64,000 nt of DNA from Sphingopyxis italica (GTDB lineage: Bacteria > Pseudomonadota > Alphaproteobacteria > Sphingomonadales > Sphingomonadaceae), in the NCBI RefSeq assembly GCF_011926545.1, contig NZ_JAATIT010000001.1, forward strand, positions 405,969-469,968, written 5' to 3'. Both the position numbers and the translations under genes were made by a program. The notes beneath the pieces were generated by a model that made no database searches, was not told where the DNA came from, and saw nothing but the letters and a program-made list of their open reading frames with translations. Shown here piece after piece: positions 1 through 64,000 of this stretch. Position 1 is the stretch's first letter. The number at the start of each line of letters is the position of its first letter.

Positions 1-327
1 GTTGCCAGCGTAGAACGAGCAGTCGCGGTTGACGGTGCCGCTCAGCGAGAATTCGACGTTGACCGTCGGGGTCGCCGTTTCGCTGTCGCTCGGAGCGTCA
101 GCCTGAGCGCGGTAGCGGGTGCCGACGTCGGCAGGGAGCACGTAGTTGTCATAGAGACCGGCAACAAAATTGCTCGGGTTGGTGTCCGTTCCGCTGATCG
201 TAACCGGACCAAAGAAGGGAACGTTGACGGTGCCGGTACCGGCATAGTGACGCTCGTTGGTCTGGGCGACGGCCGGCGTCGCGATAAGCGCGATGGCGGC
301 GACGGTGCCACTAAGGATCTTCTTCAT
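1..327 (-). CDS. secreted protein of unknown function, partial (C-terminus outside window)
   Basis: Reading leftward from ATG at 325-327 gives 109 codons open to the window edge. Residues 1-22 (MKKILSGTVAAIALIATPAVAQ) form a clear Sec signal peptide with an AxA-type cleavage site. The mature part is rich in Thr, Gly, Val and Asn, and ends near a lone Cys in NRDCSFYAGN. It lies 141 bp downstream of the SCPU-like gene on the same strand, so it may belong to the same chaperone-usher or SCPU-type surface-fibre cluster. That link is inferred from position and from the beta-rich secreted look of the sequence; no domain can be assigned from the fragment. Confidence 0.75.
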   Translation of the reverse strand, partial: MKKILSGTVAAIALIATPAVAQTNERHYAGTGTVNVPFFGPVTISGTDTNPSNFVAGLYDNYVLPADVGTRYRAQADAPSDSETATPTVNVEFSLSGTVNRDCSFYAGN

Positions 328-468
328 AATCTTCTTCCCTCTATTTTACCGCCTCCCCCCATATGCCGGGTGACGATGTCATATTGCACCGGTTGGTCGG
401 AGTGCCGGGAGAGCATCGGTGCCTGCCCTTCCGGCATAACTCCGCCCGCGCAACCGCAGGCGAATTGC
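328..468. other. intergenic gap between two leftward secreted-protein genes
   Basis: 141 bp with no gene. A purine-rich stretch complementary to cttcttccctc (330-341) just upstream of the 327 start gives an AGGGAAG-type ribosome-binding site for the partial gene. No terminator hairpin is evident, so co-transcription with the gene at 469-993 is possible. Confidence 0.4.
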
Positions 469-993
469 TTAGATCGGAGAGACGGTGATCGTGATCGTCT
501 CCGAATAGTCGCCGGCGAGCAGCCCGGCCTCGCCCGAAGGCTCGCCCAGTTCGACCGCCAGACGCATGCCGTCGGTGGCGATGCCGCCGTTGCTGGAAAT
601 GACGCCGCCGGCCAAAAGCTGACGGCTGTTGAAGGACCGGCTCATCACCTGCCGCGACGGGTATCGCACCGGCATTTCGACGGCCAGATTATAGGGGAGG
701 ACACCGCTGTACGGGCCCTGCCCGTTCGGCATCGTCGTGTGGGTCAGGCCGCCGCGAGCGCCCTTGATCGTCATCGTGAACGGGATATTGCAATCGAACG
801 CAACGCGCGTTTCGATGCCCAATCCGCGGCGTTCGAGATTGCCGAAATCCATGTCGCCGATGCTGCCCATCGCGCAATGCTGGCGGATGGCACCGCTGAC
901 CGCGATGTCGAGCGACCGGACGTTCTGAATTTCTTTCGCGTTCGCAGGCACGGCGACAGCCGCCGCGGCGAGCGCAAAGAGCATGAATCTCAT
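469..993 (-). CDS. spore coat U (SCPU) domain-like secreted protein
   Basis: A 174-residue protein with a Sec signal peptide (MRFMLFALAAAAVAVPANA) and a beta-strand-rich mature part. It carries two Cys (QHCAMG and FDCNIP), the pairing seen in SCPU/Csu pilin-like domains, and a typical C-terminal strand SETITITVSPI. Family members are secreted subunits of chaperone-usher surface fibres. The start is ATG at 991-993, with a GGGGGT Shine-Dalgarno just upstream; an upstream TTG would add four residues and spoil the signal peptide. It precedes the partial secreted gene at the left edge. Usher and chaperone genes, if present, would lie left of the window. Confidence 0.65.
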   Translation of the reverse strand: MRFMLFALAAAAVAVPANAKEIQNVRSLDIAVSGAIRQHCAMGSIGDMDFGNLERRGLGIETRVAFDCNIPFTMTIKGARGGLTHTTMPNGQGPYSGVLPYNLAVEMPVRYPSRQVMSRSFNSRQLLAGGVISSNGGIATDGMRLAVELGEPSGEAGLLAGDYSETITITVSPI

Positions 994-1516
994 CTCAACC
1001 CCCAAAAACCAAAACGGTTTCCGGCCCCGCTTTGCGGATGACCTTTGGGCATCCCCCGATGCCCAGGGGAGTCGCGACCCGACTCACCCCCCTTCCGTTA
1101 AGAAAAACTTACTACAGAGCTTAAGTTAGGTTCACACCCATAAAATGGTGCCGATTGAAGAATCACACAGCGCCGATGCCGTTTAACTTCCACGGAAATA
1201 CCGAATTTAGGCGGTTAGCGACGGTTAACTGCACCCCTGCGAAGGCGAGCCCGCGGCCGATAGCGTCCAAAATCGGGACAGTGCGCCGGAAAAGTTTAAC
1301 TTCTCTATTCGATATAAGTTAAGTTTTAATGGGCAGTAAAGTGAAAATCGTTGAAAATCTGCGGCAACGTGGTGATTGACCGGTCGTAATCGGCGCACGG
1401 TTCGGCTCGCCCGCGCAGGATCGATCTTGCTGAGCCATATCCCGGGGCGCATGGCCCCGCAGTGTGCCCCCGCCATTAACCACTCCACAACCGATTGCCC
1501 CGCATAGGGCTGGCCC
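994..1516. promoter_or_regulatory. 523-bp AT-richer intergenic region
   Basis: No convincing gene on either strand. The stretch 1080-1340 is clearly richer in A/T than its surroundings and carries several TTAA-type words (around 1098, 1122, 1183, 1226, 1299 and 1320). It probably holds the promoters of the leftward SCPU gene and the rightward PilZ-HTH gene. I found no -35/-10 pair good enough to call. The TTAA words do not show the N7 spacing of full CtrA boxes. Confidence 0.35.
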
Positions 1517-2206
1517 ATGCCCATTCACGCGATGATCGAACAGGAAAAGGGTGCCGACGGCGCCCGCGCCGCCACGCGCGTGCACATGCGATTGGAAACC
1601 TCGGGGTCGCTGGGCGGCCGTCAGGGCTCCACCGTCTTGATCCACAATCTGTCGGCCACCGGCATGCTGATCGAAACCGCCTCCGATCTCGACATCGGTC
1701 AGCGGATCGCGGTGACCTTGCCCGAAGCGCCCGACTGCATGGCCACCATCGTGTGGCGCAGCGAGGCGCTTGCCGGCTGCCGTTTCGACCTTCCGCTCTC
1801 GCGCGCCGCGCTGAGCGCCGCGCAGCTGCGCAATCCGCTCCCCCAGGACGTCGATCCCGCCGGCGGCGCGGCGGACAGCGAGATGCTGGCCGAACGGCTG
1901 CTTCGATTGCGGCAGGAACGCGGCCTCAGCCGCGTCGAGCTGTCGAACCGTACGGGCTTCAGCAAGCCGAGCATCTGGGCTTGGGAAAACGGCAAGACGA
2001 TGCCGCGGCGCAGCAACCTGATCGCGCTGGCCGACGCCTTTGGCATATCCGAACGCGAACTGCTCGTCGGCGAGCTCGCCGCCGCGTCCGCCGATCCGTC
2101 GTTGACGGCAAAGCGGCTGCACGCGCTGATCGAAACGAGCCGCGACGAAATCGCCCTGCTGGCTGGCGTAAATCCCGGCGCGGTCCGGATCACGATAGAA
2201 TATTAG
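1517..2206 (+). CDS. PilZ domain-HTH (XRE) fusion regulator
   Basis: 229 residues. Residues about 15-95 are a PilZ domain with both c-di-GMP contact motifs: RAATR (17-21, RxxxR) and NLSATG (44-49, NxSxxG). Residues about 124-183 are a Cro/C1-type helix-turn-helix (LRLRQERGLSRVELSNRTG, then WAWENGKTMPR). The pairing suggests a DNA-binding protein whose activity is tuned by cyclic di-GMP; this follows from the domains and has not been shown for this protein. It stands alone, converging on queA with 12 bp between stops. A second, stand-alone PilZ protein is at 49604-49972, and an EAL phosphodiesterase-like gene at 58375-59574 could set the signal level. Confidence 0.85.
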   Translation: MPIHAMIEQEKGADGARAATRVHMRLETSGSLGGRQGSTVLIHNLSATGMLIETASDLDIGQRIAVTLPEAPDCMATIVWRSEALAGCRFDLPLSRAALSAAQLRNPLPQDVDPAGGAADSEMLAERLLRLRQERGLSRVELSNRTGFSKPSIWAWENGKTMPRRSNLIALADAFGISERELLVGELAAASADPSLTAKRLHALIETSRDEIALLAGVNPGAVRITIEY

Positions 2207-2218
2207 GGTTCTGGAGCC

Positions 2219-3253
2219 CTAATATCCCTTAGGCAGCAGCAGGCTCGCATCGCCATAGCTGTAGAAGCGATATTCCGCTTCGATGGCGTGGGCGTACGCC
2301 GCCTGCATCGTCTCCAATCCCATCAGCGCACTAACCAACATGAACAAGGTCGAGCGCGGCAGGTGGAAATTGGTCATCAGCCCGTCGATCGCCTTGAAGC
2401 GGTAGCCGGGGGTGATGAAGATCGCGGTATCGCCCGCGAAGGGCGCGATCGTGCCGTCGTCCTGCGCGGCGCTTTCGAGCAGGCGCAGGCTGGTGGTGCC
2501 GACCGCGATCACGCGGCCGCCCTTCGCACGCACCGCGTTCAGCCGCGCCGCGGTATCGGCGTCGATCCGCCCCCATTCGGCGTGCATGAGATGGTCGTCG
2601 GTGTCGTCGGCCTTGACCGGCAGGAAAGTGCCCGCGCCGACATGCAAGGTCAGCGTCTCGCTTCCGATCCCCGCCGCCGCCAGCGCATCGAGCAACCCGG
2701 GCGTGAAATGCAGCGCCGCGGTCGGCGCCGCGACCGCGCCGTCTTCGCGCGCGAACATCGTCTGATAATCGCTGCGGTCGTCCGCGTCGGTCGCCCGCTT
2801 GCCCGCGATATAGGGCGGCAGCGGCATCGTGCCGGCGCGTTCGAGCAGCAATTCGACCGGCTCGTCGCCGGCAAAGGCGAGGATGAAGCTGCCGTCGGCC
2901 AGCCGCTCTTCGGCGACCGCCACGACCCCCGCGCCGAAATCGACGCGCTCGCCCACGCGCAGCCGCTTCGCATTGCGGATAAAGGCCTGCCAGCGGCGGA
3001 GGTCGACGCGCTTGTGCAGCGTTGCGCCGATTTTCGCGTCGCCACGCCGCCCTTCGAGTTGCGCCGGAATGACGCGCGTGTCGTTGAAGACAAGGCAGTC
3101 GCCGGGGCGCAACCATCGGGGCAGATCAGCGACGCCGGCATCGACCATCTCGCCGCCGTCGACGACGAGCATCCGCGCGGCATCGCGCGGGCGCGCGGGG
3201 CGCAGCGCGATGCGTTCATTGGGTAAATCGAAATCGAAGGCGTCGACGCGCAT
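2219..3253 (-). CDS. queA: S-adenosylmethionine:tRNA ribosyltransferase-isomerase
   Basis: 344 residues, the normal length for QueA. The enzyme transfers and isomerises the ribosyl part of SAM onto 7-aminomethyl-7-deazaguanine in tRNA, giving epoxyqueuosine (queuosine pathway, cytosol). The family N-terminus ([18 protein letters not shown]) and central blocks such as PTAALHFTP and [11 protein letters not shown] are present. The C-terminal [15 protein letters not shown] block, strongly conserved in QueA, is intact. It is the last gene of the leftward xseB-ispA-coaD-ppi-queA group, 25 bp after the peptidyl-prolyl isomerase gene. Confidence 0.95.
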
Positions 3254-3278
3254 GACGGTTCGCGCGCCTCCCCGGGGA

Positions 3279-4082
<804 letters not shown>

Positions 4083-4169
4083 GCTGGATCGGCCCTTGTG
4101 TAACATTCCGGAATTGCGCCCCGTCCGGCGCGCCCTAGCGGGAAAAAGCTGAACGCTCAATGGATGGTG

Positions 4170-4676
4170 TCACCCTTCGCCTTGGCGAAGGCCGCGTTCG
4201 GCGATGCGCGCCCTGACCGCATCGCGCACCGCGGGCGTCACGAATTTATGGATGTCACCGCCAAAGATCGCGATTTCCTTGACCAGCCGCGACGCGATCG
4301 GCTGCAGGCCCACGTCCGCCATCAGGAATATCGTCTCGATCCGGTCGTTGAGTTGCTGGTTCATCCCCGCCATCTGATATTCATATTCGAAGTCCGCGAC
4401 GGCGCGCAGCCCGCGGACGATGACGCTCGCCCCCTCGCGCTCGGCAAAGTCCATCAGCAGCGAGTTGAAGCCGACGACGCGGATGTCGCCCTCGATCGAC
4501 GCGACCTCGGCCTTCACCATCGCGATGCGTTCGTCATCGTCGAACATCGGCGACTTGGTGATGTTCGTCGTCACCCCGATGACCAGCCGGTCGACCAGCT
4601 TCGCCCCGCGCCGGATGATGTCCATATGCCCGAGCGTGATCGGGTCGAACGTCCCCGGATAAACCCCCACCCGCAT
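4170..4676 (-). CDS. coaD: phosphopantetheine adenylyltransferase
   Basis: 168 residues, full family length. It catalyses the ATP-dependent adenylylation of 4'-phosphopantetheine to dephospho-CoA (coenzyme A pathway). The nucleotidyltransferase signature TFDPITLGH (residues 9-17, HxGH-like) and the C-terminal IASRLVKEIA block are present. ATG at 4674-4676 overlaps the ispA stop by one base (TGATG), implying translational coupling. A TTG one codon upstream is possible but unnecessary. Confidence 0.95.
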   Translation of the reverse strand: MRVGVYPGTFDPITLGHMDIIRRGAKLVDRLVIGVTTNITKSPMFDDDERIAMVKAEVASIEGDIRVVGFNSLLMDFAEREGASVIVRGLRAVADFEYEYQMAGMNQQLNDRIETIFLMADVGLQPIASRLVKEIAIFGGDIHKFVTPAVRDAVRARIAERGLRQGEG

Positions 4677-5596
4677 CAACGGTCCCTTTCCACGACATAA
4701 CGCGCGATCGCGCGCAAAAGTGCTGCCTCTTCGCCGAAGCTCGCCAGATGCTGGGTCGCCTGTTCGACGAGCAGCCCCGCCTGTTCGCGCGCACGTTCCA
4801 GCCCCATCAGCGTGACGAAGGTCGCCTTGCCCGCGGCGTCGTCCTTGTGCAGCGCCTTGCCGGCGCGTTCCTCATCGCCCTCGACGTCCATGATGTCGTC
4901 GGCGATCTGGAAGGCGAGCCCGATATCGCGCGCATAGCCGCGCAAGGGCCGGCGCCCCTCGGCCGGAATGCGCGCCAGGATCGCGCCTGCCTCGACCGAA
5001 AAGGCGATCAGCGCGCCGGTCTTCAATTGCTGGAGCCGCGTCACCGTCGGCAGATCGAAGTTCGACGTCTCGGCGGCGAGGTCCATCATCTGCCCGCCCG
5101 CCATGCCCGCCGGTCCCGCCGCGCGCGCGAGTTCGCAGCACAGCTCGCCGCGCACGAAGGGGTCGGCGCTCGTCACCGGGTCGCAGAGCCATTCGAACGC
5201 GAGGGCATGGAGCGAATCGCCCGCGAGCACCGCGGTCGCCTCGCCGAACGCCTTGTGCACCGTCGGCTTGCCGCGGCGCACATCGTCATCGTCCATGCAC
5301 GGCAGATCGTCGTGGATCAGCGAATAGACGTGCATCGCCTCGACCGCCGCGCCGACGCGCAACGTCAGGTCGCGATCGACGTGGAACAGGTCGCCGGCGG
5401 CGCGGACGAGCAGCGGGCGCAGCCTTTTGCCGCCCGCGATCGCGGCGTGGCGCATCGCTTCATAGAGCGGCCCGCGCGGATCGGCGGGCACCGGCAGCAG
5501 CTGGTCGAAGAGCCGGTCGATCCCGGCGACGACCTCGGCCTGCGTCGTCAGCAGCAATTGTGTGCCCCGCGAAAGCTGATCGTCGGCAAGCGCCAT
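4676..5596 (-). CDS. ispA: polyprenyl (farnesyl/geranylgeranyl) diphosphate synthase
   Basis: 306 residues of the trans-prenyltransferase family. The first Asp-rich motif DDLPCMDDDDVRRG and the second FQIADDIMDVEGD are both intact, as is GGKRLRP near the N-terminus. It condenses IPP with allylic diphosphates to feed ubiquinone, carotenoid and undecaprenyl synthesis. Bacterial ispA genes typically sit beside xseB, as here (6 bp gap). The stop codon overlaps the coaD start by one base. Confidence 0.93.
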   Translation of the reverse strand: MALADDQLSRGTQLLLTTQAEVVAGIDRLFDQLLPVPADPRGPLYEAMRHAAIAGGKRLRPLLVRAAGDLFHVDRDLTLRVGAAVEAMHVYSLIHDDLPCMDDDDVRRGKPTVHKAFGEATAVLAGDSLHALAFEWLCDPVTSADPFVRGELCCELARAAGPAGMAGGQMMDLAAETSNFDLPTVTRLQQLKTGALIAFSVEAGAILARIPAEGRRPLRGYARDIGLAFQIADDIMDVEGDEERAGKALHKDDAAGKATFVTLMGLERAREQAGLLVEQATQHLASFGEEAALLRAIARYVVERDR

Positions 5597-5602
5597 GGCG
5601 GA

Positions 5603-5866
5603 TCAGCTTTCGCCGAAGGGGGTGGTTCCCGTAGGCCGGCCGTCGGCGCCCAGGCTGACCTGCTCGATCCGTGCCTGCGCCGCCGCGAGCCGCGCTTCGC
5701 AATGGCCGCGCAGCGCATGGCCGCGTTCATAGAGCGCCACCGATTCCTCGAGGCTGACGTCGCCGCTTTCGAGCCGCCGCACGATCGTTTCGAGCTCGCC
5801 CATCGCGGCTTCGAAAGAGAGCGAGGCGATGTCCGCGGCGGCTGTGCTGTCGGGGGTATCCGTCAT
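5603..5866 (-). CDS. xseB: exodeoxyribonuclease VII small subunit
   Basis: 87 residues. The family core [20 protein letters not shown], then [16 protein letters not shown], is unmistakable: two helices that assemble on the XseA large subunit to form the ssDNA-specific exonuclease VII. It is first in the leftward operon with ispA 6 bp downstream. xseA is not in the window, as is usual for this gene order. Confidence 0.95.
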
Positions 5867-6147
5867 GGCCCCTGCTTTGGCCCCTTCGCCCCCTTGCGGT
5901 CAAGTGCGGTCGAGTTGTCGTCCCACGCGGTGACCGGTTCGGTCGTCTTTGCCGTTGCCGCAGTTGCGGCGGCTTTGGGGTGGGGAGCGGACGACGGCCG
6001 ATTTCGGCCGGTGGCGGACATTCACCTCCGCGCAATCACGCTTCGGTTTTTTGCAATTGCCGCGCCCCGTCCCCGCACCCATGTTGCACCGCACAAGAAG
6101 AGAGGGGCTCGAAGGCAAGTTTTGTTCCATCGACAAGGACTTGCACC
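5867..6147. promoter_or_regulatory. divergent intergenic region xseB / small secreted protein
   Basis: 281 bp between divergent starts, so it must carry promoters for the xseB operon and for the 6148 gene. It contains a GGCCGATTTCGGCC palindrome (5995-6008) followed by GGTGGCGGACATTCACC. A similar stretch occurs near 34176-34205, so this may be a small dispersed repeat. No clean -35/-10 pair is visible. Confidence 0.35.
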
Positions 6148-6444
6148 ATGAAAAATTATATTCTCTCCGCCCTCGGCCTGCTCGCGCTGGCGCCGACCGC
6201 CGCGCTCGCCAAGGACGAACCGGTCAAGCGTTTCGAACATGAAGGCGCGACCTATAGCTATACCGTCACCAAGGTCGGCGACACCCGCGTGATCCACGGC
6301 GTCGAGGAGCGCACCGGCAAGCCGTTCACGCTCCGCGTCGGCGCGCGCCGCGTGCGCGGCACCGTCGGCTCGCAGCAGGTCAGCTTCACGCTGCGCGACG
6401 TCGAGCCGCTCCAGATCGAGACGGCCACCCTCGCCGCGCGCTGA
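6148..6444 (+). CDS. small secreted protein of unknown function
   Basis: 98 residues with a strong Sec signal peptide (MKNYILSALGLLALAPTAALA, cleavage before KDEP). The mature part of about 77 residues is beta-rich and contains YSYTVTKVGDTRVIHGVEER and FTLRVGARRVRGTVG. No family is recognised. The start ATG 6148-6150 has an AAGGAC ribosome-binding site at 6135-6140. A strong terminator follows 16 bp after the stop, so it is monocistronic. Confidence 0.8.
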   Translation: MKNYILSALGLLALAPTAALAKDEPVKRFEHEGATYSYTVTKVGDTRVIHGVEERTGKPFTLRVGARRVRGTVGSQQVSFTLRDVEPLQIETATLAAR

Positions 6445-6460
6445 ACCCTCTCTCCGACCG

Positions 6461-6502
6461 CAGACCCCATGATGTTTTCGCATCATGGGGTCTGTTCGTT
6501 TT
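6461..6502 (+). terminator. strong intrinsic terminator upstream of purL
   Basis: Perfect 14-bp stem CAGACCCCATGATG (6461-6474) and CATCATGGGGTCTG (6481-6494), loop TTTTCG, followed by TTCGTTTT. It ends the 6148-6444 transcript and insulates purL. Confidence 0.9.
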
Positions 6503-6527
6503 GAGCCTACCCGGCTAAAGGCGCGCC

Positions 6528-8771
6528 ATGACTCAGACAGCGCCCGCCATCACCCCCGAAATCGTCACCGAGCATGGGCTTTCTCCGGAAGAATATGATC
6601 GCGTCCTCGCCGCGCTCGGGCGCGAGCCGAACCTTGTCGAACTCGGCATCTTCTCGGTCATGTGGTCCGAGCATTGCAGCTATAAAAGCTCGCGCCTCCA
6701 CCTCAAGAAACTGCCCACCGAGGCGCCGTGGGTGATCTGTGGCCCCGGCGAAAATGCCGGCGTGATCGACATCGGCGAAGGCGAAGACGGCAAGAAGCTC
6801 GCGGCGATATTCAAGATGGAGAGCCACAACCACCCGTCGTACATCGAACCCTATCAGGGCGCGGCGACCGGGGTCGGCGGCATCCTGCGCGACGTCTTCA
6901 CCATGGGCGCACGCCCGGTCGCGAACCTCAACGCGCTGCGCTTCGGCCGCCCCGACCACCCGAAGATGAAGCATCTCATCTCGGGCGTCGTCCACGGCAT
7001 CGGCGGCTATGGCAATTGCGTTGGCGTGCCGACGGTCGGCGGCGAGGTCAATTTCCACAAAGCGTATGATGGCAATATCCTCGTCAACGCGATGACCGTC
7101 GGCGTCGCCGAACAGGACAAGATCTTCTATTCGGCCGCATCGGGCGTCGGCAATCCGATCGTCTATGTCGGCTCGAAGACCGGCCGCGACGGCATCCACG
7201 GCGCTACCATGGCGTCGGCCGACTTCGGCGAGGATGCCGAGGAAAAGCGCCCGACGGTGCAGGTCGGCGATCCCTTCACCGAGAAACTGCTGATCGAGGC
7301 GTGTCTCGAACTGATGGCGTCGGACGCGATCGTCGCGATCCAGGACATGGGCGCCGCGGGCCTCACCTCCTCGTCGGTCGAAATGGCGTCGAAGGGCGGC
7401 GTCGGCCTCCATCTCAAGATGGATGACGTGCCGCAGCGCGAGACCGGCATGACGGCGTATGAGATGATGCTGTCCGAATCGCAGGAACGCATGCTGATGG
7501 TGCTGAAGCCCGGCCGCGAGGATTTCGCCGCAGCGATCTTCCACAAATGGGAACTCGACTTCGCGGTCATCGGCACCGTCACCGACACGGGGCGCATGGT
7601 GCTCGAGCATAAGGGCGAGATCGTCTGCGACATCCCGCTCGCGCCCCTCGCCGACGACGCGCCGCTCTACGACCGCCCGCATGTGCCCACGCCGAAGCAG
7701 GCTGACCTCACGAACGTCCCCGAGACGAAGGACGTCGCCGCCGATCTCAAGACCTTGATGGGCACCCCCGATATCGCCAGCCGCCGCTGGATCTGGGAAC
7801 AATATGACAGCCAGGTCGGCGCCGACACGGTGCAGACCGGCGGCGACGCCGCCCTCGTCCGCATCCACGGCACCAATCGCGCGCTCGCGATGAGCACCGA
7901 CTGCACCCCGCGCTATTGCTACGCCGACCCCGTCGAAGGTGGGAAGCAGGCGGTCGCCGAGACTTGGCGGAACATCAGTGCGGTCGGCGCCACGCCCTTG
8001 GCGATCACCAACTGCCTCAATTTCGCCAACCCGCAGCGCCCCGAAATCATGGGGCAGATCACCGGCTGTCTCGACGGCATGGCGCAGGCGTGCCGCGCGC
8101 TCGACTATCCGATCGTGTCGGGCAACGTCAGCCTCTACAATGAATCGAAGGCGACCGGCGGCGGCAGCGCGATCCTGCCGACCCCCGCGATCGGCGGCGT
8201 CGGCGTGATCGAGGATTGGAACAAGGCGGTCGGCATCGGCTTCAAGCGCACCGGCGACATCGTCCTCGCGGTCGGCGAACGCGCCGGCCATCTCGGCCAG
8301 TCGGTGTGGTTGCGCGAAATCCATGGCCGCGAGGAAGGCCCGCCGCCGCCCGTCGATTTGAAGGCCGAGAAGCGCACCGGCGACTTCATCCGCAAGGCGA
8401 TCAACGCGGGCTGGATCACCGCCTGCCACGACGTCTCCGACGGCGGCATGGCGGTGACGCTTGCCGAAATGGCGCTCAAGTCGAACATCGGCGTGCTCGT
8501 CAGCGAAGAACAGCCGTTCGGCGTCGCCGAAAGCTTCTTCGGCGAGGATCAGGGACTCTATCTCGTCACCGTCTGCGACACCTGCCTCGCCGACTTCCTC
8601 GACGCCGCGGGCCGCGCCGACGTGCCGGTCGACCCCGTCGGCCGCACGATCAAGGACCGCATCGTCTTCGAACTGCCGGGCAGCGACCATCAGGTGACGC
8701 TCACGGAACTCCGCGAGGCGCATGAAGGCTTCTTCCCGAACCTGATGGGCGCCGACGCGGCGCTCGCTTAA
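6528..8771 (+). CDS. purL: phosphoribosylformylglycinamidine synthase subunit PurL
   Basis: 747 residues, the size of the small-form PurL used with PurS and PurQ rather than the 1300-residue fused enzyme. It performs the ATP-dependent FGAR to FGAM step of purine synthesis. Conserved blocks include [44 protein letters not shown] and, in the second half, [10 protein letters not shown] and [10 protein letters not shown]. It starts 26 bp after the terminator. purS and purQ are not nearby. Confidence 0.97.
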
Positions 8772-8779
8772 CGCGCCCA

Positions 8780-8859
8780 CCGTCATTCCGGCAAAGGCCG
8801 GGATCTCGCCGGTGCGGCGTTGCGCGACGATGAGATACCGGCCTCCGCCGGGATGACGG
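8780..8859. repeat. dispersed palindromic intergenic repeat, type B copy 1
   Basis: 80-bp imperfect inverted repeat: CCGTCATTCCGGC at the left pairs with GCCGGGATGACGG at the right, with GGATCTC/GAGAT inside. A related copy lies at 31817-31896 and begins almost identically (CCGTCATCCCGGCG...CCGGGATCTCGCCGGTGCG). It lies between the purL stop and the DUF72 start. Confidence 0.75.
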
Positions 8860-8873
8860 AAGGTGAGAGATCT

Positions 8874-9608
8874 ATGAGCATCCATGTCGGAATCGGGGGT
8901 TGGACCTTCGAACCGTGGCGCGGCCCCTTCTACCCTGCCGGCCTCGCGCAAAAGCGCGAGCTCGAATATGCCGGCGAGCATCTGACTGGCATCGAGATCA
9001 ACGGCACCTATTATGGCAGCCAGAAGCCCGAAACCTTTGCTAATTGGGCGGCCGCAGTGCCCGATGGCTTCCAGTTCAGCGTCAAGGCGTCACGCTTCAC
9101 CACCAATCGCAAGGTGTTGAAGGAAGGCGCCGGGTCGATCGAGAAATTCCTGACGCAGGGGCTGACGCGACTCGGCGACCGGCTGGGTCCGATCCATTGG
9201 CAATTCATGGCGACGAAGAAGTTCGTGCCTGACGATTTCGCGGGCTTCCTCGACCTGCTTCCCGATACGCAGGACGGCCTGAAGTTGCGCCACGCGATCG
9301 AGGTGCGCGACGAAAGCTTCCGCGATCCGGCCTTTATCGACATGCTTCGCGAGCGGAACATGGCGGTCGTTTATGCCGACAGCGACGAGTTCCCGTGCAT
9401 CGACGAACAGACCGCCGATTTCACCTATGCGCGGCTACAGCGATCGCAGGAGGATGTCGAAACCGGCTATGACGCCAAGGCGCTCGACGGCTGGGCAAAG
9501 CAAGCGCGCGACTGGGCGAAGGGCGACCGCGGCGTCTATCTCTTTTTCATATCGGGCGCAAAGGTCCGCAACCCGGCGGCGGCGCAGGCGCTGATCGCGA
9601 AGCTATGA
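8874..9608 (+). CDS. DUF72 (YecE-like) family protein
   Basis: 244 residues. The DUF72 TIM-barrel signatures are visible: HVGIGGWTFEPWRGPFYP at the N-terminus, GIEINGTYYGSQKPETFANW, and FQFSVKASRFTTN. The family is widespread, and its biochemical function is not established. ATG 8874-8876 is chosen because the sequence aligns with the family from its second residue and a GGTGAGAG ribosome-binding site precedes it; the longer reading frame runs into the type B repeat. Confidence 0.85.
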   Translation: MSIHVGIGGWTFEPWRGPFYPAGLAQKRELEYAGEHLTGIEINGTYYGSQKPETFANWAAAVPDGFQFSVKASRFTTNRKVLKEGAGSIEKFLTQGLTRLGDRLGPIHWQFMATKKFVPDDFAGFLDLLPDTQDGLKLRHAIEVRDESFRDPAFIDMLRERNMAVVYADSDEFPCIDEQTADFTYARLQRSQEDVETGYDAKALDGWAKQARDWAKGDRGVYLFFISGAKVRNPAAAQALIAKL

Positions 9609-9610
9609 TA

Positions 9611-9670
9611 GATCCTCCCCTTCGCGCAGCGATGGGGAGGGGGACCGCCGCGAAGCGGTGGTGGAGGGGT
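9611..9670 (+). repeat. left 60-bp inverted repeat of DUF559 cassette
   Basis: Matches the reverse complement of 10028-10087 at 55 of 60 positions by hand count, without a gap. The last bases, GTGGAGGGGT, supply the GGAGGGG ribosome-binding site for the gene starting at 9676. It lies 2 bp after the DUF72 stop. Confidence 0.9.
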
Positions 9671-9675
9671 CAAGC

Positions 9676-10026
9676 GTGCCGACAAGCAATCACGCCTATA
9701 AGAGCGCCCGACGGTTACGCCGCAAAATGTCGCTGCCCGAAGTGCTATTATGGCAAATCCTGAGGAAGCAACCCGGCTACGTCAAATTCCGGCGCCAGCA
9801 CCCGATCGGGCGCTATGTGCTCGATTTCTATGTGCTGGAATTGAAGCTCGCGATCGAGATTGATGGCGTTGGCCACGACATGGGTGATCGCCCCGAGCGC
9901 GATGACTCACGCGATCAATGGCTCGAATCGCAAGGGATAAGGATGCTGCGTATCGCCGCGAAAGATGTTCTCGCCGACCCCGCCGGAGTCGCGGACAGCA
10001 TAGTGCGGGTTTGCACCGAGAGGTAA
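9676..10026 (+). CDS. DUF559 (Vsr/PD-(D/E)XK-like) endonuclease-domain protein
   Basis: 116 residues. The DUF559 core is present: MSLPEVLLWQILR, then RRQHPIGRYVLDFYVLELKL, then AIEIDGVGHD. D of VLDF and E/D of IEIDG match the expected PD-(D/E)XK-like metal site. The fold is shared with very-short-patch-repair nucleases, but activity is unproven. The GTG start at 9676 is chosen for its spacing to the GGAGGGG in the left repeat; in-frame GTGs at 9658 and 9661 lie inside the repeat. The gene fills the space between two 60-bp inverted repeats almost exactly: 5 bp on the left, 1 bp on the right. Confidence 0.85.
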   Translation: MPTSNHAYKSARRLRRKMSLPEVLLWQILRKQPGYVKFRRQHPIGRYVLDFYVLELKLAIEIDGVGHDMGDRPERDDSRDQWLESQGIRMLRIAAKDVLADPAGVADSIVRVCTER

Positions 10027-10027
10027 A

Positions 10028-10087
10028 ACCCCTCCACCACCGCTTCGCGGCGGTCCCCCTCCCCAACGCTTCGCGTTGAGGAGGATC
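10028..10087 (-). repeat. right 60-bp inverted repeat of DUF559 cassette
   Basis: Inverted partner of 9611-9670. The segment GGGGAGGGGGACCGCCGCGA and the following GTGGTGGAGGGGT are identical in both; the five mismatches fall in the outer half. It starts one base after the DUF559 stop and ends 8 bp before the coq4 stop. It could also act as a bidirectional transcription barrier. Confidence 0.9.
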
Positions 10088-10094
10088 TTGGGGA

Positions 10095-10874
10095 TCACGC
10101 CATCGCAGCCTCAGCCGCGAGGAAGTTATACGGGTCGATCCCGCGGTTGCGGTAGGCGCGGTGCGCTTCCTTATAAAGCGTCGGCTCGCCGATCCCCAAC
10201 CGCGCGCGCGCGGCCTCGAGCGGTTCGGCGAGCAGCGCGCGGATATCCTGCTCGATGATCGCCTTCGACGCCCTGCCGTGGCGCTGGCCTTGGCGGATCG
10301 CGCCGAACACCGGCGCGTCGCTCTTGACGCCGCGCTTCACTTCATAACCGCCGGCATAGGCGATGAAGGCGTTGCCGTAATTGCCCGTCTGGCCATAGGT
10401 GAAGCCGAGCACGCACTGTTCGCCGAGCGCGTCGCGGCCATAGCCGGTCAGGATGTGGAACAGGTCGTGCGTGTCGCGCAGGCGGTTCGAATACCATTGC
10501 ACCTGATCGTCGAACTTGGGCCGGCCCATCTTGTCGCTTTCGGCGACGAGGCCCGCGGCCGAAAGGCCCTCGCGGCGCATGAAGGTGACATAGGCGTGGC
10601 CGACGCTGCCTTCGGGGAGCTGGTCGATCCAGGCGTGATCGTCGAGCAGATCGGGAAGATAAGGCTCGCTCGCCATCAGCCGCTGACCCTTCTCGCTTTC
10701 GACGAAGGCGCGCGCATCGTCCATGAAGCCCTTGCGCGGCAGATTTTCGAAGATGTGGAAGACCTGTTCGGTGTCCTCCTTGTCCTTGATCAGCTTGCGG
10801 AAGTGCTGGAACGCCTTGAATGGGCGGAACTTCTGGGGCTGGCGGTCGGGGTGGGAGAAGATGGTGGGGGTCAT
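10095..10874 (-). CDS. coq4: COQ4 family ubiquinone biosynthesis protein
   Basis: 259 residues. The COQ4 hallmark DTHDLFHILTGYGRD (HDxxH-type metal motif) is intact, with LGEQCVLGFTYGQTGNYG and a C-terminal YKEAHRAYRNRGIDPYNF. COQ4 supports coenzyme Q synthesis at the membrane; recent work on homologues links it to ring C1 modification. It is monocistronic, with its own TTGACA/TATTTC promoter (10908-10935) overlapping a perfect palindrome, so it is probably repressor-controlled. Confidence 0.85.
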   Translation of the reverse strand: MTPTIFSHPDRQPQKFRPFKAFQHFRKLIKDKEDTEQVFHIFENLPRKGFMDDARAFVESEKGQRLMASEPYLPDLLDDHAWIDQLPEGSVGHAYVTFMRREGLSAAGLVAESDKMGRPKFDDQVQWYSNRLRDTHDLFHILTGYGRDALGEQCVLGFTYGQTGNYGNAFIAYAGGYEVKRGVKSDAPVFGAIRQGQRHGRASKAIIEQDIRALLAEPLEAARARLGIGEPTLYKEAHRAYRNRGIDPYNFLAAEAAMA

Positions 10875-10907
10875 GGGTCGTTCCCGTTCGAATCATTTGA
10901 TGATGCC

Positions 10908-10935
10908 GAAATAGCATTACTGACATCGATGTCAA
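10908..10935 (-). promoter_or_regulatory. sigma70-type promoter with palindromic operator upstream of coq4
   Basis: On the minus strand: -35 TTGACA (10930-10935), 16-bp spacer, -10 TATTTC (10908-10913). The perfect 14-bp palindrome TGACATCGATGTCA (10921-10934) covers most of the -35 and half the spacer, the position of a repressor site. Which protein binds is unknown. Confidence 0.6.
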
Positions 10936-11003
10936 TAGTTGGTTAAAGCACTGGACGGATGATCGGCCCAACCGTTATAGGCGAATAATACAGTGGAGGG
11001 CAT

Positions 11004-12242
11004 ATGAACGAGACCTGCGAAGCCATGTCGAACCGCCTCGTCACCCTCGACGCGCTGCGCGGCTTCGCCGTGATGGGCATTTTGGCGATGAACATCGTCG
11101 CCTTTGCGATGCCCGAAATGGCCTATGTTTCACCGAAGGCCTATGGCGGCGAAACGCCATCGGACATCGCCGCCTGGGCGCTCGGCTTTGTTCTCTTCGA
11201 CGGCAAGATGCGCGGGCTCTTCTCGATCCTGTTCGGCGCGAGCATGCTCCTGATCGTCGACCGCGCGGAGGCGGGAGGCCAAGACCCGGGGTCGATCCAC
11301 TATCGCCGCATGGCGTGGCTCGCGCTGTTCGGGCTCAGCCATTATTTCTTCATCTGGTGGGGCGACATCCTCTTCCTCTACGCCGCCGTCGGCTGCATAG
11401 CCTTCCGCTTCCGCGCATGGGAAGCGCGCCGGTTGATCAAATGGGCGCTCGCCCTCTTCACGCTCGGCGTTGTCCTGACGTCGCTTTTCTTCGGAGCCCA
11501 ACTCGCGGTTGGAAATGCGGCCGACAATCCCGCGTCGCCGATGGCCGAGACCGGACGCGAGGTTCGCGCCGAATATGCCAAGATCGACGGCGAAGTGACC
11601 GAGGAACTCGCGCTCTATCGCGGGCCCTATCTTCCCATCCTGAGCGCGCGGCTCGATACCGCGATCAATCCGTTCGTCGGCGTGCTGATGACGATGTTCG
11701 AGACGCTGCCGCTGATGATGCTCGGCATGGCGCTGTTTCGAAACGGCTTCCTGACGGGTGCGTGGGCGGCCGCCGATTACCGGCGGACGGCGTGGCGCTG
11801 GCTGCCGCCGGGCGTGCTGCTGACGCTGCTCGTCGGCTGGCTCCAATGGCGCTCGGGTTTCGATTATCTCGTTGCGGTCAATGCGTTCATGGGCTGGGCG
11901 GGACCGGGACGATTGATGATGACGGTCGCCTATGCCGCGCTGCTCATATTGCTGATCCGGCGCGCCGCCGCGAGCGCGTGGATCGTCCGCGTCGCCGCCA
12001 CGGGGCGCGCGGCCTTTTCCAACTATCTTGGCACCAGCATCGTGATGACGACGATCTTCTACGGTTATGGGCTCGGCCTGTTCGGCGACGTCGATCGCTG
12101 GACGCTCTACCTAATCTGCGCCGGCATGTGGGCGGCCATGCTGCTATGGTCGAAACCCTGGCTCGACCGCTTCCTTTATGGTCCGCTCGAATGGCTGTGG
12201 CGCAGCCTTGCCCGAGGCAAGCCGCAACCGATGCGTCAATGA
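11004..12242 (+). CDS. DUF418 family multi-pass membrane protein
   Basis: 412 residues. It opens with the DUF418/YeiB-type block RLVTLDALRGFAVMGILAMNIVAFAMP and has a series of hydrophobic segments across its length. C-terminal RAAFSNYLGTSIVMTTIFYGYGLG is the DUF418 domain. The family is related to membrane acyltransferases, but the substrate is unknown. GGAGGG (10994-10999) precedes the ATG. It overlaps the convergent Hpt gene by 7 bp at the 3' end. Confidence 0.88.
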   Translation: MNETCEAMSNRLVTLDALRGFAVMGILAMNIVAFAMPEMAYVSPKAYGGETPSDIAAWALGFVLFDGKMRGLFSILFGASMLLIVDRAEAGGQDPGSIHYRRMAWLALFGLSHYFFIWWGDILFLYAAVGCIAFRFRAWEARRLIKWALALFTLGVVLTSLFFGAQLAVGNAADNPASPMAETGREVRAEYAKIDGEVTEELALYRGPYLPILSARLDTAINPFVGVLMTMFETLPLMMLGMALFRNGFLTGAWAAADYRRTAWRWLPPGVLLTLLVGWLQWRSGFDYLVAVNAFMGWAGPGRLMMTVAYAALLILLIRRAAASAWIVRVAATGRAAFSNYLGTSIVMTTIFYGYGLGLFGDVDRWTLYLICAGMWAAMLLWSKPWLDRFLYGPLEWLWRSLARGKPQPMRQ

Positions 12243-12640
12243 CTGACGGCGCGGCCGAAGCTCGTCGGACGGCGCTGGACGAGCGGGTTCGCCTCGCGCT
12301 CCAGCGCGCTTAGCGTCTCTTCGAACAGCCGGCGCAGGTCGACGACGCGCGGCAGATATTCGTCGGGGCTGGTCTGGCTTTCAACGCAGGCCCGCGCGAA
12401 CATCTCGATATCCTCGGCCAGCGCGCCGAGTTTCTCGCCGCCGAACTGGCGCGCTTCGCTCTTCAGCGTGTGGGCGGGCATGACGAGGCCGCGCGCGTCG
12501 CGGGCGCGCATCGCCTCTTCGATCGCGGCGACCGATTTGGTGCCGTCCTCGCGAAAATAGCCGAGAATCCGCACGAAAGCGGCGCCCAACTGGGTACGCG
12601 TCGCGCGAAACTCGTCCCAATCGACCAGGATTTCGTCCAA
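12236..12640 (-). CDS. Hpt domain histidine phosphotransfer protein
   Basis: 134 residues. The phosphotransfer histidine is H57 in MPAHTLKSEARQFGG, the canonical Hpt motif. Stand-alone Hpt proteins shuttle phosphoryl groups between hybrid kinases and response regulators. TTG (12638-12640) is taken as the start: AAGGGA lies 8 bases upstream, and no in-frame ATG is available upstream before the repeat element. The promoter region is interrupted by the 266-bp element at 12663-12928, only 22 bp upstream of the start, so expression may depend on the element. Confidence 0.82.
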   Translation of the reverse strand: MDEILVDWDEFRATRTQLGAAFVRILGYFREDGTKSVAAIEEAMRARDARGLVMPAHTLKSEARQFGGEKLGALAEDIEMFARACVESQTSPDEYLPRVVDLRRLFEETLSALEREANPLVQRRPTSFGRAVSH

Positions 12641-12662
12641 TGCTTTAGTCCCTTGGTGTTTT

Positions 12663-12928
12663 AGGGTCAGGACCCGTTGATTGCGCGCTCGAGGCGTCGA
12701 AATGGCAAAGATATCGTCTTCGGGCGGCTGCCGCGGGTAGCATCGCTACCCGCAAGGTCACTCGGAGGCGAGATCGAAGCCATTTCGGCGTCCCTTCGGG
12801 ATTTGATCGATTTTGTCCATGGTTGCGTCGGCAAGACTTGGAATATTTTCATATGCCTACGCCTTGCCTCCTAACCCTGAACAAAATCGCTTCAAACCTC
12901 GAACGTGCAATCAACGGGTCCTGACCCT
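12663..12928. mobile_element. 266-bp MITE-like element, copy 1
   Basis: Bounded by perfect 22-bp terminal inverted repeats beginning AGGGTCAGGACCCGTTGATT; pairing extends with mismatches to about 32 bp. A central perfect hairpin GCGGGTAGC-ATC-GCTACCCGC is at 12733-12753. It aligns end to end, with no gaps, with the reverse complement of 52532-52797 (187 of 266 identical by hand count). No transposase is encoded. An open frame of 65 codons (12677-12874, TTG start) runs through it. It could be non-autonomous mobile DNA or a REP-type element; the mobilising enzyme is not in the window. Confidence 0.85.
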
Positions 12929-13003
12929 CGTTCGGCCGTGGTCCCAGCCGGTCCATGCCCAACTTGGGTAAAAAAGACGTTACGGTGACAGAAATCGCGC
13001 GAT

Positions 13004-13020
13004 CAAAACGCCCCGTTTTG
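13004..13020 (-). terminator. possible weak terminator after tusA
   Basis: 7-bp stem CAAAACG/CGTTTTG with a 3-base loop, 2 bp beyond the tusA stop. The T tract is short, so efficiency is doubtful. The rest of 12929-13022 holds nothing recognisable. Confidence 0.4.
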
Positions 13021-13022
13021 GG

Positions 13023-13250
13023 TCAGCGCCGCCGCACGCGCCAGTGCCCCTCGCCGGCCGAAGCCGCATCGCCTTCGACCAGCCAGCCATGTTCGTCCGC
13101 CAAAGCATCGACTTCGCGCCCCGCCTGCGGATCGTCGGCGATCAGCAGCACCTCGCGCGCATCGCGCATCGCGCGGGCGAGGCGCAGCGCGGGCCAGGGA
13201 CAGCGCATCCCGCGCGCATCGACCACGACGGCCGCAACCTCACTCGTCAT
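13023..13250 (-). CDS. tusA: TusA-family sulfurtransferase
   Basis: 75 residues. The sulfur-carrier cysteine is C17 in MRCPWPALRLA (CPxP motif). The sequence starts VVVDARG as in the family and has the two-layer alpha/beta length. TusA-like proteins relay persulfide sulfur for tRNA thiolation or cofactor synthesis; which pathway applies here cannot be told. Its start overlaps the end of der by 11 bp, so the two are translationally coupled. Confidence 0.85.
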   Translation of the reverse strand: MTSEVAAVVVDARGMRCPWPALRLARAMRDAREVLLIADDPQAGREVDALADEHGWLVEGDAASAGEGHWRVRRR

Positions 13251-14625
13251 AGGGGTTGCGCGAATTGCGGAAATTCAGCCGCACCGGCACGCCCTGGAAC
13301 CCCAGTTCCTTGCGCATGCCATTGACCAGATAGCGTTCATAGCTTCCGGGCAAGCTATCGGTCCGCGAGCCGAAGACAACGAAGGTCGGCGGCCGCGTCC
13401 GTGCCTGCGTGATATAGCGCAGCTTGATGCGCTTGCCCCCCGGCGCCGGCGGCGGATTATTCTCGACCGCGCCTTCGAACCAGCGGTTGAGCCGCGCGGT
13501 CGACACGCGGTTCGTCCAGATTTCGCGCTGCTCGAACGCGGCGCGCACCAGCGTATCGATGCCCTTGCCCGTCGCGCCCGAAATGCTAAGCACGGGCACG
13601 CCCTTGACTTGGCTGAGCCCGTCGTCGAGCGCGTTGCGGACGCCGTTGAACAGCGCCGAGGGGTCCTCGGCGACATCCCATTTGTTGAGCGCGACGATCA
13701 GCGCGCGGCCTTCCTGCAATACCCGGTCGGCGATGCGCAGGTCCTGCGCCTCCAGCCCCTTGGTGGCATCGAGCAACAGCACGACGACTTCGGCGAAATC
13801 GACCGCGTGCAGCGCGTCCATCACCGACAATTTTTCCAGCTTGTCGACCACCTTGGCGCGCTTGCGCATGCCCGCGGTGTCGAACAGCTGGATTTCGTGG
13901 ACCTCGCCGTCCTTTTCCCACTGCCAGTCGACGCGAATCGAATCGCGGGTAATTCCGGCCTCCGGCCCCGTGATCAGTCGGTCCTCGCCGATCATACGGT
14001 TGATCAGCGTCGACTTGCCCGCATTGGGGCGCCCGACGATCGCGAGCTTCATCGGGCCGAGCGGTGCGTCCTCATCCTCTTCGCTCTCGATCGGCGCAAG
14101 AGCTTCGGCTTCCTCGGCGTCATATCCCTCGACGATCGGGCGCAGCGCGTCGAACAGGTCGACGACGCCCTCGCCATGTTCGGCGCTGAGTGCGATCGGA
14201 TTGTCGAAACCGAGCGAATAGCTCTCCATCAGGCCGTTTTCGCCCTGCTTCCCTTCCGCCTTGTTGACGAGGAGGATGATCGGCGTGTCCTCGCTGCGCA
14301 GCCAACGCGCGATTTCCTCGTCGAGCGGGGTCACCCCGGCGCGGCCGTCGATCATGAACAGCGCCGCGTCGGCCCCGCGCACCGCCTTTTCGGTCTGCAC
14401 GCGCATCCGTCCGGGCAAGGTGGCCGCGTCATAATCCTCGAAACCCGCGGTATCGACGATGGTGAACTTCAGGCCGAGCAGCTCGCCGTCGCCCTCGCGC
14501 CGGTCGCGCGTCACCCCCGGTTGGTCGTCGACGAGCGCGAGGCGCTTGCCGACCAGCCGGTTAAACAGCGTCGACTTGCCCACATTGGGCCGGCCGACAA
14601 TGGCGATCGTCGCGTGTCGCGACAT
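13240..14625 (-). CDS. der: ribosome assembly GTPase Der (EngA)
   Basis: 461 residues with the tandem GTPase layout unique to Der. The first P-loop is IVGRPNVGKSTLFNRL (near residue 8) and the second IVGRPNAGKSTLINRM (about 190). NKxD-type motifs follow each (VNKAEG, NKWDVAED), and a C-terminal KH-like domain is present. It matures the 50S subunit. ATG 14623-14625 is chosen, with AGGGAA upstream; an in-frame TTG seven codons earlier is unlikely. It precedes tusA. Confidence 0.96.
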   Translation of the reverse strand: MSRHATIAIVGRPNVGKSTLFNRLVGKRLALVDDQPGVTRDRREGDGELLGLKFTIVDTAGFEDYDAATLPGRMRVQTEKAVRGADAALFMIDGRAGVTPLDEEIARWLRSEDTPIILLVNKAEGKQGENGLMESYSLGFDNPIALSAEHGEGVVDLFDALRPIVEGYDAEEAEALAPIESEEDEDAPLGPMKLAIVGRPNAGKSTLINRMIGEDRLITGPEAGITRDSIRVDWQWEKDGEVHEIQLFDTAGMRKRAKVVDKLEKLSVMDALHAVDFAEVVVLLLDATKGLEAQDLRIADRVLQEGRALIVALNKWDVAEDPSALFNGVRNALDDGLSQVKGVPVLSISGATGKGIDTLVRAAFEQREIWTNRVSTARLNRWFEGAVENNPPPAPGGKRIKLRYITQARTRPPTFVVFGSRTDSLPGSYERYLVNGMRKELGFQGVPVRLNFRNSRNPYDE

Positions 14626-14673
14626 TACATTATTCCCTGTATCCAATCGGGCCGCCTCGGCCCGGACGCCGTA

Positions 14674-16023
14674 TCAGCGCCAGGCCGTGATCTTCCCGTC
14701 GTCCGACAATATATACAAAATATTGTTCGCGACGATCGGCGACTGCGACAGCGACGAATCGAATTCGGTCGATGCCAGCAGTGATCCGTCGGTCGGCGAA
14801 TATTCCGCCAGCGTCCCTTCGCTGTTGACCGCGATCAGCCGGCCGCCGGCCAGGATCGGCCCGGTCCAGCGGATCGGGTCCTTCTTCTTCTTTTCGGTTT
14901 CGACGCGGAAACGCGCGAGCTGCTGGAGCCAGCGCACCTTGCCGCTACCACGCGCGACGCACAGCAGCTTGCCGTCGTCGGTCATCGCATAGACCCACTC
15001 GCCGACCACATAGGGGGTCGAGATACCGGCGATCGAGATTTCCCAGCTGCGCTGGCCGGTGACGAGCTCATAGCTCGCCATGCGGCCGCCCTGGCCGAGC
15101 GCGAAAACATGGCCGCGATCGATGACCGGATCGGCATCCACGTCGGTGAGCGTCGAAACCGACAGCGCCATCGACGTGCGCGCGAGCGCGTCTTCCCACA
15201 GGTCGCGGCCGTTCTCGTAGCGATAGGCCTGCACCTCGCCCGACGAGAAGCCGGCGACGATCGTCCCCTGCCCCGCTGCCGGCGACGCCGCGCCGAACAC
15301 GCTGCCGGCCTCGGTCGATGCCGTCGCCTGCCACTGCACCGCGCCGCTCGCGGCGTTGAGCGCGTAAATCTGGTTGTCCTGGCTGATCACATAGACGCCG
15401 CCGAACGCGATCGTCGGCGCGCCGCGCAGCGGGCCGGTCGGCTTCACTTTCCAGATCACCGACCCGTCGGCGACGTTGAGCGCCGCGACGTCGCCGACGC
15501 CGCTCGTCGCATAGACGACATTGCCGTCGACCGCGGCCCCGCCGCCAAACAACGAATCCTCGAAATCCTTGCCGGTGCTGCCGATCGCCGCGCTCCACAG
15601 CTTCGCGCCGGTGTCGGCGGCAAAGGCCGACACCACCGCGTCGGTATCGACGACGAACAGCCGGTTGTCGGCGACCACCGGCGACGAGGCGAGGCGCTGC
15701 TTGTTGGTGCTTCCCGAGATGCTCGCTTCCCACAGCTTCGCGCGCGTCGCGCCGAGCGCCGGATGCCCCATCGATTTCGACGCATTGCCGCCCGATTGGG
15801 CCCAGGCGGCGTTCACCGCCGGCTCGGGCAGCACAACCGCGATCGCGGCGGTCGCGGGGTCGACCTTGATGCTGTTGTCGTTCGACAGGATCGACACGCG
15901 TTCGCCGATCGTCGGCGTCTTTGGCGGACCGTCCCCCTTGAACACCCCGCACGCCGCGAGCGGCAGCGCCAGCAGCGCCGCATAGAATCCGTAGCGCGCG
16001 CTGCGCAAATTATCTGGCCGCAT
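14674..16023 (-). CDS. bamB: outer membrane protein assembly lipoprotein BamB (PQQ-repeat propeller)
   Basis: 449 residues. The lipoprotein signal peptide ends in a lipobox (LPLAAC), with lipidated Cys at about 25. Beta-propeller blades with PQQ-like repeats follow (for example LWSAAIGSTGKDFEDSLFGG, VIWKVKPTGPLRGAP, VQWQATASTEAGSVFG). It is a scaffold of the BAM complex on the periplasmic face of the outer membrane. The ATG at 16021-16023 is one base from the stop of the TPR-like gene, the YfgM-BamB order found in many proteobacteria. Confidence 0.9.
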   Translation of the reverse strand: MRPDNLRSARYGFYAALLALPLAACGVFKGDGPPKTPTIGERVSILSNDNSIKVDPATAAIAVVLPEPAVNAAWAQSGGNASKSMGHPALGATRAKLWEASISGSTNKQRLASSPVVADNRLFVVDTDAVVSAFAADTGAKLWSAAIGSTGKDFEDSLFGGGAAVDGNVVYATSGVGDVAALNVADGSVIWKVKPTGPLRGAPTIAFGGVYVISQDNQIYALNAASGAVQWQATASTEAGSVFGAASPAAGQGTIVAGFSSGEVQAYRYENGRDLWEDALARTSMALSVSTLTDVDADPVIDRGHVFALGQGGRMASYELVTGQRSWEISIAGISTPYVVGEWVYAMTDDGKLLCVARGSGKVRWLQQLARFRVETEKKKKDPIRWTGPILAGGRLIAVNSEGTLAEYSPTDGSLLASTEFDSSLSQSPIVANNILYILSDDGKITAWR

Positions 16024-16024
16024 A

Positions 16025-16798
16025 TTAATTGGCTTCCTCAGTCTTGGCGGCTGCCGCTGCTTTTGGCGCGGCATTGCCTTTCTTTTCGGCGGCGGCGCTT
16101 TCCGCCGCCCGGTCGGTGACCGCATCGACGCCGAGCATGCCCGCCATCTGTACCGAGCGCGATTGCAGCGATCGCGGCACATCGGGCAATTTGGCGATGC
16201 GGCCATAGAGCGCGCCGGCCTGGTCGAACTGGCCCAGCTGATAATGCGCCGTCGCCGACAGCTCGGCGGCGCTCGCGAACCAGCTCGACGCCGGGTCCTT
16301 CGCATCGACCATCGGCTTCATCCGCGCGATCACCGCCTCGGGCTTCAGCGTGTCATATTCGAAGGCGGTCTGACGGATCAGCGCGAGGTCGCGCAGCGCC
16401 TGGTCGAGCTTGGTGTCGGCGGCGACCTTGGCCATCAGGGCGGCGGCGGCTTTCAGGTCGCCGGCCTGCGCCTTGATGTTCGCTTCCTGCATCTGCGCGA
16501 CCGCGCGATAGGCGGGGCCGCCTTCGGCCGCGATCTTCTGCAATTCGGCGGTCGCGGCGCGCGGCTGGTTGGTGCCCAGCTTTTCGAACGCCGCGATCAG
16601 TTCCTCGGCCTGTTCGCCGCGTGCGGCATCCTGCCGGTGATCCCAGAACAGATAGCCGCCGAACGCCAGCAGCGCGGCGAAGAGGCCACCGATGATCCAC
16701 CGGCCGTAACGCTGCATGATCGTGTCGAGCCGGTCCTTGCGGACGGCTTCGTCGACTTCCTGCAACAGCGCGGCGTCATTCGTCGGGCTCAGGGCCAA
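16025..16798 (-). CDS. YfgM-like membrane-anchored tetratricopeptide protein
   Basis: 257 residues: a short cytoplasmic N-terminus, one membrane segment (about 34-51, WIIGGLFAALLAFGGYLF) and a periplasmic helical TPR-like region, ending in an Ala/Lys/Glu-rich low-complexity tail. In E. coli YfgM is an ancillary SecYEG/PpiD partner that passes clients to periplasmic chaperones. The immediate coupling to bamB (1-bp gap) supports the assignment. Confidence 0.82.
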   Translation of the reverse strand: MALSPTNDAALLQEVDEAVRKDRLDTIMQRYGRWIIGGLFAALLAFGGYLFWDHRQDAARGEQAEELIAAFEKLGTNQPRAATAELQKIAAEGGPAYRAVAQMQEANIKAQAGDLKAAAALMAKVAADTKLDQALRDLALIRQTAFEYDTLKPEAVIARMKPMVDAKDPASSWFASAAELSATAHYQLGQFDQAGALYGRIAKLPDVPRSLQSRSVQMAGMLGVDAVTDRAAESAAAEKKGNAAPKAAAAAKTEEAN

Positions 16799-16910
16799 TC
16801 AAACCTCCATAAACTCAAGTGCGGCGCTGGGCCGGCCCGCTTCCTTAGCGATGGCACAGGGAAAGGCCAAGCGTTTCACTTTGGGTCGCCGCCGCGCCGT
16901 CAGCCAGGGC

Positions 16911-17774
16911 TCAGCCTGCGTATGTCTGATCCTCGGTCGGGAATGAACGGGACCTGACTTCGTCGGCATAGTCCTTGACCGCGCTTTCGACGACGCCGGC
17001 CATGTTCCCGAAACGCTTCACGAATTTCGGGACGCGTTCGAACATGCCGAGCATGTCGTCGGTCACCAGCACCTGGCCGTCGCACTGCGCCGAAGCGCCG
17101 ATGCCGATCGTCGGGCAATCGACCTTGTTCGTGATCTCGATCGCGATCGATTCGAGCACGCCCTCGATCACGATCGAAAAGGCGCCGGCCTGCGCGACGG
17201 CGACCGCATCCTCGACGATCGAGCGCGCTTCTTCGGCGCTCTTGCCGCGCACGCCATAGCCGCCGAGGATGTTCACCGCCTGCGGCGTCAGCCCGACATG
17301 GCCCATCACCGGAATGCCGCGCTGGGTCAGGAATTCGATCGTCGGGGCGAGCACCTTGCCGCCCTCGACCTTCACCGCCGCGGCGCCGGTTTCCTTGAGC
17401 AGCCGCGCGGCGTTGTCGAACGCCTGCTGCGGGCTGCCCTCATAGCTGCCGAACGGCATGTCGACGATCACCGCGGCGTGATAGCTGCCGCGCACGACCG
17501 CGGCGCCGTGCAGCGCCATCATGTCCATCGTCACCCCGACGGTGTGCGGCAGGCCATAGATCACCTGCGCCAGCGAATCGCCGACGAGCAGCATGTCGCA
17601 ATGCGGATCGAGCAGCTGCGCCATGCGGACGGTGTAAGCGGTCAGCATGACGATCGGCTCGCCGCCCTTGCGCTGGCGGATGCGCGGAACCGTCAGGCGT
17701 TTCATCGGCTGCGGCGTCGGGTTCGCGCGGCTGGTCGATGTGTCGAGGGTGAGCGTTTTGGGGAGCGTGGACAT
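16911..17774 (-). CDS. panB: 3-methyl-2-oxobutanoate hydroxymethyltransferase
   Basis: 287 residues. It converts alpha-ketoisovalerate to ketopantoate in the pantothenate pathway. Family blocks MLTAYTVRMAQLLD, DMLLVGDSLAQVIYG and GHVGLTPQAVNILGGYGVRG are present, with KVEGG and a C-terminal FVKRFGNM. It is slightly longer than typical because of about 23 extra N-terminal residues before MKRLTVPRIRQRKG; M24 is an alternative start. It is separated by 112 bp from the yfgM-like gene. Confidence 0.94.
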   Translation of the reverse strand: MSTLPKTLTLDTSTSRANPTPQPMKRLTVPRIRQRKGGEPIVMLTAYTVRMAQLLDPHCDMLLVGDSLAQVIYGLPHTVGVTMDMMALHGAAVVRGSYHAAVIVDMPFGSYEGSPQQAFDNAARLLKETGAAAVKVEGGKVLAPTIEFLTQRGIPVMGHVGLTPQAVNILGGYGVRGKSAEEARSIVEDAVAVAQAGAFSIVIEGVLESIAIEITNKVDCPTIGIGASAQCDGQVLVTDDMLGMFERVPKFVKRFGNMAGVVESAVKDYADEVRSRSFPTEDQTYAG

Positions 17775-17840
17775 GGCGCGGTGGCTTAGCGGCTAAAGGT
17801 CGGGCGCGAAAGCGGCAAAGCCTCTCGATGTTACCTAGAA

Positions 17841-17873
17841 TTGACTCTATGTTAAAAATATCTGACATAGAGT
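17841..17873 (+). promoter_or_regulatory. inverted-repeat operator / promoter of the membrane-XRE cassette
   Basis: Perfect 9-bp inverted repeat ACTCTATGT (17844-17852) and ACATAGAGT (17865-17873) with a 12-bp A/T-rich spacer, so centres are 21 bp apart (two helical turns). A -35-like TTGACT starts at 17841 and overlaps the left arm. It is a likely binding site for the XRE regulator encoded by the third gene. Confidence 0.6.
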
Positions 17874-17901
17874 TCGAAACACATGACATGGAGCGCGACG
17901 A

Positions 17902-18324
17902 ATGTCCTTTCGGGAAAAGATTCACTGGGCGACGCTGGTGACGATGATTCTGGCCTTCGGCTGGTATTTCCTCGTTTATCCGTGGCGGATCGTCGGAAGC
18001 CCGGCGGGGGTGATGGCCTCCGCCGGCATGCTGGTGCCCGTGACTATCGCGATCATCGTGGCGATGACCGTGGCGACCGCTTTTCTGGCGATCCGCAGCC
18101 CGCGCGAGGCCGACGCGCGCGAGGATGAACGCGATCGCAGCTTCCATATGCGCGGCACGCACTTCGGCTATTATCCGCTCGTCGTCGGCATCTGGATCAA
18201 CATCCTCCTGATCTTCTGGGGGATCGGCCAAACCGCGCAGCTCAATTTGATGATCGCGACGCTCGTCGTCGCCGAGATCGTGCGGATCGGCACCCAGCTC
18301 TATCTTTATCGCCGGGGCCATTGA
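17902..18324 (+). CDS. small four-helix membrane protein, first of a paralogous pair
   Basis: 140 residues with four hydrophobic segments (about 8-27, 37-63, 90-112, 116-134). The charged loop between helices 2 and 3, EADAREDERDRSFHMRG, is echoed in the next gene as SERARADERDRAIRRRG, so the two are paralogues from duplication. Function is unknown. It is first in a three-gene cassette with a second membrane protein and an XRE regulator, and lies behind an inverted-repeat operator. Confidence 0.8.
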   Translation: MSFREKIHWATLVTMILAFGWYFLVYPWRIVGSPAGVMASAGMLVPVTIAIIVAMTVATAFLAIRSPREADAREDERDRSFHMRGTHFGYYPLVVGIWINILLIFWGIGQTAQLNLMIATLVVAEIVRIGTQLYLYRRGH

Positions 18325-18362
18325 CCATGGCCTATCTCATCGCCGATGCCGGAGACCACCAA

Positions 18363-18788
18363 ATGAATTTCCGTGAAAAGACCGCCTGGCTGAACGTCAT
18401 CGCCATGGTCGCCGCCTACAGCCTCTATTTCGGGCTTCTCCTCTTCGGGCATCCCGCCGGGCGCGAAGTGTTTCCGATGCTGTGGCTGTTCGGATCGATC
18501 GCCGTGGCGCATGCGCTCACCGTCATCGTCGGCACCGTCATCCTGTCGGCGCAGGCACCGAAGTCGGAGCGTGCGCGCGCCGACGAGCGCGACCGGGCGA
18601 TCCGTCGCCGCGGCGCGACAATGGCCTATTATGTCCTGCTGGTGGGGATGATGGTCGTCGGCGTCTACATGCCCTTCATCGAGAGCGGGGTGCCGCTCGC
18701 GAATGCCGGCCTGTTCGCGATCGTCGCCGCCGAGCTGGTGAACAGCGCCGTCGTGCTCGTCAGCTACCGGAGGGGCTGGCATGGCTAG
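18363..18788 (+). CDS. small four-helix membrane protein, second of a paralogous pair
   Basis: 141 residues. It begins MNFREKTAWLNVIAMVAAYS, matching MSFREKIHWATLVTMILAF of the preceding gene. It shares the DERDR loop and the ending SYRRGWHG (compare YLYRRGH). Four membrane segments are predicted. ATG 18363-18365 is used because it matches the paralogue's start; an upstream ATG in frame would add 14 residues. Its 3' end overlaps the XRE gene by 8 bp. Confidence 0.8.
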   Translation: MNFREKTAWLNVIAMVAAYSLYFGLLLFGHPAGREVFPMLWLFGSIAVAHALTVIVGTVILSAQAPKSERARADERDRAIRRRGATMAYYVLLVGMMVVGVYMPFIESGVPLANAGLFAIVAAELVNSAVVLVSYRRGWHG

Positions 18789-19002
18789 GCCGCCCTTCAC
18801 CAACGACATCCGCACCCTGCGCTTTCTGGCCGGCGAAATGACGCAGGGCGATCTCGGCGACCGCGTCGGCGTCACCCGTCAGACGATCGCGGCGATCGAG
18901 CAGGGCAAATATTCGCCGTCGCTCGAGGTCGCCTTCCGCATCGCGCACGTCTTCGGCAAGCCGCTCGAGACGGTCTTTCAGTGGGAGGGCAACGGAGATT
19001 GA
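18781..19002 (+). CDS. XRE-family HTH regulator (YozG/HipB-like size)
   Basis: 73 residues, almost all one Cro/C1 helix-turn-helix: IRTLRFLAGEMTQGDLGDRV, then VTRQTIAAIEQGKYSPSL, then a dimer-side tail FGKPLETVFQWEG. It overlaps the end of the second membrane gene by 8 bp, so it is translationally coupled. Small XRE proteins of this kind paired with DUF-type membrane proteins are common in bacteria. The paired partners suggest a membrane-sensing switch, but nothing in the sequence says what is sensed. Confidence 0.88.
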   Translation: MARPPFTNDIRTLRFLAGEMTQGDLGDRVGVTRQTIAAIEQGKYSPSLEVAFRIAHVFGKPLETVFQWEGNGD

Positions 19003-19060
19003 GACAGCGCGGCCGCGCGGCCCGGACCGGCGCCTCCCCCCGGTGGCGCCGGTCCGCGCT

Positions 19061-19990
19061 TCAGGCTTGGCTCAGCGCCGCGAGTTGCTCGTCGTTGAGG
19101 TCGAGATCGAGACTGTCCATCAGCTCGTCGAGCTGTTCGACCGTCGTCGCGCTGGCGATCGGCGCGGTGACGCCGGGCTGTGCAGCGACCCACGCGAGCG
19201 CGATTTGCGATAATGTGGCGCCGGTTTCGGCGGCAATGCCATCCATCACCGCAAGCACCGCCGGCCCCCTTCCTTCCAGATAGGGTTTGACCCGCGCGCC
19301 CCGCGGGCTCTTGCCGAGGTCGTCGGCACTTCGATATTTGCCCGACAGATACCCCGAGGCGAGGCTGAAATAGGTGACGACTCCCAGCCCCTCGGCGATG
19401 CACAGCTCCTGCAACGCGCCTTCATATTGGTCGCGGTCGAGCAGGTTGAGTTCGGGCTGCATCGCGGTGAAACGCGGCAGGCCCTTTTCGTCCGCCACCC
19501 GCAGCGCCTCGGCCAGCCGTTCGGCCGAATAGTTGGACGCGCCGATCGCGCGCACGATGCCTGCATCGACGAGTTCGGCCAAAGCGCCCAGCACTTCATC
19601 GAGCGGCACGTCGGGATCGTCCTTGTGGGCGAAATAAAGGTCGATGACGTCGGTGCCGAGCCGCTCGAGCGAACCTTGAGCCGCGTCGCGGATGCGGTCG
19701 GGCTTGAGGCCGCCGGGCATCATGCCGACTTTGGTCGCGATCAGAACCCGGTCGCGCGCGCCGCTTTCCTTCAGCCACGCGCCGATCATGCTTTCGGACT
19801 CGCCGCCCTTGTGCCCCGGAACCCACGCCGAATAGACGTCGGCGGTGTCGACCATCCCGCCGCCCAGCTCGACGAAGCGGTCGAGAACCGCGAAGCTCGC
19901 CTCACGATCCGCCGTCATGCCGAAGACGTTGCCGCCGAGGACGAAAGGCCGGATCGACAGGCCGCTTTGGCCCAGAGCATGTTCGGTCAT
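19061..19990 (-). CDS. aldo/keto reductase
   Basis: 309 residues. The catalytic tetrad of the family is visible: D and Y in VDTADVYSAW, K in IATKVGMM, H in LYFAHKDD. NADPH-binding ending motifs are in PIASATTVEQLDEL. It reduces aldehydes or ketones; the substrate is unknown. It begins in a 4-bp overlap (ATGA) with the stop of the GDPD gene, last of a coupled three-gene run. Confidence 0.9.
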   Translation of the reverse strand: MTEHALGQSGLSIRPFVLGGNVFGMTADREASFAVLDRFVELGGGMVDTADVYSAWVPGHKGGESESMIGAWLKESGARDRVLIATKVGMMPGGLKPDRIRDAAQGSLERLGTDVIDLYFAHKDDPDVPLDEVLGALAELVDAGIVRAIGASNYSAERLAEALRVADEKGLPRFTAMQPELNLLDRDQYEGALQELCIAEGLGVVTYFSLASGYLSGKYRSADDLGKSPRGARVKPYLEGRGPAVLAVMDGIAAETGATLSQIALAWVAAQPGVTAPIASATTVEQLDELMDSLDLDLNDEQLAALSQA

Positions 19991-21075
19991 TTCGAAGCTC
20001 CTTTTGCAACCGCGACGACCGCCTCGCGCGGGTTGTCGCTGAACAGGCCGTCGACGCCGGCGGCAATATAGGCCTCGATCTCGCCCGCCAAATCGCCATG
20101 GCCCGCAGGATTGATACTGCCCTTCTCGCCGAGCGGGAGGAAGTAATTTTCGCGGCGAAACGTCCAGGGATGCACTTTGAGCCCGGCGGCGTGGGCGTCG
20201 CGCACCAGCGCGGTGGGCTTGCCGAGCCGGCCGAGCGTTCCCCGCGGGATCACCATCGCCTTGTTCGGACCGATGCCGTCGGCATAGCCGGCGATCATCT
20301 TGAGCCCCGCGGGCGACGCCATGGCGGCATAGCTGGTGCCGGGCCGGTCGGCGGGCCCGCCGCCCGCGTCCATCAACTGGATCAGCGGCAGGTCGCTCTT
20401 GGCGCGCAGGTCGATCAGATTGCCGACCTCGAAGCTCTGGATGAACACCGGCGCGCTGCGGCCGCGATAGCCGAAGCGGCCCAGCAGCGCCAGCAAAGGC
20501 GCCTCGTGCGGCAGGCCGATCGATACGAAATAGCCCGGATGCTTGGTTTCGGGATAGACGCCGACGGGCTTTTCGCCCGCCCCTTTGCGGCCCTTGTTCA
20601 CTTCGGCGAGCAGCGTCAAAATCTCCTCGAAGGTCGGGATTTCGAACCGCCCGTCATAGTCGGTACTGCGCAGCCGCGGCAGCCGTTCGCGCGCGCGCAG
20701 CGTCTTCAATTCGGCGAGGGTGAAATCCTCGGTGAACCAGCCCTCGACCTCCTGTCCGTCAATCGTCTTCTCCGTCTTGCGGCCCGCGAACTCGGGATGA
20801 TCGGCGACGTCGGTGGTCTCCGAAATCTCATTCTCGTGCCGCGCGACGAGCACGCCGTCCTTGGTCAGCACGAGGTCGGGCTCGATGAAGTCGGCGCCCT
20901 GCTCGATCGCGAGCCGGTAGCTCGCCAGCGTATGTTCGGGCCGCTCGCCCGATGCGCCGCGATGCGCGATCACGATCGGCGGCCGCCCGTCGACGGTGGG
21001 CTGCGCGGTCACGTCGTCAGCCGTACAGCCAGCGGACAGCATCAGCGCCGCCGCCGCCAGAATCGACCGGATCAT
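19987..21075 (-). CDS. secreted glycerophosphodiester phosphodiesterase (GlpQ-type lipoprotein)
   Basis: 362 residues. A signal peptide ends in LSAGC, a lipobox, so it is probably lipid-anchored. The GDPD catalytic start IVIAHRGASGERPEHTLASY and the metal/acid block FIEPDLVLTKDGVLVARHE are present. It hydrolyses glycerophosphodiesters to glycerol-3-phosphate plus alcohol. It overlaps both neighbours by 4 bp (ATGA), suggesting one transcript with the ArsC-like and reductase genes. Confidence 0.9.
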   Translation of the reverse strand: MIRSILAAAALMLSAGCTADDVTAQPTVDGRPPIVIAHRGASGERPEHTLASYRLAIEQGADFIEPDLVLTKDGVLVARHENEISETTDVADHPEFAGRKTEKTIDGQEVEGWFTEDFTLAELKTLRARERLPRLRSTDYDGRFEIPTFEEILTLLAEVNKGRKGAGEKPVGVYPETKHPGYFVSIGLPHEAPLLALLGRFGYRGRSAPVFIQSFEVGNLIDLRAKSDLPLIQLMDAGGGPADRPGTSYAAMASPAGLKMIAGYADGIGPNKAMVIPRGTLGRLGKPTALVRDAHAAGLKVHPWTFRRENYFLPLGEKGSINPAGHGDLAGEIEAYIAAGVDGLFSDNPREAVVAVAKGASK

Positions 21076-21422
21076 GCCGCAAAACGCGCCTGCCAGTCCG
21101 CGGCCGAAAAGCCGACGCTGATAATATCGCCCGCTTCGACCACCGGGCGGCGGATCATCGCCGGCTGATCCAGCATCATCGCCTTTGCCGACGCCGCATC
21201 AAGCCCCTGCTTCTGCTCCTCGGGCAGCTTGCGAAAGGTCGTCCCCGCCTTGTTGAGCAGCTTTTCCCAGCCGAGCGCGTCGACCCAGCCCTGCAGCCGC
21301 GCGGCGTCGAGCCCGTCCTTGCGAACGTCGTGAAAGCGATAGGCGACACCCTGCTCGTCGAGCCAGCGCCGCGCCTTCTTCACCGTGTCGCAGTTCGAAA
21401 TGCCATAGAGAATCATCGCCAT
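21072..21422 (-). CDS. ArsC/Spx-family (YffB-like) thioredoxin-fold protein
   Basis: 116 residues. The family opening MILYGISNCDTVKKARRWLD with the single active Cys and the block LLNKAGTTFRKL match the YffB branch, ending with IRRPVV. YffB-type proteins are glutathione-dependent reductase-like; their substrate is not defined. Two ATGs, at 21422 and 21416, are equally plausible. It precedes the GDPD gene with a 4-bp overlap. Confidence 0.88.
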   Translation of the reverse strand: MAMILYGISNCDTVKKARRWLDEQGVAYRFHDVRKDGLDAARLQGWVDALGWEKLLNKAGTTFRKLPEEQKQGLDAASAKAMMLDQPAMIRRPVVEAGDIISVGFSAADWQARFAA

Positions 21423-21477
21423 AGATCGAAGCCTAGCAGGCACGGCTTACAGATTCGAGGCCGCGCAGCAGCCGCGC

Positions 21478-22161
21478 TCAAGAAATCGGCGGCGGGTCCG
21501 CGATGCGCGTGTTGGCACTGGCCAGCTTGCCGCGCAGCGCGCGCGCGAAGCCCTCGTGAAGCGCGCCCGCGATCGCCGGATTGGCGGCGAGATAGGCGCG
21601 CAGCGCCGCCGCCGGGACGAACCACAGCCGCGCATTGCTGCCCAGCACGACCGTTCCCGTCGCATGGGCACCGTCGAGCGCGGTCGCTTCGCCGATCAGC
21701 GCGCCGCCCGATAATTTTCCGACCTCGATGCCGTCGCGCAGCACCGCCGCCTGTCCCTCGGCAAGATAGAAAAGGCTCGGTGCCGCCTGATTCTCGCGAA
21801 TGAGTATTTCGCCGCGCTTCGCCGAAATCCAGTGCCCCTGATCGATCAGGTCGCGCGCCGCCACCGCTCCCAGCCCGGCGAAGTGCTCGCGGCGCAGCGC
21901 CTCTTCCTCGGCCGAAAACCGTATCTTCGTCCCGCGCAGCCACAGGCGCGCCAATATGCCGATATTGACCGCCAGAATCGCGAGCACGAGCAGGCTATAA
22001 ATGAGGTCGGATCCACGAAAGAGCGTCAGCGGCAGCGCGACGAGCGCCGCGGCGGCAAGGCCGATGCGCGCATAGTCGATGCGCACGACGAAGCTCGTCG
22101 CCAAAAGGAGCAACAGCGCCCCATAGAGGAACCAGGCGGAATCGAAATTCGTCACAGCCAA
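21478..22161 (-). CDS. membrane protein with cyclic-nucleotide-binding domain
   Basis: 227 residues. Three closely spaced membrane helices (about 9-25, 31-46, 52-75) are followed by a cNMP-binding beta-roll (about 95-205, with RGEILIRENQAAPSLFYLAEGQAAVL and GALIGEATALDGAHATGTVV). The architecture recalls Popeye-domain proteins. No effector domain follows, so it may gate or anchor another partner. The start is TTG 22161 or GTG 22155; neither has a strong ribosome-binding site. Confidence 0.8.
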   Translation of the reverse strand: MAVTNFDSAWFLYGALLLLLATSFVVRIDYARIGLAAAALVALPLTLFRGSDLIYSLLVLAILAVNIGILARLWLRGTKIRFSAEEEALRREHFAGLGAVAARDLIDQGHWISAKRGEILIRENQAAPSLFYLAEGQAAVLRDGIEVGKLSGGALIGEATALDGAHATGTVVLGSNARLWFVPAAALRAYLAANPAIAGALHEGFARALRGKLASANTRIADPPPIS

Positions 22162-22423
22162 TCGCTCGCATCCCGACCCGCCCCGCTCGTTGGGGCCTCG
22201 GTCACTGGGTGGTTGACGTTACCGATAGCCAAAAACCTTGAAAACGCGCGCCCATCGCCGCTCCAAGGTTCGCAATAAACTATCAGTTCCTGGCCCTGAA
22301 GAAAAGCATAGGTGCGCAAATGTCACGATAATGCTAATTTTCGGGATCGCTCGTGCCGGAAACATTGCTTCGGGCGGGCATCCGCGCCATGGGGCGCAGG
22401 ATTCGAACCGAGAAGACAGGCAG
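22162..22423. promoter_or_regulatory. leader region of the DAHP synthase gene
   Basis: 262 bp between divergent genes. It must hold the DAHP synthase promoter. AT-richer sequence at 22318-22345 includes ATAATG and TAATTTTC words usable as a -10. No leader peptide or terminator/antiterminator pair was recognised. Confidence 0.35.
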
Positions 22424-23797
22424 ATGACGAAAAATTGGCAACCGCATAGCTGGCGTTCGCACGAGGCCCGCCAGCTGCCCACCTACCGCGACGCGGCCGC
22501 GCTCGCGGCCGCCGAACGCGAACTCAGCAATTATCCGCCGCTCGTCTTCGCGGGTGAAGCGCGCGAGCTGACGAGCGAACTCGGCCGCGTGGCGGAGGGC
22601 AAGGCCTTCCTGCTCCAGGGTGGCGACTGCGCCGAAAGCTTTGCCGAATTCCATCCGAACAATATCCGCGACACCTTCCGCGTCCTGCTTCAGATGGCCG
22701 TGGTGCTGACTTTCGCGTCGAAGATGCCCGTGGTGAAGCTCGGCCGCATGGCGGGCCAGTTCGCCAAGCCACGCTCGGCCGACCTGGAAGACGTCGATGG
22801 CGTGTCGCTGCCGAGCTATCGCGGCGACATCATCAACGACATCGCGTTCGAGGAAGCGGGCCGCGAGCCCGACCCGCAGCGCATGGTCAAGGCGTATAAC
22901 CAGTCGGCGGCGACGCTCAACCTGCTGCGTGCCTTCGCGAACGGCGGCTATGCGAATCTGCAACAGGTCAACGCCTGGACGCATGATTTCATGGACCGCA
23001 GCCCGTGGGCCAAGAAATATCAGGAAACCGCCGCGCGGATCTCCGAAGCGCTCGCCTTCATGGAAGCGTGCGGCGTCACCCCGGAAACCGTCCCGCAGAT
23101 CAAGGGCACGAGCTTCTACACCAGTCACGAGGCGCTGCTGCTCCCCTATGAGCAGGCGCTCACCCGTCAGGACAGCCTGACCGGCGGCTGGTACGACACC
23201 TCGGGCCATTTCCTGTGGGTCGGCGATCGCACCCGCTTCGAAGGCTCGGCGCATATCGAATATCTCCGCGGCATCGGCAATCCGGTCGGGATGAAGTGCG
23301 GCCCCAGCCTCGAGCCCGACGCGCTGCTGCGCCTGCTCGACACGCTCAACCCGAACCATGTCGCGGGCCGCATGACGCTGATCACGCGCTATGGCCACGA
23401 CAAGATCGAGGCGCATCTGCCTAGGCTGGTGCGTGCGGTGAAGGAATCGGGCCATCCGGTCGTCTGGTCGTGCGATCCGATGCACGGCAATGTCATCAAG
23501 ACGCCCAACGGCTACAAGACGCGTCCGTTCGATCGCATCCTCGCCGAAGTGCGCGGCTTCTTCGCCGTCCACCGCGCCGAGGGCACGCATGGCGGCGGCA
23601 TCCATATCGAAATGACCGGCCAGAATGTCACCGAATGCACCGGCGGCGCGATGGACGTGACCCAGATGGACCTCGCCGACCGCTATCACACGCACTGCGA
23701 TCCGCGTCTGAACGCGGGGCAATCGCTGGAACTGGCGTTTCTGCTCGCCGAGATGCTCAATCAGGAAATGGCGGATCGGGCGAAGCAGGCGGCTTGA
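22424..23797 (+). CDS. class II 3-deoxy-7-phosphoheptulonate (DAHP) synthase
   Basis: 457 residues, the plant/actinobacterial class II type. It catalyses the first shikimate step (PEP plus erythrose-4-phosphate). Family blocks are [67 protein letters not shown] and [15 protein letters not shown] 22424-22426 matches the family start [18 protein letters not shown]. Downstream lies an 80-bp inverted repeat. Confidence 0.95.
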
Positions 23798-23814
23798 CTA
23801 GCTAAAGGATCGTG

Positions 23815-23893
23815 GTCCCCGCGAAGGCGGGGACCCATCACATGCCGCTGAAATCCGAAACCACCGGAGATGGGTTCCCGCCTTCGCGGGAAC
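23815..23893. repeat. intergenic inverted repeat between DAHP synthase and M28 genes
   Basis: Left arm GTCCCCGCGAAGGCGGGGAC plus CCATC (23815-23839) pairs with right arm GATGGGTTCCCGCCTTCGCG plus GGAAC (23869-23893), with small mismatches. It sits between converging stops, so it can serve both strands as a terminator. The CGCGAAGGCGGG core recurs at 28978-29039. Confidence 0.7.
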
Positions 23894-23905
23894 ACACGTT
23901 CCTTT

Positions 23906-25417
23906 TTATTCGGGTTCGCCCTTCCACCGCTTCGTATCGGCAAACGCCCGCCCCAGCGCGACATGCAGGTCGGCATCCTCCGCCGCGCCGCCAAGCGGGA
24001 TATTGTCGGAGAAATTGTCCGCCGGGCGATGATAATCGCTGCCGAGGAAGGCTTCGAGCAGCTTCATATCCGAGAAGCTGCCGCCGACCATCAGCGAGGT
24101 GACGCCCTTCGCCCCCAGCGCCCAGCCGTCCTGCCGCTGGATGAAGGCATCGGCCTCGCCATCCTCGTCGAGCGTGCGGCCGAGCTTGGTCGCCACGTCA
24201 CGCACCACCGCGTCATAGGCGGGCTTGCCGCGCCCGATCGTCGCGACCGGCGTGCCGCGCGGCGAAATCGCGATTGTGTCGACATTGAGCGCGACGGTGA
24301 TGTCGGACAGCGGCACGACCGGATGATCGGCGAAATAACGCGCGCCGAGCAGGCCCTTTTCCTCCGCCGTCGTCGCCATGAAATAAATGTCGCGATCGGG
24401 CCGTGCCCCCTTGCCCAGCCGCTTCGCGACCTCGATCAGCACCGCGATCCCGCTCGCATTGTCGACCGCGCCGTTGCAGATGCGGTCGGTCTCGCCCTCG
24501 GGCGCGCAGATGCCGAGATGGTCCCAATGGCCGAGGAAGAGCACCGCCTTGCCGTCGGGCTTGGCACCCGGCAGCTTGCCGATGATATTGTGGCTGGCAA
24601 AGGGGCGGACGGACGACCCTGCGGTGAAGTCCGCGGTCACCGGCAGCGCGGCACCCTTATAGTCGGGCGATTTGGCGGCCTCGCGCAGCGCGGCGCCATC
24701 CTGTCCCGCCGCCTTGAGCAGCGCATCGCCGGCTTCGGGCGAGAGGAAGCCGCTGACCGGCGCGCCCGACTTTGCGCTGGCGAGGCGCACATATTTGCCG
24801 CCGAGGCTTTCGCGCAGCGCCGGCCACGGCACCGCACCGTTGGAAATCACCAGCACCGCCGACGCACCCGCATCGGCGAGCATCTGCCGCCGCTCGCGAT
24901 AGCGCGGCAGCTTGTCGCCGAAGGGTGCATTGTCGAACAACATGATGGCAAGCTTGCCCCTGACGTCGGCATTGACCTTGCCGGCGCCGTCGATGCCATA
25001 GCCGACAAAGAGCGCGGGCACGTCGGCGAGCGCGACCGACGCATCGCGTCCGGTCACGATGATGCCCTCGTCACCGCCCAGCGCGAGATCGCGGCCCGCT
25101 GCCCGGAACTTCGCGGTGCCGCCGGTCGCCTGCGTCTCGACGAAAGGCACCGGCTGAAGCCACGGCGTCATGCTCTCCGGCACGGGTTCGAGCCCGGCCT
25201 TCGCCCATTCGCCGACGACATAGGCGATCGTGCGGTCCTCACCATCAGTGCCCGGAGCGCGTCCTTCGAACGCGTCGTCCGCCAGTATCTTGATATGCGC
25301 GGCCAGCTCGGCCTCGGTGACCGGGGCATCGCCCTTGGCGGGCGCGGCCGCGACGGCGGGGGCGAAGGAAAGCAGGGCGACAGCCGCGATCGCGGCGCGG
25401 AAGGAGGCGGTTCTCAT
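23906..25417 (-). CDS. secreted M28-family zinc aminopeptidase
   Basis: 503 residues with a Sec signal peptide (MRTASFRAAIAAVALLSFAP, then AVAAA). Zinc ligands of the M28 family are visible: H/D in LGHWDHLG, D in GAVDNASGIA, E-E in TTAEEKGLLG, D in LNVDTI and the final H in DYHRPADN. A PA-like insert (about 125-230) precedes the catalytic half, as in Sgs1/BSAP-like peptidases. The role is likely peptide scavenging in the periplasm. Confidence 0.92.
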   Translation of the reverse strand: MRTASFRAAIAAVALLSFAPAVAAAPAKGDAPVTEAELAAHIKILADDAFEGRAPGTDGEDRTIAYVVGEWAKAGLEPVPESMTPWLQPVPFVETQATGGTAKFRAAGRDLALGGDEGIIVTGRDASVALADVPALFVGYGIDGAGKVNADVRGKLAIMLFDNAPFGDKLPRYRERRQMLADAGASAVLVISNGAVPWPALRESLGGKYVRLASAKSGAPVSGFLSPEAGDALLKAAGQDGAALREAAKSPDYKGAALPVTADFTAGSSVRPFASHNIIGKLPGAKPDGKAVLFLGHWDHLGICAPEGETDRICNGAVDNASGIAVLIEVAKRLGKGARPDRDIYFMATTAEEKGLLGARYFADHPVVPLSDITVALNVDTIAISPRGTPVATIGRGKPAYDAVVRDVATKLGRTLDEDGEADAFIQRQDGWALGAKGVTSLMVGGSFSDMKLLEAFLGSDYHRPADNFSDNIPLGGAAEDADLHVALGRAFADTKRWKGEPE

Positions 25418-25483
25418 GGACGCGCCGCATGGCATGTCCGCGACATCCCGGCAAGGCGGTTCGTCGAACGACGAACGGCGGGT

Positions 25484-25505
25484 CCCCTCCCGCAAGCGGG
25501 AGGGG
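25484..25505. repeat. 10-bp-stem hairpin, CCCCTCCCGC type
   Basis: CCCCTCCCGC-AA-GCGGGAGGGG, just beyond the CitE-like stop. The same stem with a TT loop is at 38679-38700. A second perfect hairpin TTCGTCG-AA-CGACGAA lies at 25461-25476. There is no T tract, so a simple intrinsic terminator is not shown. Confidence 0.6.
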
Positions 25506-25509
25506 AGAT

Positions 25510-26346
25510 TCAAGCGCGCCCCGCCCGCTCGAGCAAAGCCCGCGCCGCCGCGACGTGCATATCCTCGATCATCCGCCCTTCGTGCCGCTGCGCGCCGCCG
25601 GTTGCCGCGGCGACGAGCGCCTCGGCCGCCGCGATCTCGCGCGCCGATGGCGCGAAGGCGGTATTGCACGGACCCACCTGCGACGGGTGAATCAGCGTCT
25701 TGCCGTCGAAGCCGAGCCGCCGCCCTTCGGCGGCTTCATTCGCGAAACCCGCACCGTCGTCGATCGTATTGTAAACGCCGTCGAAGCACCACACCCCGCC
25801 CGCGCGCGCCGCGAGTATGATCGCCTGGATCGCATGGCTCATCGCGCCGCGGTCCATGCCGTCGGGCAGCTTCAACTCGTGCGCCAAGTCATTGAGCCCG
25901 GCGATCAGCCCCGCCACCGCCGTGTCGGCGGCGATCTCACGCGCCGCATAAATAGCCGCCGGCGTCTCGATCATCGCGAGGACCGGCAGGCCAAGGCCGC
26001 GCAGCGGGTCGAGATCGGACGGCGCATCGACCTTCGGCAGCACCACGGCGTCGAGCGTCAGGCCGGCAATCGCCGCGACATCGTCCGCCTGCTCGGCGCT
26101 GCCCGTCGCATTCACCCGCACCGCGACGCGCTTGCCGGGAAAGCCCGCAGTCACCGCCGCGCGCATCGCCGCGCGCATCGCCGCGCGCGCCTCCGTCTTG
26201 CGGTCGGCTGGCACGGCATCTTCCAGGTCGATGATCAGCATGTCGGCGGCAAGCCCGCCCGCCTTTTCGAGCGCACGCGCGTTCGATCCGGGAACATACA
26301 GCAGCGAGCGCGGCGCATAGCCGGCTGGATAGTCACTTGGGGTCAT
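25510..26346 (-). CDS. CitE-like HpcH/HpaI aldolase / CoA ester lyase
   Basis: 278 residues. The family signature RSLLYVPGSNARALEKAG, then MLIIDLEDAVPADRK (metal/CoA site), VRVNATG, LPKVD and MIETPAAI are all present; C-terminal FDGKTLIHPSQV is typical. Substrate might be citramalyl- or malyl-CoA type; stand-alone copies like this are usually not citrate lyase. ATG 26344-26346 gives the family N-terminus. It contains a short GCGCATCGCC triplication (MRAAMRAA). Confidence 0.88.
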   Translation of the reverse strand: MTPSDYPAGYAPRSLLYVPGSNARALEKAGGLAADMLIIDLEDAVPADRKTEARAAMRAAMRAAVTAGFPGKRVAVRVNATGSAEQADDVAAIAGLTLDAVVLPKVDAPSDLDPLRGLGLPVLAMIETPAAIYAAREIAADTAVAGLIAGLNDLAHELKLPDGMDRGAMSHAIQAIILAARAGGVWCFDGVYNTIDDGAGFANEAAEGRRLGFDGKTLIHPSQVGPCNTAFAPSAREIAAAEALVAAATGGAQRHEGRMIEDMHVAAARALLERAGRA

Positions 26347-26427
26347 GCGCTTTTCTGTGGCGCAACCCCGCCGTTGCCGCAATAAGGAAGCGGGTTTGCA
26401 AAGATGCAATTGCAGAGGGGATGATCG

Positions 26428-27339
26428 ATGGAATTCGCACTCGCACTGGTGGTTCTGGCGCTGGTGTTCCTGATCTGGGCGCTGACGCCCGTGCGGCAGG
26501 GCTTTGCCTATACGATCGAACGCTTCGGCCGCTACACGCACACCGCGCAGCCCGGGCTCAACTTCATCATGCCGATCTTCGACCGCGTCGGTCGCAAGGT
26601 GAACATGATGGAACAGGTGCTCGACATCCCGGGGCAGGAAATCATCACCAAGGACAATGCGATGGTCGCGGTCGACGGCGTCGTCTTTTTCCAGGTGCTC
26701 GACGCCGCGAAAGCCGCCTATGAGGTCAGCGATCTCTATCTCGCGATTATGAACCTGACGACCACCAACCTGCGCACCGTGATGGGGTCGATGGACCTCG
26801 ACGAAACGCTGTCGAAACGCGACGAGATCAACACGCGGCTGCTCCACGTCGTCGACGATGCGACGACGCCATGGGGGGTCAAGATCACCCGCGTCGAGAT
26901 CAAGGACATCCGTCCGCCCGCCGATATTTCGAACGCGATGGCGCGCCAGATGAAGGCCGAGCGCGAGAAGCGCGCCAACATCCTCGAAGCCGAAGGCATG
27001 CGCGCCTCCGAAATCCTGCGCGCCGAGGGCGAGAAGCAGGGCCAGATCCTGCAGGCCGAGGGCCGCCGCGAGGCCGCGTTCCGCGACGCCGAAGCCCGCG
27101 AACGCGAAGCCGAGGCCGAAGCCAAGGCGACGCAGATGGTGTCGGACGCGATCGCGAGCGGCAACGCGCAGGCGATCAATTACTTCATCGCGCAAAAATA
27201 TGTCGAAGCGGTCAGCCAGTTCGCGACCAGCCCGAACGCGAAGACGATCCTCTTCCCGGTCGAGGCGACGCAGTTGATCGGCACGCTGGGCGGCATCGGC
27301 GAACTCGCCAGGGACGCGCTCGAACGCAAGGGAGCCTGA
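26428..27339 (+). CDS. qmcA: SPFH/band 7 membrane protein (QmcA/paraslipin)
   Basis: 303 residues. An N-terminal membrane helix (about 3-18) is followed by a band 7 domain ([20 protein letters not shown], ...[19 protein letters not shown], ...[20 protein letters not shown]). A long Ala/Glu/Arg coiled coil follows (about 170-240). Paraslipins form large membrane-bound cages and typically pair with NfeD, as here (1-bp gap to the next gene). Confidence 0.93.
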
Positions 27340-27340
27340 C

Positions 27341-27787
27341 ATGCCCGACTGGCTGGCCAACATGGAACCGCATTGGGCGTGGCTGTCGCTCGGCGTGCTG
27401 CTTGCGGCGGCCGAGATCGTCGCGCCGGGCTTCTTCCTCATCTGGGTCGGCGCCGCGGCGGTCGTCACCGGCGTCATCGCGTGGGTCGTGCCGCTCAGCG
27501 TCCCGCTCCAGCTCGGCATTTTCGCGGCGCTGTCCTTCGTTGCGCTCTATGGCGGGCGCCGCTGGCTGAAAGCGAATCCGATCACGACGACCGACCCGCA
27601 CCTCAATCAGCGCGGCGGCCGCCTCGTCGGCGAGGTGCTGACGGTGACCAAAGCGATCGAGGACGGCCGCGGCCGCGCCAAGGTCGGCGACGGCGAATGG
27701 CCGGTGCGCGGCCCCGACGTGGCCGAAGGCACCAAGGTCCGCGTCGTCAGCGCCGACGGCGGCGTGCTGGTGGTCGAGCCGGCCTAG
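27341..27787 (+). CDS. NfeD family membrane protein (short form)
   Basis: 148 residues: membrane segments at about 15-30, 34-50 and 53-68, then a C-terminal OB-fold (about 85-147, GRLVGEVLTVTKAIEDGRGR, VKVRVVSADGG-like ending). This is the short NfeD1b type that partners a paraslipin; qmcA is directly upstream. Its TAG stop interlocks with the convergent acetyltransferase stop in a CTAG. Confidence 0.92.
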   Translation: MPDWLANMEPHWAWLSLGVLLAAAEIVAPGFFLIWVGAAAVVTGVIAWVVPLSVPLQLGIFAALSFVALYGGRRWLKANPITTTDPHLNQRGGRLVGEVLTVTKAIEDGRGRAKVGDGEWPVRGPDVAEGTKVRVVSADGGVLVVEPA

Positions 27788-28314
27788 CCACCCCGCGGCC
27801 GCGAATAGATCGCCACCACATGCCCCAGCGCGTCGCTGTCGCCGATGCGCCGGAAACCGAGCTTCGCCGCCACCCGCTCCGACGCGTCATTGCCGAGGTC
27901 GATGATGCAGCGCACGTCGCCCGCATCGAGGTTCGCATCGGCCCAGCCGAGCGCCGCGGTCATCGCCTCGGTCGCATAGCCCGCGCCCCAGTGATCGGCG
28001 TCGAACGCCCAGCCCGCCTCGGGTCGCCCTTCGAGTTCGGGGATGCCGCGGCAGAAATAGCTGAGCCCCCCCATGCCGATCAGCGCGTCGCTCGCCCGGT
28101 CGGCGAACACCCAGTAACCGAACCCCATCACCGGCCACAGCCCCGCCGAGCTCAGGAACTTGCCCCAGCTGACATCGGGCGCGCGCGGTTCGCCGCCGAT
28201 GAAGCGCGTGACGCGCGCGTCGGCCCACATCGCGATATGAACGTCCTTGTCGGCAAGGCGTCCGGGGCGCAGGCGCAGGCGGTCGGTTTCGATTGTGGGA
28301 GGTGCGGTGAACAT
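27784..28314 (-). CDS. GNAT-family N-acetyltransferase (RimJ/RimL type)
   Basis: 176 residues. The N-terminus IETDRLRLRPGRLADKD is typical of the Acetyltransf_3 group. The acetyl-CoA pyrophosphate-binding motif is WGAGYATEAMTAAL, followed by NDASERVAAKLGFRRIG. The substrate is unknown. ATG 28312-28314 is chosen for the family N-terminus. It shares a CTAG with the nfeD stop. Confidence 0.88.
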   Translation of the reverse strand: MFTAPPTIETDRLRLRPGRLADKDVHIAMWADARVTRFIGGEPRAPDVSWGKFLSSAGLWPVMGFGYWVFADRASDALIGMGGLSYFCRGIPELEGRPEAGWAFDADHWGAGYATEAMTAALGWADANLDAGDVRCIIDLGNDASERVAAKLGFRRIGDSDALGHVVAIYSRPRGG

Positions 28315-28345
28315 CGCCCCGCTGTGCCGAAGCGCGGCAAGCCGG

Positions 28346-28906
28346 TCAATCGGGGTCGAGATAATGATCGAACAGGTCGTGCAGAACCGCTGTGCCGTCG
28401 ACCTGCCGCTTCGCGCGCAAAACGCCCAGCCCGTCGACTCGCGCCAGCACCTCCACATGGCGCAGTATGGCATGATAATGCGGCTCGCTGTTGAAATCGC
28501 GGAACAGGAAGACGCAGTCGGGCTTGCAGTGAATGATCGCCTGCAACAGGCAGGCGACCCGGAAACGCCCGGCGATCGACACCGCGTCGGGGCTGCCGCC
28601 CATGCCGCGCCAGATATGGCTGTGATAGCGCGGCCAGTCGCGGATGCGGCTTTCGCCGGCGGGATAGCCCCCCTCGCCCACCGGTCCGACGTCGATGTGG
28701 ACGGGGGTGAATTCGACCGCTTCGCGCGCCACCTCGGCCTGTATCCGGCCGAGCCGGGCGGGATCGCCATCGACGCTGACGATCCGCCGCACCTGCCGCG
28801 CCGCGACCAGCGTGGCTTCGCCGCAACCGAATTCGAGCAGCGAAGCCAGCCCCGCAAGCTGCAGCTCGATCTGCGCGATTTCGGCGGCGGTTAGATGTGG
28901 TCGCAT
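28346..28906 (-). CDS. putative SAM-dependent methyltransferase
   Basis: 186 residues. LLEFGCGEATLVAAR (about 23-37) resembles the motif I glycine loop, and IVSVDGDPARLGRIQAEV (about 42-59) the acidic motif II. Later blocks (CVFLFRDFNSEPHYHAILRH) do not point to a known substrate. The gene is 31 bp upstream of the acetyltransferase on the same strand, so the two may be co-transcribed. Confidence 0.65.
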   Translation of the reverse strand: MRPHLTAAEIAQIELQLAGLASLLEFGCGEATLVAARQVRRIVSVDGDPARLGRIQAEVAREAVEFTPVHIDVGPVGEGGYPAGESRIRDWPRYHSHIWRGMGGSPDAVSIAGRFRVACLLQAIIHCKPDCVFLFRDFNSEPHYHAILRHVEVLARVDGLGVLRAKRQVDGTAVLHDLFDHYLDPD

Positions 28907-28977
28907 GGTCCCCTCCCCACGCGCTCAGCGATATGGGACGGGCGCCGCGGCGTCCAGCCGCGATCGACACATTATCG

Positions 28978-29039
28978 CCGCGAAGGCGGGCTCCCGGAGA
29001 GGGGAGAGAGAAGACCGCTCCGGGCGCCCGCCTTCGCGG
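28978..29039. repeat. inverted repeat downstream of metal-hydrolase gene
   Basis: 13-bp perfect arms CCGCGAAGGCGGG (28978-28990) and CCCGCCTTCGCGG (29027-29039), enclosing secondary CCGGAG/CTCCGG pairing. It begins one base past the 29041 stop and shares its core with the repeat at 23815-23893. Confidence 0.7.
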
Positions 29040-29040
29040 G

Positions 29041-29940
29041 TCAGGCTGCCGCAGCAGCCAGCTCGGGTTTCGATGAATGCGCCGGCATGATCGCGTCGGC
29101 ATAGTCGCTTTCATATTTGCCGATCAGCGCCCGGTCGTCGTGGTTCCACGGATGAAAGCCCGGCATGAAATAGGAAAGCCAGGGAAAGAAGCTCTTGCGC
29201 AGCACGCCCGGCGTGCCGAGCAGATACCACCAGATGCGCGCCGTGACGCGCCAGCCGGTCAGCCCGTCCTGTTTGAGCAGCGCCTTCATCCCCTTGACGC
29301 GCTTGGGCCAGAAACGCGAGGTGACGAGCAGCATCATCACCGCCTTGGCGCGCCAGCGCCGGAAGCGGCTCCAGTCCTTCGTCGCGTGCAGCCAGGTGTC
29401 GTAAGCGACGCCCTTATGCTCGATCTCCTCGATCGCGTGCCATTTCCACAAGGCGGCCCATTCGGGCTCGGCGCCCGCGTACATGCTGTCTTCGCGCAGC
29501 ATCACCGCCGCCATCATCGCGGTATAATGTTCGAGCGCGATCGTCGCCATCAGGTTGACGATCTGCGGCCGCGTCTTGATCAGGTCGAGCACCTGATTGA
29601 CGTCATCCTCGAGTTCCGAAAGATCATAGCCCGCCTCGGCCGCCTTCTTGTTGAAGACGACATGCTCGCGGCTGTGGATCACTTCCTGCTGGGTAAAGGC
29701 CCGGATTTCGCGCGCCAGCTTTTCGGGAACGCCGTCGCGGTGCGCCTTCACCGCCTCGATGAACATCGCCTCGCCGCGCGGAAAGGTCACCGACAAGGCG
29801 GTGTGAAAGGTCGAGGCGATCGGATCGCCGTTCAGCCACCAGCGCCCCTGCCGGTCGTCGCGGCCGAAACGCATATCGCGCGGGGTGATCGAAAGATCGG
29901 CGGGGGTCGGCGACCGGGAAAGGCTGGACATATGGTTCAT
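29041..29940 (-). CDS. predicted metal-dependent hydrolase (PF10118-type)
   Basis: 299 residues. It has the His/Glu-rich helical core of this family: FTQQEVIHSREH (about 89-100), NLMATIALEHYTAMMAA and WHAIEEIEHKGVAYD, a pattern of paired ExxH motifs like a di-iron/zinc helical bundle. The enzymatic reaction is not established. It is divergent from a TetR gene, and its sigma70-like promoter overlaps the TetR start, so TetR control is likely. Confidence 0.85.
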   Translation of the reverse strand: MNHMSSLSRSPTPADLSITPRDMRFGRDDRQGRWWLNGDPIASTFHTALSVTFPRGEAMFIEAVKAHRDGVPEKLAREIRAFTQQEVIHSREHVVFNKKAAEAGYDLSELEDDVNQVLDLIKTRPQIVNLMATIALEHYTAMMAAVMLREDSMYAGAEPEWAALWKWHAIEEIEHKGVAYDTWLHATKDWSRFRRWRAKAVMMLLVTSRFWPKRVKGMKALLKQDGLTGWRVTARIWWYLLGTPGVLRKSFFPWLSYFMPGFHPWNHDDRALIGKYESDYADAIMPAHSSKPELAAAAA

Positions 29941-29967
29941 ACCGTCGAAAAGGGTTGCTGGGGCCAG

Positions 29968-29996
29968 AAAATAGGGTTTACTTACACATATGTCAA
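29968..29996 (-). promoter_or_regulatory. promoter of the metal-hydrolase gene overlapping the tetR start
   Basis: Minus strand: -35 TTGACA (29991-29996), 17-bp spacer, -10 TATTTT (29968-29973): a near-consensus sigma70 promoter. The -35 overlaps the start of the divergent TetR gene (ATG 29990-29992), and ACATATGT (29986-29993) is a perfect 8-bp palindrome at the same spot. Confidence 0.7.
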
Positions 29997-30598
29997 TAGT
30001 GAAGAAGCGTTTGAGTCCCGAGGAAAGCCGGTCGGCGGCGCTCGAGGCCGCGCGTCACATCCTCATCGAAATGGGGCCGGCGGCGGTGACTTTGAAAGCC
30101 GTCGCGGCGCGGATCGACCGCACCCACGCCAACCTGCTCCACCATTTCGGCAGCGCCGCCGGGCTGCAAAAGGCGCTCGCCGCCTATCAGGCCGAAACCG
30201 TGTGCGCGACGATCGGCCGGAAAATGGCCGAATCGCCGCCCGGCGAACGCAACGTCCGCGAGATCGTCGATTTGGCCTTCGACGCCTTTAATGAGGGCGG
30301 CGCGGGGGCGCTCGCGACCTGGATGGCGGCGACCGGCAATGACGATGCGCTCGACCCGATCGTCGATGCGATCCACCGCCTGATCGACGGTATGGCCCCC
30401 GACGCGCATGAAAAACGCCTGATGCACGAAGACACGCTCGCGCTCGTGCTGATGGCATTGGGCGACGCCCAACTCGGCGGACCGATGGCCGAGGCGCTCG
30501 GCCTGCCGCGCGACACCTCGCGCGTGCTCGCGACCGAACTCATCACCGGGCGCATCGCGAAATTCTGGGCCGAACATGGCGGAAAGCCAGGCGCCTAA
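29990..30598 (+). CDS. TetR-family transcriptional regulator
   Basis: 202 residues. The N-terminal HTH is AARHILIEMGPAAVTLKAVA, then RIDRTHANLLHHFGSAAGLQ (about 18-62). The C-terminal ligand domain is helical. It is divergent from the metal-hydrolase gene with 49 bp between starts, the classical set-up for repression of both genes from one operator. The ligand is unknown. A leaderless or very short 5' UTR is likely, given the position of the opposing promoter. Confidence 0.9.
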   Translation: MSIVKKRLSPEESRSAALEAARHILIEMGPAAVTLKAVAARIDRTHANLLHHFGSAAGLQKALAAYQAETVCATIGRKMAESPPGERNVREIVDLAFDAFNEGGAGALATWMAATGNDDALDPIVDAIHRLIDGMAPDAHEKRLMHEDTLALVLMALGDAQLGGPMAEALGLPRDTSRVLATELITGRIAKFWAEHGGKPGA

Positions 30599-30629
30599 GC
30601 CGCTGGCAATTTTATTGCGCACACGCTAA

Positions 30630-31811
<1,182 letters not shown>

Positions 31812-31816
31812 TACTT

Positions 31817-31896
31817 CCGTCATCCCGGCGAAAGCCGGGATCTCGCCGGTGCGTTATCCCGACAGGGTGAAATCCCGGCCTTCGCCGCGATGACCG
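31817..31896. repeat. dispersed palindromic intergenic repeat, type B copy 2
   Basis: Relative of 8780-8859: CCGTCATCCCGGCGAAAGCC at the left and GGCCTTCGCCGCGATGACC at the right. It starts 6 bp after the obgE stop. Confidence 0.7.
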
Positions 31897-31966
31897 GGAA
31901 TTCAGGTTCGATACGAGGAACGAACAGCGCCGCAGAGAATTTCATGCGGAACAACAAGGATTTCGC

Positions 31967-32749
31967 ATGACCGAACGCAACCGGCTTCCCGCCCTGCTCC
32001 TCATCGCGCTCGCCGCTGCCGCCGTCCCGGCGAATGCGCAGGAAGGCGGAGAAACCGCCGAGAAACGCACCCGCATCATCCTCGGCCCACAGCTGTCGCC
32101 GTCGTGGCCGGGCGCGGACAAGTTCGGCGTCGGTCCCTATATCGACGTCTCGCGCACCCGCGAAGGCGCGTTCGAATATGAAGCGCCCGACGAAAGCTTC
32201 GGCCAGCCGCTCGTTCATGCCGGCAACTTCGCTTTCGGCCCCGCCTTCGGCTTCATCGGCAAGCGCAAGGCGTCGGACATCGGCGCCGACCTGCCCAAGG
32301 TCGGTTTCACCGTCGAAGCGGGCGGCTTTGCGCAAGCCTACCTGACGCCTTCGCTCCGCGTCCGCGCCGAAGGACGCAAGGGCCTCAGCGGTCACAAGGG
32401 CTGGGTCGGCGAAATCAGCGCCGACTATATCGCACGGCAAGGCGACGACTGGCTCTTCTCGATCGGCCCGCGCGTCACGCTCGGCGACGCCAAATACCAT
32501 CGCGCCTATTTCGGCGTGACGCCTGCGTCCGCGACCACCTCGGGTCTCGCCGCTTACGACCCCGGCGGCGGCGTCCAGTCGGTCGGCGTCACCGCCGGCT
32601 ACCACCGCATGCTCGGCAAAAATTGGGGCATCGCACTCTATGGCCGCTACGACCGGCTCGTCGGCGATGCGGCGGATTCGCCGATCACGCGCGAACTCGG
32701 CTCGCGCAGCCAGCCGTCGGCGGGCATCGCGCTCAGCTACACCTTCTGA
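31967..32749 (+). CDS. MipA/OmpV family outer-membrane protein
   Basis: 260 residues with a Sec signal peptide (MTERNRLPALLLIALAAAAV, then PANAQ) and an amphipathic beta-barrel pattern. The family blocks VGPYIDVSRTREGAFEYEAP and FGPAFGFIGKRK are present, and it ends with the C-terminal aromatic LSYTF recognised by BAM. MipA/OmpV proteins scaffold murein enzymes or act as porins; which one is unclear here. Confidence 0.88.
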   Translation: MTERNRLPALLLIALAAAAVPANAQEGGETAEKRTRIILGPQLSPSWPGADKFGVGPYIDVSRTREGAFEYEAPDESFGQPLVHAGNFAFGPAFGFIGKRKASDIGADLPKVGFTVEAGGFAQAYLTPSLRVRAEGRKGLSGHKGWVGEISADYIARQGDDWLFSIGPRVTLGDAKYHRAYFGVTPASATTSGLAAYDPGGGVQSVGVTAGYHRMLGKNWGIALYGRYDRLVGDAADSPITRELGSRSQPSAGIALSYTF

Positions 32750-32777
32750 GGCGCCCGCCAGTTAACGGGAAGCGGCC

Positions 32778-33941
32778 CTAACCGTCGCCCGGTGCCGGCA
32801 GCCTGGCGAGCAGCGCCACGAGCTGCGCCTGGCTGTTCGCGCCGGTCTTGCGGAAAATACCTTTCAAAAGAAAGCGCACGGCATTCAGGCTGACGGCGCG
32901 CAACGCGGCATAATCCTGCAACGTATCGCCCGCGGCGAGCGCGACCGCGAGCCGCGCTTCGGCCGGGGTGAGGCCGAACCATTGCGCGACGCGATCGATC
33001 TCGACCACCGGGGTTTCGCCGGGCGAGCTGCCGAGCGTGACGATCAGCGACGCGCCGAGGCGGACGCCGCCGAGTTGCTGCGCCGACTGCCGCGTCACCC
33101 GCGCGACGAGCACCGGGCACTCGCGGTCCGCATCACCCACCGCCTGGAAGGCGAGACCGGCAGGCTCAGGACTTTTGACGAGGTCGAGCAGCCGTTTCTG
33201 GCTCGGCGGATGGGTGAGGGCGAAGCGGTTCTGCGCGGTGCGGATGAATCCCGCGCGTTCATAGCGCCCGGCCCGCGCGTTGGCGGCGAGGATATTGAGC
33301 TGGTCGTCGAGGCTGAAGATCGCGAAGGGGGCGGCATCGGCTGCGATGCGCGCGGCGCCGGTGGCGAGTTCGAGCGTCGCGATCCGGTCGCTGATCCGCA
33401 TCGCGCGCTGCATATGCGGCGCGAGGACGCGCAGCCCGCGCTTCAACCGTTCGACGTCGCGATCGCCCGGGCCGGGCAGCATCAGCCCCAGCCGCTCGCC
33501 CCCGCGCCGATCGAGCAGCACCGCGACCAGCCGGTCGATTCCCCAAGGTTGCAGGAAGTTGCGAAAGAATTCGGTTTCGGCGAATTCCCCGCGCGCCATG
33601 ATGTCGAAACTGTCGACGACGCTGCCATTGCCATAGCGCATCAGCTTGCGCGACCAGGCATGGTGGCCGGCATAGACCGCCGCATAGATTTCCTGCACCC
33701 CCGCGGCGAGGCCCGTTGCGGCGACGAAGCGCGCGCTCGGCGGATTGCTGCTTTCCCAGAGGATGAAAGCGGCCTCCCAGCTCAAGGGACAAAGCGTGCC
33801 GGTGATGCGCGCGAGGGTTTCGTTCCAGCTTTCGGGATGCAGCACCGAATCATAGATTTCGCCGATCAGCGCGTTGAGCACTTCCCATTCGGCGGGTGCA
33901 TTATGGTCGGTCGGAAAGTTCGGTCGCGGGTCGCTCTGCAT
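32778..33941 (-). CDS. LuxR-type HTH regulator with N-terminal sensory region
   Basis: 387 residues. The C-terminal about 60 residues are a LuxR/GerE HTH (WFGLTPAEARLAVALAAGDT, LQDYAALRAVSLNAVRFLLK). Residues about 15-190 look like a helical/PAS-GAF-like sensor, followed by a PAS-like stretch (FAIFSLDDQLNILAANARAG). This layout is common in sphingomonad orphan regulators. The start ATG 33939-33941 is preceded by GGGGGAAG. It converges on mipA. The ligand and targets are unknown. Confidence 0.82.
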   Translation of the reverse strand: MQSDPRPNFPTDHNAPAEWEVLNALIGEIYDSVLHPESWNETLARITGTLCPLSWEAAFILWESSNPPSARFVAATGLAAGVQEIYAAVYAGHHAWSRKLMRYGNGSVVDSFDIMARGEFAETEFFRNFLQPWGIDRLVAVLLDRRGGERLGLMLPGPGDRDVERLKRGLRVLAPHMQRAMRISDRIATLELATGAARIAADAAPFAIFSLDDQLNILAANARAGRYERAGFIRTAQNRFALTHPPSQKRLLDLVKSPEPAGLAFQAVGDADRECPVLVARVTRQSAQQLGGVRLGASLIVTLGSSPGETPVVEIDRVAQWFGLTPAEARLAVALAAGDTLQDYAALRAVSLNAVRFLLKGIFRKTGANSQAQLVALLARLPAPGDG

Positions 33942-33999
33942 GCACTTCCCCCAAAGAAGATACGCAGCGTCCGCATTTGACGGGACCACAACCGCGATG

Positions 34000-34160
34000 G
34001 CAAGCGCAATGCGACAAAATGAAAAAATCGGCTCCCTACCCGAATGGGTAGCGAAACAATGGAGCGAATCGGCGATGAAGGACCCGCGACCCGAGGAAGG
34101 TGGAACCAAGGCCATCTTGCTCTCTTGAAGTCCGCCGGCTTGCCGGCGGACTTCATTTTT
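34000..34160 (+). ncRNA. candidate small RNA or leader ending in an orphan terminator
   Basis: The 3' boundary is a strong intrinsic terminator (34127-34160). Upstream is a 6-bp hairpin CTACCC-GAAT-GGGTAG (34036-34051). A 17-codon frame (ATG 34075, stop 34126-34128, MKDPRPEEGGTKAILLS) with a GGAG upstream could be a leader peptide. No good promoter is seen; TTGACG at 33977-33982 is the best -35. The 5' end is a guess. Confidence 0.3.
34127..34160 (+). terminator. orphan intrinsic terminator
   Basis: Perfect 13-bp stem GAAGTCCGCCGGC (34127-34139) and GCCGGCGGACTTC (34142-34154), 2-base loop, then ATTTTT. It faces rightward, yet no annotated rightward gene lies immediately upstream; the nearest gene there (32778-33941) is leftward. 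Confidence 0.85.
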
Positions 34161-34484
34161 GGGGGTCAACGGATTGGCCGGATTCGGCCGGTAGCGGCCA
34201 TCCTCTTCATCGCAAGCTAACGTCGTCGATCCACCCCGAAACCGACATCCACGTTCAGCCAAAAAAAATCGCTGTCCTACATTATCGCGCGCGCATAACC
34301 TTCGCCTCGCCATGCACGCTCGACGCCCAGCCGCACCGCACGTCCGCCCGATCACCCGATCGCCAACAGGTATCATTATACCGAAGGGGAACGACAAGTT
34401 TGACAACTTCGGAATAAAATTGCGCGAACGCGGCCGCGGACATTCGCATTGGCGGCGCGCGCGCATCGCGCTATCGGCGGCGCC

Positions 34485-35591
34485 ATGAGCCTGTTTCCGC
34501 CCGCCACCTGTCCCCGGCTGATCGTCAAGATCGGATCGGCGCTGCTCGTCGATCCGTCGGGCGCGGTGCGGCGCGACTGGCTCGCCGGGATCGCCGCCGA
34601 CATCGGCGAACGCACGCGCGCGGGCCAGCAGGTCGCGGTCGTCTCGTCGGGCGCGATCGCGCTCGGTGCGCGGCGGCTGGGGCTTGCGAAAGGAGGCCGC
34701 GGGACGCTCGAGGATGCGCAGGCCGCCGCGGCGACCGGGCAGATCGCGCTGAGCCAGGTCTGGGCCGAGGTGCTCGGCGCCGAAGGGCTGACCGCGGCGC
34801 AGATGCTCGTGACGCTGGACGATCTCGAACATCGCCGCCGCTACCTCAATGCCGCCGCGACGCTCGACCGGTTGCTCAGTCTCGGCGTCGTGCCGATCAT
34901 CAACGAGAATGACAGCGTCGCGACCGAGGAAATCCGCTTCGGCGACAACGACCGCCTCGCCGCGCGCGTCGCGCAGGCCGCGGCGGCGGGCGGCGTCATC
35001 CTGCTCTCCGACATCGACGGCCTCTACGACCGCAACCCGGCGCAGGACGGCGCCGTTCACATCGCACGCGTCGAACGCATCGACGCCGCCGTCGAGGCGA
35101 TGGCCGACGCCGGTTCGGCGTCGGGCATGGGATCGGGCGGCATGGTATCGAAGATCGCGGCGGCGCGCATCGCCAATGCGGCTGGCGCGCATCTCGCGAT
35201 CGCGTCGGGGCGGATCGACCGGCCGCTATCGACCGAAGCACGGCACACGCTGTTCGCTGCCGAACGCGGCGCGAGCGCGCGCAAGGCATGGCTCGCGGGC
35301 GGGCTGACCGCGAAGGGCCGGGTCGAGATCGACGCCGGCGCCGCCAAGGCGCTGCAGGGCGGCGCGAGCCTGCTCGCGGCGGGCGTGACCGCGCTCAGCG
35401 GCAGCTTCGCGCGCGGCGACATCCTCGACATCGCGGGGCCCGACGGGCGCGTCATCGCGCGCGGCCTCTCCGAATATCCGGGCGCCGACGCCGCGAACAT
35501 CGTCGGCCTCGGCCGCGACGCGCAGGAAGCGGCGCTCGGCTATGCCCCCAGAAGCGCAATGGTCCACCGCGACCATATGGTGCTCCTCTGA
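34485..35591 (+). CDS. proB: glutamate 5-kinase
   Basis: 368 residues. It phosphorylates glutamate at the start of proline synthesis. The kinase domain has RLIVKIGSALLVD, VVSSGAIALGARRLGL, INENDSVATEEIRFGDND and LLSDIDGLYDRNP. A C-terminal PUA domain follows (about 275-360). ATG 34485-34487 is chosen because the family begins with this segment; an upstream in-frame start would add 12 unlike residues. proA is not adjacent. The SDR gene follows within 20 bp. Confidence 0.95.
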   Translation: MSLFPPATCPRLIVKIGSALLVDPSGAVRRDWLAGIAADIGERTRAGQQVAVVSSGAIALGARRLGLAKGGRGTLEDAQAAAATGQIALSQVWAEVLGAEGLTAAQMLVTLDDLEHRRRYLNAAATLDRLLSLGVVPIINENDSVATEEIRFGDNDRLAARVAQAAAAGGVILLSDIDGLYDRNPAQDGAVHIARVERIDAAVEAMADAGSASGMGSGGMVSKIAAARIANAAGAHLAIASGRIDRPLSTEARHTLFAAERGASARKAWLAGGLTAKGRVEIDAGAAKALQGGASLLAAGVTALSGSFARGDILDIAGPDGRVIARGLSEYPGADAANIVGLGRDAQEAALGYAPRSAMVHRDHMVLL

Positions 35592-35608
35592 CCTCGCCCA
35601 TCCTTGCC

Positions 35609-36505
35609 ATGACCGGCGCGACCGGCTTCGTCGGCGGCGCGACGATGCGGCAAGCGGTCGCTGCGGGCTGGCACGTCCGCGCCCTCACCCGCCGGCCGCA
35701 ACCCGAACGCGGCGGCGTGACGTGGATCGCGGGGGCGCTCGACGACAAGGACAGCCTGGCGGAGATGGCGAAAGGCGCCGACGCCGTCATGCACATCGCG
35801 GGCGTCGTCAACGTGCCCACCCGCGCCGCTTTCGAGGCGGGGAACGCCACCGCGACCGCCCATGTCATCGATGCCGCACGCGGCGCCGGCGTGACGCGCT
35901 TCGTCCACGTCTCCTCGCTCGCGGCGCGCGAACCCGGCCTCTCCAACTATGGCTGGTCGAAGGAACGCGCCGAGGCCGTCGTGAAGGACAGCGGGCTCGA
36001 CTGGACGATCGTGCGCCCGCCCGCGGTCTTCGGCCCCGGCGATACCGAAATGCTCGACCTGTTCCGCATGGCGCGGCGCGGCATCGCGCTGGTGCCGAAC
36101 GGGCGCATGTCGGCGATCTACGTCGACGAACTCGCGCGGCTGCTCGTCACGCTCGCCGCCGACCGCACCGTCAGCATCGGGCAGATTTACGAGCCCGACG
36201 ACGGCAAGCCCACCGGCTGGTCACACCGCGGCTTTGCCCGCGCCGTCGCGCGCGCCGTCGGGCGGCAGCGGCTGTCGACGCTCGCCACCCCGGCATTGCT
36301 GCTCAAAGCGGGCGGGCGGCTCGACACGTTCGTCCGCCGCGGCCGCGCCAAGCTGACCCCCGACCGCGCGCGCTATATCGCGCACCCCGACTGGGTCGCG
36401 ACCGAAGGCAAATGCCCCCCCGCCGAGCTGTGGCGTCCCGAACTGGATGCCGACGAGGCGCTCGCCGAAACGGTGCGCTGGTATCGCCGCAAGGGGTGGC
36501 TGTGA
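35609..36505 (+). CDS. NAD(P)-dependent epimerase/SDR family protein
   Basis: 298 residues. An extended/atypical SDR: nucleotide loop TGATGFVGG (about 2-10), FVHVSSLAAREPGLSNYGWS with a YxxSK-like YGWSK active segment, and VRPPAVFGPGD. The substrate is unknown; similar proteins include complex I assembly factor-like NDUFA9 relatives. ATG 35609-35611 leaves only one residue before the Rossmann loop. A CTG at 35588, overlapping the proB stop, would give a more usual N-terminus (TSPILAMTGATG), so the start is uncertain. Confidence 0.85.
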   Translation: MTGATGFVGGATMRQAVAAGWHVRALTRRPQPERGGVTWIAGALDDKDSLAEMAKGADAVMHIAGVVNVPTRAAFEAGNATATAHVIDAARGAGVTRFVHVSSLAAREPGLSNYGWSKERAEAVVKDSGLDWTIVRPPAVFGPGDTEMLDLFRMARRGIALVPNGRMSAIYVDELARLLVTLAADRTVSIGQIYEPDDGKPTGWSHRGFARAVARAVGRQRLSTLATPALLLKAGGRLDTFVRRGRAKLTPDRARYIAHPDWVATEGKCPPAELWRPELDADEALAETVRWYRRKGWL

Positions 36506-36517
36506 CACACCCAAGTT

Positions 36518-36600
36518 CCGTTCGCATCGAGCGAAGTCGAGACACCCCCGACGGCAAGCGCCTAGCCGATGGGCATCTCGACTTCGCTCGATGCGAATGG
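36518..36600. repeat. 80-bp palindromic repeat, type A copy 2
   Basis: CCGTTCGCATCGAGCGAAGT... at the left and ...CTCGACTTCGCTCGATGCGA at the right. Here both outer arms carry the GCATCGAG variant (36524-36531 and its complement near 36588-36595), while the inner ends read GACACCC and GGGCATC, so one arm is exchanged relative to copies 1, 3 and 4. Confidence 0.82.
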
Positions 36601-36688
36601 ATTGTTGTGACGCCATCCATGGATGTCCATCGCCCGCCCGTCGAAGCGTGCATTGCCAAGGGCGAGGCGCGTCCCTAGGTTTGCGGGC

Positions 36689-38674
36689 ATGACCGATAGC
36701 ACCGCGACCACGCCCAACGACCCCGCCGGCCCCTGGGCCATCCCCGTGCGCCGCCCGCTGCCCGGCGACGACAAGCGCAAATCCACGACCAGCTTTCCGC
36801 GCAAGGTCTGGCACCTGCTCGTCGGGATCAAGGACGCGCTCGCGCTGATCTGTCTGCTGCTCTTCTTCGTGGCGCTGTTCGGCCTGCTCGCCGGGCGCCC
36901 CAATGCGGGCCTTCCGGTCAGCAAGGGCGCGCTCGTCATCGAACTCGACGGCATCGTCAGCGAACAGCCCGCCGAAGTCGACCCGGTCGCGGCGCTGTCG
37001 GGCGGCGCCCGGCTCAAGGAGGTCCGCGTTCGCGACGTCGTCCACGCGCTGGAAGTCGCCGCCGACGACAGCCGTGTGACCTCGGTCGTGCTCGACCTCG
37101 ACCGCTTCCTCGGCGGCGGGCAGGTCTCGCTCGCCGAGATCGGCGCCGCGATCGACAAGGTGCGCGCGAAGAAAAAGCCCGTGCTCGCCTTCGCCACCGC
37201 CTATACCACCGACAGCTATCAGATCGCGTCGCACGCGAGCGAAATCTGGGCCGACGGCATCGGCGGCGTCGCGATCGCGGGCCCGGGCGGGTCGCGCCTC
37301 TATTACAAGGGGCTGATCGACCGGCTCGGCGTCACCGCGCACATCTATCGCGTCGGCACCTTCAAGAGCGCGGTCGAACCCTTCCTGCGCAGCGACCAGT
37401 CGCCCGAAGCCAAAGAGGCGAACCTCGCCTACGCCGGCGTCCTCTGGGAAAACTGGCTGACCGACGTCAAGAAGGCGCGCCCCGCCGCCAAGATCGATGC
37501 CTTCATCGCCGACACCGCGGGCGCGGTGAAGGCGGCGGGCAATGATCTGTCGAAAGCGTCGCTCGACGCCGGCCTGATCGACAAGCTCGGCAGCCGCATG
37601 GCGTTCAATCGCCGCGTCGCCGAAATCAGCGGCACTGCGGACGAAAGCAAGCCGTGGGAATATAATGCGATCCCGCTCGAAAACTGGGTCGCCGCCAATC
37701 CGCCCGAAACGAATGGCAGCGCGATCGCGGTCGTCCCCGTCGTCGGCGAGATCGTCGATGGCGAGGCGCCGAGCGGCGTCGCGGGCGGCGAAACCATCGC
37801 GCAGCACATCCTCGACGCAGCCGCCGACAGCAGCATCAAGGCGATCGTGCTGCGCGTCGATTCGCCCGGCGGGTCGGTGCTCGCGTCGGAGGAAATCCGT
37901 CAGGCGCTGCTCGCCGCCAAGGCGAAGAAGCTGCCGATCGTCGTCTCGATGGCGAATGTCGCGGCGTCGGGCGGCTATTGGGTCTCGACCCCCGCCGACC
38001 GCATCTTCGCCGAGCCCGAGACGATCACCGGTTCGATCGGCGTGTTCGGCATCCTGCCGAGCTTCGATCAGGCGCTCGCCAAGATCGGCGTCACCGCCGA
38101 CGGCATCGCGACGACGCCGCTGTCGGGCCAGCCCGACGTGTTCGGCGGGGTGAACGACGAGTTCAACGCGCTGGCGCAGGCAAGCGTCGAGGACATTTAC
38201 GCGCGCTTCACCGGCCTTGTCGCCAAGAGCCGCAAGCAGCCGCTCGACAAGATATTACCCATCGCCGAAGGGCGCGTCTGGGCCGGCGGCACCGCGCGCC
38301 AGATCGGCCTCGTCGACCAGTTCGGCGGCCTCCCCGACGCGCTCGCCGCCGCGGCGAAGCTCGCCAAGATCGACGGCGATTTCCACGCCAAATATTTCGA
38401 GGACGAGCCGAGCGAATTTTCGAAGCTGCTCGCGAGCTGGTCGGGCACCGAAGAGGAGCAGGCGGCGGCGCTCCCGCGCGGCTGGTTCGGCATCGCGGCG
38501 ATGAACCGCCAGCTTACCGAACGGCGGCTGGTGCAGGATCTGACGATGCTGACGCGGACGGGTTCGGTGCAGGCCTCGTGCCTCGACTGCCGCGCCTACC
38601 TCCCCGCCGTGCCACGGCCAGGAACGGCCGAGGCGAAGGGTTTCCTCGCAACGATGGCGATGCTGCTCCGCTGA
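36689..38674 (+). CDS. sppA: signal peptide peptidase SppA, 67K type (protease IV)
   Basis: 661 residues, the long duplicated form. One N-terminal membrane helix (about 52-69, LALICLLLFFVALFGLLAG) anchors tandem S49 domains facing the periplasm. The catalytic Lys lies in YRVGTFKSAVEPFLR (N-terminal domain) and the Ser in ANVAASGGYWVST (C-terminal domain), the cross-domain dyad of SppA. It degrades cleaved signal peptides. ATG 36689-36691 puts the helix at the expected place. Confidence 0.95.
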   Translation: MTDSTATTPNDPAGPWAIPVRRPLPGDDKRKSTTSFPRKVWHLLVGIKDALALICLLLFFVALFGLLAGRPNAGLPVSKGALVIELDGIVSEQPAEVDPVAALSGGARLKEVRVRDVVHALEVAADDSRVTSVVLDLDRFLGGGQVSLAEIGAAIDKVRAKKKPVLAFATAYTTDSYQIASHASEIWADGIGGVAIAGPGGSRLYYKGLIDRLGVTAHIYRVGTFKSAVEPFLRSDQSPEAKEANLAYAGVLWENWLTDVKKARPAAKIDAFIADTAGAVKAAGNDLSKASLDAGLIDKLGSRMAFNRRVAEISGTADESKPWEYNAIPLENWVAANPPETNGSAIAVVPVVGEIVDGEAPSGVAGGETIAQHILDAAADSSIKAIVLRVDSPGGSVLASEEIRQALLAAKAKKLPIVVSMANVAASGGYWVSTPADRIFAEPETITGSIGVFGILPSFDQALAKIGVTADGIATTPLSGQPDVFGGVNDEFNALAQASVEDIYARFTGLVAKSRKQPLDKILPIAEGRVWAGGTARQIGLVDQFGGLPDALAAAAKLAKIDGDFHAKYFEDEPSEFSKLLASWSGTEEEQAAALPRGWFGIAAMNRQLTERRLVQDLTMLTRTGSVQASCLDCRAYLPAVPRPGTAEAKGFLATMAMLLR

Positions 38675-38678
38675 CCCG

Positions 38679-38700
38679 CCCCTCCCGCTTGCGGGAGGGG
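38679..38700. repeat. 10-bp-stem hairpin after sppA
   Basis: CCCCTCCCGC-TT-GCGGGAGGGG, 4 bp after the sppA stop: the same stem as at 25484-25505. No T run follows. It may limit read-through or stabilise the transcript end. Confidence 0.6.
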
Positions 38701-38772
38701 AGACACGCTTGCACCCATCCCCCGCCCCCGCTATGCCCGCTTGACGTTCACGTTAAGGGAAGGCAGCAGCCG

Positions 38773-39618
38773 ATGCGTTTCGAAGGCACCAGCGCCTATA
38801 TCGCCACCGACGACCTGAAGGTCGCGGTTAACGCCGCGACCTTGCTGCGCCGTCCCTTGCTCGTGAAGGGCGAACCCGGCACAGGCAAGACCGTGCTGGC
38901 CGAGGAAATCGCCAAGGCGTTCGACGCGCCGCTGATCACCTGGAACATCAAGTCGACCACCAAGGCGCAGCAGGGCCTCTATGAATATGACGCGGTCGCG
39001 CGCCTGCGCGACGGCCAGCTCGGCGAAGAGCGCGTCCACGACATCCGCAACTATATCCGCAAGGGCAAATTGTGGGAGGCGTTCACCTCGCCCAAGCTCC
39101 CCGTCCTCCTGATCGACGAGATCGACAAGGCCGACATCGAATTCCCGAACGACCTGCTCCAGGAACTCGATCGCATGGCGTTCCATGTCTATGAGACCGA
39201 CGAGACGGTGACCGCCAAGGAACGCCCGATCGTCGTCATAACCTCGAACAATGAAAAGGAACTGCCCGACGCTTTCCTGCGCCGCTGTTTCTTCCATTAT
39301 ATCAAATTCCCCGACCGCGACACGATGGCCGAGATCGTCGAGGTCCACTTTCCCGGCATCCAGAAGACGCTCGTCAGCCGCGCGATGGACATCTTCTACG
39401 AAGTCCGCGAAGTGCCGGGGCTCAAGAAAAAGCCCTCGACGAGCGAGCTGATCGACTGGCTCAAGCTGCTGCTCAACGAGGACATGCCGCTCGAAGTGCT
39501 CCAGAACCGCGACGTCGGCAAGGCGATCCCGCCGCTCCATGGCGCATTGCTCAAGAATGAGCAGGATGTGATGCTGTTCGAAAAGCTGGCGTTCATGGCG
39601 CGGCGGCAGGGTAGCTGA
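38773..39618 (+). CDS. MoxR-family AAA+ ATPase
   Basis: 281 residues. Walker A GEPGTGKT (about 36-43), Walker B LLIDEIDKAD (about 113-122), sensor VVITSNNEKELPDAFLRRCF. This MoxR branch works with VWA (CoxE-like) proteins as a metal-insertion or complex-assembly chaperone. The matching VWA gene is at 41274-42452, separated from it by an opposing chemoreceptor-like gene and a type A repeat. ATG 38773-38775 follows GGCAGCAG. Confidence 0.92.
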   Translation: MRFEGTSAYIATDDLKVAVNAATLLRRPLLVKGEPGTGKTVLAEEIAKAFDAPLITWNIKSTTKAQQGLYEYDAVARLRDGQLGEERVHDIRNYIRKGKLWEAFTSPKLPVLLIDEIDKADIEFPNDLLQELDRMAFHVYETDETVTAKERPIVVITSNNEKELPDAFLRRCFFHYIKFPDRDTMAEIVEVHFPGIQKTLVSRAMDIFYEVREVPGLKKKPSTSELIDWLKLLLNEDMPLEVLQNRDVGKAIPPLHGALLKNEQDVMLFEKLAFMARRQGS

Positions 39619-39642
39619 AGCTAACAACCGCTCTATTTAATC

Positions 39643-39724
39643 CCGTTCGCATCGAGCGAAGTCGAGATGCCCCTCGGCTGGGCGCGCTGTCGATGGGTGT
39701 CTCGACTTCGCTCGACACGAACGG
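39643..39724. repeat. 80-bp palindromic repeat, type A copy 3
   Basis: Same arms as copy 1: CCGTTCGCATCGAGCGAAGT at the left, CTCGACTTCGCTCGACACGA at the right. It lies between the moxR-like gene and the convergent chemoreceptor-like gene, 25 bp after the former's stop. Confidence 0.85.
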
Positions 39725-39746
39725 AGAGACGAGAGGACCGATCCGC

Positions 39747-41144
39747 CTATAACTGATACGCCACCTCGACGTCGCCCCAGCGGCGGCCGCCGATCACCGC
39801 GGGCATATAGACGTTGCGCACGGTGACATAATTGATCCCGTCGCCTTCCTGGCGATAGACGGTCATGAAGAAGGGCGCGGTGCTGCGCTTCGCCGCCATG
39901 TCGGTATCGTCGAGCAGGACGCGCCCGTTGCGGCAATGCGCGGTGTCATGTTCGAGGTCGCCGGTCGGCGCGCGCGAACAGTCGGTGATGTGCGTCGGCA
40001 GGAATCCGTTCATGTCGCCCGCCGAGGACATCTTGATCTCCGGCTGCTGCGCGACGACGCGGTCGAACAGCGGGCGCCAGTTGGCGTCCGCCCAGTCGCA
40101 GAGGCTGGTGCGGAAGCGTTCGGGGTTCGAGTTCGGCACGCGAACATAGTTGGAGTCGAAAAGCTGCTCCATCGTCAGATCGCCGCGCGCGATCGCCTTT
40201 TCGGCAAGGCTCACGAATTCGTCGCGCACCTTCGCCGCCAGGGCGACGATCGCCGAATCCTGCGGGCTCACGCCCGCCGAAATCACCGCGTTGAACATGC
40301 GGTTCGACACATGCTCCATCGACAGGATCGATGTGCGTGTGCCGATCAGCGTCGAACTATTGTCGCGGACCGACGTCACCACCAGATCGAGCGCCTCGCG
40401 CACCTTCGCGCCGTTGGCATGCACCATTGCGCTCGACTGCGCGATGCGGTCGCTCTGATCGTCGAGCAAGGCGACGAGATGCGTCGCGTCGTGCAGCGCG
40501 TCGGTGATCGTCTCGAACTGCGCTTCGGCGCGGCTCGACTGTTCGACCCCCGACTGGATTTCGGCGACGAGCCCGCTCGCTTCGGCGGCGAGGCTGCCGA
40601 TGCTGCGGCGGATTTCATCGGTGGCGCCGCGCGTGTTCTGCGCCAGCTTCTTCACTTCGGCCGCAACGACGGCGAAGGTGCGCCCGGCATCGCCGGCACG
40701 CTCGGCTTCGATCGCGGCGTTGAGCGCCAGCATGTTCGTCGTCTTGGCGATCGCTTCGATCGACTGGCTGACCTGCTGCACCTGCTCCATCACCGCGGCG
40801 AAATTGGTGACATGCGTGCCGAGCCGCGCGACGAGGTCGATGACCGAGCGGAATTCGGTGACCGCCGCGTTGACGCGCTCGGCGCCGGTATCGAGCTGTT
40901 CGCACGCACGCGCCGACAGCAATTTCGCCTCGTCGGTCGAATCGGCGATCTGACGCTGATCGGCCTCGAGGCTAACGACATAGTCCTCGAGCCGGCCGAG
41001 TTCGCCGATCTGCCGTTCCATCTGGTCGGTCGCGCGCTTGATCCGCCCCGCGGCGTCGCTGCAGCCAACGGCGAGTTCGCCGCAATCGCTCGCCACCGAC
41101 TGGTCGAGGATCGGCTCCGCCGGGTTGATCGGATCATATTTCAT
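39747..41144 (-). CDS. soluble methyl-accepting chemotaxis-like protein with C-terminal sensor
   Basis: 465 residues, no membrane segment. The N-terminal 290 residues are coiled coil with the MCP signalling tip (about 145-215, [20 protein letters not shown]). A C-terminal domain (about 345-465) contains [29 protein letters not shown] and [16 protein letters not shown], a block known from other alphaproteobacterial receptors. Thus the sensor follows the signalling domain, inverse to classical receptors. ATG 41142-41144 or GTG 41156 could start it. No che genes are nearby. Confidence 0.85.
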
Positions 41145-41273
41145 TGGCTTGCCCACGTCCCTGAATGATCGAGAAGCTATGCCGGAGATTGGTTAACGGG
41201 GCGTCAATCCCGCCGCACTTTCCGTAAACGTAAAGTGATTGCGCCCGCCGCCGCGAGAGGATAATCCTGCCCT

Positions 41274-42452
41274 ATGTTTTTCGGCTTTCTCGACGAGCTT
41301 CGCGCCGCGGGCATTCCCGCCAGCCTGAAAGAGCATCTGATGCTGCTGGAGGCGCTCGACCGCGAGGTGATCGATCGCAGCCCCGAGCAATTCTATTATC
41401 TCAGCCGCGCCATTTACGTGAAAGACGAAGGCCTTCTCGACCGCTTCGACCAAGTGTTCAACAAGGTCTTCAAGGGCATCATTTCCGATTACGGCCAGAA
41501 CCCGGTCGACGTCCCCGCCGACTGGCTGAAGGCGGTCGCCGAGAAATTCCTGACGCCCGAGGAGATGGCCGCGATCGAATCGCTCGGCGACTGGGACAAG
41601 ATCATGGAGACGCTGAAAGAGCGGCTCGAGGAACAGCAGAAGCGCCATGAGGGCGGCAGCAAGTGGATCGGCACCGGCGGGACGAGCCCGTTCGGCAATT
41701 CGGGTTACAATCCCGAGGGCGTGCGGATCGGCGGCGAGAGCAAGCACAAGAGGGCTTTGAAGGTCTGGGAAAAGCGCGAGTTTCAGAATCTCGACAACAC
41801 CAAGGAACTCGGCACCCGCAACATCAAGATCGCGCTCCGCCGCCTGCGCAAATTCGCGCGCGAGGGCGCGGCCGACGAGCTCGACATTCCGGGGACGATC
41901 GACGGCACCGCGCGGCAGGGCTGGCTCGACATCCAGATGCGTCCCGAGCGGCGCAATGCGGTGAAGCTGCTGCTGTTCCTCGACGTCGGCGGGTCGATGG
42001 ATCCGTTCATCAAGCTCTGCGAAGAACTCTTCAGCGCCGCGACGACCGAGTTCAAGAATCTCGAATTCTTCTATTTCCACAACTGCCCGTACGAGGGCGT
42101 GTGGAAGGACAATAAACGCCGCTGGTCCGAACGCCACCAGATGTGGGACATCCTCCACAAATATGGCCATGATTATAAAGTCATCTTCGTCGGCGACGCG
42201 TCGATGAGCGCTTATGAAATCACCCATCCGGGCGGCAGCGTCGAACATTTCAACGAAGAGTCCGGCGCGGTCTGGCTTGGGCGGATCACCAAAGTCTATC
42301 CCGCCGCGGTGTGGCTCAATCCGGTGCCCGAGGCGCATTGGGGCTACACCCAGTCGGTCAAGCTGATCAAACAGCTGATGAACGACCGCATGTATCCGCT
42401 CAGCCTTGCCGGGCTGGACGATGCGATGCGCGAGCTGACGCGCAAGCATTGA
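41274..42452 (+). CDS. VWA-domain CoxE-like protein
   Basis: 392 residues. The N-terminal helical part FFGFLDELRAAGIPASLKEHL is typical of CoxE/VWA partners of MoxR. The VWA domain begins LLLFLDVGGSMDPF (about 234), with DxGxS in the MIDAS position, and HDYKVIFVGDASMSAYEI near 302. It probably acts with the MoxR ATPase at 38773-39618 to load or remodel a metalloenzyme; no such client is encoded nearby. Confidence 0.9.
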   Translation: MFFGFLDELRAAGIPASLKEHLMLLEALDREVIDRSPEQFYYLSRAIYVKDEGLLDRFDQVFNKVFKGIISDYGQNPVDVPADWLKAVAEKFLTPEEMAAIESLGDWDKIMETLKERLEEQQKRHEGGSKWIGTGGTSPFGNSGYNPEGVRIGGESKHKRALKVWEKREFQNLDNTKELGTRNIKIALRRLRKFAREGAADELDIPGTIDGTARQGWLDIQMRPERRNAVKLLLFLDVGGSMDPFIKLCEELFSAATTEFKNLEFFYFHNCPYEGVWKDNKRRWSERHQMWDILHKYGHDYKVIFVGDASMSAYEITHPGGSVEHFNEESGAVWLGRITKVYPAAVWLNPVPEAHWGYTQSVKLIKQLMNDRMYPLSLAGLDDAMRELTRKH

Positions 42453-42502
42453 CGGCGGCACGGCCACTTAGGCCGTGACGATTTCCTCGCAACCCCCTAA
42501 TC

Positions 42503-42582
42503 CCGTTCGCATCGAGCGAAGTCGAGATGCCCATCGGTCGTGCGCGCCTTAGGGGTGTCTCGACTTCGCTCGACACGAACGG
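42503..42582. repeat. 80-bp palindromic repeat, type A copy 4
   Basis: CCGTTCGCATCGAGCGAAGT at the left, CTCGACTTCGCTCGACACGA at the right, as in copies 1 and 3. It ends 26 bp upstream of the amj start. Confidence 0.85.
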
Positions 42583-42608
42583 ATTTCAAAAGTTCCGCTA
42601 GGCCCGCC

Positions 42609-43415
42609 ATGATCGACCTCCCCCTCGTCACCATCCTGCTCCTCACCGGCTTCATCAACCTCATCGGCGCGCTCGCCTATGCTGCGCGCATCGCCGGGGT
42701 GCGGACGCGGCGCATCGCGATGTCGTTCGCGCTGTTCAACATCCTCGTGCTCTTCTCGCGCACCTCGAACAGCTTTTTGGGCCCCTTCCTCGCCAAACGG
42801 ATCGAGACGCGCATCCACGACGGCAGCGGCGCATCGCTGTTCATCGACATGCAGTTGGTGCTCGCGGCGGCGAGCGTCGCGACGCTGGTGGGCATCCTTC
42901 TCGTTCCGACCGGGCAACGCATGTTCGCGGCCGCGATCGGCTGGTATCAGAACAATCGCTCGACGACGAAACTGGCGCTCAAGGCCGCAAGCCCCGGCGG
43001 CCTCAGGACACTGGGCCGCTCGCTCACCGTCCCCAGCCTGTCGCATCTCAAGGACTGGCGGATGCCGAAGGGGATCGGCTGGGGCGTGCTGATCGCCAAC
43101 TGCCTCGCGCAGTCGCTGCTCGCCGTGGGTGTCGTCGCGTCGCTCTATGCCGGCTATCTCGCCCCCGAATTCCGGGTCACCGCGTCGCAGCTCTCGGCGC
43201 TGATCAACGGTTTCGCGACGATCCTCCTGTTCGCCTTCATCGACCCGCAACTGTCGGTAATGACCGACGACGCGGTCGAGGGAAAGGTCGACGAGGCCGA
43301 TTTTCGCCGCGCGATCACCTTCATCTCGCTGAGCCGCCTCGCCGGCACCATTCTCGCGCAAGCACTGCTCCTTCCCGCCGCGATGCTGATCGCCTGGGTC
43401 GCCGTCCATGTCTGA
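42609..43415 (+). CDS. amj: lipid II flippase Amj family protein
   Basis: 268 residues, polytopic. The N-terminus TGFINLIGALAYAARIAGVR, then RRIAMSFALFNILVLFSRTS, matches the Amj (YdaH) family, alternate to MurJ for lipid II flipping across the inner membrane. At least six hydrophobic segments are seen. It ends in an 8-bp overlap with the DUF817 gene. In B. subtilis, amj responds to envelope stress; whether it is a backup or main flippase here cannot be told. Confidence 0.85.
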   Translation: MIDLPLVTILLLTGFINLIGALAYAARIAGVRTRRIAMSFALFNILVLFSRTSNSFLGPFLAKRIETRIHDGSGASLFIDMQLVLAAASVATLVGILLVPTGQRMFAAAIGWYQNNRSTTKLALKAASPGGLRTLGRSLTVPSLSHLKDWRMPKGIGWGVLIANCLAQSLLAVGVVASLYAGYLAPEFRVTASQLSALINGFATILLFAFIDPQLSVMTDDAVEGKVDEADFRRAITFISLSRLAGTILAQALLLPAAMLIAWVAVHV

Positions 43416-44256
43416 ACGGGCGTGCGGTCACAGCCGCTTCCATGCCGTCCGCTCGCGGCTCGAAGCGATCGCGGTCGAGCCCGGGCCGCGCGGCTGGTGC
43501 CTCGAATTTCTCGTCTTCGGCTTCAAACAGGGCTGGGCGTGCCTGTTCGGCGGGCTGATGCTCGCGCTGCTGCTCGGCACGCACCTCTTCTGGCCCGGCG
43601 ATGCGCCGCTCCACCGCTATGACGCCATCACGATCGGCGCGGTGCTGATCCAGCTCGGCATGCTCGCCTTCCGCCTCGAAACGCCGAAGGAAGCGCTCGT
43701 CATCCTGATCTTTCACATCGTCGGCACGGTGATGGAGCTGTTCAAGACCGCCGCCGGATCGTGGCAATATCCCGAGGCGAGCCTGCTCCATATCGGCGCG
43801 GTCCCGCTCTTCTCGGGCTTCATGTACGCCGCGGTCGGGAGCTATATCGCGCGCGTCTGGCGCATCTTCGACTTCCGCTATTCGGGCTATCCGCCGGTCT
43901 GGGCGAGCTACGCGCTCGCCGCCGCGATCTACGTCAATTTCTTCGCGCATCATTGGCTCTACGACATCCGCTGGTTCCTGTTCGCCGCGACGGCTTTGCT
44001 CTTCTGGCGCTGTCAGGTGTGGTTCCGCCCGCTGCACGTCCATCGCCGCATGCCCTTGCTCCTCGGCTGGGGCCTCGTCGCGCTCTTCATCTGGTTCGCC
44101 GAGAATATCGGCACCTTCGCGCGCGCCTGGACCTATCCGAGCCAGAACGACGGCTGGCACATGGTCGGGGTCGAGAAGCTCGGGAGCTGGTATCTGCTGA
44201 TGATCATCTCGTTCGTGCTCGTCAGTTTGGTCCAGCGTCCGAAGGCGCCGGACTAG
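43408..44256 (+). CDS. DUF817 (YoaT-like) membrane protein
   Basis: 282 residues with about seven to eight hydrophobic helices. DUF817 blocks FLVFGFKQGWACLFGG, FHIVGTVMELFKTAAGSWQY and GYPPVWASYALAAAIYVNFF are present. Function is unknown. It overlaps amj by 8 bp, so the two are coupled. Its stop interlocks with that of the convergent M24 gene in a CTAG. Confidence 0.87.
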   Translation: MSERACGHSRFHAVRSRLEAIAVEPGPRGWCLEFLVFGFKQGWACLFGGLMLALLLGTHLFWPGDAPLHRYDAITIGAVLIQLGMLAFRLETPKEALVILIFHIVGTVMELFKTAAGSWQYPEASLLHIGAVPLFSGFMYAAVGSYIARVWRIFDFRYSGYPPVWASYALAAAIYVNFFAHHWLYDIRWFLFAATALLFWRCQVWFRPLHVHRRMPLLLGWGLVALFIWFAENIGTFARAWTYPSQNDGWHMVGVEKLGSWYLLMIISFVLVSLVQRPKAPD

Positions 44257-45500
44257 CCGAACGGCTTGTCGATCGACGGCGGCGGCTCGCTGAACCACTT
44301 CGGACCGCTGTCGGTCATATAGAAACAATCCTCCAAGCGAATGCCGAACTCGCCCGGAATGTAGATGCCGGGTTCGTTCGAGAAACACATGCCGGGCGCA
44401 AGCTTCGTCGTTTCGCCGCGCACGAGGTTGACCGGCTCGTGCCCGTCGAGCCCGATGCCGTGGCCGGTACGGTGCGAGGTGCCGGGAAGCTTGTAGCCCG
44501 GCCCCCAGCCGAGGCTCTCGTAATAAGCGCGCACCGCGTCATCGACGTGGCCCGCCGGGGTGCCGAGCTTCGCCGCGGCGAAGGCGACGTCCTGCCCCTT
44601 GCGCATCTGATCCCACACCTGCCGCTGGCGCGGGGTCGCCTTGCCGTAGACGAAGCTGCGCGAGATGTCGGACTGATAACCATGCACTGTCGCGCCGCAG
44701 TCCATGAGCACGACCTCGCCGTTCTTCACCGCCTGCGGCTTGCCCGATCCATGCGGATAGGCGCTCGCCTCGCCCAGCAGAATCAGCTCGAATTCGCTCT
44801 TGCCGCCAAGCGCTATGGTCGCGGCCGCCATGATCGCGCCGATGTCGGCGGGCGTCATCCCCGCTTCGATGCGCGGCGCGGTGTGGCGATAGGCGGCAAG
44901 CGTGATGTCGGCGGCGATCTGCATCAGCGCGACTTCGGCGGGCGACTTGTGCATCCGGCACCCGCGCACGACGGGCGCGCCATTGACGACGGTCGCCTGC
45001 GGCATCGCCTTTTCGAGCCCGTCGACCGCGAAATAGCGCACCGTCTCCTCGACGCCGATCTTGCCCTTGGCCAGCCCGCGCTTGCCGAGCCACGCCGCGA
45101 CCGCGGCGAGCGGATTCTCATCCTCGTTCCACGTCAGCACCTCGGCGTCGATCGCGAGACTTTCGCGCACCGATGGCTCCTCGAAAAAGGGCGTGACGAC
45201 CGCGATCTCGCCTTCGCGCGTCAGCACCGCGGCGGTCAGCCGCTCGCTGCGCGACCAGCGCACCCCGGTGAAATAGATGAGGCTCGATCCAGGTTCGATC
45301 AGCAGCGCGCCGATATCGTTCGCGCGCATCAGCTCCTTCGCCTTGGCAATCCGCGCAATGCGTTCGGCCTTCCCGATCGGGACGGCTTTCGCGGCGAGAT
45401 TCGGCAGGGCTGCCGTGTCGGCCGCGAGCACGGGGACGGGCAAAGCCGCCGCCAGCCCGCCGATTGCGGCAGTGCCTAGAAAGTGCCGTCGGTGCATCAT
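44253..45500 (-). CDS. secreted M24-family metallopeptidase (Xaa-Pro aminopeptidase-like)
   Basis: 415 residues. The N-terminus MMHRRHFLGTAAIGGLAAAL is a twin-arginine-type signal. The pita-bread metal ligands are D in LMDCGATVHGYQSD, H in RTGHGIGL, E in FSNEPGIYIPGEFG and E in IRLEDC. It cleaves N-terminal residues preceding proline, or is a creatinase-like relative. The stop overlaps DUF817 by 4 bp. It lies 13 bp downstream of a lipoprotein gene. Confidence 0.9.
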   Translation of the reverse strand: MMHRRHFLGTAAIGGLAAALPVPVLAADTAALPNLAAKAVPIGKAERIARIAKAKELMRANDIGALLIEPGSSLIYFTGVRWSRSERLTAAVLTREGEIAVVTPFFEEPSVRESLAIDAEVLTWNEDENPLAAVAAWLGKRGLAKGKIGVEETVRYFAVDGLEKAMPQATVVNGAPVVRGCRMHKSPAEVALMQIAADITLAAYRHTAPRIEAGMTPADIGAIMAAATIALGGKSEFELILLGEASAYPHGSGKPQAVKNGEVVLMDCGATVHGYQSDISRSFVYGKATPRQRQVWDQMRKGQDVAFAAAKLGTPAGHVDDAVRAYYESLGWGPGYKLPGTSHRTGHGIGLDGHEPVNLVRGETTKLAPGMCFSNEPGIYIPGEFGIRLEDCFYMTDSGPKWFSEPPPSIDKPFG

Positions 45501-45513
45501 TGCTTTCTCTCCG

Positions 45514-46524
45514 TCAGTTTCGGGGCGTCATGGGTATCGATTGGATGGTAGGCAGCGGCAATTTTTCATCGACGCGCCGCATCTCGTCCCTACGGCGATC
45601 GCTATATTGCTTCATCAGGTCTTGGCAGAACTGCCGGGTGACCTGCGTCCCGAGCAGGCCAGGCTCTGCCACGATGTCGGCCCATGACAATCCATCGGCA
45701 ACGCACATCAGGTCTTGGGAGTCCCCCGCGTAAATTCTGTCGGAAAAATAGGCAAATAATCGGCCGCGCCGCGTCGCTACGACCGATGCGGCCCAGTTTT
45801 CGTCGATCAACGGTATCGCCCACGTCACATCATCCCCGGCTTTCATCATCTTCGTCGAAGCGGCGACGGGATCGAAAGGGCGATATGCCGAAACTTTCGG
45901 CCGAACTTCCCGGATCAGCGTAACGCTGACCTCACCCGCCGAGACCTTGTCTTCCACGACATAGTCCGGCTTTGCTTTGCGGCCTTTCCACTCATCCAGC
46001 ATGGCCAATTGGTCGGCTGGCGGCGGCTTGCAACCGAGGTCCGACATATACATGCCCGCCCAGTTGAGTCCGGGCGCGATCGGTCCGCCCGGAAGCCGGT
46101 CCCATTGCATTTCCATCCGGCAGAGGTCGATCTTGTCCTTCCGCTCGATCCGGCCATTTTTGTAATCATCGAGCGATGAATAATGACCTAAAGGCATGGC
46201 GTAGAATACGCCCGTGCGGGGGGTCACTGCGCCAATGATGATCCGCGGGCGCGATGAGTCGATGGGAAAAATGGAATAAACGCCGACCTGAGGCTGATAT
46301 TCCGTGTCGCGCGCTTCTTCTGCTGCCCGTTTCCGCAGTAAGGCAACAACATCACGATGAGATTGCTTCAGACGTTCGATAACGATCCCGCCGGGGAACG
46401 GCAACGTAATGACCTCGCGCTCGACAACGGATGCGGCTGAGGGCTCAACCGCGCAGCTTGCCATCGGAAATGCAAGCGCGATGCTGATCGCAGCAGCTAC
46501 GCTTCGCCGCCATATCGTCGGCAT
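45514..46524 (-). CDS. hypothetical lipoprotein, compositionally atypical
   Basis: 336 residues. The N-terminal signal ends with FPMASC, a lipobox, so it is probably an envelope lipoprotein. The rest (for example YQPQVGVYSIFPIDSSRPRI, VTWAIPLIDENWAASVVATR) matches no family I recognise. By eye its codons use more A/T in third positions than the neighbours, which suggests later acquisition. It is positioned between the M24 and namZ genes on the same strand, with 13 and 12 bp gaps. Confidence 0.75.
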   Translation of the reverse strand: MPTIWRRSVAAAISIALAFPMASCAVEPSAASVVEREVITLPFPGGIVIERLKQSHRDVVALLRKRAAEEARDTEYQPQVGVYSIFPIDSSRPRIIIGAVTPRTGVFYAMPLGHYSSLDDYKNGRIERKDKIDLCRMEMQWDRLPGGPIAPGLNWAGMYMSDLGCKPPPADQLAMLDEWKGRKAKPDYVVEDKVSAGEVSVTLIREVRPKVSAYRPFDPVAASTKMMKAGDDVTWAIPLIDENWAASVVATRRGRLFAYFSDRIYAGDSQDLMCVADGLSWADIVAEPGLLGTQVTRQFCQDLMKQYSDRRRDEMRRVDEKLPLPTIQSIPMTPRN

Positions 46525-46536
46525 TCCTTTGCCCCC

Positions 46537-47742
46537 TCAGTAAATCAGCAAATCCGCGATCTCCTCGCGCCAGCCCGCCTCGTCGGGCAGCGCGAGCGCG
46601 TCGAGATCGCCCGGCGCCGCGCCCGCATCGTCGACCCATAAGCGCAGGCCCGGGCCGCCGTTGATCACGTCGATCGCGAGCACATCGTCGGTATACTCAT
46701 ATTTGAAATCCTTGCCGCGCCAGATCGGATAGTCCGGATAGAGGCTGCGGATCGCCTTGAAGCCCAGCGCCTGCACGCGCCAAGGCTGGAACGCGTCGTC
46801 GTCGTACCACGGCCCGTCGGCGTGGATATGGACGCCGTTATTGAGCTGCCCGACATGCTTGTGAAAGGTCGGCTGGAACCATATATCGCGCAGCTTGCAT
46901 CCGCCGAGCCATTGCGGCGCGAGCCGCTGCATCTCGGCGATCACCGCCTTGGCGTCGATATCCGGGGCGCCGAACAGTTCGAGCGGGCGCGTCGTGCCCC
47001 TGCCCTCGCTCAGCGTCGCGCCTTCGACCATCACCGTGCCAGCATAGGCGCGCGCCATGTTGACGTTCGCGGCGTTGGGGCTCGGGTTGATCCATACCCG
47101 CTCCGTCGGCCAGCCGAAGCCGGGGCCTTCGGGCTCCCACCCCTCCATTTCGATCACGCGATAGTCGACGTCGAGGACGAAGTGGCGGATGAACCAATGC
47201 CCCATCTCGCCCATCGTGAGGCCGTGGCGCATCACCATCGGGCCCGCGCCGACGAAGCTTTCCCATCCTGGCAGAAGCCGCGTGCCCTCGACCGGGCGTC
47301 CCGCCGGGTTGGGCCGGTCGAGCACCCACACCGCCTTGCCATGCTGCGCCGCGGCTTCGAGGATGTAGAGCAGGGTCGTCACATAGGTGTAGATGCGGCA
47401 GCCAAGGTCCTGCAGGTCGACAAGCATCACGTCGAACGTCTGCATCGACTGCCCCGACGGCCGGCGGACTTCGCCATAAAGGCTGAACACCGGCATGCCA
47501 TAGGTCGGATCGGTGAAGTCGGGCGACTCCATCATATTGTCCTGAAGGTCGCCGCGCACGCCATGCTGCGGCCCGAATACCGCGCTGACATGGACCCCGG
47601 CGGCGACGAGCGCGTCGAGACTGTGGGTCAGGTCGGCGGTGACCGAGGCGGGATGCGCGAGCAGCGCGACGCGCTTGCCTTCGAGCGGTTTGCGAAGCGC
47701 CGGGTCGGCGAGCAGGCGGTCGATACCGAAAAGCGTCGTCAT
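46537..47742 (-). CDS. DUF1343 / NamZ-family exo-beta-N-acetylmuramidase
   Basis: 401 residues. Family landmarks: ALLAHPASVTADLTHSLDAL, FGPQHGVRGDLQDNM, LVDLQDLGCRIYTYVTTL, VLDRPNPAG, WINPSPNAANVNMARAYAGT and EGRGTTRPLELFGAP. NamZ enzymes release MurNAc from peptidoglycan fragments during wall recycling. No signal peptide is seen, so it acts in the cytosol. It starts in an ATGA overlap with the DOMON-like gene. Confidence 0.9.
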   Translation of the reverse strand: MTTLFGIDRLLADPALRKPLEGKRVALLAHPASVTADLTHSLDALVAAGVHVSAVFGPQHGVRGDLQDNMMESPDFTDPTYGMPVFSLYGEVRRPSGQSMQTFDVMLVDLQDLGCRIYTYVTTLLYILEAAAQHGKAVWVLDRPNPAGRPVEGTRLLPGWESFVGAGPMVMRHGLTMGEMGHWFIRHFVLDVDYRVIEMEGWEPEGPGFGWPTERVWINPSPNAANVNMARAYAGTVMVEGATLSEGRGTTRPLELFGAPDIDAKAVIAEMQRLAPQWLGGCKLRDIWFQPTFHKHVGQLNNGVHIHADGPWYDDDAFQPWRVQALGFKAIRSLYPDYPIWRGKDFKYEYTDDVLAIDVINGGPGLRLWVDDAGAAPGDLDALALPDEAGWREEIADLLIY

Positions 47743-48287
47743 GCCCGCCCGCGTGCCTCAAGCGTCAGGGCAAAGCAATCGGGATGATGGAAGTCGGGCT
47801 TGCCCGGCGGGTGCGCGAGCGCCCAATAGCTTTTGGTGCCGTCGAGCTCCTCGATCACCGCGGACAGCGCCAGTTTCGCACCGATGTCGGGAAAGATACC
47901 GGGCTCGACGCGCAAGCCATAGCTTTGCTCGCCGCGCTCAGCGACCATTTCCCACGGCGCGAGTTCGTCGGAACGCAGCAGCGAGCGATAATCGTCGAAC
48001 TGATAGCAGGCCCAGCGCCCGTCGGGGCCGTAATTGAATTCGGTATAGTCGGGCTGTCCTTCTTCGGTCAGGAACGCTTCGAAGCAGGTGCTTTCCCACA
48101 GGCCGTCGGTCGCGCTGTCGGCGATGACCAGTTCGCCCTCGCCATGCGGCAGCACAAGATCGGCGATCACGCCGCCCACGATATAGCGCAGCGCGAAACC
48201 GTCCTCGAACGACAGGCTGACCTCGACCGCGACCGTGCGCACGGCTTTGCCCGGCGTATCGGGATGGCAGATCAGCTCCTTGCGCAT
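47739..48287 (-). CDS. DOMON-like domain protein
   Basis: 182 residues. It matches the DOMON-like type of proteobacteria: [60 protein letters not shown] and a C-terminal HPDCFALTL. The fold may bind sugar or heme, but the function is unproved. It precedes namZ with a 4-bp overlap, so a link to cell-wall sugar handling is possible. ATG 48285-48287 is chosen over a TTG three codons upstream. Confidence 0.82.
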
Positions 48288-48328
48288 GCTATCCAAATAT
48301 CAAACCCCATGTTATGCGCCCGCCCGCT

Positions 48329-49555
48329 ATGACGAACTACAAATCCGACCTGCTGCGCCTGCTCGACGAGCGAGGCTATATCCATCAGACGACCGACGCG
48401 GAAGGGCTCGATGCGCTTGCGGCGAAACAGATCGTCCCCGGATATATCGGTTTCGACGCAACCGCGCCCTCGCTGCACATCGGCAGCCTCGTCCAGATCA
48501 TGATGTTGCGCCGGCTGCAACAGACGGGGCACAAGCCCGTGGTGCTGATGGGCGGCGGAACGACGCGGATTGGCGACCCGACCGGCCGCGACGAAAGCCG
48601 CAAGATGCTGTCCGACGAGGTGATCGCCGCGAACATCGCGTCGATCTTCAGCATCTTCCAGCGGTATCTGACTTTCGGCGACGGCCCGACCGACGCGGTG
48701 ATGGTCGACAATCAGGACTGGCTCGGCCAGCTCGGCTACATCGAGTTGCTTCAGGAGGTCGGCACGCACTTCACGATCAACCGCATGATGACCTTCGATT
48801 CGGTCAAGCTGCGGCTCGAGCGCGAACAGCCGATGACCTTCCTCGAGTTCAACTACATGATTCTCCAGGGCTACGACTTCCGGCACCTGTCGAAGGATAT
48901 GGACGTCCGTCTCCAGATGGGCGGGTCGGACCAGTGGGGCAATATCGTCAACGGTATGGAGCTTGGCCGCCGGATGGACGGTGCCGACCTCTATGGTCTC
49001 ACGACTCCGCTGCTGACCACCGCGGCGGGCGCCAAAATGGGCAAAACTGCCGCGGGCGCGGTGTGGCTTAATCCCGAACAACTGTCCCATTTTGACTATT
49101 GGCAATATTGGCGCAACTGCGACGACCGCGACGTCGGCAAGTTCCTGAAGCTCTTCACCGACCTGCCGCTCGAAGAGATCGCGCGGCTCGAGGCGCTCGA
49201 GGGCGCCGAGATCAACGAGGCGAAGAAGATCCTCGCCAACGAAGCGACCGCGATGTGCCGCGGCGAAGAGGCCGCAAAGACCGCTTCGGACACCGCCGCG
49301 CAAACCTTTGAAAAGGGACAGATTGGCGGCGACCTTCCGCAGGCCGTCGCGCCGGCCGAGGGGATCAGCGTCGTCGATGCGCTGCGCGAACTCGGGTTCG
49401 CAGGCTCGAACAAGGAAGCCCGCCGCAAGCTCGACGAGGGCGCGGTGAAGGTCGACGGCGCGGTCGTTCGCGACCCGCAGCACCGGATCCAGCCCGGCGC
49501 CGACCCCGTTCCGCTCAGCCTCGGGTCAAAAAAACATGGCCTTGTGACCCGGTAA
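48329..49555 (+). CDS. tyrS: tyrosyl-tRNA synthetase
   Basis: 408 residues. Class I signatures: HIGS (about 50-53) and KMGKT (about 236-240, the KMSKS equivalent). The binding block [14 protein letters not shown] and the C-terminal S4 domain ([31 protein letters not shown]) are intact. The start is ATG 48329 (family start MTxYKSDLL); ATG 48314 would add five residues. Its promoter must lie within about 40 bp, overlapping that of the divergent DOMON-like gene. Confidence 0.95.
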
Positions 49556-49603
49556 CGCGCACAAACGCATTTACCACTTCTTCAGCAATCGGATGGATCG
49601 TTC

Positions 49604-49972
49604 ATGGCCAAATCAACAAGGTCCACGAATATGCGCAAGATCGACACCAGCAAGGCCCATTATGTCGGCCTCGACCAGCGGATCGCTCCGCGTAGCGACG
49701 TCTATTGCCGTCTCCCCTTCGTCATGCCCGACGGACGGCAGGAAATGTGCACCTGCGTCAACATCAGCGCCGACGGTATGTTGATGCGCTTCGAGCGCGG
49801 GCTGGAGATCGGCGACCTCGTCGTGTTCCGCATGCCGATCATCGGCCGCACCGCCGCGAAAGTCGTCTGGTCGCTCGGCGGCAAGACCGGTGTCCAGTTC
49901 GAAAAATCGATCTCGGTCGAGGATTATCTGCCGATGATCCGCGCGATGGGCGCGCGCGGCGACGTGAACTAA
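49604..49972 (+). CDS. single-domain PilZ protein
   Basis: 122 residues, nearly all a PilZ domain with RIAPR (26-30, RxxxR) and NISADG (53-58, NxSxxG), so c-di-GMP binding is plausible. No output domain is present; such proteins act through partners. It lies 48 bp after tyrS and its stop interlocks with that of convergent recG (4-bp overlap). Confidence 0.88.
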   Translation: MAKSTRSTNMRKIDTSKAHYVGLDQRIAPRSDVYCRLPFVMPDGRQEMCTCVNISADGMLMRFERGLEIGDLVVFRMPIIGRTAAKVVWSLGGKTGVQFEKSISVEDYLPMIRAMGARGDVN

Positions 49973-52035
49973 CCGCTTCTGAGCAGCGGCACTGCCGAAT
50001 CGCGCTCGAACAGATATAGGCAGAGACGCACAGCCTCCGCCCGCGCCCCTTCCATCCCGCCGTCGCGCTCGACGAACAGCCGCGCATCGTCGTGCGCGAC
50101 CGGTAGCAGCCGCACGAGCTGTTCGGGGGTCGCGAGCCGGTAGTCGGCGTCGCCCGACTGCTTGAGCCCGAGCAGTTCGCCGCCGCCGCGCAGTTCCAGA
50201 TCCTTCTCCGCGATCACGAAACCGTCGTTCGTTTCGCGCATCAGCGCCAGCCGCTCGCGCGCGGTTTCGGAGAGAGTCTGCGAACGCAGCAGCAAACACA
50301 CCGACTTCGCGGTCCCGCGCCCGACGCGTCCGCGGAGCTGGTGGAGCTGCGCAAGGCCGAAATTCTCGGCATGTTCGACGATCATCAGGCTGGCGGCGGG
50401 CACGTCGACTCCGACCTCGATCACCGTCGTCGCGACGAGGACACCGATCTCGCCCGCCTGGAAGCGCGCCATGACCTCGTCCTTTTCGGGACCTTTCATC
50501 CGACCATGAACGAGCCCGACCCGGCCGGCGCCCAGTCGTCCGCGCAGCAATGCCGCACGGCCTTCGGCCGCAGCCAGCTCGCTCCCCTCGCTCTCGGCGA
50601 CGAGCGGGCACACCCAATAGGCTTGCGCCCCCGTAGCAAGGTGCCGGTCGAGCCCGCCCACCACCTCGTCGAGCCGGTCGACCGAGACGACGCGCGTGTC
50701 GATCGGTGTGCGTCCCGGCGGCATCTCGTCGATCTGCGACACGTCCATTTCGCCATGGTTGGCAAGCTGCAACGTACGCGGGATCGGGGTCGCGGTCATC
50801 ACCACCAGGTGCGGCGGACGATTGCCCTTCGCGGTCAGCATCAGCCGCTGCGCGACGCCAAAGCGATGCTGTTCGTCGACGACGACGAGCGACAGATCCC
50901 GGTACGCCACCGCCTCCTGAAAGATCGCATGAGTACCGACGAGGATGTCGATACTGCCGTCGGCGAGACCCATCAGCGTCGATTCGCGAATCTTGCCCTT
51001 GTCGCGGCCGGTCAGGATCGCAAGATTGACGGGCAGACCGCCGAGCATGCGTTGCAGCGTCGCAAAATGCTGGCGCGCCAAAATCTCGGTCGGCGCGAGC
51101 AGCGCCGCCTGCGTTCCCGCCTCGACCGCGGCCAGCATCGCGCGCAACGCGACGAGCGTCTTGCCCGACCCGACATCGCCCTGCAGCATGCGCAGCATCG
51201 GCCGGTCCTGCGCCATGTCGCCCGCAATCTCGCGCCCGACGCGCTCCTGCGCACCGGTCAACCCGAACGGCAGCTGAAGCGCATCGGTCAGCCGGCCATC
51301 GCCGACGATCGCCCTGCCCTTGCGCGCCCGAAGTCCTTCGCGGATCAGCATCAGCGCGACCTGGCTCGCAAAAATCTCGTCATAGGCGAGCCGGTCGCGC
51401 GCCGCCTCGTCGCGCGGGCTGGCGTGCGCCCGTTCCATCGCCTCGTTCCATGCAGGCCAGGACCGGCTCGCCAGCAGTGGCGCGTCGATCCATTCGGCCA
51501 GCTCGGGCCGCCGTTCGAGCGCGACTTGCCCCAGCTGCGACAGCCGCGCGTTGGTCAGCCCTTCGGTTAACGGGTAAACCGGTTCATGCTCCGCAATTCC
51601 GGTTTCGTCCCCCGGCTCGACGACCTGATCGGGGTGCACGATCTGGCGCATCTCGCCGTAGAAATCGAGCCGGCCCGACACGCGGCGCTTTTCGCCGAGC
51701 GGGAACAATTTTCGCGCCAGCCCCGACGTTCGCCCGAAATAGACGAGCCGGACATGATCGCCCGCATCGTCGAACGCTTCGACCCCGAACGGCGCGCGCG
51801 GCGATCGACCGGGACGGTAATCCTGTGCGGTGAGCTCGACGATGATCGTCTGTCCGGCCTGCGCCTGATCGAGCCGTTCGACCGGGAAACGCGAAATCAG
51901 ACCCGTCGGCAAATGGAAGAGCACATCGACGACGCGCTCCAGCCCTAGTCGCGTCAGCGGCTTGGCAAGCTGCGGCCCGACGCCTTTCAGGTCGGTCAGC
52001 GCGGCAAAGAGCGGATTGAGTATCTCGGGTCGCAT
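49969..52035 (-). CDS. recG: ATP-dependent DNA helicase RecG
   Basis: 688 residues. An N-terminal OB wedge (DQAQAGQTIIVELTAQDYRP) is followed by superfamily 2 helicase motifs: LQGDVGSGKTLVALRAM (motif I, about 291), VVVDEQHRFG (motif II, about 388), MTATPIPRTL (III) and VATTVIEVGVDVPAA (V). It regresses stalled forks and processes branched DNA. It is transcribed leftward from a start 233 bp away from sdhE; the gap is packed with hairpins. Confidence 0.96.
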   Translation of the reverse strand: MRPEILNPLFAALTDLKGVGPQLAKPLTRLGLERVVDVLFHLPTGLISRFPVERLDQAQAGQTIIVELTAQDYRPGRSPRAPFGVEAFDDAGDHVRLVYFGRTSGLARKLFPLGEKRRVSGRLDFYGEMRQIVHPDQVVEPGDETGIAEHEPVYPLTEGLTNARLSQLGQVALERRPELAEWIDAPLLASRSWPAWNEAMERAHASPRDEAARDRLAYDEIFASQVALMLIREGLRARKGRAIVGDGRLTDALQLPFGLTGAQERVGREIAGDMAQDRPMLRMLQGDVGSGKTLVALRAMLAAVEAGTQAALLAPTEILARQHFATLQRMLGGLPVNLAILTGRDKGKIRESTLMGLADGSIDILVGTHAIFQEAVAYRDLSLVVVDEQHRFGVAQRLMLTAKGNRPPHLVVMTATPIPRTLQLANHGEMDVSQIDEMPPGRTPIDTRVVSVDRLDEVVGGLDRHLATGAQAYWVCPLVAESEGSELAAAEGRAALLRGRLGAGRVGLVHGRMKGPEKDEVMARFQAGEIGVLVATTVIEVGVDVPAASLMIVEHAENFGLAQLHQLRGRVGRGTAKSVCLLLRSQTLSETARERLALMRETNDGFVIAEKDLELRGGGELLGLKQSGDADYRLATPEQLVRLLPVAHDDARLFVERDGGMEGARAEAVRLCLYLFERDSAVPLLRSG

Positions 52036-52076
52036 CGGTGATCTCGTCTAGCGCGGACGGCACGAACTTGCACCTC

Positions 52077-52255
52077 CCCTCTCCCCTTGCGGGAGAGGGC
52101 AGCGAGAATTACGAGCTTGCTCGTTAGTCGCAGCGGGTGAGGGGTTGCGCTTGCAAAGCAAGCGCGTGCTCGCCATGCGAGCACTCACCCTCATCCAACT
52201 TCGCCTAGCCGCAAAGCGGCAAGGCTTCGTATCCTTCTCCCGTCAAGGGAGAAGG
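52077..52255. repeat. multi-hairpin structured repeat between recG and sdhE
   Basis: Successive perfect hairpins: CCCTCTCCC/GGGAGAGGG (52077-52099), CGAGC/GCTCG (52112-52123), a closing arm GGGTGAG/CTCACCC (52135-52141 with 52184-52190) that encloses GCGCTTGC/GCAAGCGC (52147-52165) and GTGCTCGC/GCGAGCAC (52166-52184), then CCTTCTCCC/GGGAGAAGG (52233-52255). The enclosed pair forms a three-way junction. Arms do not resemble tRNA. Confidence 0.75.
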
Positions 52256-52268
52256 GAAAGAGAAACAG

Positions 52269-52529
52269 ATGCAAGACCGCCTCAAACGCCTGAAATTCCG
52301 CGCATGGCATCGCGGCACGCGCGAGGCCGATTATATGATCGGCGGCTTTTTCGATCGCTATTCCAGTGAATGGGGCGAAGCGGAACTCGGCTGGTACGAA
52401 GCCGTTGTCGAGGAAGATGACGTCGACATCATGGCCTGGGCACTCGGCACCGGCCAGCCGCCCGCGCATCTGGATCGACCGGAGATGATCGCAGCGATGC
52501 GCCGACTGGATTATATTCCGCTGCCATGA
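52269..52529 (+). CDS. sdhE: succinate dehydrogenase FAD assembly factor SdhE
   Basis: 86 residues. The DUF339/SdhE motif is KFRAWHRGTREADYMIGGFF, with the RGxxE core, and the rest is the five-helix fold (ELGWYEAVVEEDDVDIMAWA). It promotes covalent flavinylation of SdhA. GGGAAAGAG precedes the ATG. The 266-bp element starts 3 bp past its stop; mfd follows on the same strand, so the element splits an sdhE-mfd pair. Confidence 0.92.
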   Translation: MQDRLKRLKFRAWHRGTREADYMIGGFFDRYSSEWGEAELGWYEAVVEEDDVDIMAWALGTGQPPAHLDRPEMIAAMRRLDYIPLP

Positions 52530-52531
52530 TC

Positions 52532-52797
52532 AGGGTCAGAATCCATCAAATACACGTTCGAGGTTTGAAGCAATTTTGTTCAGTGCGAGGCGGCCAGCGC
52601 AGGAAATATGTCGATATTTCCCAGCTTGCCAACGAAGCAATGGACAAAATTGGTCAAATCCCGAAGGGACGTCAAAATGGCTTCGATCTCGGGCCAAAGT
52701 CCCCTTGGCAACAGAACCACTGTTCCCGGCGGGTCCTTTGGCCCGATATCTTCGCCATTTTGACGCCTCGGACGTGCATTTGATGGATTCTGACCCT
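52532..52797. mobile_element. 266-bp MITE-like element, copy 2 (opposite orientation to copy 1)
   Basis: Terminal inverted repeats start AGGGTCAGAATCCATCAAAT; only one mismatch over about 24 bp. Central pairing is GGGCCAAAG (52691-52699) with CTTTGGCCC (52736-52744) and AACAG/CTGTT inside (52710-52724). Length equals copy 1 exactly. Its last base (52797) is the first base of the mfd TTG start codon. No transposase is present. Confidence 0.85.
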
Positions 52798-55700
52798 TGA
52801 CCGCCGCCGATATTTTCGCCGCCATCGCGTCGGCGCCCACGCCGCTGACGCTGGCGCGCGCGGCCGACGGCTTCCTGCCGCTGCTCCTCGCCGATCTGGC
52901 GCGCGCCAGCGACAAAAGACTCGTCTATGTCGCGACCGACGATGCGGCGATGCAGGCGATTGCCGACGCGGCGCCATTCTTCGCGCCCGACCTCACCGTT
53001 CATCGTTTCCCCGCATGGGACTGCCTGCCGTATGACCGCGCGGGGCCGTCGATGCGCGTCAGCGCCGACCGGCTTGCGACGCTCTCGGCGCTGCAGCTTC
53101 CCCCCAAACGCGGCGAGCTGGTTCTCACGACCGTCGCCGCGATCACCCAGCGCACCCTCACGCCCTTCCGCATCCGCCAGCTCGCGACGACGCTCGCGGC
53201 GGGGCAGCGGATCGACCGCGACGCGCTCGCCGAGCTGCTCGTCGCGAACGGGTTCAGCCGCGTCGATACCGTCGCCGACCAAGGCGAGTTTGCTGTGCGC
53301 GGCGGCATCCTCGACCTGTTTCCCGCCGGCGAGGAAACCGGGCTGCGCGTCGATTTCTTCGGCGACGAGATCGAGAGCATCCGCCGCTTCGATCCCGCCG
53401 ACCAGCGCAGCCTTGGCCCAGCCAAGGCCTTGCAACTGCTCCCCGCCAGCGAAACCCTGCTCGACGAAGCGACGATCAAGCGTTTCCGCTTGGCCTATCG
53501 CGACCTGTTCGGCGGCCAGTCGACCGGCGATCCGCTCTATCAGGCGGTGAGCGACGGGCGGCGGCAGGCGGGCATGGACCATTGGCTGCCGCTGTTCGAG
53601 GAACGGCTGGCGACGCTGTTCGACCATATCGATCCGGCGACCCCGGTGCTGCGCGGCCACCGCACCGAGGCGACCGCCGAGACGCGCTTTGCCGCGATCG
53701 CCGACTATCATGCAAACCGCGTCGCCGCCGAACGCGAATCGCCCGGCAGCTATCGCCCGCTCGCGCCCGAGACGCTGTACCTGGCGGAGGATGAGTGGGC
53801 CGGAGCGGCCAAAGCGCGCCCGATCCATATCGTCACGCCTTTCGACGTTCCTCCGGCCGCAACGGTGGTCGATCTCGAAACCTTCGCCGCACGCGATTTC
53901 ACTCCCGAACGCACTGCCGATCTCAACGTCTACGACAAGGTCGCCGACCATCTATCGGACGAGCGCCGCAAGGGCCGGCGCACGATCATCGCCAGCTATT
54001 CGGGCGGCGCGCGCGAACGCCTGTCGGGGCTGCTCCGCGATCATGGCGTTACGTCGCTCGCGCCCGCCGACAGCTGGCAGGATGCGCTCGGTACCGCCTC
54101 AGCCGATGCCGGAGGCGCAACCGCGATGGTCGTCCTGCCGCTCGACCACGGCTTCGCCTCCGACGCGATCAGCCTGCTCACCGAACAGGATATCCTCGGC
54201 GAGCGCCTCGTCCGGCGGCAGAAGCGCCGCAAGAGCGCCGACGCCTTCCTCGCCGAACTTGCAACGCTCAGCGTCGGCGACCTCGTCGTCCACCTCGATC
54301 ACGGCATCGGCCGTTATGAGGGGCTGACCCAGATCCCCGTCGGCAGCAGCCCGCACGACTGCGTCGCGCTGACTTACGCCGGCGGCGACAAGCTTTATGT
54401 CCCCGTCGAAAATCTCGACGTCCTCTCACGCTATGGCGGCGAAAGCGACGGCGTCGCACTCGACCGGCTCGGCGGCGAAGCGTGGCAGCGGCGCAAGGCG
54501 CGGATGAAGGAGCGCATCCGCGAGATCGCGGGCGAATTGCTCGCGACCGCGGCGCAGCGCGCCTTGCGCTCGGGCGAATTGCTCGCGCAGGATGCCGCCT
54601 ATCCGGCCTTCGCCGACCGCTTCCCCTATCAGGAAACCGACGATCAGGACCGCGCGATCGGCGACGTGCTCGCCGATATGGCCTCAGGGCGCCCGATGGA
54701 CCGGCTCGTCTGCGGCGACGTCGGTTTCGGCAAGACCGAGGTCGCGCTGCGCGCGGCTTTCGTCGCCGCGATGGCGGGGGTGCAGGTCGCGCTCGTCTGT
54801 CCGACCACGCTGCTCGCGCGTCAGCATTACACCAATTTCGTCGAACGCTTCAAAGGCTTCCCAGTCAACATCGGCCGCCTGTCGCGCCTCGTCCCCGCTG
54901 GCGAAGCGCAGAAGACGCGCGACGGTCTCGCCAGCGGCCAGATCGACATCGTCGTCGGCACCCATGCCGTCATCGCGAAATCGGTCGAATTCAAAAACCT
55001 CGGCCTCGTCATCGTCGATGAGGAACAGCGGTTCGGCGTCGTCCACAAGGAGCGGCTGAAGCAGCTCAAGACCGACGTCCATGTGCTGACGCTGACTGCC
55101 ACGCCGATCCCGCGCACGCTGCAGATGGCGATGTCGGGGCTACGCGAGCTCAGCGTGATCCAGACGCCGCCTGTCGACCGCCTCGCGGTCCGCACTTACG
55201 TGGCACCGTGGGATCCCGTGGTGATCCGCGAGGCGCTGCTCCGCGAACATGATCGCGGCGGGCAGAGCTTCTTCGTCACTCCACGCATCAAGGATCTGCC
55301 CGATATCGAGGAATTCCTGCGCACGCGGGTGCCCGAGGTTAAATATGTCGTCGCGCACGGCCAGATGGCGCCGGGCGAGGTCGAGGAGCGGATGAGCGCC
55401 TTTTACGACCGCAAATATGACGTGCTCGTCTCGACGACGATCGTCGAAAGCGGGCTCGACATTCCGAGCGCGAATACGCTGATCGTCCACCGCGCCGACC
55501 GCTTCGGCCTCGCGCAGCTTTACCAGCTCCGCGGCCGGGTCGGGCGGTCGAAGACGCGCGCCTATGCTTACCTCACGACGCCCGACACCGGCGGGATCAC
55601 CGATACGGCGGAGAAGCGGCTCAAGCTGCTCGGCGATCTCGACACGCTGGGCGCGGGCTTCCAGCTCGCGAGCCACGACCTCGACATTCGCGGCGCGGGC

Positions 55701-56285
55701 AACCTCGTCGGCGACGAGCAGTCGGGGCATATCCGCGAGGTCGGCTTCGAACTTTATCAGTCGATGCTCGAGGAGGCGATCCTCGTCGCCAAGGCCGAGG
55801 GAATGGGCGCCGCGCCGCCGCGCGAAGCCTTGTCGCCGGTCATCACCGTCGACGCGCCGATCCTCATCCCCGAGGATTATGTCCCCGACCTGCCGCTGCG
55901 CATGGCGCTGTATCGCCGCCTCAACGACGCCGACGACCGCCCGGCGCTCGACGCCTTCGCCGCCGAGATGATCGACCGCTTCGGCCCGCTGCCGCCCGAA
56001 ACCGCGAACCTCGTCCAGCTGATGGAGATCAAGGCAAACGCCAAGCTCGCGGGCATAGCGAAGCTCGACGTCGGCACCAAGGGCGCGCTCGTCAGCTTCC
56101 ACGGCGATGCGTTCGCCAACGTCCCCGGCCTCATCGCCTATGTCGAGCGGCTGAAAGGCCGCGCGCGCATCCGCCCCGATAATAAATTGTCGATCAGCGG
56201 CGACTGGGTCAGCACGGGCGCCCGCCTCAACGGCGCGCTGCAACTATCGAAAGGTCTGGGGAAGCTGGCGCGGCAGAAGAGTTGA
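52797..56285 (+). CDS. mfd: transcription-repair coupling factor Mfd
   Basis: 1162 residues. UvrB-like N-terminal region (WDCLPYDRAGPSMRVSADRL), RNA-polymerase-interacting CarD-like domain (about 483-560, GDLVVHLDHGIGRYEGLTQI), SF2 helicase with GDVGFGKTEVALRAAF (about 638), VDEEQRFG (about 740) and LTATPIPRTLQMAMSG, then a C-terminal inhibitory domain. It removes stalled RNA polymerase and recruits UvrA. The only start before an in-frame stop (TGA 52791-52793) is TTG 52797. That TTG abuts, and takes its first T from, the mobile-like element, and no good Shine-Dalgarno precedes it. Confidence 0.93.
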   Translation: MTAADIFAAIASAPTPLTLARAADGFLPLLLADLARASDKRLVYVATDDAAMQAIADAAPFFAPDLTVHRFPAWDCLPYDRAGPSMRVSADRLATLSALQLPPKRGELVLTTVAAITQRTLTPFRIRQLATTLAAGQRIDRDALAELLVANGFSRVDTVADQGEFAVRGGILDLFPAGEETGLRVDFFGDEIESIRRFDPADQRSLGPAKALQLLPASETLLDEATIKRFRLAYRDLFGGQSTGDPLYQAVSDGRRQAGMDHWLPLFEERLATLFDHIDPATPVLRGHRTEATAETRFAAIADYHANRVAAERESPGSYRPLAPETLYLAEDEWAGAAKARPIHIVTPFDVPPAATVVDLETFAARDFTPERTADLNVYDKVADHLSDERRKGRRTIIASYSGGARERLSGLLRDHGVTSLAPADSWQDALGTASADAGGATAMVVLPLDHGFASDAISLLTEQDILGERLVRRQKRRKSADAFLAELATLSVGDLVVHLDHGIGRYEGLTQIPVGSSPHDCVALTYAGGDKLYVPVENLDVLSRYGGESDGVALDRLGGEAWQRRKARMKERIREIAGELLATAAQRALRSGELLAQDAAYPAFADRFPYQETDDQDRAIGDVLADMASGRPMDRLVCGDVGFGKTEVALRAAFVAAMAGVQVALVCPTTLLARQHYTNFVERFKGFPVNIGRLSRLVPAGEAQKTRDGLASGQIDIVVGTHAVIAKSVEFKNLGLVIVDEEQRFGVVHKERLKQLKTDVHVLTLTATPIPRTLQMAMSGLRELSVIQTPPVDRLAVRTYVAPWDPVVIREALLREHDRGGQSFFVTPRIKDLPDIEEFLRTRVPEVKYVVAHGQMAPGEVEERMSAFYDRKYDVLVSTTIVESGLDIPSANTLIVHRADRFGLAQLYQLRGRVGRSKTRAYAYLTTPDTGGITDTAEKRLKLLGDLDTLGAGFQLASHDLDIRGAGNLVGDEQSGHIREVGFELYQSMLEEAILVAKAEGMGAAPPREALSPVITVDAPILIPEDYVPDLPLRMALYRRLNDADDRPALDAFAAEMIDRFGPLPPETANLVQLMEIKANAKLAGIAKLDVGTKGALVSFHGDAFANVPGLIAYVERLKGRARIRPDNKLSISGDWVSTGARLNGALQLSKGLGKLARQKS

Positions 56286-57435
56286 CCGCGAGGAGATAGA
56301 CGTCGCGGGCGCGCATCAGCCCGGCGAAGGCGAAGCGGCGAACCGGCGATCCGATCGCGACGACGCAATCGACGATCGTCCGGCTGTCGCCCCACAACGA
56401 CCGGCATGCCCCGGCGCCCGCCGAGGTGCAGGTGTCGAAATGGATCGGCGGGCGCAGCCCGGCGACGTGATCCGCGACATGGCGCATCAGCAGCTGGCCC
56501 GGCGCATAGCTTCGAAATGCTTCGTCGAAAGCCATCTTGAACCCGAAGCCCCGGTCGCCGGTCACGAACCAGGACGACATGGCGAGCGGCCGCCCCGCCG
56601 CCGTCAGAGTCGCCCGGCCCAGCCGGCCGCATTCCCACCCGGCGCGCACCACGTCGCGGAACAGTTTCTCGGTCGCCGAATGGCAGGCGAGCGCGCTGCC
56701 CGCCCGGCCTTTCCAGCCCGCGCGTTCCATCGCCAGGAATGCCTCGACCCAGCGATCGCCATCGCCGTTCGCCGTGTGCAGGTCGACCGCGACCGGACCA
56801 TGGTCGCGCGTCAGCCGCCGTTCGAGGCTGCGCAGGCGCGCGCGCGCCTTGATGCCCGCTCGCCCGCCGACCGCATCGCTCCCCGGCGCGCGGGCGGGGC
56901 GGTCGAAGCGGTCGACGATGCGAAAGCCCCGCCCCTCCCCCTCGCAATGCGCAAGCAGCGCGGCGCAGATGGGATCGTCCCACGCGAGCTGACGGCACTG
57001 GAGCCCGATTTCGCGACCTGCGTGGGCGTCGAGGAATGGCAGCAGCAGCGCCCAGAAGCGGTCTTCGGCGCCCGGCCGCACCAGCGGCGAGCCCAGGAAC
57101 TGATTCGTCGCCAGCCAGCCTTGCCAATGCGGCGCCGGCCACCGCCCGAAACGCGCGCGCCGCACCAGCGGCAGGACGCCGACCCATTCGCCGCCGGCGC
57201 GCTCGACGATCGCCAACCGGATGAGCTGATCGTCACCCCCATGACGCAACGCCGCATCCATGAACCAGTGCTGCGCGAAGACGTTCGCGGCGCCGGCGCG
57301 ATCGGACAGGTCCGCCCAACGTGCGCGATCGGCAGCGGTCAGGTCCACCGGCCGCTGGAAGCGAACGGCGTGATCGCCCTGCACGCCGAAGTGGCCGCCG
57401 GGACGGGCGTCGATGTGGAATGCCTGATGCCTCAT
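56227..57435 (-). CDS. GNAT-superfamily (BioF2/FemAB-like) acyltransferase
   Basis: 402 residues. Blocks WFMDAALRHGGDDQLIRLAI, FVTGDRGFGFKMAFDEAFRS and YAPGQLLMRHVADH match the Acetyltransf_6 (BioF2-like) group, used for polysaccharide or lipid acylation. It follows the cupin-like gene with an ATGA overlap. Its last 59 bp overlap the end of mfd on the other strand; both C-termini look authentic. Confidence 0.8.
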   Translation of the reverse strand: MRHQAFHIDARPGGHFGVQGDHAVRFQRPVDLTAADRARWADLSDRAGAANVFAQHWFMDAALRHGGDDQLIRLAIVERAGGEWVGVLPLVRRARFGRWPAPHWQGWLATNQFLGSPLVRPGAEDRFWALLLPFLDAHAGREIGLQCRQLAWDDPICAALLAHCEGEGRGFRIVDRFDRPARAPGSDAVGGRAGIKARARLRSLERRLTRDHGPVAVDLHTANGDGDRWVEAFLAMERAGWKGRAGSALACHSATEKLFRDVVRAGWECGRLGRATLTAAGRPLAMSSWFVTGDRGFGFKMAFDEAFRSYAPGQLLMRHVADHVAGLRPPIHFDTCTSAGAGACRSLWGDSRTIVDCVVAIGSPVRRFAFAGLMRARDVYLLAVNSSAAPASPDLSIVAARR

Positions 57436-58289
57436 AGCAATCCCGCGCGCCGCGCCGCGCGGGCGGCGAGCGCGTGCAATGCCGGCCGCTGCGGCCACAC
57501 CGGCGGGCGCGACAGGCCGAGGCCGACGGCGCGCAGCAGCGGATTGACCGCCAGCGCCTCGCCGGTCGCCAGGCTCCAGTCGCTCTGCCAGGTCAGCGAC
57601 AGCGACACCGACGGCCGCGACCCCGCCCGCACCCAATGCGGCGCGGCATGGGGGACATAGAGCGCGTCGCCGGGCGCCAGCCGGTGCACTATCGCCCGCG
57701 CTTCATATTCGGGACGCCACGGCAGCATATTGTCGCCGTCGCGATGGTGGGCCTCGCGCCGGTCCAATGGCAGGAAGGGCGGTTCGGGCGGATAGGTCGC
57801 GAAATCCTTGTCCCCCGCGATCTGGAACAGGATGTTATATTCGGCATCGAAGTGAAAGGGCGTCAGCGTCCCCGGGGCGGAGATGAAGACGAAAGCCTTG
57901 AGCGTCCGCCACGGGCCGGTCTTCGCCCCGACCACGCCTTCGATCTCGGCCATCAACGCGTGCAGAAACTCGCGATAACGGGGTATGTTCTGGACGAAGC
58001 GCAGCATGATCCAGTTGCCGTTGGTCCCGATCGCGCGGATCGTATCCGCAACCGGCGCCCGAGCCGTCCCGTCCATCGCGAACTCGCCGCCGTTGACGGC
58101 GTTGGCGATCCGCCTTTCGACATGCCCGGCGGGCAGCTCGCCCGCCGCGTCGGCCAGCGCCGGCAGAGTCAGCAGCGGATGATCGGTCAGCGCGTGTCGC
58201 AACACCGTGGGCGCGAGCGGATAGGCGCCGGACAGCCGGTCCAGTTCCGATGGCTCGAAAAACGCCCTGCCGGGCCTGTCAACGCACAT
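57432..58289 (-). CDS. JmjC/cupin-like protein
   Basis: 285 residues. The metal-binding motif HFD (PFHFDAEYN, about 142-150) is in a cupin_8-like context: NWIMLRFVQNIPRY, TLKAFVFISAPGTLTPFHFD, RLAPGDALYVPHAAPHWVRA. Fe(II)/2-oxoglutarate oxygenase activity is plausible but unproved. It is coupled to the following acyltransferase by a 4-bp overlap, suggesting a shared substrate or pathway. Confidence 0.8.
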   Translation of the reverse strand: MCVDRPGRAFFEPSELDRLSGAYPLAPTVLRHALTDHPLLTLPALADAAGELPAGHVERRIANAVNGGEFAMDGTARAPVADTIRAIGTNGNWIMLRFVQNIPRYREFLHALMAEIEGVVGAKTGPWRTLKAFVFISAPGTLTPFHFDAEYNILFQIAGDKDFATYPPEPPFLPLDRREAHHRDGDNMLPWRPEYEARAIVHRLAPGDALYVPHAAPHWVRAGSRPSVSLSLTWQSDWSLATGEALAVNPLLRAVGLGLSRPPVWPQRPALHALAARAARRAGLL

Positions 58290-58374
58290 TTCAACCCCCG
58301 GCCCAGCCCTTAGCCAGCGAGTTTGAAAGGCGGGTTAATGGCCCGATATGGGGATTTCCGCGCGGGCGGGCGGG

Positions 58375-59574
58375 TCAGTCGGCCAGCAGCGCCGGCAGTT
58401 CCTCCCCTGGCACCGGGCCCGATTTCAGGAAGCCCTGCCAGGTCGCGACGCCCAGTTCCTTCAGCCGCGCGAGCTGCGTCTTGTGCTCGATCCCCTCCGC
58501 CACCACGAGCAGCCCGAGCGCGCGCGCCAGGTCGACGATCGCGCGGACGACGATACGGTCGCGGTCGCTGCCGTCGATCGTTCGCGTAAAACCGCTGTCG
58601 ATCTTCAGATAGTCGATCGGCAACCGCGCGAGCAGCGACAGGCTGGAATAGCCGGTCCCGAAATCGTCGATCGCGACCGCGACGCCGAGCGCGCGAATCT
58701 GCGCCAACTGGTCGGCCGCGCTCGCGGGATCGCTCAGCATCGCCTGTTCGGTGAGCTCGAGCGTCAGCCGGTCCGGATCGATCTTCGCCGCTTTCGCCAT
58801 GGCTGCGAAGCGCCCAGCGAATTCGGGGTCGCCGAGGTCGGCGGCGGTGATGTTGAGCGAGACGCGCAGCTTGGCGAGCGCCTTGGGCCACGTCGCCATT
58901 TCGGCGAGCGCGACGCGGTGCGCATGTTCGGTGAGCTCGCATTCGAGCCGCGCCGCGCGCGCCGCGGTCACCAGCGGCCCCGCGCCGAGCAGGCCGAGCT
59001 CGGGATGCTGCCAGCGCAGCAACGCCTCGACCCCGGTCATCGCGCCGGTCGCAACGTCATATTGCGGCTGATAATGGATCACGACCTCGTTCTGCGACAG
59101 CGCGGCGTGGACCATCACACCGTCGCGGGCAGACGCCGGCCGGGCGAGCTGATCGCACGCAGCACGCAATTGCTCGGCGACCGATTCGCCCCGCGTGATC
59201 AGCGCGGCGGCGATGCGGATCGACAGGCGGCCGTTCGGATCGCCAACGATCGGTTCAGCGAGCGCGACGTGCAGTGCCCGCTCCTGCGCGCGGAGCGCCC
59301 CGAGCGACAGCGGCGTCGCGGGCACGATCAGAAAGCGCGGCCCGTCGAGCCGGTCGACGCACGATCCCTGCCCGAATTCGTCGCTCGCGAAATTTTCCAG
59401 CCGCCGCCCGATTTCATCGAGCACCGAATCGCCCGTCGCCGTCCCCGCGCTGTTGTTGATCCGCGCCATCTGGTCGACCTGGACCAGGATGACGCCGGCG
59501 TCGGCGTCGTGGCGCGCGTGCAGGACTTCGAGCTTGTGGGCACAGGCGGAAAGGGATTCGGACAGGCGATTCAT
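58375..59574 (-). CDS. degenerate GGDEF-EAL protein (c-di-GMP phosphodiesterase-like)
   Basis: 399 residues. The N-terminal GGDEF domain is broken: RLDGPRFLIV (LDGPRF 76-81) replaces GGDEF, so no cyclase activity is expected. The EAL domain keeps its catalytic set: GVEALLRW (E183), SLNIT, LELTE, IDDFGTGYSS, LKID and VVAEGIE. It likely hydrolyses c-di-GMP and could oppose the PilZ effectors in this window. No membrane helix is present. ATG 59572-59574 is divergent from moaA. Confidence 0.9.
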   Translation of the reverse strand: MNRLSESLSACAHKLEVLHARHDADAGVILVQVDQMARINNSAGTATGDSVLDEIGRRLENFASDEFGQGSCVDRLDGPRFLIVPATPLSLGALRAQERALHVALAEPIVGDPNGRLSIRIAAALITRGESVAEQLRAACDQLARPASARDGVMVHAALSQNEVVIHYQPQYDVATGAMTGVEALLRWQHPELGLLGAGPLVTAARAARLECELTEHAHRVALAEMATWPKALAKLRVSLNITAADLGDPEFAGRFAAMAKAAKIDPDRLTLELTEQAMLSDPASAADQLAQIRALGVAVAIDDFGTGYSSLSLLARLPIDYLKIDSGFTRTIDGSDRDRIVVRAIVDLARALGLLVVAEGIEHKTQLARLKELGVATWQGFLKSGPVPGEELPALLAD

Positions 59575-59627
59575 CGGGCGTTCCTAGCAGGCTTTCCTTG
59601 CCAAGTTCGTGCCTTTTGCACCACAAT

Positions 59628-60650
59628 ATGTCCGTGGCTGTCCCATTATCTCACCCCGCCGCGTCGTCGGCGCCCCTGATCGACGGACTTGGCCGGCGGA
59701 TCAGTTACTTGCGCCTGTCGGTTACCGATCGCTGCGACTTGCGCTGCCGCTATTGCATGGCGGAAGACATGATTTTCCTGCCCAAATCGGCGGTGCTCAG
59801 CATCGAGGAGATGGGCGAGCTGGCGGCGCGGTTCGTCGCGCGCGGCGTCCGCCGCATCCGCCTGACCGGCGGCGAGCCGCTCGTGCGGCGCGGTATCGAT
59901 ACGCTCGCGATGCGATTGGGCGCGCTGATCGGCCACGGCCTCGACGAGCTGACGCTGACCACCAACGCCATGCGGCTCGCCGAACATGCGCCGATGCTGG
60001 CGGCGGCCGGCGTCCGCCGCATCAACGTCAGTCTCGACACGCTCGATCCGGCGGCGTTCCGTCATATCACGCGCGTCGGCGATCTGGCCGTCGCGCTGCG
60101 CGGGATCGAAGCGGCGCGCAATGCGGGACTGGCGGTCAAGATCAATATGGTCGCGCTCGCCGGGCTTAACGAAGACCAGCTGCTCCCGATGCTCGATCAT
60201 TGCGCCAGGGCCGGCTGCGACCTCACCCTCATCGAAACGATGCCGCTCGGCGAGATCGCGGACGACCGCAGCGATCATTATATCCCGCTTCACCAGTTCA
60301 TCGCGCCGCTGCGCGAGGCGCGCGCCATCTATCCGGTCGACAAGCGGACCGGCGGCCCCGCGCGCTATTTCGCGGTCGAAGACAGCCCGGTGACGCTCGG
60401 CCTGATCACGCCGCTCAGCGACAATTTCTGCGCGACGTGCAACCGCATCCGCCTGACCGTCGAAGGCCGCGTCTATATGTGCCTCGGCAAGGATGACCAT
60501 GTCGACCTGCGCGCCGCCCTGCGCGACGGCGGCGATGTCAACGGCTTGATCGATGCGGCATTGGCTGGCAAACCCCGCGCGCATGACTTTCATATCGAAC
60601 GAGAGTCCAAACCGGCGGTCGCGCGTCATATGAGTGCAACGGGCGGCTGA
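59628..60650 (+). CDS. moaA: GTP 3',8-cyclase MoaA
   Basis: 340 residues. Radical-SAM cysteines C36, C40 and C43 lie in DRCDLRCRYC. The second cluster is in FCATCNRIRLTVEGRVYMCL, and the C-terminal GG tail (SATGG) needed for activity is intact. It converts GTP toward precursor Z in molybdenum-cofactor synthesis. ATG 59628 is preferred; a longer reading frame begins ten codons upstream. It is followed after 24 bp by nadK. Confidence 0.95.
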   Translation: MSVAVPLSHPAASSAPLIDGLGRRISYLRLSVTDRCDLRCRYCMAEDMIFLPKSAVLSIEEMGELAARFVARGVRRIRLTGGEPLVRRGIDTLAMRLGALIGHGLDELTLTTNAMRLAEHAPMLAAAGVRRINVSLDTLDPAAFRHITRVGDLAVALRGIEAARNAGLAVKINMVALAGLNEDQLLPMLDHCARAGCDLTLIETMPLGEIADDRSDHYIPLHQFIAPLREARAIYPVDKRTGGPARYFAVEDSPVTLGLITPLSDNFCATCNRIRLTVEGRVYMCLGKDDHVDLRAALRDGGDVNGLIDAALAGKPRAHDFHIERESKPAVARHMSATGG

Positions 60651-60674
60651 CAGGCTGTCCGGGAGGGGACCAAG

Positions 60675-61445
60675 ATGCAACGCAAGATCGCGCTCGTCGC
60701 GTCGAACGCGCCCGCGGCGATGGAAGCGGAAGCCGAACTTCGCCCGCTCTACGACTTCGTCGACCTCGCGGAGGCCGACCTCTTGATCGCGCTCGGCGGC
60801 GACGGGTTCCTGCTGCACATGCTGCATCAGCTGCTCGACCAGCGGCGCAGCCTGCCCGTTTTCGGGATGAACCGCGGCACGATCGGCTTTCTGATGAACG
60901 AGTTTCGCGTCGAGGGGCTGCTCGATCGCATCGCCGCCGCGCGCCCCTATCTGATCCACCCCTTGTCGGGCGATATCACGACCATCAGCGGAGAACGGCA
61001 CATATTGCCCGCGATCAACGAAATCTCGCTGCTCCGCGAAACGCGCCAGGCGGCAAAGCTCGAGGTGATGATCAACGAAAGGACGATGCTCGAGGAACTG
61101 GCGTGCGACGGCGTGCTCGTCTCGACCCCCGCCGGATCGACCGCTTACAATCTCAGCGCCAATGGCCCGATCCTGCCGCTCGATTCGGCGATGCTCGCAC
61201 TGACGCCGATCAGCCCCTTCCGCCCGCGGCGTTGGCGCGGCGCGCTCGTCCCCGAATCGACGAGCATCCGCTTCAACGTCCGCGAAGCCGCCAAACGCCC
61301 GGTCAGCGCGGTCGCCGACCAGCGCGAGATCCGCGATGTGAAGACCGTGTTGGTGACCACCGACCGCAGCCGGCCGCTGACTTTGCTGTTCGATCCCGAC
61401 CAGGGCCTCGACGAACGCATCGCGATGGAACAATTTATCGCCTGA
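60675..61445 (+). CDS. nadK: NAD kinase
   Basis: 256 residues, a short form usual in this group. GGDG (41-44) is the catalytic/phosphate loop, followed by FGMNRGTIGFLMN, the NE motif in AINEISL, and VSTPAGSTAYNLSANGPILP. It makes NADP from NAD. It is presumably co-transcribed with moaA. Confidence 0.94.
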   Translation: MQRKIALVASNAPAAMEAEAELRPLYDFVDLAEADLLIALGGDGFLLHMLHQLLDQRRSLPVFGMNRGTIGFLMNEFRVEGLLDRIAAARPYLIHPLSGDITTISGERHILPAINEISLLRETRQAAKLEVMINERTMLEELACDGVLVSTPAGSTAYNLSANGPILPLDSAMLALTPISPFRPRRWRGALVPESTSIRFNVREAAKRPVSAVADQREIRDVKTVLVTTDRSRPLTLLFDPDQGLDERIAMEQFIA

Positions 61446-61527
61446 GAGACACAAAGCCGCCAAAACCCTCTTGATAATTATATCGGTTGGCGGCAAAGGG
61501 GCCGCCTTATCCGCTTCGGCGGCGTGT

Positions 61528-61602
61528 TCCTCGGTAGCTCAGCGGTAGAGCAGTCGACTGTTAATCGACCGGTCGTAGGTTCGAATCCTACCCGGGGAGC
61601 CA
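61528..61602 (+). tRNA. tRNA-Asn (anticodon GTT)
   Basis: 75 nt with encoded CCA. Acceptor arms TCCTCGG and CCGGGGA pair (one T-G wobble). D arm is GCTCAGCGGTAGAGC, anticodon stem GTCGA/TCGAC with loop CTGTTAA, anticodon 61560-61562, T arm GTAGGTTCGAATCCTAC. An A/T-rich TTGATAATTATATC stretch (61470-61483) upstream is a probable promoter. Confidence 0.97.
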
Positions 61603-61746
61603 TTCTTTCAGACCTGCGAAAAGGCTACGCCAAAGCATTCTGGCTTTGCGCGATATTCGCTCGCAGTACCGCCCATATCCTGCGCACTTTCCGGTTACAC
61701 CGGCGTAGCCACCCGAACCATAGGCCCATGGCAACGAGCGCACAGG

Positions 61747-63132
61747 TCAGCGGGCGGGATCCCCCGTCTCAGCCAGATCGCGAGCGAAGGCCGAAAAGCC
61801 CGCGGTCAGGGCGATTGCCGCAAGCGGCAGCGCCACGCCCGTCACCAGCGCGATCGAATAGCGCAGCGCGCCATCGTCGCCGAACAGATGGTCGGTGAGC
61901 AGCGCGATCAGCATCGGGCCGAAGCCGAGCCCAATCAGGTTGACGACGAAGAAATAGAGCGCGGTGACGCGGGCGCGATATTCGTTCGGCGTAATGAACT
62001 GCAGCGCCACCGTGCCGACGCCGTGCATCGTCAGCATGGGAAAGGCGAGCGCGAGCATGGCGAGGGCAAGCGTGGCGTCGGGCATCAGCACCGCGGCGAG
62101 CAAAGGCGGCCCGCCAAGCAGGATCGACAGGCGCATCACGCGCAGATGCGCATCGGCGACCCCTTTTGCGAACAATCGGTCGGCGAGCGTTCCGCCCGCC
62201 ACCAGCCCCGCGGCGCCGCCCGTCGCCATGATGATACCGAACCACAGGCCGGCTTGCGAAACGTCCATGCCATAGGTGCGCGCGAAAAAGGTCGGCACCC
62301 ACGCGATCACGCCATACATGACGAGCCCGATTAGCGACATGCCCGCGAACAGCGCCCCGAGCGAAGCCCGGTGTCCGGCCAGATGCGCCATAAATCCGGG
62401 CGCCGGCGGCGCCGCGTCGCCGCGCACGGCCGCAGGCTGTCGAACGCCGTGGCGTCGCGGCTCGCGCACCGTCAGCAACAGCAGGCACACGAGCAGCCCT
62501 GGCGCCGCGACCCACAGGAAAATCGTGCGCCACGCTTCGACCGGCCCGATCAGCGGCAGGTCGACCATCGGCGCCGCGAGGACCGCCTGAACGACGAACG
62601 AGCCGAGGATCAGCGCAACGCCCGAACCGAGCGGTACGCCGATCGAATAGACCGCCATCGCCCGTGCCAGCCGGTCGCGCGGAAAGGTGTCGCTGAGCAT
62701 CGAATAGGCGGCGGGCGACAGCGCCGCCTCGCCGACCCCGACCCCCATGCGGGCCAGGAACAGCGTCGCATAGCTTCCCGCGAAGCCGCAACCGGCGGTC
62801 ATCGCGCTCCAGAGCGCCACCCCGACGAGAATGAGATTCCGCCGGTTCCACCGGTCGGCGATCCACGCGATCGGCAGGCCGAGCACGGTATAGAATAAAG
62901 CGAAGGCGAGCCCGATGAGCAAGCTGACTTCGGTGTCCGAAATGTCCAGCGCGGCGCGGATCGGCGCGACGAGCAGGGTGAGGATCATCCGGTCGATGAA
63001 GGACAGCGTATAGGCGAGCAAAAGAACGCCGACGACGTACCAGCTGTAGAGGGGGCGCGGCCAGCCCTGCCCCGCTTCACCCGCGGCGGCCGCCTCGTCT
63101 TGCGATGCGCCTTTCGCGATGTCCGTCGCCAT
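61747..63132 (-). CDS. MFS transporter
   Basis: 461 residues, 12 hydrophobic segments in the usual 6+6 layout. The conserved loop 2-3 motif is IAWIADRWNRRNLILVG. It resembles the spinster/ACS-type sugar-acid or hexuronate transporters often next to TonB receptors in sphingomonads. The substrate is not known. ATG 63130-63132 is chosen: residues 1-27 are cytoplasmic before the first helix. It is divergent from the TonB receptor with a shared palindromic operator. Confidence 0.9.
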   Translation of the reverse strand: MATDIAKGASQDEAAAAGEAGQGWPRPLYSWYVVGVLLLAYTLSFIDRMILTLLVAPIRAALDISDTEVSLLIGLAFALFYTVLGLPIAWIADRWNRRNLILVGVALWSAMTAGCGFAGSYATLFLARMGVGVGEAALSPAAYSMLSDTFPRDRLARAMAVYSIGVPLGSGVALILGSFVVQAVLAAPMVDLPLIGPVEAWRTIFLWVAAPGLLVCLLLLTVREPRRHGVRQPAAVRGDAAPPAPGFMAHLAGHRASLGALFAGMSLIGLVMYGVIAWVPTFFARTYGMDVSQAGLWFGIIMATGGAAGLVAGGTLADRLFAKGVADAHLRVMRLSILLGGPPLLAAVLMPDATLALAMLALAFPMLTMHGVGTVALQFITPNEYRARVTALYFFVVNLIGLGFGPMLIALLTDHLFGDDGALRYSIALVTGVALPLAAIALTAGFSAFARDLAETGDPAR

Positions 63133-63196
63133 CGACCCCGTCCTCCCAATCGCCGCTCGCTCTTGCGCCGCAAGCCGGCCTGTTATATAGAAACAA

Positions 63197-63216
63197 TTAC
63201 TTAGAAGACTAAGTAA
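63197..63216. promoter_or_regulatory. palindromic operator between MFS and TonB receptor genes
   Basis: Perfect TTACTTAG-AAGA-CTAAGTAA, 8-bp arms with a 4-bp spacer. It lies 65 bp from the MFS start and 62 bp from the receptor start, and is suited to coordinate control of both. A TATATAA (63183-63189, minus strand) beside it is a plausible -10 for the MFS gene. No regulator gene is in view. Confidence 0.7.
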
Positions 63217-63277
63217 ATTTGCGGCCGAGTCAAGCATGACCGGAACGTACGAAAAACAAAGTGTTGGGAGACGCGAG

Positions 63278-64000
63278 ATGACAAATTTCCGAAGGAAGCA
63301 GTCTGTCCTCTTCTTGGCGGTCGCCGCGCTGCCAGCGGCCGCCACGGCGCAGGATTCGGCCGAAGATGCGAGCGGCGACATCATCGTCACGGCGCAGCGA
63401 CAGGAACAACGGCTTCAGGATGTCCCGGTCTCGGTCACCGCTTTCGGCGCCGAACAGCTTCGCGACAACAGCATCGAAACCGTGCAGGATATCGCGCTCC
63501 GCACACCGGGCCTTGCGGTCAGCGCGGTCGATCCGGTCAACACCAACTTCGCGATGCGCGGCATCGGCAGCGCGCCGGGGATCAGCCAGAACGCCGGCGG
63601 CGACCCCTCGGTGGTCGTCTTCATCGACGGCGTCTATGCCGGACGCGGCGGTACGCCCGATCTCGACGCGCTCGACCTCGAACGCGTCGAGGTGCTGCGC
63701 GGTCCGCAAGGCACATTGTTCGGCAAGAATGCGATCGGCGGCCTCGTCCAGTTCATCAGCCGCAAGCCGACCGATGAGGAGAGCTTCTTTTTCGAGGGCA
63801 CCTACGGCAATTACGACCGCTTCGGCGTGATCGCGCGCGGCAATATGGCGCTAACCGACAAGGTCTATCTGTCTGCAGGACTGTCGCACAAGCGGCGCGA
63901 CGGCTTCGAATATAACGAAACCACGGGCAACGACGTCAACGACCTCAACCTGACGACGGGCCGCATCGCGCTGCGTTTCGTGCCCACCGACACGCTCGAC
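63278..64000 (+). CDS. TonB-dependent receptor, partial (C-terminus outside window)
   Basis: 241 codons to the window edge. A Sec signal peptide ends ATAQ (residues 1-25). TonB-box-like GDIIVTAQRQ is followed by the plug domain with VPVSVTAFGAEQLRDNSIET, SVVVFIDGVYAGRGG and ERVEVLRGPQGTLFGKNAIG, GGLVQFIS. Outer-membrane uptake, energised by TonB. GGGAG at 63267-63271 precedes the ATG. It pairs with the divergent MFS transporter, so both may serve one substrate. Confidence 0.95.
   Translation, partial: MTNFRRKQSVLFLAVAALPAAATAQDSAEDASGDIIVTAQRQEQRLQDVPVSVTAFGAEQLRDNSIETVQDIALRTPGLAVSAVDPVNTNFAMRGIGSAPGISQNAGGDPSVVVFIDGVYAGRGGTPDLDALDLERVEVLRGPQGTLFGKNAIGGLVQFISRKPTDEESFFFEGTYGNYDRFGVIARGNMALTDKVYLSAGLSHKRRDGFEYNETTGNDVNDLNLTTGRIALRFVPTDTLD

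Follow-up and report, generated by a model that had tools for sequence, protein, structure and literature searches.

A TA-flanked 266-bp mobile element of sphingomonads with a wobble-neutral terminal stem and inner hairpins of opposite strand polarity

Introduction

In the 64,000-nucleotide stretch of the Sphingopyxis italica genome analysed here (the window), two 266-bp sequences, copy 1 at 12663..12928 on the plus strand and copy 2 at 52532..52797 on the minus strand, end in inverted repeats that differ between the copies and are self-complementary within each. What keeps the two ends of such a sequence paired as they change? An earlier note on this DNA had invoked selection or a mechanism maintaining self-complementarity, naming hairpin replication, gene conversion of the ends, and folded RNA or single-stranded DNA as options.

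We argue for a reading to which, taken whole, we give a probability of about 0.7: the sequence is a MITE mobilised by an IS5 transposase, with exchange between its arms at the level of DNA and strand-specific RNA selection on its inner hairpins. Under this reading, an IS5-type transposase would move the element in trans. After insertion, the 32-bp arms would keep exchanging sequence as DNA, either by template switching between the inverted repeats during replication or by recombination between the arms; the arms would drift jointly without a preference for wobble pairs, and the element could flip in place. Selection for pairing would act on hairpin 1 as plus-strand RNA and on hairpin 2 as minus-strand RNA; in either case, this is the long hairpin that a transcript coming in from that side would reach first.

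Results

Structure of the two window copies

Copy 1 and copy 2 align without a gap over 266 bp and are identical at 187 positions, exactly the length and count obtained earlier by hand. Their terminal inverted repeats, previously put at 22 bp or more, extend to 32 bp, of which 30 positions form Watson-Crick pairs in each copy. The left arm of copy 1 (12663..12694, plus strand) pairs with its right arm (12897..12928, plus strand); in the orientation of the element, the left and right arms of copy 2 lie at 52766..52797 and 52532..52563 on the minus strand. The copies differ at ten stem positions; at six of these, both sides have changed and each copy has a Watson-Crick pair.

The earlier description of the structure was right about the terminal repeats and left the interior undescribed, which holds two long hairpins, one small hairpin, and a TTTGA/TCAAA helix. 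In copy 1, these are hairpin 1 (12695..12790, plus strand, on which wobble pairs are favoured across copies), a short CCC-TTC-GGG hairpin (12792..12800, plus strand), and the TTTGA/TCAAA helix with hairpin 2 (12802..12896, minus strand, again the one on which wobble is favoured across copies). In copy 2, hairpin 1 is at 52670..52765 (minus strand) and the helix with hairpin 2 at 52564..52658 (plus strand, the wobble-favoured one). Folded as RNA with 4–5 flanking bases, the two window copies form closed multi-arm structures of −161.7 and −158.2 kcal/mol, with z scores of −15.0 for copy 1 and −16.5 for copy 2. As none of 200 shuffled sequences was equally stable, and as covariation exceeded all controls (see below), the pairing of the copies is not due to chance. 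At gathering thresholds, the sole Rfam match in the 64-kb window was tRNA, and a search with copy 1 alone gave best E values of 5.2 and 8 and no family.

Distribution and copy classes

The earlier note had called for a search of this genome and its relatives, and blastn and a pattern scan found many further copies. This genome carries at least 13 two-ended copies and one single-ended copy; copy numbers per genome are lower bounds because a limited number of candidates was scored in each. By blastn, the element was found in 20 of 41 genomes including this one, all 20 within the genus, and in none of 16 genomes from other families of the order; genus-wide, 62 of 80 genomes carried it at E ≤ 1e-30. 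The pattern scan of species genomes matched at least 119 stretches. Among the 80 pattern matches listed, four fell outside the Alphaproteobacteria (Chloroflexi, Myxococcales, Pirellulaceae, and a deltaproteobacterium); three of these lack a matching arm and one sits at the edge of its locus, and we take all four to be chance matches. The rest of the matches listed bear labels such as Sphingopyxis, Novosphingobium, Sphingobium, Erythrobacter, Tsuneonella, Croceibacterium, Altererythrobacter, Stakelama, and Sphingosinithalassobacter. Six plasmid records (Sphingopyxis, Sphingobium, Novosphingobium) also contain the element, whereas phage records had no match at E ≤ 1e-5 and viral contigs none by exact pattern.

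Length is nearly constant, with 189 of 240 copies exactly 266 bp long. A 172-bp class of five copies (L077, L079, L099, L118, L124) is short of ~94 bp between the left arm and GGGATTTG and keeps hairpin 2 and matched arms; judged from spacing in the unaligned sequences, the missing part seems to be hairpin 1.

Insertion sites and target duplication

The joined flanks of the 13 copies in this genome were searched in 40 genomes of the genus, and 40 matching stretches were aligned. Among the matches listed, relatives have uninterrupted sites for all 13 copies, which answers the earlier suggestion to look for empty sites. Once 266 bp are removed, these sites equal the joined flanks in length to within 3 bases, as expected of a 264-bp element with a 2-bp duplication. 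At three of the 13 sites (L004, L008, L011), some other genome also carries the element. Flanks differ between species by ~7–20%, and the insertions compared in this way are old.

Target-site duplication, also proposed as a check, was evident in the flanks. T occupies position −1 in 91 of 130 cases and A position +1 in 84 of 130, so in our reading TA duplicates enclose a unit of 264 bp, GGG..CCC; the 266 bp of copy 1 thus comprise this unit and one TA base per end. These flank counts speak against insertion without target duplication. TA is present on both sides in 129 of 240 copies and in 16 of 18 copies of two young bursts (13 of 15 in the 240-copy count under those names). It has decayed in both window copies: T 12662 and A 12663 form TA at the left end of copy 1, the right duplicate reads TC, and copy 2 has lost TA bases on both sides. 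Rebuilt targets fit YTAR in 120 of the 129 copies (CTAG 67, TTAA 22, TTAG 18, CTAA 13). By eye, relatives have TA exactly across the junction at no more than 2 of the 13 sites (L008, L011), and hence the TA duplication rests on flank statistics; at L003, the junction TA in the relative's uninterrupted site is one base off (by eye), and at several sites (L004, L005, L006) relatives differ from this genome by 2–4 bases at the junction.

The two young bursts comprise nine copies in genome G054, which match the first at 258–266 of 266 positions and one of which is on a plasmid, and nine copies in genome G059. Sequence comparison thus establishes dispersal in many copies, uninterrupted sites, TA at the ends, ends shared with the IS5 family (see below), and recent bursts, and by the features tested the element is a MITE. 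At L249:1493-1501, CTGACCCT closes the left flank and is immediately followed by AGGGTCAG, which suggests that one element inserted at the tip of another.

Concerted change of the arms and inversion in place

In a gapless alignment of 40 diverse copies, 97.0% of 4000 cells pair, compared to 77.7% after shuffling and 31–43% when the partners were slid; every control was lower, and both partners vary in 72 of 100 pairs. The test of stem covariation that the earlier note had asked for thus gave pairing above all controls. Homologues whose ends fail to pair, which would have spoken against the proposal, did not appear: 94.5% of terminal cells are Watson-Crick in a set of 138 copies.

Copies at orthologous insertions show the arms changing in place. 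In 17 orthologous pairs, with 544 stem positions, we counted 32 double and 41 single changes in the terminal stem; across 2000 shuffles, double changes averaged 7.6 and never exceeded 15, compared to the 32 observed. Of these 32, 29 lead from one Watson-Crick pair to another; L023/L088 has six and L128/L141 five. These counts come from 18 orthologous pairs, of which L011/L363, with 34 double changes over the whole structure, was set aside as probably two different insertions (its inclusion would raise the terminal double changes to 43); L008/L135 and L327/L365, whose members differ in length, were left out. Not every pair is an independent case, as three of the 17 come from one trio (L046, L378, L381); two pairs have identical stems. 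The hairpins of the same orthologous pairs also hold double changes, and young copies within one genome differ in their arms, with variants that are matched by the opposite arm in some cases and not in others.

Arms also take part in inversion. In L322/L352, both flanks are common (93% and 90%) and their order is inverted; the two arms are identical, as are 198 of 202 inner bases, and thus the element was flipped in place. L150/L269 is a second likely inversion (flanks 83% and 81%, elements of unequal length), and L251/L215 is a weaker case.

Concerted arm change and inversion are therefore direct results of these comparisons, whereas the enzymes behind them are a matter of inference. The concerted in-place changes at orthologous insertions bear out the idea that the self-complementarity of the ends is maintained. 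Among the three options of the earlier note, conversion of the ends fits best, given the in-place double changes and an inversion that shows the arms to interact.

One form of this explanation is that the arms are homogenised by homologous recombination with conversion and not by template switching during replication, and we regard it as a real possibility at rather less than even odds. An imperfect repeat of 32 bp comes close to the shortest that RecA-type recombination can use, which weighs against it. The inversion in L322/L352, with the second likely one in L150/L269, is its expected product, and one study reports in-place inversions of this kind for insertion sequences of Wolbachia (PMC3004938). 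When replication switches template between inverted repeats, however, the spacer is likewise inverted and the arms are homogenised, according to two other papers (PMC8604942, PMC8794818). The DNA-level exchange that we favour embraces either route.

Wobble pairs separate the terminal stem from the inner hairpins

If a folded strand is what is kept, G.T pairs should exceed A.C pairs on that strand. In 91 copies, G.T:A.C was 45:52 in the terminal stem, 283:23 in hairpin 1 on the plus strand, and 4:29 in hairpin 2, corresponding to wobble on the minus strand. For 47 further copies, the ratios were 24:26, 154:2, and 2:25 for the terminal stem, hairpin 1, and hairpin 2, respectively, and for 21 copies from other genera or from sphingomonads without a genus name, a subset of the same pool that overlaps the first 91 copies, they were 10:15, 67:5, and 0:9. 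Parsimony over 186 copies, on a tree built from the same alignment as the pair counts, gave 59:68, 139:22, and 7:50. Pair counts used 266-bp copies only (189 of 240, 186 of them distinct; the other sets hold 91, 138, and 40), pairs touching columns fixed by the search pattern were excluded from the wobble and parsimony counts, and the polarity of hairpin 2 is based on few mismatches.

The routes of change differ as well. In hairpin 1, parsimony counted 111 returns to Watson-Crick pairs from G.T and 1 from A.C. In the terminal stem, it counted 438 direct changes from one Watson-Crick pair to another, with 3 returns from G.T and 10 from A.C. Unpaired bases in RNA are usually rich in purines, and purines make up 73% of unpaired plus-strand bases in hairpin 1 and 30% in hairpin 2, which is 70% on the minus strand.

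The opposite-strand wobble polarity of hairpins 1 and 2 is thus a direct observation. On the wobble counts, it looks as if hairpin 1 is kept as plus-strand RNA, hairpin 2 is kept as minus-strand RNA, and the terminal stem is kept in neither form. Folded RNA is therefore not supported as the cause of the terminal covariation, the terminal stem having no wobble bias, and is supported for the internal hairpins with their strand-specific wobble. From sequence patterns, we infer for the hairpins a role as RNA in 3′-end structure, processing, or protection of transcripts that read into the element. No U-tracts follow the hairpins (by eye), making them unlike intrinsic terminators.

These data bear on the proposal that the whole sequence is a functional structured RNA, in which all covariation, including that of the terminal stem, reflects compensatory selection for RNA pairing. 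Extreme stability, covariation, and the strong wobble polarity of the inner hairpins speak for it. We consider it improbable, however, because terminal A.C pairs are as common as G.T pairs in both copy sets, because the terminal stem changes directly and with few returns from G.T where hairpin 1 passes back through G.T, and because the copies match no Rfam family and are insertions with uninterrupted sites in relatives.

An ordinary decaying MITE, in which mutation and not selection gave the hairpins their strand polarity, also seems to us a poor prospect. In hairpin 1, C>T gives rise to G.T more often than any other change (107 of 139), as mutational bias would have it, but at paired sites A>G exceeds T>C (32:6). 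Unpaired sites of hairpin 1 show G>A 61 times and C>T 16 times, with G ~2.4 times as common as C, and not the C>T excess that this explanation needs, so mutational bias is unlikely. Moreover, the polarity switches over a distance of ~100 bp, and copies in the subset from other genera show it unchanged. Strand-specific RNA selection on the inner hairpins accordingly remains our preferred explanation of the polarity.

A candidate IS5-family partner

The earlier note had stated that no transposase gene is present; the element indeed contains none, and a likely trans-acting partner was found in relatives. An IS5-family left end followed by the start of a transposase frame was matched in 7 of 80 genomes of the genus (other rows of this search concerned a different part of the query or element ends only), and the same end and frame occur on some alphaproteobacterial plasmids, where several are annotated as IS5 family transposase. 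The partner end reads TAGG[GCT]TCAGGACC[CT]A in the six sequences compared, and up to 18 terminal bases are identical between element and partner. L285 and L288 contain both partner ends, 831 bp apart between the TA bases, and the two ends agree at 16 and 15 of 24 positions, respectively. The second partner frame matches NF033580 at 158.6 bits (cut-off 110); the first scores 97 bits with this model, below the cut-off of 110, and 78 bits with PF13340 (cut-off 34.3). A second IS5 class, with four copies of 895 bp in genome G054, has ends that resemble another arm class of the element.

From these shared ends, it is most likely that the element borrows an IS5-type transposase in trans. The partner probably belongs to the IS427 group, a name that rests on its size and 2-bp duplication. 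This genome has no PF13340 match and no partner-end match, and with no such transposase its copies look stranded at present. Given this absence and the presence of partner ends in only 7 of 80 genus genomes, the partner is deduced from its ends and not from co-occurrence.

Two other candidates were rejected. An IS630/Tc1-mariner partner, considered on account of the TA duplication, is represented by PF13358 in 6 of 18 genomes, and its ends do not match: terminal repeats at three of the six IS630 loci are unrelated to the element, and none were found at the other three. Beside the IS630 gene at L278 lies a stray IS5-type end, TAGGGTCAGGACCCATTAA, followed by the start of another transposase frame, and it was this end that pointed to the IS5-family partner. 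L278:881-1050 and L279 show an IS630-type transposon with its left end replaced by an IS5-type left end.

The IS5-type ends and the TA duplication in the flanks also bear on hairpin replication, for which we found no support. That the arms are made identical only at transposition, by a hairpin or by single-strand replication, with nothing acting afterwards, is very unlikely: young copies in the same genome do already carry arm variants, some matched and some not, as this would allow, but double changes between orthologous inserted copies (six in L023/L088, five in L128/L141) arose after insertion, and the TA duplication and IS5-type ends count against this idea too. A single-strand element of the Y1/HUH type (REPIN- or IS200/IS605-like, with a Y1/RAYT partner) would account for hairpins at the ends, and Y1 genes occur in a few genomes, one of them in G059 ~1.8 kb from a copy and outside the fetched locus, but Y1_Tnp (PF01797) is found in only 4 of 18 element-bearing genomes and is absent here, the four Y1_Tnp loci fetched hold no element-like sequence, and the TA duplication lies at symmetric YTAR targets, so we rejected this partner and hold the explanation to be extremely improbable.

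Gene context and reading frames

Many copies seem to abut stop codons. At 93 of 442 element ends, a coding-like frame leads up to the junction and would use the TAG there to stop, compared to 41 and 29 in the other two frames, by a GC3 heuristic and not by annotation; TAG is actually formed in 83 of the 93. With a CTAG target and an inward TAGG end, insertion into TAG or TAA re-creates TAG, which would explain the excess of stop codons. The frame test suggests that genes can tolerate an insertion in their stop codon since the TAGG end restores TAG. Transcription from the left would reach hairpin 1 before hairpin 2, and transcription from the right would reach hairpin 2 before hairpin 1, with the right polarity each time, and the sequence data would fit a portable 3′-end structure. 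The stronger proposal that the element is a mobile 3′ untranslated region that seeks stop codons, landing in TAG or TAA, re-creating TAG, and providing a hairpin from either side, is conceivable and rather doubtful.

By a heuristic applied to joined flanks, 60 of 204 insertions, including 6 of the 13 in this genome, lie inside a predicted frame, a placement that is unreliable, yet stands against a purely intergenic element. Among the other 144, 34 lie between convergent and 38 between divergent genes. By eye, neither window copy sits in the stop codon of a neighbouring gene. A distance of 22 bases separates copy 1 from the start of an Hpt-domain gene. Copy 2 is flanked on one side by a weakly SdhE-like gene (19.9 bits, cut-off 120), with its stop codon at 52527-52529, and on the other by mfd (983.7 bits, cut-off 800), the frame of which runs from TTG at 52797. 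The first T of this TTG is the outermost base of the element. Relatives at the copy 2 site seem, by eye, to have a tight junction and an ATG start of mfd, and it appears that the original start region of mfd was replaced at copy 2.

We also considered whether the element encodes a peptide. On the minus strand of copy 1, a frame at 12667-12852 begins with a conserved ATG ~14 bases downstream of AGGAGG. The ATG is found in 88 of 91 copies, and the frame, at minus positions 77-260, has mostly 61 or 63 codons. In 173 of 186 copies, it runs without a break as far as minus position 250, compared to 68 and 59 for the other frames, and it has 9 stop-making changes compared to 80 and 22 in the other two. 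Its nonsynonymous/synonymous ratio is 1.01 (1.15 and 0.78 in the others), and third codon positions are not the most variable. The ratio of ~1 argues that the minus strand is not coding, although not with certainty.

Discussion

If the reading proposed here is correct, a 266-bp sequence is shaped side by side by RNA selection in its hairpins and by DNA copying between the arms at its ends. Covariation is usually taken as proof of conserved RNA structure, and this element holds a stem that is probably a counter-example. One molecule combines a wobble-neutral stem, probably due to copying between DNA arms, with strand-biased stems, probably due to RNA selection. Comparing G.T with A.C separates the two causes and could serve to weed out false positives among candidate non-coding RNAs. 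The rate of in-place arm correction also becomes measurable in natural bacterial genomes, and a widespread mobile element of sphingomonads is described. To our knowledge, the opposite-strand polarity of the two hairpins, together with the built-in contrast to a stem that covaries without wobble, is new.

Several known systems resemble parts of this picture. Correia elements (NEMIS) of Neisseria, which target TA, are likewise short and dispersed, with inverted repeats and no transposase gene. They differ from the present element in sequence, host, and size, and here the ends are IS5-like and the hairpins have opposite strand polarity. ERIC and RUP, which are small, palindromic, and non-autonomous, differ in hosts and sequence, and the tie of RUP to IS630 did not fit the element here. 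In a review, transcripts of Correia elements are said to be open to cleavage by RNase III at the repeats, in-place inversion is reported for them, and ERIC at the 3′ end of Yersinia genes is described as affecting transcript levels (PMC10969869). In its folding at the level of transcripts, our element resembles both. The main text of that review contains no word beginning with 'sphing', and the best-ranked titles of the open-licence literature, which mostly excludes subscription journals, name no sphingomonad MITE of this kind.

The ends, TA duplication, and YTAR target are like those of the IS427 group of the IS5 family in Alphaproteobacteria. IS427 entries seen in a table of Paracoccus insertion sequences have lengths of 832–865 bp and direct repeats of 2 bp, with one of 4, and the 831 bp and 2-bp repeat of the partner fit these entries (PMC3281130). 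Unlike this group, the element has no transposase, and its arms in the window copies match at 30 of 32 positions compared to 15–16 of 24 for the partner ends. Double changes without wobble intermediates and inversion of the spacer are like quasipalindrome correction, and the template switching set out in PMC8794818 and PMC8604942 concerns rRNA genes and yeast coding DNA. Unlike those cases, the element has a spacer of ~200 bp, albeit a foldable one, and carries stems that are probably RNA-selected on the same molecule.

Two further arrangements were seen. On a Sphingobium yanoikuyae plasmid, two elements ~2 kb apart (L167:912-3267) enclose genes and adjoin an IS5-family transposase gene, possibly as a composite unit. 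In the window, 52070-52285 is another palindrome-rich intergenic repeat (CCCTCACCCGCTGCGACTA...CCCTCTCCCGCAAGGGGAGAGGG), and by eye a similar sequence flanks the IS insertion in L278.
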